From: Oscillochloris sp. ZM17-4
GTDB lineage: Bacteria; Chloroflexota; Chloroflexia; Chloroflexales; Chloroflexaceae
DNA: 52,321 nt
Direction of reading: 5' to 3'
Assembly (NCBI RefSeq): GCF_019599295.1
Contig: NZ_JAIEWN010000001.1
Coordinates: 365,114-417,434 of the forward strand
Numbering within the stretch: the first letter of the stretch is position 1; each line of letters opens with the position of its first letter. The notes under the pieces were generated by a model. The model saw only the letters and a program-made list of their open reading frames with translations. It had not been told where the DNA came from and did no database searches. The translations under genes and the position numbers were made by a program. Below, one piece after another: positions 1-52,321 of this stretch.

Positions 1-1475
<1,475 letters not shown>

Positions 1476-1490
1476 ATGCGTATGGGTATT

Positions 1491-1552
1491 CACGTATCCA
1501 CGTATCCACGTATCCACGTATCCACGTATCCACGTATCCACGTATCCACGTA
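1491..1552. repeat. Tandem 8-bp repeat upstream of hutH
   Basis: Seven full copies of CACGTATC plus a partial copy stand head to tail between hutI and hutH, about 15 bp from the hutH start codon. Each unit contains the self-complementary ACGT. There are no spacers, so this is not a CRISPR array. It abuts the palindrome at 1550-1612. Confidence 0.9.
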
Positions 1553-1612
1553 GGGCCGAAGCATTTTTGTGTCAGGCGCTGCGCGCCTGACACAAAAATG
1601 CTTCGGCCCTAC
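1550..1612. repeat. Long perfect palindrome, GTAGGGCCGAAGCA-end family
   Basis: Arms of 30 nt (1550-1579 and 1583-1612) are perfectly complementary around a 3-nt loop. The outer 14 nt GTAGGGCCGAAGCA also end the palindromes at 30791-30862 and 48375-48446, but the inner stem differs. The TAG stop codon of hutI (1609-1611) lies inside the right end. It could act as a transcription terminator or mRNA-stabilising hairpin between hutI and hutH. Confidence 0.9.
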
Positions 1613-2877
1613 AATATAACCCCCTGTTTAATCACCTGCGAGATGAGGTTGCCGCCAAACTCATAGGCCAGGTGGCGGTAGTCGGCGGCGTCGAGGATCA
1701 GGATGTCGGCGGCCTTGCCGAGCTCCAGCGAGCCGACGCGATTGCCCACGCCGATCGCGTGGGCCGCGTTGACGGTCGCGGCCAGCAGCGCCTCGGCGGG
1801 CAGCAGGCGCTGGTAGCGGCAGGCGATCGCCATCACCAGGGGCATGGAGGGGCAGGGCGCCGATCCCGGGTTGATGTCGGTGGTCAGCGCCACCGCCGCC
1901 CCGGCGTCGATCATGGCCCGCGCGTCGGCGTAGTGGCTGCCGCCCAGGTTAAAGGTGACGGCCGGGATCACCACGGCCACGGCGGTCGAATCGGCCAGCA
2001 GGGCGATCCCCGCCGGCCCGGTCACATCCAGGTGGTCCACCGAGACGGCGCCCAGCTCCAGGGCCAGCTCCAGGCCGCCCAGGGCGGTGAACTCGTCCAC
2101 GTGAGCCTTCACGCCCATATCCAGCGCACGCCCGGCCTCCAGCACCCGCCGCGACTGGGCCACGTCGAAGGCGCCCCGCTCGCAGAAGACGTCGATGAAC
2201 AGCGGCACCCCCGCGCCGTCGAAGGCCGAGGCGGCGTGCCAGCGCGCCGCCGCCGGCAGCATCTCCCGAATAACCAGGTCGATATACGCATCCGGCCGCC
2301 CGGCGTACTCGGGCGGCAGGGCGTGGGCGGGCAGGAAGGTGGGCACCAGACGGATCGGCTGGGCCGCGTCGAGGGCGGCGATCGCCTCCAGCTGGCGCAG
2401 CTCGGCGTCGAGGCTGAGGCCGTAGCCGGTCTTCACCTCGGCGGTGGTGGTGCCCAGGGCCAGCATCTGGCGCAGGCGCGGCAGGCTCTCGGCCACCAGC
2501 CGCTCGACGCCGGCGGCGCGGGTGGCGCGCATCGTCGCCACGATCCCGCCCCCGGCGGCCTGGATCTCCAGGTAGGAGGCCCCGGCGATCCGCCACTCGA
2601 ACTCGCCCACCCGGTCCCCGGCGTAGACCAGGTGGGTGTGCGGGTCCACAAAGCCGGGGCAGACGGCCCGCCCGGCAGCATCGATCTCGCGATCGGCCGT
2701 GTACGCGGCGCGCAGCTCGTCGCTCGCGCCGACGGCGATGATCGTGCCCTGGTGGACGGCCACGGCCCCGCCGGGGATGGCCCCGACGTCGGCCATGGCC
2801 GGGCCGCGGCGCGGGCCGGGCGGGCCGGCGCAGGTCACAACCTGCGATGCGGAGTGGATCAACAGGTCGATATGCAT
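1609..2877 (-). CDS. hutI: Imidazolonepropionase
   Basis: HutI hydrolyses 4-imidazolone-5-propionate to N-formimidoyl-L-glutamate, the third step of histidine breakdown, in the cytoplasm. The 422-residue product is an amidohydrolase-superfamily protein of normal length. The metal-binding HxH is at residues 80-82 (VDPHTHLVYAG), and the active-site DINPGS segment is present in the C-terminal third. The ATG at 2877 has an AGGA sequence 8-9 nt upstream. It follows hutU with a palindrome between them and precedes hutH, the expected hut operon order. The TAG stop is provided by the end of the palindrome at 1550-1612. No hutG or formimidoyl-glutamate deiminase is visible here; one could lie left of the window. 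Confidence 0.96.
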   Translation of the reverse strand: MHIDLLIHSASQVVTCAGPPGPRRGPAMADVGAIPGGAVAVHQGTIIAVGASDELRAAYTADREIDAAGRAVCPGFVDPHTHLVYAGDRVGEFEWRIAGASYLEIQAAGGGIVATMRATRAAGVERLVAESLPRLRQMLALGTTTAEVKTGYGLSLDAELRQLEAIAALDAAQPIRLVPTFLPAHALPPEYAGRPDAYIDLVIREMLPAAARWHAASAFDGAGVPLFIDVFCERGAFDVAQSRRVLEAGRALDMGVKAHVDEFTALGGLELALELGAVSVDHLDVTGPAGIALLADSTAVAVVIPAVTFNLGGSHYADARAMIDAGAAVALTTDINPGSAPCPSMPLVMAIACRYQRLLPAEALLAATVNAAHAIGVGNRVGSLELGKAADILILDAADYRHLAYEFGGNLISQVIKQGVIL

Positions 2878-2889
2878 GGGGATGTCCTG

Positions 2890-2955
2890 GTAGGGGCGCA
2901 GCAGCAGGATCGACGGGCGCAGCGAGCTGCGCCCGTCGATCCTGCTGCTGCGCCC

Positions 2956-2959
<4 letters not shown>
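2890..2959. repeat. Long palindrome between hutU and hutI, GCAGCAG-end family
   Basis: Arms 2891-2923 and 2926-2958 (33 nt each) match with a single mismatch around a 2-nt centre. The ends read GTA(A/G)GGGCGCAGCAG, as in the palindrome inside hemD at 26314-26354. The TAA stop codon of hutU (2956-2958) is part of the element. It is probably a hairpin in the hut mRNA. Confidence 0.9.
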
Positions 2960-6342
<3,383 letters not shown>

Positions 6343-6446
6343 CACCGCTCCTCATCCAGTGCGCCTGGCCCCGCGCCAGCGCATGTTACGCCACAGCCTC
6401 ACGGCCCCACGAGGGGTCATCTGCGGGATCAGGCTGTAGCAAGAGC

Positions 6447-6638
6447 TATACCAGAAGCGCAGTAGCGCAAACGTCACCCTGTCACGCTGCGCGTGCCCGG
6501 CCCGTACACGGGCGGGCTCTTGTCCAACGAAGGCCGCCTGCGCGGCATGCCTGAGGCCGCGCAGGCGGCCTTCGCAGACCGTCGCCCGGCGGCTGAAGCC
6601 GCCGGGCGACGCCGCACAGGGCGAGTCTTGCGGTATTG
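6447..6638. repeat. Multi-hairpin interspersed repeat, copy A (upstream of response regulator)
   Basis: This ~190-bp element fills much of the 400-bp gap between the divergent kinase (6342) and response regulator (6743). It holds three stem-loops: around GCCCGGCCCGTACACGGGCGGGC, a long one with arms GAAGGCCGCCTGCGCGGC and GCCGCGCAGGCGGCCTTC, and CGCCCGGCGG..CCGCCGGGCG. Its right end is TGCGGTATTG and its left end resembles the reverse complement (TATACC). A second copy with the same internal blocks lies at 45514-45680, also just upstream of a signalling gene. No coding capacity was recognised. The remaining 6639-6742 shows no clear promoter. Confidence 0.8.
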
Positions 6639-6742
6639 CCCAGAAGCGCGGCATCAGGCTCTGTGCCGCCACTGGGCGCCGGCACAGATCTTGCCTGTAC
6701 GTCTGTGCATGATAACGCCATTCGCTGCCAGGATGGAAGCCT

Positions 6743-7147
6743 ATGTACGCTCGCCAGATCGTATCAGCGCCGCTCCACAGGCGCGACGCTAGCAACCCCC
6801 GCCGAGATATTCTCGTGGTCGATGATCACGCCGAGATCACCGCCATGCTCTCAGAGATACTCACCGAGGAGGGCTACCACATCCGAGTCGCGCGCAACGG
6901 CGTCGAGGCCCTGCGCGAGGTGCAGATCCGTCGCCCCGATCTCATCCTGATGGATGTCGCCATGCCACATATGCGCGGCGACCAGGTGATCCTGCGCCTG
7001 CGCGACCAGGCGCATGGCGATATCCCGGTGATCCTGATGACGGCGGATCAGCAGCCTGAGCGATTCCGCGGCCTCGGTGCGCGCCAGGTGATCCGCAAGC
7101 CCTTCGATCTGAGCTACCTGCTCGATGCTGTGGCCCAGAACCTCTGA
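6743..7147 (+). CDS. Single-domain response regulator (CheY-like receiver)
   Basis: The 134-residue protein is one receiver domain with a 20-residue N-terminal tail and no output domain. Acidic pair D27-D28 (VVDDHAE), phosphoacceptor D71 (LILMDVAMPH), T100 (VILMTAD) and K119 (IRKPFD) are all present, so it should be phosphorylatable. It most likely relays phosphate from a histidine kinase by protein-protein contact. The divergent kinase at 6342 is the obvious candidate partner, an inference from position only. ATG 6743 has GGATGGAAG upstream. It is preceded at about 105 bp by multi-hairpin repeat copy A. Confidence 0.9.
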   Translation: MYARQIVSAPLHRRDASNPRRDILVVDDHAEITAMLSEILTEEGYHIRVARNGVEALREVQIRRPDLILMDVAMPHMRGDQVILRLRDQAHGDIPVILMTADQQPERFRGLGARQVIRKPFDLSYLLDAVAQNL

Positions 7148-7230
7148 GCGCGCTATCCGGGCGCAAAGACGTTAAGATGATGAAACTGTTAAATACGATA
7201 TAGGATAGTATATCCCATTTAGTTGCATGT

Positions 7231-7273
7231 CCGTAGTACCATAGATGTAACGACATAGCCAGACGTACTACGG
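7231..7273. promoter_or_regulatory. Inverted repeat upstream of the HNH/WD40 gene
   Basis: CCGTAGTA (7231-7238) and TACTACGG (7266-7273) form an 8-bp inverted repeat in the AT-rich leader of the gene at 7284. It may be an operator or a leader stem. The evidence is the symmetry alone. Confidence 0.35.
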
Positions 7274-7283
7274 AAGGTATACG

Positions 7284-8654
7284 ATGGTCGCAACACCCAC
7301 GACGCTGTTTTCGATCAACCAGAGAGATGGCTCCCCACTGCAGCCCGAGCACGACACGCTTCGCACCATGCTGCTAGAGGCCTACGGTGGCCAGTGTGCG
7401 ATCAGTGGCTGCGCTATCGCCGAGGCGCTTGATATTGCGCTGATCGATCAGAACGGCCCCGCAGATAGCAGCAACGCCCTCCTGCTGCGCGCCGATCTCG
7501 CCCGGCTGCTCAGCGCCAGCATGATCTCCGTCGACGCGATGAGCCTGAAGGTCTTCGTGGCCGCCGAGGTCGCGGCCTCCGCCGACTACGCGCCCCTCAC
7601 AGAGAGCCTCCTGCGCCAGCCGGCGCGGATCGCCATGCGCTGCAGCCGCCAGATCCTTGACGCGCACTACCGGCGATTCATGCTGCGCCAGCGCGCCGCC
7701 GCCGCGCGCCAGGCCACCGCCGCCGGCGTCGCGCCGCAGGTCAATTCGCCCCGGCCGGCCCTGCGCTGCACCCTGGCCGTCAAGAGCTGGGTCAACAGCG
7801 TGGCCTACAGCCGCGACAGCTCCCTGATCGCGACGGGCTCGTGGGATGGGGTGGCCCGCATCTGGCGGGCCGAGGACGGCTACCTCCTGCACAGCCTTCA
7901 GGCCGACCTCGGCGAGGTCAACGGCGTCAGCTTCAGCCCCGATGGGCGCGTGCTCGCCGCCGCCGGGCGCAACCAGATCGTCCAGATCTGGCGGGTGAGC
8001 GACGGCGCGCCTCTGTACACGCTCCAGGGTCCCGAGGGCCACAGCGGCGCGGTCTTCGGCGTCAGCTTCAGCCCCGATGGCTCGGCCCTCGCCAGCGGCA
8101 GCTGGGACCACAGCGTCTGTGTGTGGCGCATGAGCGATGGGCTGCCCGTCCGCCGGCTGGCCGGCCACCGGGGCGCCGTGAACAGCGTCAGCTTCAGCCC
8201 CAGCGGCAAGCTGATCGCCACCGGCAGCCACGACCGCCAGGTGCGGCTCTGGCGCGTGGCCGACGGCGCGCTGCTGAGCACGCTCCAGGGTCACACCGAC
8301 GCGATCTTCAGCGTCGCCTTCAGCCCCGACGGGCGCGTGCTGGCCAGCGCGGGAACCGACGGCTCCATCCGCCTGTGGCGCGTGGCCGACGGCACCGCCC
8401 TCTACGCGCTCCAGGCCAACAGCGGGGCCGTCTTCAGCGTCGCCTTCAGCCCCGATGGCGAGAGCCTCGCCAGCGGCGACTACAGCCGGTCCGTGCGGAT
8501 CTGGCGCGTGCGCGACGGCGCGCTGCTCCACACGATCCCCGCCCACGGCGAGGGCGTCACCTCGATCGCCTTCAGCCCCGACGCCGCATGCCTCGCCAGC
8601 GGCAGCTTCGACGCCTCGCTGAAGGTCTGGGATCTGGCCGGCGAGCCGGAGTAG
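7284..8654 (+). CDS. Degenerate HNH-like domain fused to a seven-blade WD40 propeller
   Basis: The 456-residue protein has two parts. Residues about 20-130 resemble the HNH_2-type nuclease fold (YGGQCAISGC, then ALIDQNG and NALLLRADLARLL). In active relatives the segment AHI carries the catalytic histidine; here it reads ALI, and the later DLHRLFD-type histidine is also absent, so catalysis is probably lost. Residues about 160-456 form seven WD40 repeats with the SFSPDG and VRIWR hallmarks, enough for a closed propeller, which usually acts as a protein-binding platform. ATG 7284 has GGAAGG at 6-7 nt. The TAG stop sits in GTAGGGCCG, the same motif that ends one palindrome family. Function unknown; a scaffold or sensor is plausible. 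Confidence 0.8.
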   Translation: MVATPTTLFSINQRDGSPLQPEHDTLRTMLLEAYGGQCAISGCAIAEALDIALIDQNGPADSSNALLLRADLARLLSASMISVDAMSLKVFVAAEVAASADYAPLTESLLRQPARIAMRCSRQILDAHYRRFMLRQRAAAARQATAAGVAPQVNSPRPALRCTLAVKSWVNSVAYSRDSSLIATGSWDGVARIWRAEDGYLLHSLQADLGEVNGVSFSPDGRVLAAAGRNQIVQIWRVSDGAPLYTLQGPEGHSGAVFGVSFSPDGSALASGSWDHSVCVWRMSDGLPVRRLAGHRGAVNSVSFSPSGKLIATGSHDRQVRLWRVADGALLSTLQGHTDAIFSVAFSPDGRVLASAGTDGSIRLWRVADGTALYALQANSGAVFSVAFSPDGESLASGDYSRSVRIWRVRDGALLHTIPAHGEGVTSIAFSPDAACLASGSFDASLKVWDLAGEPE

Positions 8655-8669
8655 GGCCGCCGCCCACAG

Positions 8670-8720
8670 GATGGTGTATGGTGTTTGGGCGGCTTCGCCG
8701 CCCAAACACCATACACCATC
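8670..8720. terminator. Strong palindrome after the HNH/WD40 gene
   Basis: Arms of 24 nt (8670-8693 and 8697-8720) are perfectly complementary around TTC, 15 bp after the stop codon. There is no U-tract, so it may be an mRNA-stabilising hairpin rather than a classical intrinsic terminator. Confidence 0.65.
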
Positions 8721-8843
8721 GGGTCTGGGGCGTTGCAGAAGCCCTGTGCGAACTGAGTGCCTTGTGATAAACGCTAGGAAAAAGTGTACTAGTATATGGT
8801 AAGATGTGGGCGCTTCCCTGCGAGACACGAAGGAGCGCCCGCG

Positions 8844-9596
8844 ATGAGCGACCTGTACGGCCACACGCGCAGCGTTGTCGCCGCCCGCTATGCCCTGCTC
8901 ACCCTCGAGGGGTTCGTCAGCGCGCCCCTGCCCGGCTGGCCCGGCGCGAGCTGCGTCGTCGTGATCAGCCCGGCCATGGGCGCCCGCTTCGCCCAGATCC
9001 TCGTCACCCTCGGCCCCGACGCATCGGGCGCGGGCCAGCGCCCCGATGAGGAGCTGCTGCTCTTTGTGCGCGAGGGCGCGGTGAGCCTGGAGGCCGGCGA
9101 CCTGCACGCCCGCCTCGGCCCCGGCGGCTACGCCTACATCCCGCCCGCATGCCCCTACCGCGTCGCCCCGGACGCCCCCGGCGCCCAGCTGCTCGTCTTC
9201 CAGCGCCGCTACCTGCCCCTGCCCGGCGCCGCCACCCCCGGCCCGCTGGCCGGCCACGAGCAGGAGATCGCCGGCGCGCCCTTCATGGGCGACGAGGCCG
9301 CCATCCTCAAGAGCCTCCTGCCCGACGCGCCCGGCTTCGATATGGCCGTCAATATCTTCACCTTCCAGCCCGGCGCCACCCTGCCCATCGTCGAGACCCA
9401 CATCATGGAGCATGGCATGATGATGATCCAGGGCCAGGGCATCTACCGACTCGCCGGCGACTACCACCCCGTCCAGTCGGGCGATGTGATCTGGATGGCA
9501 CCCTTCTGCCCGCAGTGGTTCGTCGCCACCGGCAAGGTCCCGGCGCGCTACATCTACTACAAGGATGTCAACCGTGACCCGCTTGTCCTCGGCTAG
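8844..9596 (+). CDS. allE: (S)-ureidoglycine aminohydrolase, bicupin
   Basis: AllE converts (S)-ureidoglycine to (S)-ureidoglycolate with release of ammonia, a late step of purine and allantoin breakdown in the cytoplasm. The 250-residue protein has two cupin barrels (about 60-120 and 165-230) and the family's usual length. The C-terminal cupin carries likely Mn ligands E184, H186 and H190 (VETHIMEHGMMM) with Q224. The start at 8844 is chosen over in-frame upstream codons because GAAGGAG lies about 9 nt before it. A ureidoglycolate amidohydrolase-like enzyme two genes downstream would use its product, and an Xdh-type subunit follows, which supports the purine-degradation role. Confidence 0.88.
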   Translation: MSDLYGHTRSVVAARYALLTLEGFVSAPLPGWPGASCVVVISPAMGARFAQILVTLGPDASGAGQRPDEELLLFVREGAVSLEAGDLHARLGPGGYAYIPPACPYRVAPDAPGAQLLVFQRRYLPLPGAATPGPLAGHEQEIAGAPFMGDEAAILKSLLPDAPGFDMAVNIFTFQPGATLPIVETHIMEHGMMMIQGQGIYRLAGDYHPVQSGDVIWMAPFCPQWFVATGKVPARYIYYKDVNRDPLVLG

Positions 9597-9612
9597 CCCG
9601 GCCGCCGGGGTC

Positions 9613-11088
9613 ATGACGTCGCGGCTGGCGCGCTGGTGGCCGGCGGCGGCGATCTTTGGCGTCGCCCTCGCGCTGCGACTCTACCGGCTGGGCTCAACCC
9701 CGCTCTGGCTCGATGAGATCTACACCATCCAGCTGGCCCGCATGGGGCCGTGGGCGATCTGGCGGAACCTCTCCTACGACCCGCACCCGGCACTATTCTA
9801 CCTGTCAGAGTGGCTGATCTCTGGCTTCGGGGCGGCCCAGCCGGCGTGGGTGTGGCGCATGATCCCGATGCTGTGCGGCGTCCTGATCGCGCCGCTGGTC
9901 TACTGGGCCGCCCGGCCGCTGAGCGGGCCGGCCGGCGCCCTGGTCGGCGGGCTTGTCATGGCGCTCTCGCCGATCAGCATGTACTTTAGCCAGGAGGCCC
10001 GCTCGGCGACGCTCGCGCTGCTGCTGAGCGGACTGTGCCTGACCCTCGCCCTGGCCCTGATCCGCCGCCCTCGGGCCGACATCTGGGCGGCCTATGGCAT
10101 CGTGTCATTCCTGGGGCTCGCCACTAGCTACCTCTTTGTGATCGTGCCGGGCGCGCAGCTGCTGATGCTGATCGCGCTGCGATCGACGCGCCGCGCCGCC
10201 CTCTGGTGCTCGGCCGCCCTCGCGATTGCCGGCATCCCGCTGCTGCTCATCGGGCGGGGGGTGCTCGCCGCCGTCGCCTCGGAGCACGCCGTCCAGAGCC
10301 CGCCGAGCATGCCGGACTTCCTCATGGCGCTGGTTGGCGGCGATAGCGTGCGCTACGGCCAGACCTGGGCGCACGGCGCGCTGCTGGGCGCGATCCTGCT
10401 CCTCGCCGCCGCCGGGGTCTGGGCCGGCCGATCCGGCCCGCGACAGGCGGCGATGCTGCTCTGCCTGGTGCAGTTCGCCCTGCCGCTGCTCGGCTTCTTT
10501 GGCGTGGGCGTGCCCCTCCTCGGCCTGCGGCTGCCCCTCAGCGAGTCGAAGACCTTCATGCCACTGCTGCCCGCGCTGCTCGTGCTTGTCGCCATGGGGG
10601 CCGCCTGGCTGCTCGGTGCGCGCCCCCTCGGCGCGGCGCTGCTCGTCGGGCTGGTGCTGCTGATCGTCGCCGGATCGGCCTATAACCTTGGGCGCTACTG
10701 GGAGACATCCAAGAGCCCCGAGTCCGATCTGGTGCTGGCGATGGCTCGCCAGTCTGAGCCGGGCGATGTCGTGATCAGCCTCTACCCCTCGCTCAACGGC
10801 GCGATGAGCATCTACGCCCCCGCGATGGACACCTACACGATGGTGACGGGCAGCAGCGATGCGCGCATGCTCTCCCGCAGCCTGCTGATCCTGCGCATCC
10901 CCGAGCTGGCCGCGCAGCCCGAGGCCTCGGTCGATGCGGCGATGTCGCCCGGCACGCGGATCTGGCTGCTCTATAATGCGCGATGGCCCCTGCCTCCGCC
11001 GCTCGATACGATCGCCGCCACCTGCACGCAGCGCACCGAGTTTATGCGCCCGCCATTTCATGCGATCCTGGTCACGGACTGCCCGTAG
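9613..11088 (+). CDS. Membrane glycosyltransferase, ArnT/PMT-like (GT-C fold)
   Basis: A 491-residue polytopic membrane protein with about ten hydrophobic segments. Near the N-terminus the pattern PLWLDEIYTI places an acidic pair in the first extracytoplasmic loop, the hallmark of GT-C enzymes that use polyprenyl-phosphate sugars. The sugar and acceptor cannot be told from sequence. ATG 9613 is preferred; an upstream in-frame ATG at 9565 would overlap allE by 32 bp and has no spaced ribosome binding site. It interrupts the ureide genes without obvious functional relation to them. Confidence 0.8.
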   Translation: MTSRLARWWPAAAIFGVALALRLYRLGSTPLWLDEIYTIQLARMGPWAIWRNLSYDPHPALFYLSEWLISGFGAAQPAWVWRMIPMLCGVLIAPLVYWAARPLSGPAGALVGGLVMALSPISMYFSQEARSATLALLLSGLCLTLALALIRRPRADIWAAYGIVSFLGLATSYLFVIVPGAQLLMLIALRSTRRAALWCSAALAIAGIPLLLIGRGVLAAVASEHAVQSPPSMPDFLMALVGGDSVRYGQTWAHGALLGAILLLAAAGVWAGRSGPRQAAMLLCLVQFALPLLGFFGVGVPLLGLRLPLSESKTFMPLLPALLVLVAMGAAWLLGARPLGAALLVGLVLLIVAGSAYNLGRYWETSKSPESDLVLAMARQSEPGDVVISLYPSLNGAMSIYAPAMDTYTMVTGSSDARMLSRSLLILRIPELAAQPEASVDAAMSPGTRIWLLYNARWPLPPPLDTIAATCTQRTEFMRPPFHAILVTDCP

Positions 11089-11148
11089 TGTGAATGCAAC
11101 ATGCAATCGCCCTGGCCCCCGGCCTGGCCTACCCGATCGTGAGGCTTT

Positions 11149-12390
11149 ATGGACATCTCCATCGATACCGCCGCTGTGATGGCCGACCTCGACGCGATCG
11201 CCGCCTGCTCATCCTCGCCGCCGCCCGGGGTCACCCGCATCCTGTATAGCGCCGCCGACATGGGGGCGCGGGCCTACCTGCGCGCCCGCTGCGCCGAGGC
11301 TGGCCTGGACCTGCGCGAGGATGGCCTGGGCAACCTCTTCGCCCGCTGGCCCGGCAGCGCGCCCGACCTGCCCGCCGTCGCCAGCGGCTCGCACATCGAC
11401 GCCATCCCCGACTCGGGGCGCTACGACGGCACGGTGGGCGTCGTCGGCGCCCTGGAGGCCATCCGCGCCCTCAAGCGGGCCGGGTTCGCGCCCCGGCGCA
11501 GCATCGAGCTGCTGCTCTTCACCGCCGAGGAGCCCACCCGCTTCGGCATCGGCTGCCTGGGCAGCCGGGCGCTCTGCGGCGCGCTCACGCCCGCCCGGCT
11601 GCGCGATCTGCGCGACGCCGCCGGGCGCAGCCTGGAGGAGCTGCGCGCCGAGGCCGGCTTTCACGCGCCCCTGGAGGATGTGCAGCTGCCCGCCGGCCTC
11701 TACCACGCCTTTGTCGAGCTGCATATCGAGCAGGGGCCGCTCCTTGAGACCGAGGGCCTGCCGATCGGGGTCGTCCGCGCCATTGCCGCCCCGGCCAGCC
11801 TGCGCGTCAGCCTGCGCGGGGTCGGCGGCCACGCCGGGGCCGTGCTCATGCCCGGCCGCCGCGACGCGCTGCTGGCCGCCGCCGAGATCGCCCTCGCCGT
11901 CGAGCGCGCCGCCCTCAGCACCGGCAGCCCCGACACCGTGGCCACCACCGGCGTCCTGCGCATCGAGCCCAGCGCCGTCAACTCCATCCCCAGCGCCGCC
12001 ACCCTGGAGATCGACGTGCGCGATATCGCCGATGAGCCGCGCGACGCCGCCCTCCACGCCATCCGCGAGGCGGCCGTCGAGATCTGCGAGCGCCGGATCA
12101 TCGCCTACACGCTCGATATGCTCAACGCCGACCCGCCCGCCACCTGCGCGCCCGCCGTCATCGAGGCGGCCGTCCGCGCCTGCGCCGAGCTGGGCCTGCA
12201 CTACCAGATGATGGTCAGCCGGGCCTACCACGACAGCCTGTTCATGGCCCGCATCTGCCCCACGACGATGATCTTCATCCCATGCCGAGGCGGGGTCAGC
12301 CACCGCCCCGATGAGCTCTCCTCCCCCGAGCAGATCGCCGCCGGGGTCGCCGTCCTCGCCCGCAGCCTCGCTGCGCTGTCGCTTGCGTAA
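11149..12390 (+). CDS. M20-family amidohydrolase, ureidoglycolate amidohydrolase-like
   Basis: The 413-residue protein belongs to the allantoate/ureidoglycolate/N-carbamoyl amino acid amidohydrolase group of M20 metallopeptidase-like enzymes. Metal-binding residues are visible: H82 (GSHIDAIPDSG), D93 (RYDGTVG), E127/E128 (FTAEEPTRFG), the FVELHIEQG histidine, and a C-terminal histidine (GGVSHRPDE). The phrase EEPTRFGIGCLGSR is typical of the ureidoglycolate branch, and the nearby allE gene makes ureidoglycolate. The likely reaction is (S)-ureidoglycolate to glyoxylate, ammonia and CO2. Allantoate amidohydrolase is the main alternative. GTGAGG precedes the ATG. Confidence 0.8.
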   Translation: MDISIDTAAVMADLDAIAACSSSPPPGVTRILYSAADMGARAYLRARCAEAGLDLREDGLGNLFARWPGSAPDLPAVASGSHIDAIPDSGRYDGTVGVVGALEAIRALKRAGFAPRRSIELLLFTAEEPTRFGIGCLGSRALCGALTPARLRDLRDAAGRSLEELRAEAGFHAPLEDVQLPAGLYHAFVELHIEQGPLLETEGLPIGVVRAIAAPASLRVSLRGVGGHAGAVLMPGRRDALLAAAEIALAVERAALSTGSPDTVATTGVLRIEPSAVNSIPSAATLEIDVRDIADEPRDAALHAIREAAVEICERRIIAYTLDMLNADPPATCAPAVIEAAVRACAELGLHYQMMVSRAYHDSLFMARICPTTMIFIPCRGGVSHRPDELSSPEQIAAGVAVLARSLAALSLA

Positions 12391-12466
12391 TGTTGAATGT
12401 TGAATGTTGAATGCTGAATTCGGATCATTCAACATTCAACATTCAACATTCAACATTCAACATTAC
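12391..12466. repeat. Heptamer tandem repeat arranged as an inverted repeat
   Basis: Several TTGAATG units are followed, after a short centre, by several CATTCAA units, so the whole can fold into a long hairpin between the amidohydrolase and the Xdh subunit. Similar arrays occur at 17422-17477, 26590-26624 and 52030-52085. Confidence 0.9.
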
Positions 12467-12470
12467 CCCT

Positions 12471-13973
12471 ATGTGGAAACAGTACTACCAGCCTGAGACC
12501 CTCGTCGCCGCCATAGCCCTGCTCGCCGCCCACCCCGGGGCCCGCGTCGTCGCCGGCGGCAGCGATGTCATGGTGGAGCTCAGCCGCGGCATCCGCCCCG
12601 CCGAGACGCTGGTCGATATCTCGCGGGTGGCCGGGCTGCGCTACGCCGAGGCCTGCGGCGACAGCCTGCACATCGGCGCCCTGGCCACCCACAACATGGT
12701 CATCTCCTCGAAGGCCTGCGTGGCCGGCGCCCTGCCGCTCGCCCAGGCCTGCGCCGAGATCGGCGCGCCGCAGATCCGCGCCCGCGCCACCGTCGCCGGC
12801 AACCTGCTCACCGCCTCGCCCGCCAACGACACGATCACCCCGCTGGTCGCCCTCGGCGCCGAGCTGTCGCTGGTCGGCCCCGACGGCGAGCGCAGCCTGC
12901 CCCTGGGCACCTTCCACCTGGGCGTCCGCCGCACCGCCCTGCGCCCCGGCGAGCTGCTGCGCGAGATCCGGCTGCCCGCCCTCGCCGGCCGCCGCCGCGG
13001 GATCTTCCTCAAGCTCGGCCTGCGCCGCGCCCAGGCGATCTCGGTGATCAATGTCGCCGTCGTGATCGAGCAGGCCGGCGACGCCCCCGACTCCCCGGTG
13101 CTCGCGGCCCGCGTCGCCCTCGGCTGCGTCTCCCCCACGATCATCCAGGCCCCGGCCGCCGAGGCCTTCCTCGTCGGCCGGGGCCTCGACGCCGCCACAT
13201 GCCTGGAGGCCGGCCGGCTCGCCTCCCACGCCGCCGCGCCGATCGACGACCTGCGCGGCACGGCGGCCTACCGCCGCCACGCCGTCGTCTCCATGGTCGC
13301 CGAGGCTCTGAAGCGCCTCGCAGCCGGCGAGGAGCGCCGGGGCTGGCCCGCCCGCCCCGTGCTGCTGGAGTCGCCTGATAGGGGACAGGGGACAGGGGAT
13401 AGGGGACAGGGGGACGAACCAGATCAGCCATTGCGCAATGTGCTGGCCACGGTTAACGGCGCGCCCGTCGCCCTCTCGCCCCAGAAGACCCTGCTCGACG
13501 CGCTGCGCGAGGACGCCGGCCTCACCGGAACCAAGGAGGGCTGCGCCGAGGGCGAGTGCGGCGCATGCACGGTCTGGCTCGACGGCCAGGCGGTGATGGC
13601 CTGCCTCGTGCCGGCCGCCCAGGCCCACGGCGCCAGCGTCACCACCATCGAGGGTCTCGCCGCCGCCCACGCCCAAAGCTCCGCCCCCCCACCCCCCAAC
13701 CCCCACCCCCCAACCCCCACCCCCCAACCCCCTGGCAACCTGCACCCGCTCCAGGCCGCCTTCATCGCCAGCGGGGCCGTCCAGTGCGGCTACTGCATCC
13801 CCGGCATGCTCATGGCCGGGGCCAAGCTGCTCGACGAGCAGGGCAGCCCCGACGTCCCCGCCATCCAGTCCGCCCTGAGCGGCAACATCTGCCGCTGCAC
13901 CGGCTACCGCAAGATCATCGCGGCGGTGCGCGCGGTCGCCGGGCAGCCTCAGGGAGAGGAGCCTCTCCCTTGA
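12471..13973 (+). CDS. Fused xanthine-dehydrogenase-type FAD and 2Fe-2S subunit
   Basis: The 500-residue protein joins two electron-transfer modules of molybdenum hydroxylases. Residues 1-285 are the FAD-binding medium subunit (VVAGGSDVMVE, then ATVAGNLLTASPANDT) with its C-terminal domain. Residues 321-490 are the small subunit with cysteines 358, 363, 366 and 378 for one 2Fe-2S cluster and 439, 442, 474 and 476 for the other. The FAD-then-FeS order is opposite to that of eukaryotic xanthine dehydrogenase. The linker at about 301-316 and an insert at about 405-421 are translated heptamer repeats (GGGGACA-type and CCCCCAA-type). The large molybdopterin subunit is not adjacent; a methyltransferase follows. 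The substrate is therefore inferred from the ureide neighbours. Confidence 0.88.
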   Translation: MWKQYYQPETLVAAIALLAAHPGARVVAGGSDVMVELSRGIRPAETLVDISRVAGLRYAEACGDSLHIGALATHNMVISSKACVAGALPLAQACAEIGAPQIRARATVAGNLLTASPANDTITPLVALGAELSLVGPDGERSLPLGTFHLGVRRTALRPGELLREIRLPALAGRRRGIFLKLGLRRAQAISVINVAVVIEQAGDAPDSPVLAARVALGCVSPTIIQAPAAEAFLVGRGLDAATCLEAGRLASHAAAPIDDLRGTAAYRRHAVVSMVAEALKRLAAGEERRGWPARPVLLESPDRGQGTGDRGQGDEPDQPLRNVLATVNGAPVALSPQKTLLDALREDAGLTGTKEGCAEGECGACTVWLDGQAVMACLVPAAQAHGASVTTIEGLAAAHAQSSAPPPPNPHPPTPTPQPPGNLHPLQAAFIASGAVQCGYCIPGMLMAGAKLLDEQGSPDVPAIQSALSGNICRCTGYRKIIAAVRAVAGQPQGEEPLP

Positions 13974-14818
13974 GCGCCCTCCCCCGGCGCGTCGTCGCCT
14001 TCTACCGCGAGACCGACTGGATGTTCCGCACGATCGAGCTCTGGCGGCGCTCGCCGGCCATGCACGCCGGGCTGTGGCCCCCCGGCACCCGCAGCCACCG
14101 CAGCGCCCTGGACACGATCAACCGCGAGCTGGCCGGGCGCGCGGGCGTGCTGCCGGGGGAGACGGTGCTCGACGCAGGGTGCGGCGCGGGCAGCAGCGTG
14201 CTCTGGCTCAGCGCCAGGATGGCCGTCACCGCGATCGGCATGACCATCGTGCCCGATCAGGCCCGCCGCGGCGCGGCGCTCGCCCGGCGCGGGGCCGCCC
14301 CCGGCCGGGCCGCCTTCCTCTGCGGCGACTACGCCCGCTCGCCGGTCGCCGACTCCTCCGTCGATGTCGTCTGGGCGCTGGAGAGCGTCTGCCACGCCCC
14401 CGATAAGCCGGCCATGCTCGCCGAGGCCCGCCGCGCCCTGCGCCCCGGCGGCCGCCTGGTCATCGCCGACCGCATGCGCCGCCGCCGCAATGAGACGCCG
14501 CCCGGCAACGCGCTGCTGCGCCGGTGGCTCGACGGCTGGGCGATGCCCGACCTCGCCACCCCCGAGGAGCTGGCCGCCGCCGCCGGGGCCGCCGGCTTCG
14601 CCGATGTGCATGTCGAGGATGTGACCGCGCTGGCCTGGCCGTCGCTGCGCTTCCTCGGGCTCTTCGCCGGGGCAAGCCTGCCCGCCGCGATCATCCTGCG
14701 CGCCCTCGGCATGCAGAGCGATGTGCAGCTCGCCGGGATCCGCGGCTGCGTCGACCAGTACCGCAGCCTGCGCCGCGGCCTCTGGGGCTACCACATCCTC
14801 ACCGCGCGGGTGGGGTAG
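13970..14818 (+). CDS. SAM-dependent methyltransferase
   Basis: A class I methyltransferase of 282 residues with motif I LDAGCGAGSS, an acidic loop after strand 4 (VVWALESVCHAPD) and LRPGGRLVIADRM, as in the UbiE/tocopherol/sterol methyltransferase group. The proposed TTG start overlaps the previous TGA (TTGA) and has GGAG 8-9 nt upstream; the ATG at 14021 is an alternative. The substrate cannot be predicted. The stop TAG lies in GTAGGGGCGCA. From 14819 to 15104 no gene is seen; a short CTCTGCG heptamer array lies at about 14971-14993. Confidence 0.82.
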   Translation: MSALPRRVVAFYRETDWMFRTIELWRRSPAMHAGLWPPGTRSHRSALDTINRELAGRAGVLPGETVLDAGCGAGSSVLWLSARMAVTAIGMTIVPDQARRGAALARRGAAPGRAAFLCGDYARSPVADSSVDVVWALESVCHAPDKPAMLAEARRALRPGGRLVIADRMRRRRNETPPGNALLRRWLDGWAMPDLATPEELAAAAGAAGFADVHVEDVTALAWPSLRFLGLFAGASLPAAIILRALGMQSDVQLAGIRGCVDQYRSLRRGLWGYHILTARVG

Positions 14819-14970
14819 GGGCGCATGGGCGCGTCGCCCCCCGGCCCCCCCGAATCTGAGGCGGCGGCGTGCGGACAGCTCGTTATGTGGGCCGCGTGCG
14901 GCGCGGGTGGAGCTGTACGCTAGCTATAGCGGCGGGCCGAACAGCTGAGCATTAATACGCCCAATCGTGT

Positions 14971-14993
14971 TCTGCGCTCTGCGCTCTGCGTCG
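14971..14993. repeat. Short CTCTGCG heptamer array
   Basis: About three copies of a 7-bp unit stand in the gap between the methyltransferase and the bilin-reductase-like fragment, matching the heptamer period of the other arrays in this window. Confidence 0.6.
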
Positions 14994-15104
14994 GAGGGGT
15001 TGCGCAATGATAAGGTGTTGCGCTATTGTTGTTGCCACCTCACGTATCTGGATTGCTTCTGGCCATGCCGATTACAGGTGGCTGGGTTGATGTGGGAGCT
15101 ATCG

Positions 15105-15470
15105 ATGACTCTAAGCACGGATCTCGTGGCCGTCACGCGCGCGGCGCTGGCCGCCGTCCCCGGTGTTCGCGAGCAGCGGGTGGCGGAGGAGTGGGCCGAG
15201 CGGCACGGCCAGGTCGGCGATGACCCGGCCGCCATTCGGAGCTGGGCCTGGACGACCCCGGAGCTCGCATGGCTGCGCCTGGTGCTGATCGATGGCGGCA
15301 GACGCACGCAGGTCGTCTCTATCCTGGGGGTCCCGCGCGCCGCGTTCGATCTGCCCTTGTTTGGCGCGGAATCGGATCGGTCGCAGGTCGGGCTGACTGG
15401 GTGCGCGCGCAGCGGCGCTGATCTGGCCCTGCGGCCTCACCCCGGCAGCCAGAGCAGGGGCGAGGCGTAG
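15105..15470 (+). pseudogene. 5' fragment resembling a ferredoxin-dependent bilin reductase
   Basis: From ATG 15105 (GGGAG at about 6 nt) the first ~95 residues resemble the N-terminal half of the PcyA/PebA/HY2 family: an AWTTPELAWLRLVLIDGG strand pair, then QVVSILGVP and the hallmark DLPLFGAE. Such enzymes reduce biliverdin using ferredoxin. After GAE at about 15375 similarity stops, and the last ~35 codons run antisense through the 3' end of the propeller gene. The full family is about 230-250 residues, so roughly half is missing. The assignment rests on one conserved block; an unrelated small protein cannot be excluded. Confidence 0.5.
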
Positions 15471-16510
15471 TCCACATCCTCGATCAGCCGCTCCTGGGGC
15501 GTGCCGTCTGCGGCCCATGCCCAGACCTCGCCGGCACCCTCGGCCTGGTAGCGCAGATCCTGCTGCGGGTCGTCGCGGCTCCAGCCGGCGGGCAGGGCCA
15601 GGGCCAGCTGCGCGCCGTCGGGCGACCAGGCCGCCGCCGTGACGCGCGGCGCCTGCCAGGCCAGCTGGCCCGCCGTCGGCACCTCGCCGCTGGGTAGGAA
15701 CATGCTGCCCGCTACGCCGAGGCGCACGACGGTGATCCGCCAGACCTCGTAGCCGCTGCCGCCGCGGGCGTCGCTGAAGTTATGCTCCAGGGTGGACGCC
15801 ATCTGGCCGCCGGGGCCGAACTGCGGCGGGAGCATCCAGCCGGCCCCGCTGGTCATGGCCTGCCCATCGCCCCTGAACGCCGCGCCGATCTCGGTGATGT
15901 TGATATCGACCAGCGACTGGTAGCCGAGGAAGCGCTGGTAGGCGACCTGCGCGCCGTCGGGCGACCATGCCGGCGCGTAGACGAGGTGGCCCTGGCCAGA
16001 GCCCTGGCCATCCGCCGTGGCGAAGTCCCAGCCATTCTGGCCCTGGCGGTTGATCAGGCGCACGGCGTTCCCCTCACCGAGGAAGCCCAGCCCCGGGGGC
16101 TGGCGGAGCGGGGGCGAGGCAAAGGCGATCCGCTTGCTGTCGGGGCCGAAGGACGGGTCGCAGCCGGGGGCCAGGGCGCGCTCCTCTAGATCGTCCAGCG
16201 CGATAGCGCGCACCTCGGATGCGGCGCACCAGCGGCTCCAGCCGGCCCAGTCGAGCGTGGGCGGGTCATCGGTCGCCGCCGAGCTGTAGGCCAGGGCCGA
16301 GCCGTCAGCGGCCCAGCTCAGGCCCTCCTCGGCGCGATCATTGCTGGTGATCTGTCGGAGCTCCGCGCCGTCGCGCTGGACGAGCCAGATCTCGCCGGAG
16401 CGCCCGGCGCCGCGCAGCATCGCCAGAAGCCGCCCGTCAGGGGTGGCGGCGAAGGCGCGCACGCCCTGGGAGACCACGCGCTCGGCGCGGCTGCGCACGC
16501 CATAGGCCAT
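15437..16510 (-). pseudogene. TolB/PD40-like beta-propeller protein lacking its N-terminus
   Basis: The frame contains repeated propeller blades (AWSPDGAQVAY, AWSPDGAQLALAL, GPDSKRIAFASP) typical of TolB-like or PD40 proteins, and ends normally with LLWLPG. The ATG at 16510 is not a natural start: the open frame continues upstream to about 16595 through a Thr/Ala/Pro-rich stretch and EQEILFLRRGDL, as expected for the linker of a secreted lipoprotein whose signal peptide is gone. At about 16590 the sequence switches to bchM on the other strand. Probably an exported protein of unknown function, 5' truncated. Confidence 0.65.
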
Positions 16511-16589
16511 CAGGTCGCCCCGGCGCAGGAACAGGATCTCCTGCTCGCCGGCGGGCGCCGTGGTGGATGTCGGCGCTGCGGTGGATGTT

Positions 16590-16976
16590 AACGCCGAGGC
16601 GGCGGGCCTCGCGGCGAAGGTGTCATGTCGCGCCGCCGACCTTGAGGAGATTACGGGCAGCTACGACCTCGTGAGCTGCTTCGATGTCCTCATCCACTAC
16701 CCCGCCGACCTGTTCCCTGGGATGCTCGCTCATCTTGCCAGCCTCTGTCGGGGGACGCTGCTGTTCACCTATGCCCCCTACAGCCCGCTCCTCGCGGCCA
16801 TGCACCGCGTCGGCGGCTACTTCCCCCACAGCCAGCGCCGCACCGATATCCAGATGATCCGCGATACGGTTGTGCGCCAGGCTCTCGCCGACTCTGGCAT
16901 GCGCCTGCGGCGCTCCGCGCGCGTTGGCAAGGGCTTCTACCACGTGATGCTGGTGGAGGCGAGTCGGCACGAATGA
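16590..16976 (+). pseudogene. bchM: 3' half of Mg-protoporphyrin IX O-methyltransferase
   Basis: BchM methylates the ring-C propionate of Mg-protoporphyrin IX before ring closure by AcsF. Only about 130 C-terminal residues are present: SYDLVSCFDVLIHYP, LLFTYAPYSPLLAAMHRVGG, FPHSQRRTDIQMIR and GFYHVMLVEA are all characteristic of BchM. The N-terminal ~95 residues, including the SAM-binding glycine motif, are absent. Upstream of about 16590 the DNA belongs to the oppositely oriented propeller gene. Its position just before acsF and bchH fits its role. As sequenced it cannot be functional. Confidence 0.85.
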
Positions 16977-17083
16977 ATGCAGGATTCTTCATGCTGAATA
17001 GCCGATGTGCGAGGCAATTCGACATTTAGCTTTATCTCGGTAGTTCATACTCAGTACTACGGTTCACGAGGAATGGAGGCGGT

Positions 17084-17419
17084 ATGAAGAAGTTGTCTGC
17101 CCTGGCGCTCACGGCAGCGACTGGGGTTGCGCTCTGGCAGTGGTTTGAGCGCGAGACACTCCGTGAGGGTGAGGCGACGGTGTACCTGCAAAGTGAGCAC
17201 GAGCACTTTCACCTGCACGTCGATCTGCCGCCGGGGATGGAGATCCAGCCCGGCGATACGCTGGAGATCGTCGATATGCCTAAGGTGCCGAGCGGGCAGA
17301 CCCAGGGCGAGATGAGCTACCGCAGCCCAGTGAAGCTGTTTAAGGCGAGCTGGCTGCGCCGCACCCTGATCAAGCGCAGCAGCCTGGTGGAAGTGAACGA
17401 GCTGGTGGAACACCCGTAA
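17084..17419 (+). CDS. Small membrane-anchored protein upstream of acsF, unknown function
   Basis: I do not recognise this 111-residue protein. It begins MKKLSALALTAATGVALWQW, a short hydrophobic N-terminal segment that may be an anchor or a cleavable signal. A hydrophilic part rich in His and Glu follows (SEHEHFHLHVDLPP), which could bind metal, and then a basic C-terminus. GGAGGCGGT precedes the ATG. It lies between the bchM remnant and acsF in the same direction, separated from acsF only by a heptamer array, so co-transcription with acsF is likely. Confidence 0.7.
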   Translation: MKKLSALALTAATGVALWQWFERETLREGEATVYLQSEHEHFHLHVDLPPGMEIQPGDTLEIVDMPKVPSGQTQGEMSYRSPVKLFKASWLRRTLIKRSSLVEVNELVEHP

Positions 17420-17421
17420 AT

Positions 17422-17477
17422 AATGTTGAATGTTGAATGTTGAATGTCTGGCATTCAACATTCAACATTCGACATTA
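17422..17477. repeat. TTGAATG heptamer inverted array before acsF
   Basis: TTGAATG units are followed by CATTCAA units around a short centre, giving a long potential hairpin directly upstream of the acsF ribosome binding site. It is nearly the same as the array at 12391-12466. Confidence 0.9.
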
Positions 17478-17494
17478 CCTCTGAAGGAGGCTCT

Positions 17495-18601
17495 ATGGAA
17501 GCGATGCCCGATCTGAGTGTGACGACCCGCCACGCCCTCCAGGAGGCGGTGCTGACCCCGCGCTTCTACACGACGGACTTTAAGGCGATCGACGCGCTCG
17601 ATATCGACAAGAATGGCCTGCGCGATGAGTTCGAGTGGATCAAGGACGAGTTTGCCCACGACTATAACAAGGGCCACTTTAAGCGGAATGAGGAGTTTCT
17701 CGCCGGCTTCGACGATATGCCGGTGCGACAGCTGTTCATCGAGTTCCTTGAGCGCTCGTGTACGGCCGAGTTTAGCGGCTGCGTCCTCTATGCCGAGATG
17801 GTCAAGCACCTCAAAGATCCGACCATGCGGCAGATCTTCCAGCTGATGAGCCGCGATGAGGGCCGCCACGCCGGCTTCATCAACCGCACGATGGCCGACC
17901 TGAATGTGGCCCTCGACCTGAGCGTGCTCCAGAAGCGCAAGAAGTACACCTTCTTCCAGCCGAAATTTATCTTCTACACCGTCTACCTCTCTGAGAAAAT
18001 CGGCTACTCGCGCTATATCAATATCTACCGCCACCTGGAGAAGAGCCCGGATCATATCATTCACCCGATCTTCAAGTGGTTCGAGGAGTGGTGCAACGAC
18101 GAGTACCGCCACGGCGAGTTCTTCTCGATGCTGATGCGCTCGCAGCCCGATCTGCTGAATAAGCCCAGCAACCGGCGCTGGATCCGCTTCTTCCTCCTGG
18201 CTGTCTATGTGACGATGTATATCAACGACGCCCGCCGTGAGAGCTTCTACAAGGCCCTCGGCCTTGACTGGCGCGCCTACGACCAGGATGTCATCCGGCT
18301 CTGCAACCAGATCTCCACCCAGGTCTACCCGGTGACGCTGCCCGTGGAGGACCCGCGCTTCTTCCAGCATATGGACGCGATCATCGCCTACGACCGCCAG
18401 GCGGAGGCGCTCGCCACCCGCAACGACCCGGTGGCTCAGGCCCAGAAGGCCCGCCTGCGCGCCGCGATCGGCATGCGCATGTTCACGCTCTTCCGGATGG
18501 AGCCCCAGATCACCACTTCGCAGAATAAGTGGAAGGGTCTCCAGGGCTTCCCGAACTACCCCGGCCCGGATCGCCCGCTCCGCGTCGCCGCCGCCGATTG
18601 A
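17495..18601 (+). CDS. acsF: Oxygen-dependent Mg-protoporphyrin IX monomethyl ester cyclase
   Basis: AcsF is the diiron, O2-dependent enzyme that forms ring E of (bacterio)chlorophyll, converting Mg-protoporphyrin IX monomethyl ester to divinyl protochlorophyllide. The 368-residue protein is of family length. Iron-ligand motifs are visible: E92 in the AEFSG segment, DEGRH at 121-125 and DEYRHGEFF at about 205-215. The ATG at 17495 has GAAGGAGG at 6 nt; in-frame codons upstream lie in the repeat array. It is followed by bchH. Together with hemF it indicates pigment synthesis under at least some oxygen. Confidence 0.96.
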   Translation: MEAMPDLSVTTRHALQEAVLTPRFYTTDFKAIDALDIDKNGLRDEFEWIKDEFAHDYNKGHFKRNEEFLAGFDDMPVRQLFIEFLERSCTAEFSGCVLYAEMVKHLKDPTMRQIFQLMSRDEGRHAGFINRTMADLNVALDLSVLQKRKKYTFFQPKFIFYTVYLSEKIGYSRYINIYRHLEKSPDHIIHPIFKWFEEWCNDEYRHGEFFSMLMRSQPDLLNKPSNRRWIRFFLLAVYVTMYINDARRESFYKALGLDWRAYDQDVIRLCNQISTQVYPVTLPVEDPRFFQHMDAIIAYDRQAEALATRNDPVAQAQKARLRAAIGMRMFTLFRMEPQITTSQNKWKGLQGFPNYPGPDRPLRVAAAD

Positions 18602-18608
18602 TGAGGTT

Positions 18609-18655
18609 GTAAGGCCGGAGCGTTCGCCACAGAACTGCGAACACTTCGGTCTTAC
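18609..18655. repeat. Imperfect palindrome between acsF and bchH
   Basis: GTAAGGCCGGAGCGTTCGC and GCGAACACTTCGGTCTTAC form an imperfect stem. The ends are diverged from the GTAGGGCCGAAGCA family seen at 1550, 30791 and 48375. Confidence 0.7.
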
Positions 18656-18677
18656 ATACTTCAACCATTTACATATC

Positions 18678-21600
18678 ATGCGCTTTGTTTTCCTTACCAT
18701 AGACGGGAATCACGCCGCCGCCCTCCGGCTGGCCGCCGACCGGGTGCGCCGCGAGCACGGGCTGGCACTCACGGTAGCGTTTCACGATGCGTCCTCGTTG
18801 CGCGATGCGGCGGGCTGGCGTCGCCTTGAGAGCGACCTGTCCGGGGCCGCGTTTGTGTTCGGCGCCCGTCTCTTCGGTGAGGAGTATGTGCGCCCCCTAG
18901 AGAAGCTGCTGCATGACGCGCCCTGCCCGGTGCTGGTGATCACCTCGAACCCGGCCCTGATCCGCTGCACGCGGATCGGCAAGTTCGATATGCGCACCCG
19001 CGATGAGGACGAGAAGCCGGGGATCATCCAGCAGTGGATCAAGAAGCTGCGCCCCCAGGGCGGCGCCGGCGAGGCCCGCCGCCAGCTCGCGGTGCTGCGC
19101 AACCTCAGCAAGGTGCTCAAGCTCATCCCCGGCAAGGCCCGCGATATCTACGCCTTCGCCGCCGCCCACCAGTACTGGCTCAACCCCTCCCCCGAGAACC
19201 TCTACCGCATGCTCTGTATGCTGGCCGACTCCTATGTGCCCGGCGTCCACGGCAAGCTGCCCCAGGCCGACCCGCTGAGCTACCCCGAGACAGCGATCTT
19301 CCACCCCGACGCGCCCGCGCCCTTCGAGCGCCTGGCTGACTATGAGAAGTGGCTGCGGGGGCGGAAGCAGGGCGGTAAGAACGGAACCGTCGGCGTGCTG
19401 GCCCTGCGCGGGGTGGTGCTGAGCGGGAACACGGCCCACCTGAAGGCGCTGACCTCGGCCCTGGAGTCCCGTGGCCTGACGGTGCGCATGGCCTACGCAT
19501 CGGGCCTCGACCAGCGCCCGGCGGTGGAGCAGTTCTTTGTCGGCGATAAGAAGACCGCCCCGGTCGACCTGCTGCTCAACGCCTCGGGCTTCGCCCTGGT
19601 GGGCGGGCCGGCCGAGAGCCGCCCGGTCGAGGCGCGGGCGACTCTTCAGTCGCTCGATGTGGGCTACTTCGGCCTGGTGCCGCTGGCCTTCCAGCGCATT
19701 GAGGACTGGCGCGCCGACTCGACCGGCCTGGCCCCGGTGCAGGCAGCGCTGAGCGTGGCCGTGCCTGAGCTTGAGGGCGCCGCCGAGCCCCTGGTCTTCT
19801 GCGGGCCGAGCGCGGCCGGCGACGGCATGGCCCCCCTCGCCGCCGAGATCGCCCAGGTCGCCGACCGGGCCGCCCGCCGGGTGGCCCTGCGCCACCGGCC
19901 CAACGCCGAGAAGAAGCTGGCCCTGGTGATCTTCAACTACCCGCCGAACCTGGGGAATGTGGGCACCGCCGCCTACCTGGATGTCTTCCAGAGCCTCTAC
20001 GGGCTGCTGGGCGCCCTGCGCGACGATGGCTACACGGTTGATATGCCGGCCAGCGCCGATGACCTGCGGCGGATGGTGGTCGAGGGCAACGCCCTGGCTA
20101 ATGGCACCGACGCCAGCGTGGCCGCCCGCCTGCCGGTGGCCGACTATCGCCGGCTCTTCCCGGCCCAGGCTGAGATCGAGCCCTTCTGGGGCCGCGCCCC
20201 CGGTGAGCTGCTCAACGACGGCAAGAACTTCCTGATCATGGGCGTGCAGCTGGGCAACGTGCTCGTCGGCGTGCAGCCCTCCTTCGGCTATGAGCGCGAC
20301 CCGATGCGCCTGCTGATGGCCAAGGACGCCGCGCCGAACCACGCCTTCGCCGCCTTCTACACCTGGCTGCGCTATGTGTACAAGGCCGACGCGGTGGTCC
20401 ACTTCGGCACCCACGGCGCGCTGGAGTTTATGCCCGGCAAGCAGGCCGGTATGAGCGCGGACTGCTGGCCCGCCCGCCTGATCGGCGAGCTGCCGAACTT
20501 CTACTACTATAGCGTCAACAACCCCAGCGAGGCGGCCATCGCCAAGCGCCGCGGCATGGCCACCCTGGTGAGCTACCTGGTGCCGCCGCTCCAGCAGGCC
20601 GGCCTCTACAAGGGCCTGCGCGCGCTCAAGGACACCCTCGACCGCTACCGCGCCGCGCCGAACGTCGAGCTGCTTGAGGATGTCCGGACGCAGGCTGAGA
20701 AGCTGGGCATTGTGCCTGAGGTGCAGGTCGATACCTCTGAGGCCTATGTGGGCGCGGTCGGCCACGAGCTGCTCAAGATTGAGGAGCGCATGATCCCGGC
20801 CGGCCTGCACGTGCTGGGCAAGTCGCCCGCGCCCGTCGAGCTGGTGGATTTCCTGGCCCTGACGGCGAGCTTCCGGCCCGCGGGCAAGCGCAGCCCCGCC
20901 CCCTTCCCGGCGATCATCGCCGCCAGCCTGGGCTACGACTATGTGTCCCTGCGCGAGCGGCTCTCCAGCGACACCACGGCCCAGGAGCAGTGGCGTCAGG
21001 TTGAGGCGATCGGCAAGGAGGCGATTCGCAGGTTTGTGGCCGGGTCGCCTGTGGGGGCGCAGCGCGCTGCCTCACCACGGACGCAGCACGCTGCGTCCCA
21101 ACAGGCCGACGCCTATCTGCACGAGTCAGCCCACATCCGCCCCGGCTCGCTCGATGAGATGTGGGCCTTCCTGGGCGACCTGCTGGCGAAGCTGCAGTCC
21201 CCCCAGGAGGTGCAGGGCCTGCTCCACGGCCTGCGCGGCGGCTTCATCGCGCCCTCGCCGAGCAATGATGTGGTGCGCGACCCGGCCGTCCTGCCCACCG
21301 GCCGCAATGTCTATAGCCTTGACCCCTACCGGGTGCCCTCGTCGGCGGCGATGGAGCGCGGCGGGCGCCTGGTGAACGAGCTGCTGGCCCGCCTGGAGGC
21401 CGAGCAGGGCGCGCTGCCGCAGACGGTGGCGGTGGTGCTCTGGGGCAGCGATAACCTGAAGTCGGAGTGTGAGGGCGTCGCCCAGGTGCTCGCCATGCTC
21501 GGCGCGCGGCCGCTGGTCGATGAGCTGGGCAGCGTGAGCGATGTGGAGCTCATCCCGCTGGAGGAGCTCGGCCGCCCGCGCGTCGATGCGGTGGTGACGG

Positions 21601-22484
21601 TGAGCGGGATCTTCCGCGACCTGCTCGGCAACCAGATGCAGCTGATCGACCGGGCCGCCCGCCTGGCCGCCGCCGCCGATGAGCCCGCCGAGCTCAACTT
21701 CGTGCGCGCCCACGCCGTCTCCCAGGCCGCCGAGCTGGGCATCCCCCTGGAAGAGGCCGCCGCCCGCGTCTTCTCGAACGCCCCCGGCAGCTACGGCGCC
21801 AATGTGAACAACCTGGTGGATAGCGGCACCTGGGACGATGAGGGCCAGCTCGGCGACGCCTTCCTCAGCCGCAAGGGCTTCAGCCTTGGCCCGAACGGCG
21901 AGTGGCGCGAGTCGCGCGCGGTGCTGGAGAAGGCGCTGGGCACGGTGGACGCCAGCTTCCAGAACATCGATAGCTTCGAGGTCGGCCTCTCCGATATCGA
22001 CAACTACTACGACAACCTGGGCGGGATCACCAAGAGCGTCGAGCTGCTGCGCGGCACCCGCCCGAAGACCCTGGTGGCCGACGCGCTCGGCAGCGGCAAC
22101 CGGGTCAGCTCGCTCGATCAGGCGGTGCGCCTGGAGACGCGGGCCAAGCTGCTGAACCCCAAGTGGTACGAGGCGATGCTCAGCCACGGCTACGAGGGCG
22201 CCCGCGAGATCGAGGCCCGGGTCAACAACACCTACGGCTGGAGCGCCACCGCCGGCGCGGTGGACGGCTGGGTCTACCAGAGCGTCGCCGAGACCTTCGT
22301 GCTCGATGAGGCGATGCGTGATCGGCTGGCCGCCCTTAACCCGACGGCCGCCGTTGGCGTGGTGCGGCGCCTGCTTGAGTCGAGCGGGCGCGGCTTCTGG
22401 GACGCCGACCCGGAGACGCTGGAGCGGCTGCGCGAGATCTACGCGGATCTTGAGGATCGCCTTGAGGGTATTACCGTCGGCTGA
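18678..22484 (+). CDS. bchH: Magnesium chelatase subunit H
   Basis: BchH binds protoporphyrin IX and is the catalytic subunit of the BchHID chelatase that inserts Mg2+, the committed step to bacteriochlorophyll. At 1,268 residues it matches the CobN/BchH family. The block VVHFGTHGALEFMPGKQ and the NNTYGWSATAGAVDGWVYQ region near the C-terminus are typical. Near residues 793-810 a stretch reads GAQRAASPRTQHAASQQ, encoded by palindromic repeat DNA (21050-21106). No strong Shine-Dalgarno precedes ATG 18678. Chloroflexi often carry several H paralogues (BchH, BchS, BchT); which one this is needs a tree, although its place beside acsF favours BchH. Confidence 0.92.
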   Translation: MRFVFLTIDGNHAAALRLAADRVRREHGLALTVAFHDASSLRDAAGWRRLESDLSGAAFVFGARLFGEEYVRPLEKLLHDAPCPVLVITSNPALIRCTRIGKFDMRTRDEDEKPGIIQQWIKKLRPQGGAGEARRQLAVLRNLSKVLKLIPGKARDIYAFAAAHQYWLNPSPENLYRMLCMLADSYVPGVHGKLPQADPLSYPETAIFHPDAPAPFERLADYEKWLRGRKQGGKNGTVGVLALRGVVLSGNTAHLKALTSALESRGLTVRMAYASGLDQRPAVEQFFVGDKKTAPVDLLLNASGFALVGGPAESRPVEARATLQSLDVGYFGLVPLAFQRIEDWRADSTGLAPVQAALSVAVPELEGAAEPLVFCGPSAAGDGMAPLAAEIAQVADRAARRVALRHRPNAEKKLALVIFNYPPNLGNVGTAAYLDVFQSLYGLLGALRDDGYTVDMPASADDLRRMVVEGNALANGTDASVAARLPVADYRRLFPAQAEIEPFWGRAPGELLNDGKNFLIMGVQLGNVLVGVQPSFGYERDPMRLLMAKDAAPNHAFAAFYTWLRYVYKADAVVHFGTHGALEFMPGKQAGMSADCWPARLIGELPNFYYYSVNNPSEAAIAKRRGMATLVSYLVPPLQQAGLYKGLRALKDTLDRYRAAPNVELLEDVRTQAEKLGIVPEVQVDTSEAYVGAVGHELLKIEERMIPAGLHVLGKSPAPVELVDFLALTASFRPAGKRSPAPFPAIIAASLGYDYVSLRERLSSDTTAQEQWRQVEAIGKEAIRRFVAGSPVGAQRAASPRTQHAASQQADAYLHESAHIRPGSLDEMWAFLGDLLAKLQSPQEVQGLLHGLRGGFIAPSPSNDVVRDPAVLPTGRNVYSLDPYRVPSSAAMERGGRLVNELLARLEAEQGALPQTVAVVLWGSDNLKSECEGVAQVLAMLGARPLVDELGSVSDVELIPLEELGRPRVDAVVTVSGIFRDLLGNQMQLIDRAARLAAAADEPAELNFVRAHAVSQAAELGIPLEEAAARVFSNAPGSYGANVNNLVDSGTWDDEGQLGDAFLSRKGFSLGPNGEWRESRAVLEKALGTVDASFQNIDSFEVGLSDIDNYYDNLGGITKSVELLRGTRPKTLVADALGSGNRVSSLDQAVRLETRAKLLNPKWYEAMLSHGYEGAREIEARVNNTYGWSATAGAVDGWVYQSVAETFVLDEAMRDRLAALNPTAAVGVVRRLLESSGRGFWDADPETLERLREIYADLEDRLEGITVG
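21050..21106. repeat. Palindromic repeat translated inside bchH
   Basis: The DNA contains GGGCGCAGCGCGCTGC and GGACGCAGCACGCTGCGTCC, the same GACGCAGC core as the palindromes at 25242-25261 and 29395-29422. It adds about 18 in-frame residues to BchH at a presumably exposed position. Confidence 0.75.
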
Positions 22485-22510
22485 TGCCCGAAGAGCGGCG
22501 CGGAGGAGCT

Positions 22511-23809
22511 ATGACGATCTTCAAGAATATCCGGCTGGGCCTGCTGCACGTCGCGGTGGCGGTGAGCCTGGTGCCGATCACCGGCGTGCTGAACCGGATC
22601 ATGATCCACGAGCTGGGCATCTTGGCGAGCCTGGTGGCCGCCCTGATCGTGCTCCCCTACCTGCTCTCTCCCGCCCAGGTCTGGATCGGGCAGTACTCGG
22701 ACAACCACCCGCTGTGGGGCTACCGGCGCACGCCCTACATCGCCGCCGGGATCATCCTCTGCGCAGGCGGGGCCACGCTGACGCCCTGGGCCGCCCTGAT
22801 GATGGCTGAGAGCTTCTGGCTCGGCCTGCTTGTCGCGGTGCTGGTCTTCCTTACCTGGGGCGTCGGCTTCAACCTCGCTGTGGTCTCCTACCTCTCGCTG
22901 GCCAGCGACCTCTCGGAGGAGCATCAGCGCTCGCGGACGATCGCGGTGATGTGGTTCATGATGATCACCTCGGTGATCATCACGGCGATCGTCACAGGGA
23001 ACGCCCTGGAGAGCTATAGCCCCGCGCGGCTGATGCAGGTCTTCTTGGCATGCGGCGGGGTGTCGCTGGCCCTCGGTGCGGCGGGCCTGATCGGCCTGGA
23101 GCAGCGGAACACCTGGGTGCCCCGTGAGGAGCGTCACAGCTCGGGCGATGCGGTGCGTGCCGTGATGGCGAACCCGCATGCGCGCCGCTTCTTCGTGTAC
23201 CTGATGCTCCTGCTGGCCGCCATCCTCGGCCAGGATGTGCTGCTGGAGCCCTTCGGCGCCCAGGCCTTCGGCATGAGCGTGCGCGAGACGACACAGCTCA
23301 CCGCCACCTGGGGCGGGGCGACTCTGGTGGCCCTGCTGCTCCAGGGCCTCGTGCTCAGCCGGTTTATGAGCAAGAAGGCCGGTGCCACCCTCGGCGGCGC
23401 GCTGGCCGCCCTCGGACTCTTCCTGATTGCCCTGAGCGGGGCAATCTCTAGTCAGACTCTCTTCGTCCCGGCGATCGCCCTGCTTGGCTTTGGGACCGGC
23501 ATCGCCACAACGACGAACCTGGCGCTCATGCTCGATATGACCACCCCCGAGCAGGTGGGCCTCTTCATCGGCGCATGGGGGGTGGCCGATTCGATGGCCC
23601 GCGGGCTGGGCAACCTGCTGGCTGGCGGCGTGCGCGATATCGCTGGATTTGCCATCCAGAGCCCTGCCGGCGGCTACGTGACGGTCTTCCTGCTGGAGGG
23701 CCTGATGCTCTGTGTGGCGATGGCTATGCTGCGCCGGATCGATGTCTCGGCCTTCCGCAGCGAACAGCCCTCGCTGACGCAGCTGATCGCTGTGGTTGGG
23801 GACGCCTGA
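22511..23809 (+). CDS. PUCC-family major facilitator protein (BCH2/LhaA-like)
   Basis: A 432-residue membrane protein with about twelve hydrophobic helices and the PUCC-family segments [20 protein letters not shown] and [11 protein letters not shown]. Relatives help insert pigments or assemble light-harvesting complexes. It starts immediately after bchH. ATG 22511 is preferred because GGAGGAG stands just before it; the ATG at 22484 overlaps the bchH stop (ATGA) without its own ribosome binding site. Translational coupling with bchH is likely. The exact cargo is unknown. Confidence 0.88.
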
Positions 23810-23903
23810 ACCTGACGGCCCCCGAACTGCGGCGATACCATCCATTGCTGCTTCGTTTTGTGCAGATTTAGGAAGAATTGCAGATACCTCAAAGGGTCGC
23901 GCG

Positions 23904-25229
23904 ATGAACCTCCTGCTTGCTGGCCTCGATCACACAACCGCGCCGGTTGAGATCCGCGAACGTCTGGCCTTTAACGCCACCGACATTCCCGCTGCGCTCC
24001 TGCAGCTCACAATGCCGCGAGGGCATCGCCCCCCGCTCTTTAGCGAGGCCGTGATTCTCTCGACGTGTAACCGGGTCGAACTCTATGGTGTCTCGTCAGA
24101 GACGAGCACCGCCCAGAGTCTCGCGAGCTTCCTGGCGGAGTTCCACGGGCTCGATGAGAAGCACTTTGTCCACACGCTCTTCTTCGTCAACGGCGAGTCG
24201 GTGGCCCACCACCTGTGCGCTACCTCGTCGGGGCTGCGCTCGCTGGTGCTGGGCGAGGCCCAGATCCAGGGCCAGGTGCGCACCGCCTTTGAGATCGCCC
24301 AGCAGGCCGGCACCGTCGGGCCGGTGCTGCACCGGCTCTTCCAGCACGCCCTGACCGCGGGCAAGCGCGTGCGCCACGAGACGGAGCTGGGCCAGGGTGC
24401 GGCCAGCGTCTCGCAGGCCGGTGTGATGCTGGCCCGCCAGCGCCTCGGCCAGCTCCAGGGCCGCTCGGTGCTTCTGGTGGGCAGCGGCGAGGTGAGCGAG
24501 CTGGCCGCCCAGAACCTGCTGGCCAACGGCGCCGACCGGCTCATGATCGTCAACCGCACGCTCGCCCACGGGCGCGAGCTGGCAAATCGCTATGGTGCCG
24601 AGGCGCTCACCTTCGATGAGCTGCCCAGCGCCTTGGTCCGCGCCGACATCGTGATCAGCTCCACCTCGGCCCCGGTGCCGATCATCTACCATCAGCACGT
24701 GGCTGACGCCATGCATGCGAAGGCCGAGACCCGCCATCACGAGGGCGCGCCGCCCTCGATGCTGCTGATCGACCTGGCCGTGCCCCGCGATATTGCCACC
24801 GACGTCGCCCAGCTCCCCGGCGTCCACGTCTGCACCGTGGACGATCTGCACGAGGTGGTGCGCCACACCCTCGATCACCGGGCTGAGGTGTCTGAGCTGG
24901 CCGAGTCGATCTCTAACGCAGAGGTGGAGGCCTTTCTGGGCTGGATGCGGACTCAGGATGCTGTGCCGACGCTGACCAGCCTGCGCGACTATGCCGAGAG
25001 CCTGCGCTCAAGCGAGCTTGATCGGGCGCTGCGCCGCCTGAGCTCGCTCTCGCCCGAGCAGCGCGTCGTGGTCGAGGCGCTCAGCCGCAGCATTGTCAAC
25101 AAGCTGCTCCACTCGCCAACCCGTCGCCTCCGCGACGCCGCAGCCCAGGGCGATGGGCAGCGCTACGCCGCGATGCTGAGCGATCTGTTTAATCTGGAGC
25201 ACGCAAACGCTGTGGGCGAGCGCGGGTAA
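23904..25229 (+). CDS. hemA: Glutamyl-tRNA reductase
   Basis: HemA reduces glutamyl-tRNA(Glu) to glutamate-1-semialdehyde with NADPH, the entry to C5-pathway tetrapyrrole synthesis. The 441-residue protein has the catalytic cysteine C55 in [10 protein letters not shown], the [13 protein letters not shown] signature, the nucleotide-binding [14 protein letters not shown] segment, and a C-terminal dimerisation helix region. ATG 23904 follows AAAGGG; the in-frame codon further upstream at 23796 would overlap the PUCC gene. The TAA stop lies in GTAAGGG. It leads a hemA-C-D-B-E-L series. Confidence 0.96.
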
Positions 25230-25241
25230 GGGCTATCGTAT

Positions 25242-25261
25242 AGACGCAGCGTGCTGCGTCC
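25242..25261. repeat. Short GACGCAGC palindrome between hemA and hemC
   Basis: GACGCAGC (25243-25250) and GCTGCGTC (25253-25260) pair around GT. The same core recurs at 29395-29422 and inside bchH. Confidence 0.7.
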
Positions 25262-25285
25262 CTGCACCGGATAGGGAAGATCACG

Positions 25286-26290
25286 ATGGGACAGAAAACA
25301 CTCATTCTCGGCACACGTGGCTCGAAGCTGGCCCTGACTCAGTCCGAGATGATGGCCGCCGCCCTGCGCGCCGCGAACCCTGGCCTCGCCGTCGAGCTGA
25401 AGATCATCAGCACCAAGGGCGACCGCATCCTGGATGTGGCCCTCTCGGCGGTGGGCGATAAGGGGCTCTTCGTCAAGGAGTTGGAGCAGGCGCTCCTCGA
25501 TCATGAGGTTGACCTGTGCGTTCACAGCTGTAAGGATCTGCCTTCGGTGGTGCCCGATGGCCTGACCCTGGCCGCCTTCCCAGAGCGGGCCGACCCGCGC
25601 GATGCGCTCGTCATCAATGCGGCGTCGCCCGAGGGCGATCGGGCGTCGGCCTCGATCCTTACCTTGCCGACCGGCACCGTCGTCGGCACGAGCTCGCTCC
25701 GCCGGGCCAGCCAGATCCGCGCCGTCCGTCCGGACCTGCAGCTGCGCGATGTGCGCGGCAATGTGGACACCCGCCTGCGCAAGCTGGCCGAGGGCCAGTA
25801 CGAGGCGCTGGTGCTGGCCTCGGCCGGCCTGGATCGCCTGGGCTTCACTGATTCCACGGTGGACGGGCCGCGCCCCTTTACGGCGGTGGACGCCAGCTTC
25901 GTCTCGCTGCCCATCTCCGCCGAGCAGATGCTCCCCGCTGTGGCCCAGGGCATCCTGGCCATCGAGTGCCGCGCCGACGATGCGCTGACCATCGGCGCGC
26001 TCGCCGCCCTCGACCACGCGCCCTCGCGGGCCGCGGCCCTGGCCGAGCGGGCCTTCCTCGGACGACTTGAGGGCGGCTGCCAGGTGCCGATCGCCGCTCA
26101 CGCCACACTGGCGGGCGATAGCCTGAGCCTGCGCGGCATGGTGGGCTCCCTCGATGGGCTGAATGTGATCTCCGCCGAGCGGACGGGCGACCTGTCCGAC
26201 CCCGCCGCCATCGGCGTGGCCCTGGCCGAGGATCTGCTGGCCCGCGGCGCCGCCGAGATCCTGGCCGAGCTCGCGACGGCGAAGCAGTGA
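25286..26290 (+). CDS. hemC: Porphobilinogen deaminase (hydroxymethylbilane synthase)
   Basis: HemC condenses four porphobilinogen molecules into hydroxymethylbilane. The 334-residue protein begins with the conserved LGTRGSKLALTQ and has the HSCKDLPS block, RRASQIRAVRPDL and C265 in EGGCQVPIAAH, the cysteine that carries the dipyrromethane cofactor. AGGGAAG lies a few bases before ATG 25286. It is followed within 9 bp by hemD. Confidence 0.97.
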   Translation: MGQKTLILGTRGSKLALTQSEMMAAALRAANPGLAVELKIISTKGDRILDVALSAVGDKGLFVKELEQALLDHEVDLCVHSCKDLPSVVPDGLTLAAFPERADPRDALVINAASPEGDRASASILTLPTGTVVGTSSLRRASQIRAVRPDLQLRDVRGNVDTRLRKLAEGQYEALVLASAGLDRLGFTDSTVDGPRPFTAVDASFVSLPISAEQMLPAVAQGILAIECRADDALTIGALAALDHAPSRAAALAERAFLGRLEGGCQVPIAAHATLAGDSLSLRGMVGSLDGLNVISAERTGDLSDPAAIGVALAEDLLARGAAEILAELATAKQ

Positions 26291-26298
26291 GGTGATCG

Positions 26299-27183
26299 AT
26301 GGGTGGACTGATCGTAAGGGCGCAGCAGGAGCAAAGCTCCTGCTGCGCCCCAACAAAACCGCTCTCTGGCATGCGTGTCGTGATCACCCGCTCGGCGGAC
26401 AAGGCCGACGGCATGGCCGCGCGGCTGCGCGAGCTTGGCGCTGAGCCAGTGATCTTCCCAACAATTGCGTATGCCCCCCCCGAGGACACCGCCGCCCTTG
26501 ATGCTGCCCTGGCTCGCCTCGTAGATGGGCAGTACGACTGGCTGGTGATGACGAGTGGCCAGGTGGTGAAGGCCATCGCTGATCGCCAGGCATTCAGCAT
26601 TCCACATTCAGCATTCCACATTGCGGCGGTCGGCCCGGCCACCGCCGCCGCCTGCGCGGATCTGCTCGGCGTGCAGCCCGCCACCGTGCCCGAGCAGTTC
26701 ATCGCCGAGGGGCTGGCCGCCGCCCTCGGCGATCTGACCGGCAAGCGGGTGCTGCTGCCGAAAGCCGACATCGGTCGCCCAACCCTGGAGAAGCTCCTGC
26801 GCGCGGCCGGCGCTCAGGTGGATCGGGTGGTGGCCTACCGCAATATCCCCGCCCCCGATAACGGCGTGGATATGGCCGGGATGCTGGCCGCCGGGCAGAT
26901 TGACGCGGTCACCTTCACGAGTGGCTCGACGGCCCGCGCCTTTGTGCAGAAGGTCGGCCCGCAGTCCCTGGATCTCTTGGGGCAAACCGTGATCGCATGC
27001 ATCGGCCCGGCCGCCGCCGCTGTCTGCCGGGAGATCGGCATGGAGCCACAGGTGGTGGCCGAAGTGTTTACTGAGGAGGGGCTGCTGGAGTCCCTGATTA
27101 GCTATTTGGAGCGTATGGCCCTCGCCCCCCAGACCCCTCTCCCGCAGGCGGGAGAGGGGGCACCGCACGTGCGGCAGGGGTGA
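26299..27183 (+). CDS. hemD: Uroporphyrinogen-III synthase with three repeat-encoded segments
   Basis: HemD cyclises hydroxymethylbilane with inversion of ring D. The 294-residue protein has the two-domain HemD pattern: [37 protein letters not shown]-like ending and [13 protein letters not shown]. Three parts are coded by genomic repeats: residues about 6-20 (a palindrome, 26314-26354), residues about 98-108 (a CATTCAGCATTCCA array) and the C-terminal [11 protein letters not shown] (palindrome 27134-27159). GAGGTGAT precedes ATG 26299, so the N-terminal extension is probably translated; ATG 26371 is the alternative that would exclude it. HemD loops tolerate variation, so activity may persist. 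Confidence 0.88.
26314..26354. repeat. Palindrome in the hemD N-terminal coding region
   Basis: GGGCGCAGCAGGAGC (26318-26332) and GCTCCTGCTGCGCCC (26336-26350) pair around AAA. The flanks GTAA and CAAC make it resemble the palindrome at 2890-2959. Confidence 0.85.
26590..26624. repeat. CATTCAGCATTCCA array inside hemD
   Basis: Two copies of a 14-bp double heptamer related to the CATTCAA arrays are translated in frame as [11 protein letters not shown]. Confidence 0.85.
27134..27159. repeat. CCCCTCTCCCGC palindrome at the hemD 3' end
   Basis: CCCCTCTCCCGC (27134-27145) and GCGGGAGAGGGG (27148-27159) are the same arms as at 51117-51144 in the large glycosyltransferase. Here they encode the last residues of HemD. 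Confidence 0.85.
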
Positions 27184-27200
27184 GCGTAATGGAGGAATCT

Positions 27201-28217
27201 ATGGCATACCCCGCCAGCCGCCCGCGCCGCCTGCGCCTGAATGAGAATATGCGCCGCATGGTGCGCGAGACCTCGCTCAGCGCCGATAGCCTGATCGCCC
27301 CGCTCTTTGTGCGCCACGGCAAGGGCGTGAATAAGCCGATTGTCTCGATGCCCGGCCACAGCCAGCTCTCGGTGGATACCGCCGTGCGCGAGGCCGAGAC
27401 TCTGGCCGAGCTGGGCATCCCCGCCGTGCTGCTGTTCGGCATCCCCGACCACAAGGATGCTGTGGGCAGCGAGAACTTCGACCCCGAGGGGATCGTGCCC
27501 CAGGCCGCCTACGCTATCAAGAAGGCCGTACCTGAGCTGCTGGTGATCTCGGACATGTGCTGCTGTGAGTACACCGACCACGGCCACTGCGGGGTGCTGA
27601 ACGCCGCCGGGGCTGAGGGCTATAACGAGCGGCTCCCCGAGGGCTACCTGCTGAACGACCCGACCCTGAGCATCCTTGGGAAGGCCTCGGTAATCCACGC
27701 CCAGGCCGGCGCAGATATCATCGCCCCCTCGGGCATGATCGACGGTATGATCGGGGTCATCCGCGCCGCCCTCGATGGCGCCGGGCTTGAGCACACCTCG
27801 GTTATGAGCTACGCCGCCAAGTACGCCTCGGGCTTCTACGGGCCGTTCCGCGACGCCGCCGAGAGCCCGCCTAGCTTCGGCGACCGCAGCAGCTATCAGA
27901 TGGACCCCGCCAACAGCCGCGAGGCCCTGCGCGAAGTCGATCTGGATGTGGCCGAGGGCGCCGATATGCTGATGGTGAAGCCTGCCCTCGCCTACCTCGA
28001 CATCATCCGCCAGGTGAAGGATCGCCACAACCTGCCCCTGGCCGCCTACCAGGTCAGCGGCGAGTACAGCATGGTCAAGGCGGCCGCCGAGAAGGGCTGG
28101 ATCGATGAGCGCCGGGTGGCCCTGGAGACGCTGATGAGCATCCGCCGGGCTGGGGCCGATATGATTATCACCTACTGGGCGAAGGACGCCGTGCGCTGGC
28201 TGCGCGGCGGGGTGTGA
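27201..28217 (+). CDS. hemB: Delta-aminolevulinic acid dehydratase (porphobilinogen synthase)
   Basis: HemB joins two 5-aminolevulinate molecules to porphobilinogen. The 338-residue protein has the cysteine-rich metal site [14 protein letters not shown], suggesting a Zn-dependent active site, and the Schiff-base lysine regions [15 protein letters not shown] and [15 protein letters not shown] 27201 follows GGAGG at 5-6 nt; GTG 27180 and ATG 27189 are upstream alternatives that would overlap or precede this site. Its order after hemD fits a hem operon. Confidence 0.97.
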
Positions 28218-28276
28218 TCGCGCCTCTGCGCGCCGTAGATGAAGTGCCTCCAATAGTGTGGACGTTGCCTTTCGTT

Positions 28277-28328
28277 CTTTTGCGATGCGCGTCAAGGGCG
28301 CGCAATCGCAAAAGAAAATATATTTTTT
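28277..28328 (+). terminator. Stem-loop with AT-rich tail between hemB and hemE
   Basis: CTTTTGCGATGCGCG (28277-28291) pairs with 28299-28314 with a single bulge, and an A/T-rich run ending in TTTTTT follows. It resembles an intrinsic terminator, perhaps partial, since hemE continues 14 bp later. Confidence 0.5.
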
Positions 28329-28341
28329 GATGGGGATTTCT

Positions 28342-29388
28342 ATGAATGATCTCGTCCTCCGCGCCGCCCGCCGCCAGCCGGTGGAGCGCACCCCGATCTG
28401 GCTGATGCGCCAGGCTGGCCGCTACATGTCGGTGTACCGCTCGGTGCGCGAGCGCTACGGCTTCCTCCAGATGGTCAAGATTCCTGAGGTGGCCGCCGAG
28501 GTCACGCTCCAGCCGGCCGAGGCCTTCGATATTGATGCGGCGATCATCTTCGCCGATATCCTGCCGCCCCTGGAGGGTCTGGGCTTGCAGCTCACCTTCG
28601 AGAAGGGTGAGGGCCCTGTCATCCATAACCCGATCCGCAGCGCGGCCGATATCGCCGCCCTGAAGGCCTGCGACCCCCGCGAGACGACGGCGTACACGCT
28701 GGACGCCATCCGGATTGTGCAGAAGTCCCTGGCTGGACGAATCCCGCTCTTCGGCTTCAGCGGCGCGCCCTTCACCCTGGCCAGCTACGCCATCGAGGGC
28801 GGCGGCAGCCGCGAGTACCGCCGCACCAAGCAGTTGATGTACCGCGACCCGCAGAGCTGGCACGCCCTGATGGGGAAGCTCAGCGTCCTGGTGGGCGACT
28901 ACCTGATCGCCCAGGTTGAGGCCGGCACCGACATCGTGCAGATCTTCGACTCCTGGGCCGGCGCCCTCTCGCCGAACGACTACGCCGAGTATGTGCTGCC
29001 CCACGTCCAGTCGGCCGTGGCTGCGGTGCGCGCCGCCACCGACGTGCCGATCATCTACTTCGGGACGGATATGCACGGCATGGCCACGCAGCTGCGCCAG
29101 GTTGGCGCTGATGTGATCGGTCTGGACTGGCGGGTGCAGCTGGACGAGGGCTGGGCCGCCCTCGGCCACGACGTGGCCGTCCAGGGCAACCTCGACCCGA
29201 TGGCGCTGCACGGCCCCTGGCCCGAGATCGAGCGCCGCGCCGCCGATGTCCTGCGCCGCGCCGGCGGCCGGCCCGGCCATATCTTCAATGTCGGCCACGG
29301 CATCCTCACCGAGACGCCCGAGGAGAATGTGGCCCGCCTGGTGGATTTTGTGCATTCGTATGCGGTTGAACCGGCATACGCCGAATAA
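28342..29388 (+). CDS. hemE: Uroporphyrinogen decarboxylase
   Basis: HemE removes four carboxyl groups from uroporphyrinogen III to give coproporphyrinogen III. The 348-residue protein carries the N-terminal signature [13 protein letters not shown], the [12 protein letters not shown] block, [18 protein letters not shown], and the C-terminal [19 protein letters not shown] 28342 has GGGGAT about 6 nt upstream; upstream in-frame starts (GTG 28258, ATG 28330) lie in or next to the terminator-like hairpin. Confidence 0.97.
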
Positions 29389-29394
29389 ACCCGC

Positions 29395-29422
29395 GTAGGG
29401 ACGCAGCGCGCTGCGTCCCTAC
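29395..29422. repeat. Perfect 28-bp palindrome between hemE and hemL
   Basis: GTAGGGACGCAGCG and its exact reverse complement stand back to back with no loop, just after the hemE stop codon. Ends resemble the other GTA(A/G)GG palindromes. Confidence 0.9.
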
Positions 29423-29443
29423 AAGTCATTGGGGAATTGCATC

Positions 29444-30778
29444 ATGACAATGACGGTTACGGATCGGTACGCCCGCTCGAAAGCGCTCTTTGCCGCCGCC
29501 CAATCCGTGATCCCTGGCGGGGTTAATTCGCCGGTGCGCGCCTTCCGCGGCGTCGGCGGCACGCCGATCTTCTTCTCCCGCGGCTCCGGCTCCCACGTCG
29601 AGGACGTGGACGGCAATAGCTATATCGACTATGTGCTCTCGTGGGGGCCGCTGCTGCTCGGCCACGCCCACCCCGCCGTCCTCCAGGCGATCGCGGAGCA
29701 GGCCGCCCGGGGCACGAGCTTCGGCGCGCCCACAGAGCTGGAGACCGAGCTGGCCGAGCTGGTGATCGCGCTCATGCCAGGTGTCGAGCAGGTGCGCTTT
29801 GTGAACAGCGGCACCGAGGCCACCATGAGCGCCCTGCGCCTCGCCCGCGCCTACACTGGCCGCGAGAAGATCGTCAAGTTCAGCGGCTGCTACCACGGGC
29901 ACGCTGACATGCTCCTGGTCCAGGCCGGCAGCGGCGTGGCGACCCTCGGCCTGCCCGATAGCCCCGGCGTCCCCGCATCTACCGCCGCCAGCACGCTCAC
30001 CGTCGAGTATAACGACCTTGACGCCGCCGCTGAGCTGTTTCGCCAGCACGGCGACACGATCGCCGCCGTGATCGTCGAGCCGATCGCCGCCAACATGGGT
30101 TTTGTCCTGCCTGAGCCTGGCTACCTCCAGGGCCTGCGCGAGCTCACCCGCAGCCACGGCACCCTGCTGATCATGGACGAGGTGATGACCGGCTTCCGCA
30201 CCTCCCCTGGCGGCTGCCAGGGCCTCTGGGGGATCGACCCGGATATCACTTGCCTCGGCAAGGTGATTGGCGGCGGGCTGCCTGTGGGCGCCTACGCCGG
30301 CAAGCGGGCGATCATGCAGACGGTGGCCCCCGCCGGGCCGATGTACCAGGCTGGCACGCTCTCGGGCAACCCGCTGGCGATGGCCGCCGGCCTCGCCACC
30401 CTCCGCACGGCCTTCGATGCGCCCGAGGGGGAGACGAGCCTCTTCCAGCGCGCCGCCGGGCGCGCCCAGACCCTCGCCGACGGCATCCGCTCGCTCAGCG
30501 AGCAGACCGGCGTGCCCCTCCAGGTTGGCAACGTCGGCACCATGTTTGGCTTCTACTTCCTCAAGGAGGCGGGGGTGAAGGTGCGGAACTACGCCGAGGC
30601 GAAGCAGTGGGTGGACGCCGCCCGCTACGCGAAGTTCTTCTGGGCCATGTGTGAGCGCGGGGTCTACCTTGCACCCTCACAGTTCGAGGCGGGCTTCGTG
30701 AGCGCCGCCCACGATACGGTCGATATCGCCGTCACCCTCACCGCCATCCGTGAGGCTCTGCTCGCGGCGCGGGGCTGA
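29444..30778 (+). CDS. hemL: Glutamate-1-semialdehyde 2,1-aminomutase
   Basis: HemL is the PLP enzyme that converts glutamate-1-semialdehyde, the HemA product, to 5-aminolevulinate. The 444-residue protein has [12 protein letters not shown] at the N-terminus, the phosphate-binding [15 protein letters not shown] segment, the DEVMTGFR acid and the PLP lysine K273 in [19 protein letters not shown] 29444 follows GGGGAAT. It closes the plus-strand hemA-C-D-B-E-L series. Confidence 0.97.
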
Positions 30779-30790
30779 TCCGTCAAATCG

Positions 30791-30862
30791 GTAGGGCCGA
30801 AGCATTCGCCCCGGATGCACCCGGGTCGCCGGATGGATCAGAGGCGAATGCTTCGGCCCTAC
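30791..30862. repeat. Palindrome between hemL and sulP, GTAGGGCCGAAGCA-end family
   Basis: 20-nt arms (30791-30810 and 30843-30862) pair around a 32-nt loop. It lies between convergent genes and shares its outer 14 nt with the palindromes at 1550 and 48375, with a different inner stem. Confidence 0.9.
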
Positions 30863-30868
30863 CGTGCA

Positions 30869-32617
30869 TCACGCTGGGGGCGGGTTGATCTCGCGACGGG
30901 CGATCGCCGCCCGCAGGACTGTGCAGCTATCGCCCTGGGCATCGCAGTGGGGACACCCTTGGATCTCGCGCCGCTCGTGCAGCTGAATGATCGCCTCGAT
31001 CGCACTCCAGTATATCTGCTCCTCGCCGATCAGGTCGGTCAGCCCGGTGCGCGCGAACATCTCGCGCACCGTCGGCTGCAGCCCGGTGAAGGCCACCACC
31101 CCGCCGCGCGTGTGGTGCTCCTCGATCAGCTCGTGCAGGGCCTTCGCGCCCATGGCGTCGATCAGCGGCACGCCGCGCATGCTGATCAGCAGCGTGTGGT
31201 ACTGCCTGGCGCTCGCAAAGGACTCCAGCACGGTGTGGACGCTGCCAAAGAACAGTGGCCCGGTCAGATAGTAGACGTGTACCGACGGGCAGGACTCCTC
31301 GATGTTGTAGCCCTGGGCGCGCAGCTTGGCCGCGTCCACCGGCTCGCTCGCCACCGCCGTGCTCTGCGCCGACTGGCGAATGTAGATGATCGCCGAGATG
31401 GTCAGGCCGATCAGGATGGCCTGGGTCAGGTCGAGGGCCGCAGTGGCGACCATCGTCACCAGGATGCCGGCCAGGGCGTGCTTGATCTTGGTGTGCCAGT
31501 AGAAGTGGATGGTCTCCCACTCATTCATGCGCCAGGCTGTCACCATCAGCACGCCGCCGAGGGCGGCCAGGGGCACCTGGCCGATCAGCGGGGCCAGCAG
31601 CAGGGCGCTCAGCAGCAGGGCGAAGGCGTGGACGATGCTGGTGATGCGGGTCGCGCCGTTGCTCTTGATCGCCACGCTGGTGCGGGCGATCGCCGCCGTG
31701 GCCGGCACGCCGCCGAAGAAGGGGATGATCATATTGCCGATGCCCTGGGCGATCAGCTCGGTGTTGCTGTCGAAGGGCTTGCCGGTCATCGTCGCGCCCA
31801 CCGAGCCGCAGAGCAGGCTCTCGATCGCCCCCAGGGCGGCGATCGAGATCGCCGGGCTCAGCAGGTCGCCGATGCTGCCCCAGGGGACGCTTGCCAGGGT
31901 CAGCCGATTGTCCAGGATGATCGTCTGCGGGATGCTGCCGATCGTCGCCACCTGCCAGCCCAGCCCCGTCGCGAGCAGGCTGGCCAGGATCAGCCCGACC
32001 AGCGAGGCCGGGATGGTCTTGGTGATGCGCGGCAGGAGCAGCATGGTCGCCATGACGATGCCCGCCACCGCCAGGCTCTGCCAGTTCGGCGTGGGCGGGT
32101 GGATGATGTAGCCCCACAGTTTAGCCACGGTGTTCTCGGCGGCCTCGGTCTTCACGCCCAGCACGTTGTCGATCTGGCCCACGGCGATGATCAGGGCGAT
32201 GCCGCTGGTGAATCCGGTGATCACCGGCGAGGGGATGAAGGCGATGTAGCGCCCCAGGCGCAGCAGCCCCAGCACCAGCATCAGCGCGCCGGCCATCACG
32301 CAGGCTACCCACACGCCGCTCAGCCCGTAGCCCTGGGCGATCACGATCAGGATCGCCGACATGGCCCCGGTCGGCCCCGAGATCTGGAAGGAGCCGCCGC
32401 CCAGGCTGCCGATGATCAGCCCGGCCAGGATAGCGGTCACCAGACCGGCCGCCGCGTCGGCCCCCGATGCGACGCCGAAGGCGAGCGCCAGCGGCAGCGC
32501 CACCGCGCCCACCGTCAGCCCGGCCAGCAGATCGCGCTGGAGCAGCGCTCGATTGTACCCGGCGAACTCGCGCCGCAGCATCCCCGGCAGGCCAAGTCGC
32601 CCCAGTATCGCACCCAT
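30869..32617 (-). CDS. SulP-family anion transporter with STAS domain
   Basis: A 582-residue inner-membrane protein with about ten to twelve hydrophobic helices (residues about 25-410) followed by a cytoplasmic STAS domain (about 430-545, with SMRGVPLIDAMGAKAL). The family carries sulfate, bicarbonate or other anions; the substrate cannot be read from sequence. The C-terminus adds a short Cys-containing tail (HCDAQGDSC). ATG 32617 is chosen because AGGGAG stands 4-5 nt before it; an upstream in-frame start at 32719 would only add residues coded by repeat DNA. It interrupts the hem series on the opposite strand. Confidence 0.9.
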   Translation of the reverse strand: MGAILGRLGLPGMLRREFAGYNRALLQRDLLAGLTVGAVALPLALAFGVASGADAAAGLVTAILAGLIIGSLGGGSFQISGPTGAMSAILIVIAQGYGLSGVWVACVMAGALMLVLGLLRLGRYIAFIPSPVITGFTSGIALIIAVGQIDNVLGVKTEAAENTVAKLWGYIIHPPTPNWQSLAVAGIVMATMLLLPRITKTIPASLVGLILASLLATGLGWQVATIGSIPQTIILDNRLTLASVPWGSIGDLLSPAISIAALGAIESLLCGSVGATMTGKPFDSNTELIAQGIGNMIIPFFGGVPATAAIARTSVAIKSNGATRITSIVHAFALLLSALLLAPLIGQVPLAALGGVLMVTAWRMNEWETIHFYWHTKIKHALAGILVTMVATAALDLTQAILIGLTISAIIYIRQSAQSTAVASEPVDAAKLRAQGYNIEESCPSVHVYYLTGPLFFGSVHTVLESFASARQYHTLLISMRGVPLIDAMGAKALHELIEEHHTRGGVVAFTGLQPTVREMFARTGLTDLIGEEQIYWSAIEAIIQLHERREIQGCPHCDAQGDSCTVLRAAIARREINPPPA

Positions 32618-32638
32618 AGGACTCCCTTGCTTACGCGA

Positions 32639-32735
32639 CAAACGACCAGCGACGATCGACCAACCGCCGGCCCGTATGGGCGTCTCGGCAGGAGTGGTTC
32701 GTCGTTGGTCGTTGGTCATTCGTCGACAGACTAGT
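32639..32735. repeat. GTTGGTC-type heptamer repeats upstream of sulP and hemF
   Basis: Units such as CGTTGGTCGTTGGTC on one side and CGACAAACGACCAGCGACGA on the other form an imperfect inverted array between the divergent sulP and hemF genes, over the region where their promoters should lie. Confidence 0.65.
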
Positions 32736-32803
32736 GATAATACCTCATCGTATCGCCGGCCGCAGGGCCTGTCAATGCCCCGGTGCTGAGAAGGAGTAAA
32801 GAC

Positions 32804-33739
32804 ATGACAACAGTTTCCTCATCTCGCGAGCAGGTTGTGGCGCTCATGCGCGCTGGGCAGAGCGTGCTGATCAACGGCTTTGCGGAGGTTGAGGCCGAGG
32901 GTGCCGCCCTCGCGGGCCTGCCCGCCGCCTCGTTTGCCACATCGACCTGGGAGCGCCCCGGCGGCGGCGGCGGCACCGCCCGCGTGCTCACCGAGGGCGT
33001 CGTCTTCGAGCGGGCCGGCGTGAATGTCTCCGCCGTCTATGGCGACGCGGTGCCGCCGAGCCTCTACCACGACCGGCCGCACCTCAAGGGCGCGCCCTAC
33101 TTCGCCACGGGCGTGAGCATGGTGCTCCACCCGCGCAACCCCTACGTGCCGGCATTTCACGCGAACTATCGCTACTTCGAGGCTGGCAACGACTGCTGGT
33201 TCGGCGGCGGCATGGATATGACCCCGGCCTACGGCTTCGATGAGGACGCGGTTCACTTCCACTCGGCGATCAAGACCTATGTTGATCGCCACGATGTGGC
33301 TGACTACCAGACACTGAAGGAGACCTGCGATCGCTACTTCTTCATCAAGCACCGCAACGAGATGCGCGGCATCGGCGGGATCTTCTTCGATATGCTTGAT
33401 CCCCAGGGTGACGACGGGTTCGACCGCGGGCTTGCCTTCGCCCAGGATGGCATCGAGACGATCCTGGCCGCCTATCTGCCGGTCGTCCGCCGGCGCATGG
33501 CCTCGCCCTACGGCGAGCGCGAGCGCGAGTGGCAGCTCTATCGCCGAGGCCGCTATGTTGAGTTTAATCTGGTGTACGATAAGGGCACGGTCTTTGGCCT
33601 CCAGACCAACGGGAATATCGAGGCTATCCTCATGTCGATGCCGCCGCTGGCCCGCTGGGAGTTCCAGGTTACGCCGGAGCCCGGCAGCCCCGAGGCCGAT
33701 GTCGCCCGCTTTCTCCAGCCCCATGCGTGGGCGGTGTAG
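32804..33739 (+). CDS. hemF: Oxygen-dependent coproporphyrinogen-III oxidase
   Basis: HemF oxidatively decarboxylates coproporphyrinogen III to protoporphyrinogen IX using O2. The 311-residue protein has FATSTWERPGGGGG, the HANYRYFEAG block, the GGGMDMTPAYGF segment and GRYVEFNLVYDKGT. AAGGAG lies 7 nt before ATG 32804. With acsF it shows that oxygen-requiring steps are encoded here; an oxygen-independent hemN is not in the window. Confidence 0.97.
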   Translation: MTTVSSSREQVVALMRAGQSVLINGFAEVEAEGAALAGLPAASFATSTWERPGGGGGTARVLTEGVVFERAGVNVSAVYGDAVPPSLYHDRPHLKGAPYFATGVSMVLHPRNPYVPAFHANYRYFEAGNDCWFGGGMDMTPAYGFDEDAVHFHSAIKTYVDRHDVADYQTLKETCDRYFFIKHRNEMRGIGGIFFDMLDPQGDDGFDRGLAFAQDGIETILAAYLPVVRRRMASPYGEREREWQLYRRGRYVEFNLVYDKGTVFGLQTNGNIEAILMSMPPLARWEFQVTPEPGSPEADVARFLQPHAWAV

Positions 33740-33797
33740 CGGGGTTGCACCAAGGCCTTGCACACCTTTTGCATATATCTCACATTCTTGCATTAGA

Positions 33798-33806
33798 TGT
33801 TATAAT
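33798..33806 (+). promoter_or_regulatory. Extended -10 promoter upstream of bchN
   Basis: TGTTATAAT is a perfect extended -10 element about 100 bp before the bchN start codon, in an AT-richer stretch after hemF. No good -35 hexamer stands at 17 nt, which is common for extended -10 promoters. Confidence 0.55.
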
Positions 33807-33839
33807 ACTGTCGAAATTCCACGACGCCCCAACGCTTCC

Positions 33840-33881
33840 TTTTGTTGCTGCTGGCGCCCCCTGCGCGAAGAAGCAACAAAA
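33840..33881 (+). promoter_or_regulatory. Stem-loop in the bchN leader
   Basis: TTTTGTTGCT (33840-33849) pairs with AGCAACAAAA (33872-33881) in the predicted 5' untranslated region, about 24 bp before ATG 33905. It could stabilise the mRNA or take part in regulation; there is no U-tract. Confidence 0.5.
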
Positions 33882-33904
33882 CATATCCCAACCGGGAGGT
33901 TCGT

Positions 33905-34399
33905 ATGCCACCGAAGGTTCAGTTTGTCCGTGAAGATGGCCTCTACCACTCATTTTGCGGGCTGGTCAGCGTGGGCTGGCTCTACCAGAAGATCAAGGAC
34001 AGCTTCTTCCTGATCCTGGGCACGCACACCTGCGCCCATCTGCTCCAGAACACCCTCGGGGTTATGATCTTCGCCCGCCCACGCTTCGCCGTCTCGCTGC
34101 TTGAGGAGGGCGACCTGTCATCCTCACAGCCGAATATCGCCGACCAGATCGCCGAGATCAAGCGCGAGCATAACCCCTCGGTGATCTTCCTGCTCTCCTC
34201 CTGCACCCCCGAGGTGATGAAGGTTGAGTTCGAGGGTCTAGCCGCCTCGGTGAGCACGCCCGACCTGCCGGTGCTGTTTGTGCCGGCCTCTGGGCTTGAC
34301 TACACCTTCGCCCAGAGCGAGGACTCGGTGCTCCAGGCACTGGTGCCGTTCTGTCCGGTTTTTGACACATACGCCGAAACCTTAACTTGTGACCAATGA
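33905..34399 (+). pseudogene. bchN: Truncated dark-operative protochlorophyllide reductase subunit N
   Basis: The first ~150 residues are clearly Bch[42 protein letters not shown]. The three cysteines that hold the NB-cluster in the BchN/BchB heterotetramer are at C18, C43 and C100. BchN is normally about 410-430 residues, but here similarity ends at about 34355 (ALVPFCP), and after 13 unrelated residues a TGA follows. The substrate-binding and dimer-contact C-terminal ~60 % is absent. GGGAGG precedes ATG 33905, and bchB starts 17 bp later. Either a deletion, a pseudogene or an assembly error. Confidence 0.85.
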
Positions 34400-34416
34400 T
34401 ATAACAGGATAATGAT

Positions 34417-36012
34417 ATGCGCCTCGCCTACTGGATGTATGAGGGTACCGCCCATCACGGCGTCGGCCGGGTGATGAACAGCATGCGCAATGTCCACGCG
34501 GTCTTCCACGCCCCCCAGGGCGACGACTACGTGAACACGATCTTTACCATGCTGGAGCGCACGCCCTCCTTCCCCGCGATGACGACCTCGGTCGTGAGCG
34601 GCACCGACCTGGCCCGCGGCACCATCCGCCTCCCCGAGACCCTGCGCCAGCTCGAGGAGAAGCTGCACCCCGAGCTGATCGTCGTGGTCGCTTCGTGCAG
34701 CACGATCTTGCTCCAGGAGAACCTGGAGGTCGCCGCAGCCTCGGCCCACCTCGACGCCGATGTGCTGGTGTATGATGCGAACCCCTACCGCATGCAGGAG
34801 AACTCGGCCGCCGAGGGCCTGTTCAGCGAGCTGGTGCGGCGCTACGCCGCGCCCCAGCCGCTCACCGATTACCCCAGCGTCAATATTCTCGGCCCGGCCT
34901 CGCTGGGCTTTCACGTGCGACACGACCTGACGAGCATGCGCCGGATGCTCGGCACCCTCGGCGTGCGGGTGAATGTGGTGGCCCCCTGGGGCGCTACTGT
35001 GGACGACCTGCGCCGCCTGCCGGCGGCATGGCTGAACATCGCTCCCTACCGCGAGCTTGGCGCCAACGCCGCCGACTACCTAGAGGGCCAGTTCGGCACT
35101 CCGGCGCTGCGCGAGGCGCCGATCGGCGTCCAGCCCACCCTTCGCTGGGTGAACCAGATCGTCGAGAGCCTGAATGAGATCGGCGCCCGCCGCAATGGCC
35201 CGGTCATCCGCATGCCACACCTGACCGCCTTCTCGCTTGACGGCATGTCGGCTCCCTCGGCGGTGCCCTGGTTCACCCGCACCGCCGATATGGAGAGCTA
35301 CGCCGGCAAGAGCGCCTTTATCTTCGGCGACGCCACCCACACGGTGGGCATGACCAAGTTCCTCCACGATGAGCTGGGCATGCCGATCGTCGGCGCGGGC
35401 ACCTACCTGCTGAAGGAGGCGAGCTGGGTGCGCGAGCAGCTCCAGGGCTACGTCAGCGACGAGCAGTTCCTGGCCACTGACGAGTTCCAGGTCACGGCAG
35501 CCCGCATCGCCGAGCTGCGCCCCGAGCTGATCTGTGGCACCCAGATGGAGCGCCACACGGCCCGCAAGTACGACCTGAACTGCATGGTGATCGCGCCGCC
35601 CACCCACATCGAGAACCACCTGCTGGCCTACCGGCCCTTCTTCGGCTTCGATGGTGCCGATACGATCGCCGATGAGGTCTACACCACCTGCACCCTGGGC
35701 ATGGAGAAGCATCTGATCGACCTGTTCGGGGACGCGGGCCTGGATGAGGCAGAGGCGGTGGAGGCAGTAGCGGCGGTGGAGGCAGTGGCGGCAGTGGAGA
35801 CGGTGGCGGTAACTGAGGGGGCTGTCCAACCCCCAACCCCCAACTCCCAGCCCCTGCAGTGGTCCAGCGACGCTGAGAACATGCTCAAAAAGGTGCCCTT
35901 CTTCGTGCGCGGCAAGGCGCGCAGCAACATTGAGAAGTACGCCCGCGAGCACGGCCACGAGCTGATCACCGCCGATGTGCTGCTCACGGCTAAAGAGAAT
36001 ATCGGCGCGTAG
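34417..36012 (+). CDS. bchB: Dark-operative protochlorophyllide reductase subunit B
   Basis: BchB, with BchN, forms the nitrogenase-like catalytic component that reduces ring D of protochlorophyllide without light. The 531-residue protein begins [19 protein letters not shown] and keeps D36, the unusual aspartate ligand of the NB-cluster, plus [12 protein letters not shown]. The C-terminal PCP_red domain is present ([15 protein letters not shown]). Between them (about 445-475) lies a low-complexity linker of EAVAAV repeats and PPTPNSQP, coded by GGCGGTGGAGGCAGT-type and CCCCCAA-type repeat DNA. The start has AGGA at 8 nt. Its partner BchN is truncated just upstream. Confidence 0.95.
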
Positions 36013-36070
36013 GAGTGCTGAGTGCCTGAGTGAGCGCTGTGTATCTCAGCACTCTTGGGGATTTCAAGGT

Positions 36071-37366
36071 ATGGGCATGATCGATAACGCAACACGCAAC
36101 ACGCAAAACACAAAACTCGCCGCTCCGCGGGAGCGCAGCCTGTCTGAGATCACGCTGATGAGCGCTGCCGAGCGCCTGAAGGGCCGGCCTAAGCTCTGTA
36201 GCGACTGCGGGGTCTGCTCCAGCAGCTACCGCCCGATGCTGCCGCAGGTCTGCGTCTTTGTGGACAACAAGAGCGAGGAGATCGAGCGGAAGCTCCACGG
36301 GCGCAACCGTGAGGATGGCGACGAGCTGCTCTTTGGAATCTACCGGTCGATCCATGTCATCCGCATGGCGCGCCCGAACCCCGATGCCCAGTGGAGCGGG
36401 ATCGTCACCGGCCTGGGGGCGCTGCTCCTGGAGCGCGGCATCGTCGATGGGGTGATCACCACGATGGCGGTGCCGGGGACGCACCACGCCCCGCTGCCCG
36501 TCCTGGCCCGCACGCCCGAGGAGGTGCGCGCCAGCGCCCGCAACAAGCCCTGCCTCTCGCCTAACCTGGATGTGCTCGACCAGGTGCGTGAGAGCGGCGT
36601 GACGCGCCTGGCCTTCATCGGCACCGGCTGCCAGGTTCACGCCCTGCGCGCGATGCAGGATGAGCTCGGCCTCGAGAAGCTCTATATCATCGGCATCCCC
36701 TGCACCGACAATGTGGCCTACCCCGACATGATGCGCTTCCTGAATGTCGCATCGGCGTCTCCTGAGACGGTCGTCCACCACGAGTTTATGCAGGACTTCC
36801 GGGTGTGGCTGCGCCACGAGGACGGCCACGTCGAGAAGGTGAACTATGTCGATCTGGATGTCTCGGCGCTTGGCGGGGAGCGCGGGATCTTCCCGGCGGC
36901 CTGCCTCTCCTGCTTCGACTACCAGAATACCCTGTCGGACCTGACGATCGGCTACCTGGCCGCGCCGCTGCCGCCCACAGAGCGTTGGCAGTGGACGATG
37001 GTGCGCACCGAGGCTGGCGAGGAGCTCTTCAATCTGATCCGGCCCTTCCTGGAGCTCGGCGCCTTCACCCAGCGCGGCAACCGCCTGCTCGGTGTGAGCG
37101 AGTATGTGCGGATGCTGAAAAAGCCGCGTGGGCGGCCGCCCTTCCCCATCCGCAAGCTGATCGCCTGGATGCAGCGCAACCGTGGCCCGCGCGGCATGGA
37201 GTTCGCCCGCTCCGTGATCGAGATGAAGCTGCTGCGCAACCTGCAGTACGTCCGCGACGCTCATAGCCGCTTGGAGCGCCGCGTTGTCCCCGGCCACGTC
37301 TACCGCGCGCTCGCCCAGTACGCCCAGGTGTATGAGGAAGAGTTTGATCGGCCGCTTGCGCCGTGA
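36071..37366 (+). CDS. bciB: Ferredoxin-type 3,8-divinyl (proto)chlorophyllide 8-vinyl reductase
   Basis: The 431-residue protein belongs to the FrhB/coenzyme F420 hydrogenase beta-subunit family that includes BciB, which reduces the 8-vinyl group of divinyl protochlorophyllide using reduced ferredoxin, FAD and 4Fe-4S clusters. A cluster motif is at C43, C46 and C49 ([13 protein letters not shown]), with further cysteines in [19 protein letters not shown] and [11 protein letters not shown]. Position between bchB and bchL strongly supports BciB over F420 enzymes. The N-terminal residues 7-16 are coded by a CAACACG heptamer array. The start at 36071 is likely; ATG 36077 is an alternative. Confidence 0.88.
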
Positions 37367-37434
37367 CCGAATGGAGGGTGGGTTCAGGGAGGGCCGGCCC
37401 TCACACCCCCCCAAACGCATGTAGGAGAAACCCC

Positions 37435-38256
37435 ATGTCCCTTATTATCGCAGTGTATGGCAAGGGCGGCATCGGTAAGTCCACCACGTCGGCGAACCTC
37501 TCGGCGGCCATGGCTCTCAGGGGCGCCAAGGTGCTCCAGATCGGCTGTGACCCCAAGCACGACAGCACCTTCCCGCTCACCGGCATGCTCCAGCCGACGG
37601 TGATCGACGTGCTTGACGAGGTTGACTTTCATATTGAGGATATCTCCCGTGAGGATGTAATCGTCACCGGCTTTGCCGGCGTCGATGCCCTGGAGTCGGG
37701 CGGCCCGCCTGCGGGCAGCGGCTGCGGCGGCTATGTGGTGGGCGAGACGGTCAAGCTGCTCAAGGAGTTCGGTCTCTACCACAAGTACGACGTGATCGTC
37801 TTCGATGTGCTGGGCGATGTGGTCTGCGGCGGCTTCTCGGCGCCGCTGAACTACGCCGACTATGGCGTCATCGTGGCCTGCAACGACTTCGACAGCATCT
37901 TTGCAGCCAACCGGCTCTGCCTGGCGATCGCCCAGAAGAGCCAGCGTCACAAGGTGAGGATGGCGGGCGTGATCGCCAACCGGGTGGACTACGACATCGG
38001 CGGCGGCACCAACCTGCTCGATCAGTTTGCTGAGACGGTGGGCAGCCGGATCATTGGCAAGGTGCCCTACCACGATCTAATCCGCCGCTCGCGCCTGGCC
38101 GGGAAGACCCTGTTCGAGATGGAAGGGCCAGACAAGGATATCTGCGTCCAGCCCTTCTTCGACATGGCCGACCAGCTCCTGGGCACGCCGGAGTCGAGCG
38201 TGCCGGCCCCGCTGAACGACCGCGACATCTTCGATGTGATCGGCGGCTGGAAGTAA
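37435..38256 (+). CDS. bchL: Dark-operative protochlorophyllide reductase iron protein
   Basis: BchL is the NifH-like ATP-driven reductase that feeds electrons to BchN/BchB. The 273-residue protein has the P-loop GKGGIGKST at residues 9-17 and cluster-bridging cysteines C97 (GSGCGGY) and C131 (DVVCGGF). AGGAG stands about 8 nt before ATG 37435; the in-frame upstream codon at 37363 overlaps bciB and is unlikely. It ends the bchN-B-bciB-L series, followed by a terminator-like hairpin. Confidence 0.97.
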
Positions 38257-38301
38257 AATCACTGAGGCACTGAGGGTGTGAGGCACTGAGGCACTGAACG
38301 G

Positions 38302-38332
38302 GGGGCGGCGGGCTTTGCCCGCCGCCCCTTCT
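38302..38332 (+). terminator. Probable intrinsic terminator after bchL
   Basis: GGGGCGGCGGGC and GCCCGCCGCCCC pair around TTT, followed by TTCTTTGTG. A GC-rich stem with a T-rich tail 45 bp after the bchL stop. Confidence 0.65.
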
Positions 38333-38421
38333 TTGTGTTGTGATTGGTGGCTGGAGGGTAGCATCACTGAGGGTGTGAGCCGCTGAGGCACTGAACGGGC
38401 CGCCGCCCTGTCTTTGTGGCA

Positions 38422-38464
38422 GACACACAGGGGAGACGAGCGAAGCTCGTCTCCCCTGTGTGTC
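38422..38464. terminator. Perfect 20-bp hairpin before the radical SAM gene end
   Basis: GACACACAGGGGAGACGAGC pairs exactly with 38445-38464 around GAA, 30 bp downstream of the stop of the minus-strand gene. A bidirectional stop or mRNA-end hairpin is likely. Confidence 0.6.
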
Positions 38465-38493
38465 AGTGCCTCACACCCTCAGTGCCTCAGTGA

Positions 38494-39879
38494 TTACATC
38501 AGCATCTCGGGCGTGAGGCGCTGCGTGAAGTAGTGCATCGCGATGTTGACCAGCCAGACCCAGTCCATCTTCCGGCCAGCCATCCGCTTATAGATCCCCG
38601 GCCAGGAGTAGACCGCGCGCTGCACCTTGATAAAGTTCTTGAGGAACTGCTCGCGCTGGATCTTGGCCGGCTCATACATATAGTGGAAGGTGTCGTACTT
38701 GTCCCAGTCGAAGTGGACGATCCGCGGCTTCATCTCCTCGAACCAGGGTGTGCCGGGGAACGGCGTGGCGATCGTGAAGACCGGGAACTCGATCCGGTTC
38801 TTCATGATAAAGTCGAAGGTGTCCTGGAAGCTTTTGTTTGTGTCGGTGTCGAAGCCAAAGATAAAGTAGCCCTGGATGGCGATGCCCTGCTTATGGACAT
38901 TCGCGACCACGTCCTCGTAGTGCGCCACCCGGTTAGAGCCCTTGTGGACATACTTGATCGTCTCCGGCGAGACCGACTCGAAGCCGACGTTAAACATCTC
39001 GCAGCCGGCGGTGGCGGCCAGCTCGACAAACTCGCGTTTCTCCAGGAAGTTCATCGAGATATTCGCATTCCACTTCGTGCCCATGCCCACCATCGCATTG
39101 AAGAGCTCATTGGCGTAGGCCGGCTTGAAGCAGATGTTGTCGTCCATGAACGAGAAGCGGACGTTTGCCTTGCCCGCGTAGTCCTGGTGCGCCTTGATCT
39201 CCGTGATCATGTGGTCCGAGTCACGGGTGCGGAAGCTCTTGCCGTAGATGCGCGGGGTGCAGCAGAAGTTGCAGCCGACCGGGCAGCCCTTCGTGGCGAG
39301 CAGGGGCAGCCGCTCCGAATAGTTCTTCGCGTGCTTAGAGATCCGGCTGTAGCGGAAGTCGGTGCGCGGCATCTCGGTGAGCGACTTCCAGCCCATCTCC
39401 GGCCCAGGCTTATAGAGCGGCTTGAGCGTGTCCTCGTAGATATCCTGGGTGAGCTGGTCGTAGATCGACTCGATCTCGCCAAAGACCACGCTGGTCGCGT
39501 GCTGGAGCGCCTCATCGGGCAGCATCGTGGGGTGGACGCCGCCGAGGACGACCTTCTTGCCCTGGGCGATTGCCCGGTCGCCGATTCCATAGACCCGCTT
39601 CGCGTTGAGCGTGCGCGAGGTCATGGCGATCACATCATACTCTGAGAAATCCTGGGGGATCTCATCGCCGATGCGCTCATCGAGGAAGTCGATATCGAAG
39701 TGGGTGTTCGCCATGGTGGCGACCATCATCAGGTTGAGCGGCATACTCACCTTGCCGGAGTCGACCATCAGGGGAGTATTGCTCTTCGGCTGAATGACGA
39801 GCCACTTTTTGCGCTTCGTAGGAGCGACGAAGGGCTTACGCGTCAGCTCGATCGTATCTGGCGCAATGACCATGCTCAT
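38494..39879 (-). CDS. Cobalamin-binding-type radical SAM enzyme
   Basis: The 461-residue protein has an N-terminal B12-binding-like Rossmann domain (about 25-160; VVLGGVHPTMLPDEAL) and a radical SAM barrel with CxxxCxxC in KGCPVGCNFCC at about 205. A C-terminal region follows (PFPGTPWFEEM). This architecture is shared by the BchE cyclase, BchQ/BchR methyltransferases and hopanoid methylases. The bch neighbours suggest pigment or lipid tailoring, but the N-terminus does not look like true BchE, so no symbol is given. The gene follows another of the same type at 15 bp, in an operon. ATG 39879 has AGAGG at 6-7 nt. Confidence 0.82.
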   Translation of the reverse strand: MSMVIAPDTIELTRKPFVAPTKRKKWLVIQPKSNTPLMVDSGKVSMPLNLMMVATMANTHFDIDFLDERIGDEIPQDFSEYDVIAMTSRTLNAKRVYGIGDRAIAQGKKVVLGGVHPTMLPDEALQHATSVVFGEIESIYDQLTQDIYEDTLKPLYKPGPEMGWKSLTEMPRTDFRYSRISKHAKNYSERLPLLATKGCPVGCNFCCTPRIYGKSFRTRDSDHMITEIKAHQDYAGKANVRFSFMDDNICFKPAYANELFNAMVGMGTKWNANISMNFLEKREFVELAATAGCEMFNVGFESVSPETIKYVHKGSNRVAHYEDVVANVHKQGIAIQGYFIFGFDTDTNKSFQDTFDFIMKNRIEFPVFTIATPFPGTPWFEEMKPRIVHFDWDKYDTFHYMYEPAKIQREQFLKNFIKVQRAVYSWPGIYKRMAGRKMDWVWLVNIAMHYFTQRLTPEMLM

Positions 39880-39894
39880 GCAGAACCTCTTCCA

Positions 39895-41451
39895 TCAATG
39901 GGCTTCTACGGCCGTTTCGATTGACTCGCTCGACAGTGCCACCGCAGGCGGGGGCAGGTTGTCCTGGGCAATTGGGCGGCGCGAGCCGTGCTTGCAGTTT
40001 TCGAGCTGATCCTTCAGGTTGCGTCGGAAGAGGATGCTCGTCACCGTTGTGATCAGCTTATTGTTATTCATGAGTACGCGGCGGACGTTGGCCCGCCAGG
40101 TAAACATGCCCAGAAAGTGCTCGATGTACTTGATCTGATACTCGTAGGGGTCGTAGCGGTCGCAGCGCACCACCAGGTTATGGGCCGTGTACTTGTCCCA
40201 GTCCTCATCGACGACCAGCCCCTTGGCCTTATACTCCTTGTAGAGCTCCGTGCCGGGGTAGGGGGTGAGGATCGAGTAGATCGGCATCACCAGGGCATTC
40301 TCGACCACGAAATCCATCGTGGCGTCCATATCCTCGTAGGTGTCGATCTCCGGGTTGACCAGGAAGTTGCCCTGGATGGGCAGCCCGGCCTTGCGGCAGT
40401 CGGAGATAATCCGCGAGTAGTCGGCGGCGGTGTTGATCCGGCCCTTGTTATAGGTCTTGAGCGTCTCCTGGTTGATCGACTCAAAGCCGACCAGCGCCAT
40501 CGCGCAGCCCGCCTTCACCAGCAGCTCGACCGTCTTCGCGTCATCGAGGAACTTCAGGCTAATAAAGCTGCTGAAGCGGATGTTACACTCGGACAGGATC
40601 TCCATGATCTCCCACATGCGCTGCTTGTTCACGCCCAGGTTCTCGTCGGTGAACATGAACCAGGGCTTATCGCCATAGCGCGTCTCGCGGAACCAGACCC
40701 GCTTTGCGGTGGCGATCTGCTCGCGGATGGAGTCGGGGGACTGGATGCGGTAGAGCCGGCCGGTGAAGTTCGGGGTGACGCAGAACGAGCATGTGAAGGG
40801 GCAGCCGCGGGTCATATAGATCGGGATGGACTTACGCGAGTCGACCTTGCCGCGCTTGCTGCAGAGGAAGATACGCTCATAGTCGATCACCGGCACCTCA
40901 TTGACGGCTGCGAAGTGGACGGCCTCGTAGCGGCGCTGGAGCTTGCCGTCGGCCACATCCTGGAGTACGTTTGCCCAGAGATTCTCGGCCTCGCCGCTGA
41001 CCACACAGTCGGCGTGGGCGAGCGCCTCGTCGTAGTTGAACGAGACGTGTACGCCGCCCAGCACGACGGGGATGCCGCGGGCGCGGAATCTGTCGGCGAT
41101 CTCGTAGGCCCTAGTCGCGTTCAGCGTGCGGGTGGTGATGCCGACCATGTCGTAGCCGCCATCGTAGTTGACCACATCGCCGAACAGTTCATCGACCAGC
41201 TCGATCTCGTGCTGTGGCGGGGTGATGCTCACGAGCACGCCCACGGCCATCGAGAAGAGCGCCTTCTGGCTAGTGTCCTCCTCTTTCTTACCCTTCGGGG
41301 TGATCAGGAGGATCTTGAGCGGCCGGATCGAATCGACGGGGCGGAGCGGCGCATACATCGAGGTCGGAGTTAGCTCGATCAGCGAGCCATTAGCAGACAT
41401 ACTATCAGTCTGCTTCCCTCCGACGGCTGGGGTTGTACCGGAACTGGTCAT
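39895..41451 (-). CDS. Cobalamin-binding-type radical SAM enzyme, second of pair
   Basis: The 518-residue protein has an N-terminal B12-binding-like domain (about 55-180; VVLGGVHVSFNYDEAL), a radical SAM motif TRGCPFTCSFCVTPNF at about 225-240, and a C-terminal extension (ILTPYPGTELYKEY). It is distantly related to its downstream neighbour. A strong AAGGGAGGT precedes the ATG at 41451 at 5-6 nt; an upstream in-frame ATG (41469) overlaps this ribosome binding site and is rejected. Likely products are methylated or ring-modified tetrapyrroles or lipids; the substrate is unknown. Confidence 0.83.
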   Translation of the reverse strand: MTSSGTTPAVGGKQTDSMSANGSLIELTPTSMYAPLRPVDSIRPLKILLITPKGKKEEDTSQKALFSMAVGVLVSITPPQHEIELVDELFGDVVNYDGGYDMVGITTRTLNATRAYEIADRFRARGIPVVLGGVHVSFNYDEALAHADCVVSGEAENLWANVLQDVADGKLQRRYEAVHFAAVNEVPVIDYERIFLCSKRGKVDSRKSIPIYMTRGCPFTCSFCVTPNFTGRLYRIQSPDSIREQIATAKRVWFRETRYGDKPWFMFTDENLGVNKQRMWEIMEILSECNIRFSSFISLKFLDDAKTVELLVKAGCAMALVGFESINQETLKTYNKGRINTAADYSRIISDCRKAGLPIQGNFLVNPEIDTYEDMDATMDFVVENALVMPIYSILTPYPGTELYKEYKAKGLVVDEDWDKYTAHNLVVRCDRYDPYEYQIKYIEHFLGMFTWRANVRRVLMNNNKLITTVTSILFRRNLKDQLENCKHGSRRPIAQDNLPPPAVALSSESIETAVEAH

Positions 41452-42015
41452 TGTGACCTCCCTTGGCATCCTGGCGAGTGGTGCGGCTCGTCCACCTGTC
41501 TTTAGTTTGTCTGCGCAGCTTTCCTAGGGGGAAAACGTGCATGTTTCCACACGCAACCCACAACGACGCTGCGCTATCTAGAGCGTAGACACGCCACCAT
41601 ACTATGAGAGACGATGTACAATGGTTTGATAATTATACAACAGAGTGCTTTATATGTCCAGGGGTTTATTAGTAAAACAGCTTCTTTATTTGCGAAAGTT
41701 GGGGGGTGTCGAGCGCCTTGCTGCGCTTCTCGGCGTGCGGAGTATGCACCCTTCAGATCCCATTGTGAGGCCAGCGCATCATGGGGGGCGATGAGCTACG
41801 AGCTTTCTGATATGCGACGATGATCATCTCGTCTGATTATCACGCCAGTGTCATAAAATCACAAACTGTGCATGCATGGGACAAAAGCGTGATGCTCTCA
41901 GGTTTACCGGCCAAATTATGGTTTGACCCCTGCCTCCCACCCCGCTATAATGCCCCTACTATCTTCTATTGAGACTGATCAGCTATAGATCACCTCGGAG
42001 CTACAGGAGCTACTC
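41452..42015. other. Divergent intergenic region, lower GC, no gene
   Basis: About 560 bp between the radical SAM pair and the DsbA-like gene show no convincing coding frame. Base composition is visibly more AT-rich than the rest of the window, especially 41590-41700. It holds a near-consensus promoter for the DsbA gene (41923-41951) and presumably the promoter of the radical SAM operon. Confidence 0.7.
41923..41951 (+). promoter_or_regulatory. Sigma-70-type promoter for the DsbA-like gene
   Basis: TTGACC (41923-41928) and TATAAT (41946-41951) are separated by exactly 17 nt, about 65 bp before ATG 42016. Confidence 0.75.
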
Positions 42016-42726
42016 ATGAGTGTACAGGGCCAGCGCGGCCGGAAGGTTACGCGCAAGAGCCGTAATTCGCTGACCACCTTCTATATGCTGGTTGGCGGCG
42101 TGCTCGTTCTCGTCCTTGGCTTTGTCGGGGTCTTCGCGCTGCGCGGGGGCTTCTCCAGCACCGTGACCCCGGTCACCGCAGCGGTAGGCACCACTGCCGA
42201 TGGCTACTACTATAAGGGCAACCCCGATGCCCCGGTGAAGGTGATCGAGTACGGCGACTACCAGTGCCCCTCGTGCGCGTTCTACGACAAGAGCCTCGCG
42301 CCGATCATTGATCGCGACTATGTGAACACCGGCAAGGTGCAGTTCATCTACCACGAGCTGCCGCTCACATCTATCCACCCGAATGCGCAGGTCTCGGCGG
42401 AGGCCGCCCGCTGCGCCGGCGACCAGGATGTGGCGAAGTACTGGCAGATGCATGACATGCTCTTCCTGAACCAGGATCAGTGGGCCGGCCTGAGCTCGCC
42501 GCAGAACACCTTCAGCAGCTATGCCGGGCAGCTGGGCCTGGATCGGGGTGCCTTCGATAGCTGTCTGAGCAGCGGCGCGAACACCGCCGTGATCCAGGCC
42601 GCCGAGCAGGCCGGGATCGCGGCTGGCATCCAGGCCACGCCAACCTTCGATGTGAATGGTACCCAGGTCAGCGCCAATGAGGTCGCCGCCACGATCGACG
42701 CGGCCCTGCGGGCACTGGGCCAGTAG
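42016..42726 (+). CDS. Membrane-anchored DsbA-like thiol-disulfide oxidoreductase
   Basis: The 236-residue protein has a basic N-terminus, one transmembrane helix (about 21-42) and an extracytoplasmic thioredoxin-fold domain with the active site C84-P-S-C87 (DYQCPSCAFY) and the cis-proline region GIQATPTFDVNG. It belongs to the DSBA/thioredoxin_4 group and probably introduces or shuffles disulfides outside the cytoplasm. ATG 42016 follows ACAGGAG-like sequence. It precedes secD, though each has its own promoter. Confidence 0.92.
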   Translation: MSVQGQRGRKVTRKSRNSLTTFYMLVGGVLVLVLGFVGVFALRGGFSSTVTPVTAAVGTTADGYYYKGNPDAPVKVIEYGDYQCPSCAFYDKSLAPIIDRDYVNTGKVQFIYHELPLTSIHPNAQVSAEAARCAGDQDVAKYWQMHDMLFLNQDQWAGLSSPQNTFSSYAGQLGLDRGAFDSCLSSGANTAVIQAAEQAGIAAGIQATPTFDVNGTQVSANEVAATIDAALRALGQ

Positions 42727-42765
42727 CTCACGGGTGGAGGCGGCCCTGCCGCCCCCCCATGCGCA

Positions 42766-42881
42766 TCAACGTTAGGGCTGCCGCCCTAAAACCGGTGTTG
42801 TTTTGGCCAACATGGCCAGCGAAGCTGGCCATGTTGGCCAAAACAACAAGAAATTCTGGGGGTCCCGGGGCTTACGTTGAT
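42766..42881. repeat. Nested palindromes between the DsbA-like gene and secD
   Basis: A perfect 23-bp stem (42798-42820 with 42824-42846, loop GAA) is enclosed by CATCAACGT (42766-42774) and ACGTTGATG (42873-42881), and further out by GGCGGCCCTGCCGCC repeated on both sides. Likely terminator or mRNA-end structure after the DsbA gene; no gene is seen in 42727-43006. Confidence 0.8.
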
Positions 42882-42933
42882 GTGTATAGGGGGCGGCCCT
42901 GCCGCCCCCATACCTTCTTTAGCCAATCCGTGA

Positions 42934-42962
42934 TTGACACTCGTGGGTGCCGCGACTATAAT
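42934..42962 (+). promoter_or_regulatory. Consensus sigma-70-type promoter for secD
   Basis: TTGACA (42934-42939) and TATAAT (42957-42962) match the consensus exactly with a 17-nt spacer, about 45 bp before GTG 43007. Confidence 0.85.
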
Positions 42963-43006
42963 TACGCGGTTTGCAATCAAATCACAACGAAATCGGGTGG
43001 TTCATC

Positions 43007-44425
43007 GTGCGAAGTCGAGATCTCTACTCCCTGCTGCTGATCGTGATTGTGGCTGGGGTGGCGCTGTTTATTAACCTCGCCCCCAGCCAGAACTTCCTCG
43101 GGCGCGACGTGCGCTTTCGTCTGGGCCTCGATCTCCAGGGCGGCATCCAGGTGCTGCTGCGGACGACGAGCGCCGCCGCCACCGCAGATGAGGTGAAGAC
43201 GGCGGCCGGCGTGATCGAGCGCCGGGTCAACGGCCTCGGCGTCGGCGAGACGGTGGTGCAGGTTGCGGGCAGCGACCGCATTATCGTGGAACTGCCGGGT
43301 GTTGATAACCCTGAGCAGGCGGTCGAGACGCTGCGCGGCACGGGCCGCCTGGAGTTTATCGACTCCCAGGGCCAGTACATCCCTGATGGCACGGTGGTCC
43401 GCACGACGGGCGACCCGAACCCGGCGAAGCTGGCAAACACGAACCCGATCACTGGCACCGACACGGTGACGAATACCGCCGCCGCCGGTCCGATCTACCC
43501 GAGCATCACCGATGGCAAAGATCTTGACACCAGCGCGGTGCAGCCGGCCTTCTCGCAGGGCGGCACGCTCGGCAGCCGCCCGGCGGTCTCCTTCTCGTTT
43601 AAGGGGAACTCAGCCACGAGCCTGGCGCAGTTCACCGCGACGAATGTCGGCAAGCCCATGTGTATCGTCCTCGATAGCGAGGTGGTCAGCTGCCCGGTGA
43701 TCAACGCCGCGCTGACCGATGGCTCTGGCGTGATCGAGACGAACAGCACCGCCGACCGCGACCGCATCCTCAACCAGCTGAAGTATGGCGCCCTGCCGAT
43801 CCCGCTGGAGGTTGAGACGAGCCGCACGGTCTCGGCGACCCTCGGCCAGGACTCGGTGCGGACAAGCATCGCGGCGGGTATCGCCGGCCTGGTGGTGGTA
43901 GCCCTGTTTATGGTGCTGTTCTACCGGCTCCCCGGCTTCCTGGCGGCCCTCGCCCTGATCGTCTACACCGCGATCAGCTTCGCGATCTACCGGCTCATCC
44001 CGATCACGCTGACACTGCCGGGCATCGCCGGGTTTATCCTCTCGATCGGCCTCGCTGTGGACGCCAATGTGCTGATCTTCGCCCGTCTGCGCGAGGAGTA
44101 TCGCCGTGGCCGCGATATCCGCACGTCGCTGGAGCTTGGCTTCCAGGAGTCCTGGCCGGCCATCCGCGACTCGAGCGCCTCGACCCTGATCACGAGCGTG
44201 GTGCTGTTCCTGTTTGGGAATAGCTTCGGCGTGAGCATCATCAAGGGCTTCGCGATCACGCTGGGCCTGGGCATCGTGATCAGCCTGTTCACCGCTATCG
44301 TCGTCACCCGCACCTTCCTGCGCCTGGCCGCGCCGGTGTTCAGCGAGCGGAACGCCTGGCTCTTCGGGATCGACCGGCGCAACACGCCGTCGGCCGACCC
44401 TGCCGCTCCTGCTGAGGCGATGTAG
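43007..44425 (+). CDS. secD: Protein translocase subunit SecD
   Basis: SecD, with SecF, uses the proton-motive force to help pull exported proteins across the membrane. The 472-residue protein has TM1 near the N-terminus, FRLGLDLQGGIQVLL, the periplasmic P1 region (about 60-285) and the C-terminal helix bundle with GLAVDANVLIFARLREE and ESWPAIRDSSASTLITS. The GTG at 43007 is chosen (GGGTGG 6 nt before); a TTG at 42971 is too close to the promoter. secF starts 30 bp downstream but is broken. Confidence 0.94.
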   Translation: MRSRDLYSLLLIVIVAGVALFINLAPSQNFLGRDVRFRLGLDLQGGIQVLLRTTSAAATADEVKTAAGVIERRVNGLGVGETVVQVAGSDRIIVELPGVDNPEQAVETLRGTGRLEFIDSQGQYIPDGTVVRTTGDPNPAKLANTNPITGTDTVTNTAAAGPIYPSITDGKDLDTSAVQPAFSQGGTLGSRPAVSFSFKGNSATSLAQFTATNVGKPMCIVLDSEVVSCPVINAALTDGSGVIETNSTADRDRILNQLKYGALPIPLEVETSRTVSATLGQDSVRTSIAAGIAGLVVVALFMVLFYRLPGFLAALALIVYTAISFAIYRLIPITLTLPGIAGFILSIGLAVDANVLIFARLREEYRRGRDIRTSLELGFQESWPAIRDSSASTLITSVVLFLFGNSFGVSIIKGFAITLGLGIVISLFTAIVVTRTFLRLAAPVFSERNAWLFGIDRRNTPSADPAAPAEAM

Positions 44426-44455
44426 CTTACCGAAGACTGGATACAGGACACAGCT

Positions 44456-44665
44456 ATGGAAAATCTCGTCCGCCATCGCTACTGGTGGTTTACCATATCG
44501 CTCATTATTATTCTGCCGGGGCTCTACTTCCTGCTGCTGAACCCGGTGATCACGACGGGCAGCTTTGGGGTCGGCCTGCGCCCGAATGTCCACGCAGCTG
44601 TCGGAGCGGCTCATCGCCGGCGCGCAGGCTCTGCGGCTGGCGCGGCGCGACGCGGGCGGCGTTGA
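44456..44665 (+). pseudogene. secF: N-terminal fragment of SecF
   Basis: ATG 44456, just after secD, begins MENLVRHRYWWF followed by a hydrophobic helix (ISLIIILPGLYFLLL), as in SecF TM1. After FGVGLRPN at about 44590 the sequence becomes antisense to the zinc-ribbon/FHA gene, and the frame stops at 44665. SecF is about 300 residues; only ~45 remain. It would be essential for a complete SecDF pump, so a real loss or an assembly join must be considered. Confidence 0.75.
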
Positions 44666-45338
44666 GGAAGGTGCCGTTGGTGCTGTCGAGGTCCTCGACG
44701 AGCACCTGTCCGCCCTGGAGGAAGATGCGGGCGTGACGCCGGCCGACCCCGCGCTCCAGGGCGCCGTGGTCGGTCAGGTCGATGTCGGGGAAGACGTTGC
44801 TCACCGGGTCGGCCCGGCCGATCACGGCCTGCCCCGCGGCGGGCAGGGGGAGGTTTGCGCCGGCGGGCTGGATGGCCAGGCGGACCCCGGCCAGGCTGGG
44901 GCGGCCCTGGGCCGGCGGGGTGACGGCCGGCGGGGTGACGATCGGCGGCGGGGCCACCGGCTGCGGCGGGGTGACGACCGGCGGGGTGACGATCGGCGGC
45001 GGGGCCACCGGCTGCGGCGGGGGGTAGCTCGGCTGGGGCGGCACACCGGCGTATGGCAGGCTGGGGGCCGCCGCCGCCGGGGCCGGCGGCCCGCTCAGCA
45101 GCGACGCGCCGCAGGTGTCGCAGAAGGCCTCGCCCGGGATCACCGCCGTGCCGCACTGCGGGCACACGCTCGGCCCGGCGGCGATCGTCGCCCCGGTGGC
45201 CGCCGGGGCGGGCGGCGGCGCCATGGCCGGGGTTGGGGCTGGCGGGGCCGCCGGGACGGCGATCAGCTGGGCGCCGCACTGGTCGCAGAAGCTGGCCGCC
45301 GCCGGGTTATCGACTCCACACTGGGGGCAAAACGGCAT
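44550..45338 (-). CDS. Zinc-ribbon and FHA-domain protein, C-terminus cut
   Basis: The 262-residue product has two N-terminal zinc ribbons (CPQCG..CDQCG at about 4-22; CPQCG..CDTCG at about 59-78), a Pro-rich middle with a repeated APPPIVTPP unit, and a C-terminal FHA phosphothreonine-binding domain (VIGRADP, GRRHARIF, DLDSTNGTFLN). The last FHA strands are replaced by unrelated residues (PLRQLRGHSG) after about 44605, where the sequence runs into secF from the other side. ATG 45338 is the natural start. Probably a signalling adaptor linked to Ser/Thr kinases; partner unknown. Confidence 0.75.
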   Translation of the reverse strand: MPFCPQCGVDNPAAASFCDQCGAQLIAVPAAPPAPTPAMAPPPAPAATGATIAAGPSVCPQCGTAVIPGEAFCDTCGASLLSGPPAPAAAAPSLPYAGVPPQPSYPPPQPVAPPPIVTPPVVTPPQPVAPPPIVTPPAVTPPAQGRPSLAGVRLAIQPAGANLPLPAAGQAVIGRADPVSNVFPDIDLTDHGALERGVGRRHARIFLQGGQVLVEDLDSTNGTFLNAARVAPRQPQSLRAGDEPLRQLRGHSGAGRPQSCPS

Positions 45339-45513
45339 GGGTAGGCAGACCTTTCGTTCAGAGGTTTGGCACCAGGGTGTTGGCTGAATTATACGTCAGA
45401 ACGAAAGCCTTCGCCCTTCGCCGCCGGAGCGCTTGTCGAAGGTCATCAGCAGCTGTGGCGAGCTGCGCCTGCGTATCTCTCCGCAGACGGCGGCGGTGTG
45501 ATGTGTTGAAAGG

Positions 45514-45680
45514 CAATACCGCAGAAGTAGCGCTGTGACCCGACCGTGCCCGGCCCGTAAACGGGCGGGCTCCTATGGACGAAGGCCGCCTGCGCGGCCT
45601 CGGCCAGCCCGCGCAGGCGGCCTTCGCAGACCGTAGCCGGGGGCTGGGCGATGCGCCACAGCGTGACTTATGCGGTATTG
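45514..45680. repeat. Multi-hairpin interspersed repeat, copy B (upstream of GGDEF gene)
   Basis: The element is bounded by CAATACCGCA (45514-45523) and its exact inverse TGCGGTATTG (45671-45680). Inside are TGCCCGGCCCGTAAACGGGC and arms GAAGGCCGCCTGCGCGGC / GCGCAGGCGGCCTTC, as in copy A at 6447-6638. It lies in the 460-bp gap 45339-45802, which otherwise shows no gene, about 120 bp before the start of the next signalling gene. Confidence 0.8.
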
Positions 45681-45802
45681 TGTTAAAAGTTAAGAGATCT
45701 TCACCTAGAGAGATTTGCGCGCATAATGATGTATACTGGCCTCCAAGCATCAACAGGCTAGTTGCATAAAATGTGCAAAGCATGTGCATGAGAGAAGCAC
45801 CC

Positions 45803-47239
45803 ATGCCCACCTCCGACCTCCCCTCCCACAGCCAGCCCGAACGACTCACGGCGCATCGCCATGCGATCATCGATAAGGCCTCCAGCGGTGCCGCGCGGCT
45901 GTGGGCAGGGGATGAGCCGCGCCTCTATCGCGAGATCGTCCGCCACATGGCTGGGGGGATTGCACTCACGCAGATCAACAGCGGGACGGTGCTCTATGTG
46001 AACCCGAAACTCGCGCAGATGCTTGGCTATACGCCCGAGGATCTGCTCGGCCTAAGCATTGATGTCGTCCGACCGCCGAACGGGCGCGACAGCGCCGCCC
46101 TCGTCGCCGAGATCGCCGCAGAGCTCAACGTGAGCGGGACGTGGTCGGGCGACACCCAGCTCCAGCGCAAGGACGGGAGCACGTTCTGGTGCCGCAACAC
46201 GATCTCGCGCTTCGATCACCACGAGTACGGCCAGCTCTGGCTCTCGATCCACGACGATGTCACCGAGCGCAAATCCGTAGAGCACGCCCTGCGGGAGAGC
46301 GAGTCGCGATTCCGGGCGATCTTCCACGAGGACTGCTCGGTGAAGCTGCTGATCGACCCGGAGAGCGGTCGGATCACCGACGCAAACCAGGCGGCGATCG
46401 CGTTCTACGGCTACACCTACGCGCAGCTGACGGGCATGTGTATCCATTCGATCAACCAGATGCCGCCCGATCAGGTGCAGCGCGAGATGGAGAACGCCCA
46501 CACGCGCCGCCGCAACTATTTTACCTTTCGGCACCGCCTGGCCTCCGGCGACATCCGTGACGTGGAGGTCTACTCGACCAGCCTGAAGATCCAGGGCCAG
46601 CCACACCTCTTCTCGATCATCCACGACGTCACCGAGCGCATGCGTGCCGAGGAGGATCTGCACGCGGCCAATACACAGCTCCAGGCGCAGATGGAGGAGC
46701 TGCGCGAGCTGCACGCACAGATGCGCGACCTGGCCATGCGCGACCCGCTCACGCAGCTCTATAACCGGCGCTACCTGCACGAGACGATGCCGCGCGAGAT
46801 CGCCCGCGCCCTGCGCGAGGGCTACGAGCTATCGATCATCATGATCGATATCGATTACTTCAAGCTGGTTAATGATCGCTACGGGCACCTGGCCGGCGAC
46901 GAGGCGCTCCAGGAAGTGTCGGCGCTGATCCTATCGAGCCTGCGGGCCAGCGACATCGCCTGCCGCTACGGCGGCGAGGAGATCCTCTGCCTGCTGACCG
47001 ATACGCCGCTGCCGACCGCAGCCCGGCGCGCTGAGGAGCTGCGTGGCGCGATATCCGCGCACCCAATTATTGCGGCTTGCCCCGAGGCCCGCGTCACCGT
47101 CTCGATCGGCGTGGCCGCCTACCACTACAGCACCGGCAGCATGACCGACGTGATCCGCGCGGCGGATCAGGCGCTCTATCGCGCCAAGGCCGACGGGCGC
47201 AACTGCGTGCGCATCCATTCGCTCGGGGAGGAGATCTAG
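45803..47239 (+). CDS. PAS-PAS-GGDEF diguanylate cyclase
   Basis: The 478-residue cytoplasmic protein has two PAS domains (about 45-165 and 170-290, each ending in DVTER), a short coiled coil, and a GGDEF domain (about 315-478) with DPLTQLYNRRY, the metal-binding IDIDYFKLVNDRYGH and the active site GGEEI. It probably synthesises cyclic di-GMP in response to a signal sensed by the PAS domains; no heme- or flavin-binding residue is obvious. Start is uncertain (45788 or 45803; GAGAG precedes the latter). The next gene starts at the base after its stop codon. Confidence 0.9.
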   Translation: MPTSDLPSHSQPERLTAHRHAIIDKASSGAARLWAGDEPRLYREIVRHMAGGIALTQINSGTVLYVNPKLAQMLGYTPEDLLGLSIDVVRPPNGRDSAALVAEIAAELNVSGTWSGDTQLQRKDGSTFWCRNTISRFDHHEYGQLWLSIHDDVTERKSVEHALRESESRFRAIFHEDCSVKLLIDPESGRITDANQAAIAFYGYTYAQLTGMCIHSINQMPPDQVQREMENAHTRRRNYFTFRHRLASGDIRDVEVYSTSLKIQGQPHLFSIIHDVTERMRAEEDLHAANTQLQAQMEELRELHAQMRDLAMRDPLTQLYNRRYLHETMPREIARALREGYELSIIMIDIDYFKLVNDRYGHLAGDEALQEVSALILSSLRASDIACRYGGEEILCLLTDTPLPTAARRAEELRGAISAHPIIAACPEARVTVSIGVAAYHYSTGSMTDVIRAADQALYRAKADGRNCVRIHSLGEEI

Positions 47240-48370
47240 ATGGATACGCTCACACGCCTGCTGTCCGACCTGGTCGCCATCGACTCGGTGAACCCGGACC
47301 TGGTGCCGGGCGGCGCCGGCGAGGGCCAGATCGCCCGCTTCATCGCCTCGTGGCTCGCCGACGCCGGCCTCGACGTGCATCTGGACGAGGTCTCGCCGGG
47401 CCGGCCGAACGTGATCGGCGTGGCCAGGGGCACGGGCGGCGGCAAGGCGCTGCTGCTCAACGGCCACACAGACACGGTGGGCGTGGCCGGCATGGCCGCC
47501 CCGCACCGGCCCAGGGTGGAAGGCGGCCGGATGTACGGCCGCGGGGCCTACGACATGAAGGGCGGCCTGGCGGCCTGCATGGTGGCCGCCGCCGAGGCGC
47601 GGCGGCGCGGCCTGCGCGGCGATCTGATCATCACGGCGGTGGTGGACGAGGAGTACGCCGGCATGGGCACCCTCGACGTGGCCGCCCGCTACCGGGCCGA
47701 CGCCGCGATCGTGGCCGAGCCCACCGAGCTGCGCCTGATGACGGCCCACAAGGGCTTCGTCTGGCTGGACGTGGAGATCGCCGGGGCGGCGGCCCACGGC
47801 TCGATCCCCGGCGCGGTGGACGCGATCGCGCGCATGGGCGGGGTGCTGCTGGGCATCGACCAGCTCAACCGGCAGCTGATGGCCCGCCCGAGCCACCCGC
47901 TGCTCGGCAGCGGCACCATCCACGCATCGATGATCAGCGGCGGCCAGGAGCAGTCCTCCTACGCCGAGCGCTGCGCCCTGGCCGTCGAGCGGCGCACGGT
48001 GCCCGGAGAGACGCCGGCCCAGGCCGAGTCTGAGCTGCGGGCGATCCTCGACCGGCTGGCCGCCGACACGCCCGACCTGCGGGCCACCCTGCGCCCCGGC
48101 GTCCACCGCGCGCCGATGGAGACCCCCGCCGACGCCGCGCTGCCCGCGCTCATCCGCCGCCACGCCGCCGCCGTGGCCGGCCGCGAGACCCCGATCATCG
48201 GCGGGGCCTACTGGACCGACGCGGCCTCGCTGGCCGAGGCGGGCATCCCGGCGGTGCTCTTCGGCCCCGGCGGCGCCGGCGCCCACGCCGCCGAGGAGTG
48301 GGTCGACCTGGAGAGCGTCGCCCAGTGCGCCGCGATCTACGGGCGGGTGATCGATGAGTTTTGCGGGTGA
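47240..48370 (+). CDS. M20-family deacylase/peptidase (ArgE/DapE-like)
   Basis: The 376-residue metalloenzyme has the first metal histidine in NGHTDTVG, the bridging aspartate in YGRGAYDMKGG, the catalytic DEEYAGMGT and AEPTE, and a small lid/dimerisation domain in the middle. ArgE-like N-acyl amino acid deacetylases and DapE fit equally well; substrate not assigned. It directly follows the GGDEF gene without gap, suggesting translational coupling, although a functional link is not evident. Confidence 0.88.
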   Translation: MDTLTRLLSDLVAIDSVNPDLVPGGAGEGQIARFIASWLADAGLDVHLDEVSPGRPNVIGVARGTGGGKALLLNGHTDTVGVAGMAAPHRPRVEGGRMYGRGAYDMKGGLAACMVAAAEARRRGLRGDLIITAVVDEEYAGMGTLDVAARYRADAAIVAEPTELRLMTAHKGFVWLDVEIAGAAAHGSIPGAVDAIARMGGVLLGIDQLNRQLMARPSHPLLGSGTIHASMISGGQEQSSYAERCALAVERRTVPGETPAQAESELRAILDRLAADTPDLRATLRPGVHRAPMETPADAALPALIRRHAAAVAGRETPIIGGAYWTDAASLAEAGIPAVLFGPGGAGAHAAEEWVDLESVAQCAAIYGRVIDEFCG

Positions 48371-48374
48371 TCGC

Positions 48375-48446
48375 GTAGGGCCGAAGCAATCGCCGCCATG
48401 ACTGCGTCAGCTGACGCAGTCATGGCGGCGATTGCTTCGGCCCTGC
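48375..48446. repeat. 36-bp-arm palindrome, GTAGGGCCGAAGCA-end family
   Basis: Arms 48375-48410 and 48411-48446 are complementary with one mismatch and no loop, between convergent genes. It shares its outer 14 nt with the palindromes at 1550 and 30791. Its right arm codes for the C-terminus and TGA stop of the lipoate-ligase-like protein. Confidence 0.92.
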
Positions 48447-49093
48447 TTCGGCGCCATGGCGGCCAGGCCCTCGGCCAGCGGCGCGGCCTCGCCGGCCGCC
48501 AGGCGCAGCAGGCCGGCCAGCGCGGCCCCCGGCCAGTGCGCGTAGAGCCCGACCTGGAGCAGCGTGCCGTGGCGGCGGCGCACCTGCGAGAAGCCGACCA
48601 GCTTGCGCCCGCCGGCCAGGATCTCGTAGGGCGAGCGCCCGGCGAAGCAGGCCCGGCGAAGCAGCGGCCCCAGGGCGCGAGTGTCCTCGCGGGCCTCGGC
48701 CACGCTGATCGGCGCGGCCGGCGCCCCCAGCCGCCCGAGGGCGTCGGCCCAGGCCTCGCCCAGCCAGCGGTAGGACTCGCTCACGTCAGAGAGGGCCAGG
48801 GCGTGGCCGGGCGGCAGCACAATGTCCTGCATCAGCAGGCCGGGCACAAACAGCACCGCGGTGCCGCCGCTGGCCCGCCGGTGCAGGCTGGCCCCGGCCG
48901 CCGCGCAGGCAGCGAGGTCAACCTCGGCGATCTTCTGGCCCGAGCCGATCACCAGGGCCGGGCCGGGCGACTCGTACCAGCGCATAGCCGACGTCGGCAC
49001 CGCCAGCAGCCCGGCCAGCAGCGCCTCAGCGGAGGCCAGCTCGCGCTGGGCGTCGCCCGCGCTGTGGGGGAGCAGGCGCCATGTGTTGCTCAT
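48407..49093 (-). CDS. Biotin/lipoate A/B protein ligase family protein
   Basis: The 228-residue protein shows the LplA/LipM fold: PALVIGSGQ, the RRASGGTAVLF motif, and the catalytic lysine region GGRKLVGFSQVRRRHG. Such enzymes attach or transfer lipoate or octanoate to carrier domains. The length suits a stand-alone catalytic domain. The last ~12 residues (GRSNRRHDCVS) and stop come from the palindrome at 48375-48446, so the native end may have been replaced. A methyl-transfer-like ATL gene lies upstream in the same direction. Confidence 0.85.
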   Translation of the reverse strand: MSNTWRLLPHSAGDAQRELASAEALLAGLLAVPTSAMRWYESPGPALVIGSGQKIAEVDLAACAAAGASLHRRASGGTAVLFVPGLLMQDIVLPPGHALALSDVSESYRWLGEAWADALGRLGAPAAPISVAEAREDTRALGPLLRRACFAGRSPYEILAGGRKLVGFSQVRRRHGTLLQVGLYAHWPGAALAGLLRLAAGEAAPLAEGLAAMAPKQGRSNRRHDCVS

Positions 49094-49108
49094 ATCGTCA
49101 GTCGCATG

Positions 49109-49495
49109 CTAAAACAGCTCCAGCTGCTCGGGCGCGTCGTCGTGGGGCGGCGGCGGGCCGAAGCGGTGCGCGGCGGCGAAGGCCATGTCGGGGCCGGCCC
49201 AGCGGTGGTGGACCATCAGCGCGCGGCCGCGGCGGTCGAAGGCCACGCCCTCGGCCTCCAGCAGCCGGCGCTGCTCCAGCCCCCGCGTGCTGATCGCGCC
49301 GTCCTGGCTGACAATGCGCTGCCAGGGCACGTCGGGCGCGTGCTCGCCCATCGCCCGCAGCGCCTCGCCCACCGTGCGGGCGTCGCAGCCGCCGCCGACC
49401 ATGGCCGCCACATCGCCGTAGCTCGTCACCTGGCCCGGCGGGATCTGCCGGCACAACAGGTAGATCCGGGCGTAGAGCGGGGGTGCTGTGGTCAT
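49109..49495 (-). CDS. Alkyltransferase-like (ATL) DNA repair protein
   Basis: The 128-residue protein is the O6-alkylguanine-DNA-transferase DNA-binding domain with the active-site PCHR cysteine replaced by tryptophan (VPWQRIVSQDG, W58). ATL proteins bind alkylated guanine and hand lesions to nucleotide excision repair without removing the alkyl group. The winged-helix segment (TSYGDVAAMVG) and the conserved arginine in CDARTVGEAL are present. ATG 49495 has AGGAGG 7-8 nt upstream; upstream frame codons are rejected as antisense to the neighbour. Confidence 0.92.
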   Translation of the reverse strand: MTTAPPLYARIYLLCRQIPPGQVTSYGDVAAMVGGGCDARTVGEALRAMGEHAPDVPWQRIVSQDGAISTRGLEQRRLLEAEGVAFDRRGRALMVHHRWAGPDMAFAAAHRFGPPPPHDDAPEQLELF

Positions 49496-49511
49496 AGGGG
49501 AATCCTCCTGA

Positions 49512-52091
49512 TCACGGCCAGAGCTGCGCCGCCAGCCGGGCCGCCGCCTCGCCCCGGCCGAACGCGACGATGATCGGGTCGCTGGTGCCGGGGTAGTCCG
49601 GCACATGCTCCAGCGGGGCCGCGCCAGAGCCGAGGGCGGCCAGGGCCGCGGCCCTGGCGGCGGGCGAGGCGCTGGCCGGCAGCAGCAGCAGGGCCGGGCC
49701 GTCGGCGGGCAGCGGATCGCCGGTGTAGCCGTTTGTCGGCAGGCCGTAGGCCAGGAAGCGCACCGTGTCCTCGGCGCGCAGCTTGTCGGGCATGTAGACC
49801 TGCACCGCCCGCAGCTCCGGATCGGCGCTGAGGAAGGGCGCCTGGGCCGCCCGGCCGAGCGCCGTCTCCAGCAGGTCGAACTCGCCGTAGACCCGCGGCT
49901 CGACGCGCATCACCCCGAAGTAGAGCCAGGTGTTGAAGCCCAGGCTGAAGATCAGCAGGCCGGCGGCGACGATCTGGCGCGGCCGCCCGCCGGGGCGCAG
50001 CAGCAGCACCTCGATGGCCAGGGCGGCCAGCATGCAGGCCGGAGCGAGCATGCCCAGGGCGCGCATGGCGTGGGGCGCATCGCTGCTGAAGATCGCCGGG
50101 ATCAGGTAGACCAGCGGGATGGCCAGGACCGCCATGCGGCCGGGGCTGCGCGGAGCGCGCAGGGCCAGGGCCAGGCCGAGCAGCAGCAGTAGCCCAGAGG
50201 CCGGGTCGAGCATCGGCACATCGGGCATGTGGTGGCGACCGTTGGGCTCACCTTGCACGTGCCACATCAGCAGGTAGCGCTCGCCGTTGGCCAGCAGCAG
50301 CCCTAGCGGCGTGTGGGTGTCCAGGTAGTTTGAGCTGAGCACCGAGACCTGGCTGACCCGCCGGTTGTAGTCGCCGTAGTCCTGGGCGATGTAGCTCAGC
50401 AGCGGGGCCATCGTCAGCAGGCCGACGGCGGCGGCCACGGCCAGGCCGGGCAGGGCGCGACGCCAGGCGGCGGGCGAGCGCCGCAGGCGCACCATCACCA
50501 GCATGGCCAGGGCGATCGGCGCGACCCGCCCGGTGTGGTAGGCGTAGGTGGCCAGGCCGGCGCAGAGGCCAGCCAAACCCAATTGCAGATTGCAGATTGC
50601 AGATTGCAGCCGGCCAATCTGCAATCTGCAATCTGCAATCTGCAATCCTCTCCAGGCCAGCCCCACGGCGGTGAGCGTGAGCAGGTGGTCGAGGGTGGCC
50701 GGGAAGGCCCAGCGGCTCATGCTCAGGCCCCAGGAGGCCCAGGCCAGCAGGGCGGCCGCGATCAGGGCCGGGCGCCGGCCGAGCAGCGGGGCGGCCGCCC
50801 AGAAGAGGGCCAGCGGGGTCAGCCCGCCGATAACTGCTGAGACCAGCCGGTCGCTCCAGACGTGTGGGCCGAGCAGGCCGACCACCGGCGCCATCAGGTA
50901 GAACAGCAGGGCCGGCAGGTCGGCGCCCTCGGCCACGTAGATCGGGCGGTAGCTCGGGTCGTTCCAGATCATCAGGGCCTGTAGGCCGTGGCGCGACTCA
51001 TCGCGCCAGAGGCCGGCGGGCTCGCCGCCAAGGTTGTAGAGCCGCAGGAGGAGGGCCAGGCCGACGATAGCCAGGAGCAGAAGCAGATCACCCCCCCGCT
51101 CGGCCCTCACCACCCTCCCCTCTCCCGCTGCGGCGGGAGAGGGGATGCGATCTTCGGACAGGCTCAGGCTGGCCCAGGCGCCCACGAGCAGCCCGGCCAG
51201 GCCGAGGGGAGCCGGCAGGCCGGCGCGGATGGCGAGCAGGCTCACAAAGGCCAGGGCCAGCCCAGCCCAGCCCAGGGCGGGTCGCGCGCCCGCCCAGGCC
51301 CAAGCCCGGCCCAGCCCCGCGCTGAGCTGCGGGGCGAAGGTCAGGGCGGCCAGGGGCAGCGCCGGCCACCAGGGCCAGCCCAGGGTGGGCAGCAGGAAGC
51401 CCGCGTCGGTCGGCCGCGCGGCGGCCCAGCCCATCGCCAGGGCCACGGCAAGCCCCGCGCCCATGGCCGGCGCCGGGGCCGCGCCCACGCGCAGCAGGAG
51501 CAGCCAGGCGATCAGCGGCAGGGCCAGCAGGTAGAGGCTGCGCACCGGCGGCGGCAGGAGCGGCCGCCCGGCCGGCGCCGCCGCCGCGACATCCGTCAGG
51601 GCCACCCCCAGCTCGCGCGGGTCGCCCTCAGGCACGTAGGCCTCGGCCTGGAAGGACAGGGCCGTCTCTCCGGCGGCGGCGGTGGGGGCGAGGATGTGGT
51701 AGCGGCGGAAGCCTGGCCCGACCGCGATCTGGCCGAGGGAGACCCCCGCCGAGGCGAGGGTAAAGACCGGCGCGGCCACGCCCGCGGGGCGCGGCGCGGC
51801 CGCGCGCAGGGAGACGATCGCCGGGCGGCCCTCGAAGCCGTAGAGGTAGACCCCAAACAGCGGCTGCGACCAGCGGTAGGTGTCGGTGCCGTTCTGCTCA
51901 AGGCTGTAGAATCGCACGAGGTAGCGCCGGTCGCCCGTGTCGCCGGCGCGCAGGGCGTAGCCGGGATTGGCCCACACCGATCCGAGCAGCATCGCCGCGA
52001 GGGTGGTCAGCAGGAGCAGGGCGGGAGCGTAGTGTTGAATGTTGAATGCTGAATGTTGAATGCTGAATGTCGAGTGCTGAGTATCTGTCAT
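49512..52091 (-). CDS. Large membrane glycosyltransferase, GT-C/PMT-like, with repeat-encoded segments
   Basis: The 859-residue polytopic protein has many hydrophobic helices, an N-terminal extracytoplasmic domain (about 35-185), and a GT-C-like first-loop motif GLWRDESRHG near residue 370. It probably transfers a lipid-linked sugar; substrate unknown. Three segments are coded by repeats: residues 1-22 (CATTCAA array), a GEDR..PSPAAAGEGRV-type loop (palindrome 51117-51144), and a CRLQIGRLQSAICNLQ stretch (CAATCTG array 50580-50646). ATG 52091 is chosen; GTG 52121 is an alternative. Beyond it, 52092-52321 shows small GC-rich inverted repeats but no gene. Confidence 0.8.
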   Translation of the reverse strand: MTDTQHSTFSIQHSAFNIQHYAPALLLLTTLAAMLLGSVWANPGYALRAGDTGDRRYLVRFYSLEQNGTDTYRWSQPLFGVYLYGFEGRPAIVSLRAAAPRPAGVAAPVFTLASAGVSLGQIAVGPGFRRYHILAPTAAAGETALSFQAEAYVPEGDPRELGVALTDVAAAAPAGRPLLPPPVRSLYLLALPLIAWLLLLRVGAAPAPAMGAGLAVALAMGWAAARPTDAGFLLPTLGWPWWPALPLAALTFAPQLSAGLGRAWAWAGARPALGWAGLALAFVSLLAIRAGLPAPLGLAGLLVGAWASLSLSEDRIPSPAAAGEGRVVRAERGGDLLLLLAIVGLALLLRLYNLGGEPAGLWRDESRHGLQALMIWNDPSYRPIYVAEGADLPALLFYLMAPVVGLLGPHVWSDRLVSAVIGGLTPLALFWAAAPLLGRRPALIAAALLAWASWGLSMSRWAFPATLDHLLTLTAVGLAWRGLQIADCRLQIGRLQSAICNLQLGLAGLCAGLATYAYHTGRVAPIALAMLVMVRLRRSPAAWRRALPGLAVAAAVGLLTMAPLLSYIAQDYGDYNRRVSQVSVLSSNYLDTHTPLGLLLANGERYLLMWHVQGEPNGRHHMPDVPMLDPASGLLLLLGLALALRAPRSPGRMAVLAIPLVYLIPAIFSSDAPHAMRALGMLAPACMLAALAIEVLLLRPGGRPRQIVAAGLLIFSLGFNTWLYFGVMRVEPRVYGEFDLLETALGRAAQAPFLSADPELRAVQVYMPDKLRAEDTVRFLAYGLPTNGYTGDPLPADGPALLLLPASASPAARAAALAALGSGAAPLEHVPDYPGTSDPIIVAFGRGEAAARLAAQLWP
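50580..50646. repeat. CAATCTG heptamer inverted array inside the glycosyltransferase
   Basis: Units of TTGCAGA are followed by CAATCTG units around GCCGGC, giving a long potential hairpin that is translated in frame. Confidence 0.9.
51117..51144. repeat. CCCCTCTCCCGC palindrome inside the glycosyltransferase
   Basis: Arms 51117-51128 and 51133-51144 are identical to those at the 3' end of hemD (27134-27159), with a different 4-nt centre. Confidence 0.88.
52030..52085. repeat. TTGAATG-type heptamer array at the glycosyltransferase start
   Basis: About seven units of GTTGAAT/GCTGAAT lie over the first codons of the glycosyltransferase, encoding a His/Ser/Gln-rich N-terminus, with the same unit as arrays at 12391 and 17422. 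Confidence 0.88.
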
Positions 52092-52321
52092 GCGCCCTAA
52101 GTCTTCGTTCTTCAAAAGCACCCGAACACAGCCCGCAAAGGCGAGCGTTATGAGAATGATTCGGCTGACGACGCATTATACCCGAGCTCCGCAGCGCGTC
52201 GCTGGGCACGCAGACCAGGGCATGGGCAACGTCCTGCGCGCCCCCCTGGCTGGCCACTGACATCGCGCCGGCAGGGCGCGCTGCGCCGGGCGTCGGCCTG
52301 CGCCGACGCCGCACCCGCCCA

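Follow-up and report, generated by a model that had tools for sequence, protein, structure and literature searches.

A bchN gene truncated at an insertion-sequence end and a complete cyanobacterial-type LPOR gene in the genome of Oscillochloris sp. ZM17-4

How does a phototroph reduce protochlorophyllide when bchN, which encodes one part of its dark-operative reductase (DPOR, BchNBL), is cut short? This question is raised by a locus in the green filamentous phototroph Oscillochloris sp. ZM17-4, whose genome (G000; assembly GCF_019599295.1) is a 6.69-Mb draft, 98.6% complete, in 182 contigs with 100-N gaps. The window, that is, the whole stretch of DNA analysed here, covers 52,321 nt (NZ_JAIEWN010000001.1:365,114-417,434). 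A sequence-only reading of it had found bchN cut short right before an intact bchB and had offered three ways out: a second bchN, a reduced complex, or about 800 bp lost in assembly. The window is one contig bounded exactly by two 100-N scaffold gaps; thus, the bchN junction itself is no scaffold gap. The reference congener is Chloroflexales bacterium ZM16-3 (RYFE02000001; G005), which has the same gene order (hemL-sulP-hemF-bchN-bchB-frhB-like-bchL) and aligns with about 44 kb of the 52-kb window at 78-90% DNA identity. Unlike G000, ZM16-3 has a full-length bchN and lacks a light-dependent reductase (LPOR).

The truncated bchN and the DNA that fills its gap

The bchN reading frame begins with ATG at 33905 on the plus strand and ends with TGA at 34397-34399, right before bchB and at the stop position first reported, encoding 164 aa. 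Residues 9-152 match positions 1-147 of the 407 in TIGR01279 with 246.8 bits (cut-off, 419.95); a full-length BchN has about 407-427 aa, and about 64% of it is absent from this frame. On the solved subunit N chain 2xdq, the fragment corresponds to residues 6-161 of 460. The native remainder is codons 1-152 (33905..34360, plus strand), which are 95-96% identical to ZM16-3, the nearest named relative (96% aa over 152 residues; pairwise dN/dS 0.056). Cys18, Cys43 and Cys100 are all kept in the fragment and residue 36 of BchB is Asp, just as the earlier reading had it; we take these four residues to be the NB-cluster ligands. Similarity to intact bchN stops at codon 152; the end of homology is real, and it lies at 34360, 5 bases further than the position of about 34355 first given. 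ZM16-3 has 895 bp between the aligned blocks where the window has 47 nt.

Most of these 47 nt are foreign. Residues 153-164 are encoded by the 38-bp end of an IS4-like insertion sequence (34361..34398, plus strand), the outer tip of which faces bchB. A DNA search of G000 with window positions 34340-34425 traced this filler to C114 (38/38 identity), C95 (94% over 47), C175 (95% over 38) and C172 (95% over 37), with shorter pieces at other sites and a related end on C13; the aligned copies have the common end CTTAACTTGTGACCAATG. On C114 and C175, the end is part of an element whose IS4-family-like transposase is incomplete (90.7 and 89.6 bits with NF033592, below its cut-off of 115; 16.5 bits with PF01609, below its cut-off of 23); the longer, 371-aa ORF has no Pfam match. 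The IS tip is adjoined by the native 18-base bchB leader (34399..34416, plus strand), which carries an AGGA ribosome-binding-like motif; the last two tip bases and the first leader base form the TGA stop of the bchN frame. Before the ATG the leader ends in GGATAATGAT, an ending shared with ZM16-3; its O. fontis (G002) counterpart, ATAACAGGA, is similar. In the multiple alignment of the junction, the G001 row is poorly aligned at its 3' end. On the other side, bchN joins the interior of the IS end without evident shared sequence.

One IS end is left at the window site. The stretches examined around the C114, C175, C95 and C172 copies showed no second end, and partnerless ends on C95 and C172 mean that such decay is not peculiar to bchN. 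Elsewhere in the genome, C13:119211-119385 is a short MITE-like element with two outward-facing, inverted IS4-like ends, one of them diverged, and an 8-bp flanking duplication, the same 8 bases AGCTCAGG standing on each side. The simplest history of the junction would be the arrival of an IS4-like element 18 bp ahead of the bchB start, followed by a deletion that ran from the IS interior to bchN codon 152, took most of the element together with the last 64% of bchN and spared the 38-bp end.

No other bchN was found in the assembly. The three matches to the BchN family model are the fragment, BchY (on C97) and BchB, and a full ZM16-3 BchN query (E up to 10) returned the fragment and BchY only, with no detached 3' part. 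No trace of the 275 remaining codons was found in the assembly. The first of the three ways out was therefore not found, and a reduced complex is unsupported, as about 64% of BchN is absent. The loss of DNA in assembly retains some likelihood, against which stands the nature of the joined DNA, an IS end sharing no overlap with bchN.

Neither is the truncation a trait of the genus, as bchN scored over the family cut-off in all five congeners searched. Across 61 genomes (G000 and 60 relatives), the bchN model matched in 46 and exceeded the cut-off in 39. In three other family members bchN is imperfect: it is split over two frames in G010, has one internal stop in G014 and lies at a contig end in G015. 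Four more of the same family (G007, G022, G028 and G036; 84-91% complete) gave weak matches only, with no clear bchN. Small defects and absences of bchN thus occur in other draft genomes; a gene cut like that of G000 was seen in no other row among the matches listed. The BchN model, which also catches nitrogenase-like subunits, gave three matches in G000 and at least five in each of five congeners; the lower count suggests that G000 may be without a nitrogenase-like pair as well. Scytonema tolypothrichoides VB-61278 scaffold_220, a 5.9-kb contig of a cyanobacterial assembly, carries a bchN 94% identical to the Chloroflexales gene and probably reflects contamination by an associated Chloroflexales, and a record titled Candidatus Gracilibacteria SM1_231_1 has a contig with a Chloroflexales-type bchN (90%) that looks mislabelled or contaminated.

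The surrounding pathway and the LPOR gene

Among the genes examined, the pathway around the broken bchN is otherwise in place. bchB (34417..36012, plus strand, 531 aa with Asp36; TIGR01278, 756.8 bits) and bchL (37435..38256, plus strand, 273 aa; TIGR01281, 453.5 bits) are both full length and over their cut-offs; thus, the other two DPOR components are intact in G000. Between them lies an FrhB-like gene (36071..37366, plus strand; frhB, 89.2 bits, below the cut-off), which is syntenic with ZM16-3 and which we assume is probably a BciB-type 8-vinyl reductase. The plus strand of the window also carries acsF (17444..18601; TIGR02029, 443.2 bits versus 192.5), the O2-dependent Mg-protoporphyrin monomethyl ester cyclase; bchH (18678..22484; TIGR02025, 1532.9 bits versus 829), Mg-chelatase subunit H; and, directly upstream of bchN, hemF (32804..33739; NF003727, 387.7 bits versus 297), the O2-dependent coproporphyrinogen oxidase. 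Altogether, hemA, hemC, hemB, hemE, hemL and hemF of the window exceed their cut-offs; a hemD-like gene there falls short. Outside the window, bchY and bchZ are on C97, the former above its cut-off and the latter slightly under (512.5 versus 529 bits), and a pufL/pufM-type reaction-centre pair (type II) is on C131. This pair, acsF, bchH, bchY, bchZ, bchB and bchL are all open frames of normal length. Further along the window, 38494-41469 on the minus strand contains two B12-binding radical-SAM genes (BchE matches of 82 and 94 bits, cut-off 481), possibly BchE-like or BChl c methyltransferases, and 42016-42726 on the plus strand matches the Rcas_1661 thioredoxin-like (seleno)lipoprotein family (160.5 bits, cut-off 190).

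The sequence-only reading had proposed a search for a light-dependent POR, and one was found. A curated LPOR model gives one strong match in G000, at C110:62506-63450, within a 321-aa ORF at C110:62491-63456 (527.6-528.2 bits, cut-off 331.35). The protein matches solved structures over its full length: T. elongatus 6l1h (E 8e-148), 6l1g and plant POR B 7jk9. It has the NADPH-binding TGASSGVG at residues 12-19 and the pair Y192/K196 in YKDSK; cysteines C38, C90, C198 and C225 each align with the same residue in the cyanobacterial 6l1h and 6l1g. By its sequence the gene is complete, with the active-site motifs that we checked kept, and its product would be expected to have light-dependent activity. 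The feature types (NADPH motif, Tyr/Lys pair and Cys) are named in the Fig. 1 legend of PMC7947762, and the available text of PMC13297055 uses the numbering Y193/K197/C226.

With E up to 1e-60, the LPOR model matched one of the 61 genomes and a protein query one of 400 genomes sampled from the phylum (G000 included), and in both cases it was G000; none of the five congeners had a match at that threshold. The sole carrier in both samples is thus the genome with the broken bchN.

The gene sits in host DNA. Of the 66.9-kb C110, about 32 kb align in the same order with ZM16-3 contig C56, and LPOR lies in the gap-free piece C110:59075-66900 with no gap to either flanking gene. Upstream is an epimerase-like gene with 89.8% DNA identity to ZM16-3, where it is found on C1, within a 6.2-kb stretch absent from the otherwise collinear region of the window; directly downstream is a dispersed repeat that recurs on C110, followed by a gene 87.1% identical to ZM16-3. 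The LPOR gene has a GC3 of 0.91, and its RSCU correlates at 0.951 with that of 11 window genes taken together, versus a GC3 of 0.30-0.63 for 32 cyanobacterial homologues (the M20 row, in the wrong frame, was left out). Since the Dinoroseobacter shibae LPOR likewise has a high GC3 (0.923; correlation 0.895), codon usage alone cannot fix the source; it appears to speak against a fresh cyanobacterial contamination, not against another high-GC source. Contamination is unlikely given both flanks, the shared repeats and the codon usage.

The sequence relationships point to cyanobacteria. Matches at E up to 1e-60 were obtained in 63 of 146 genomes, the best at 77%; these 146 represent the phylum of a Scytonema-labelled assembly, on which the word cyanobacterial rests here. 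A plasmid search with LPOR returned Pseudanabaena PCC 7367 (70%) and D. shibae (57%). An earlier tree of 34 rows, in which the bootstrap had not settled, gave no resolved place for G000. With 15 rows added and 5 near-identical ones of the 49 left out, the tree of 44 rows places the G000 LPOR inside a 28-row cyanobacterial set (100/99), a placement at the level of the set and not of a sister, and places D. shibae with five small-genome cyanobacteria (99/92). AU tests rejected G000 with D. shibae (p 0.0142), G000 with D. shibae and the five small-genome cyanobacteria (p 0.000411), and a grouping of the 37 remaining cyanobacterial rows that excludes G000 (p 0.000724); in the tree and the tests alike, the AAPB are represented by the single sequence of D. 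shibae, on a long branch. Transfer by the AAPB route is at odds with both. Neither the phage collection (E up to 1e-30) nor viral contigs, in searches able to pick up close relatives only, gave a match that would suggest a phage source. In the available text of PMC7947762, 33 AAPB LPORs form one clade, beside picocyanobacteria in 83 of 100 trees. Because the G000 LPOR falls inside the cyanobacterial set and the AAPB LPORs form one clade elsewhere, it looks like an independent transfer, separate from the AAPB one.

Order of events and competing explanations

We propose the following sequence of events as the probable explanation. A cyanobacterial LPOR would have been gained by horizontal transfer in this Oscillochloris-like bacterium, and once it was present the cell's own DPOR would have become dispensable. 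bchN would then have been broken by the IS-associated deletion, leaving protochlorophyllide to be reduced by LPOR alone, with NADPH and light, while AcsF, BchH, BchY, BchZ and the type II reaction-centre pair, with the rest of the pathway examined, would be retained. The presence of LPOR in G000 means that DPOR loss could be survived in the light. We also lean, a little less firmly, towards the wider statement that a Chloroflexota phototroph has swapped its nitrogenase-like DPOR for an independently acquired cyanobacterial LPOR, that its bacteriochlorophyll synthesis is obligately light-dependent, and that it has been caught soon after the first break in DPOR.

The timing is suggested by how little has decayed. 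Lineage-specific amino-acid changes in the window versus ZM16-3 number 6:4 in BchB and 5:4 in BchL, compared with 9:6 in hemL and 7:3 in the FrhB-like gene, so that relaxed selection on bchB and bchL finds little or no excess of changes in its favour. The BchN fragment has 4:0, three of the four within 7 residues, a weak sign of relaxed constraint. Here sulP (raw 7:14) was left out for impossible dN values in three of four outgroup rows, and hemF and the radical-SAM gene are without outgroup counts. Little or no excess change in BchB and BchL, together with an IS end identical to another copy, indicates a recent break, which would postdate an LPOR acquisition old enough for host-like codon usage.

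One point against this proposal is that bchB and bchL are intact and constrained, as they would be also if bchN were intact in living cells. The truncation could then be an artefact of assembly or strain: the population, or most of it, would have an intact bchN, the assembly would show a deletion present in few molecules, or a chimeric join, and LPOR would supplement a functional DPOR, as it does in aerobic anoxygenic Proteobacteria. We consider this unlikely; in its favour are the draft state of the assembly, with 182 contigs and 100-N gaps, and a second odd join in it. At C110:64934/64935, 1.5 kb from LPOR, two cut genes meet bluntly, a GH-like ORF (glycan-acting lipoprotein-like) without its first ~94 residues and ruvX without its last ~20, and 5.85 kb of the ZM16-3 arrangement, glmS included, are absent; this join is either a misassembly or a rearrangement. 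The missing glmS is no sign of misassembly, since the glmS block is not beside ruvX in any of three congener regions and the ZM16-3 block there is thus not ancestral; the cut ruvX is still odd. At bchN, however, the gene runs into the interior of the IS end, and with no shared sequence at the join a simple repeat-overlap join is unlikely; a molecule with this join was probably sequenced. The IS tip adjoining the native bchB leader and the 275 codons untraced in a 98.6%-complete assembly also tell against an artefact. So does a count of such cuts. A crude gene caller was used to examine 13 collinearity breaks with ZM16-3 on two scaffolds; at three of them an alignment stops far inside a predicted ZM16-3 gene (more than 250 bases from both gene ends), namely bchN, C110f and C110d (one side, not blunt). 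Gene-interior cuts are a minority of breaks and are not unique to bchN. We therefore work on the view that the junction is probably real in living cells and that DPOR activity would be lost with it.

Other readings take the junction as real and interpret it differently. The pseudogene-like fragment might be an early casualty of a loss of phototrophy, with LPOR incidental; this is very improbable, as the pufL/pufM-type pair, acsF, bchH, bchY, bchZ, bchB and bchL all have open frames of normal length and LPOR is present as a specific replacement. Still less probable is a second role for the homologous chlorophyllide reductase BchXYZ in protochlorophyllide reduction. Its bchY and bchZ are present in G000, and the available text of PMC8446752 and PMC5826079 proposes such a role for Anaerolineae; given LPOR, however, it would be superfluous, and bchN loss without LPOR was seen in none of the five congeners. 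Finally, it is barely conceivable that the 164-residue BchN and BchB make up a minimal working DPOR. The three Cys ligands, Asp36 and the low pairwise dN/dS of the fragment would suit it, whereas the fragment spans only residues 6-161 of 460 in 2xdq and its 12-residue tail is IS-encoded; with that IS end identical to another copy, the low dN/dS probably dates from before the deletion.

If replacement of DPOR by LPOR is correct, G000 presents a second, independent cyanobacterial LPOR transfer coupled to a fresh DPOR knock-out, a natural experiment that bears on the long-standing question of what makes DPOR disappear in the presence of LPOR, and of whether oxygen is the driving force. AcsF and HemF of G000 are oxygen-using enzymes; DPOR is described as oxygen-sensitive and LPOR as not (PMC7947762, available text). 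The replacement also predicts that this anoxygenic phototroph, whose relatives are open to comparison, makes no bacteriochlorophyll when kept dark. If bchN is intact in the population, the finding becomes one of LPOR as an addition, not a replacement.

Comparison with known systems

In the literature searched, with its partial coverage, we found no report of a Chloroflexota LPOR, and none is reported in the available text of PMC13297055, PMC13025772 and PMC12654162. We do not claim that LPOR with a broken DPOR is the sole case among anoxygenic phototrophs. The available text of PMC7947762 counts 36 LPORs in organisms that are not oxygenic phototrophs, members of the Proteobacteria and Gemmatimonadetes (Gemmatimonadota). 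These systems, D. shibae among them, share with G000 an anoxygenic lifestyle, a type II reaction centre, AcsF and a transferred cyanobacterial-type LPOR. G000 differs from the AAPB described there in that its LPOR falls inside other cyanobacterial LPORs, its host belongs to Chloroflexota and its bchN is broken.

Within Chloroflexota, the closest comparison is with the phototrophic Anaerolineae (Roseilinea, Thermofonsia), for which the available text of PMC8446752 and PMC5826079 states that neither bchLNB nor LPOR could be found and suggests BchXYZ or other promiscuous homologues for the protochlorophyllide step. Like G000, they are Chloroflexota without a complete DPOR; unlike G000, they have no LPOR that could be found.

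The state predicted for G000, with LPOR alone left for protochlorophyllide reduction, is that of angiosperms, of the LPOR-bearing alga Chlamydomonas sp. UWO241, which has lost DPOR (PMC6802932), and of A'-like thermophilic cyanobacterial MAGs, which keep LPOR and lack both DPOR and nitrogenase (PMC9600594), as far as the available text of these sources goes. The MAGs would be a parallel in this second respect too, if the apparent lack of nitrogenase-like genes in G000 holds. All of these are oxygenic and without chlB, chlL and chlN, whereas G000 is anoxygenic, has bchN alone broken, apparently recently, and would have gained its LPOR by transfer. G000 may have come to make its pigment in the light only, as flowering plants did.
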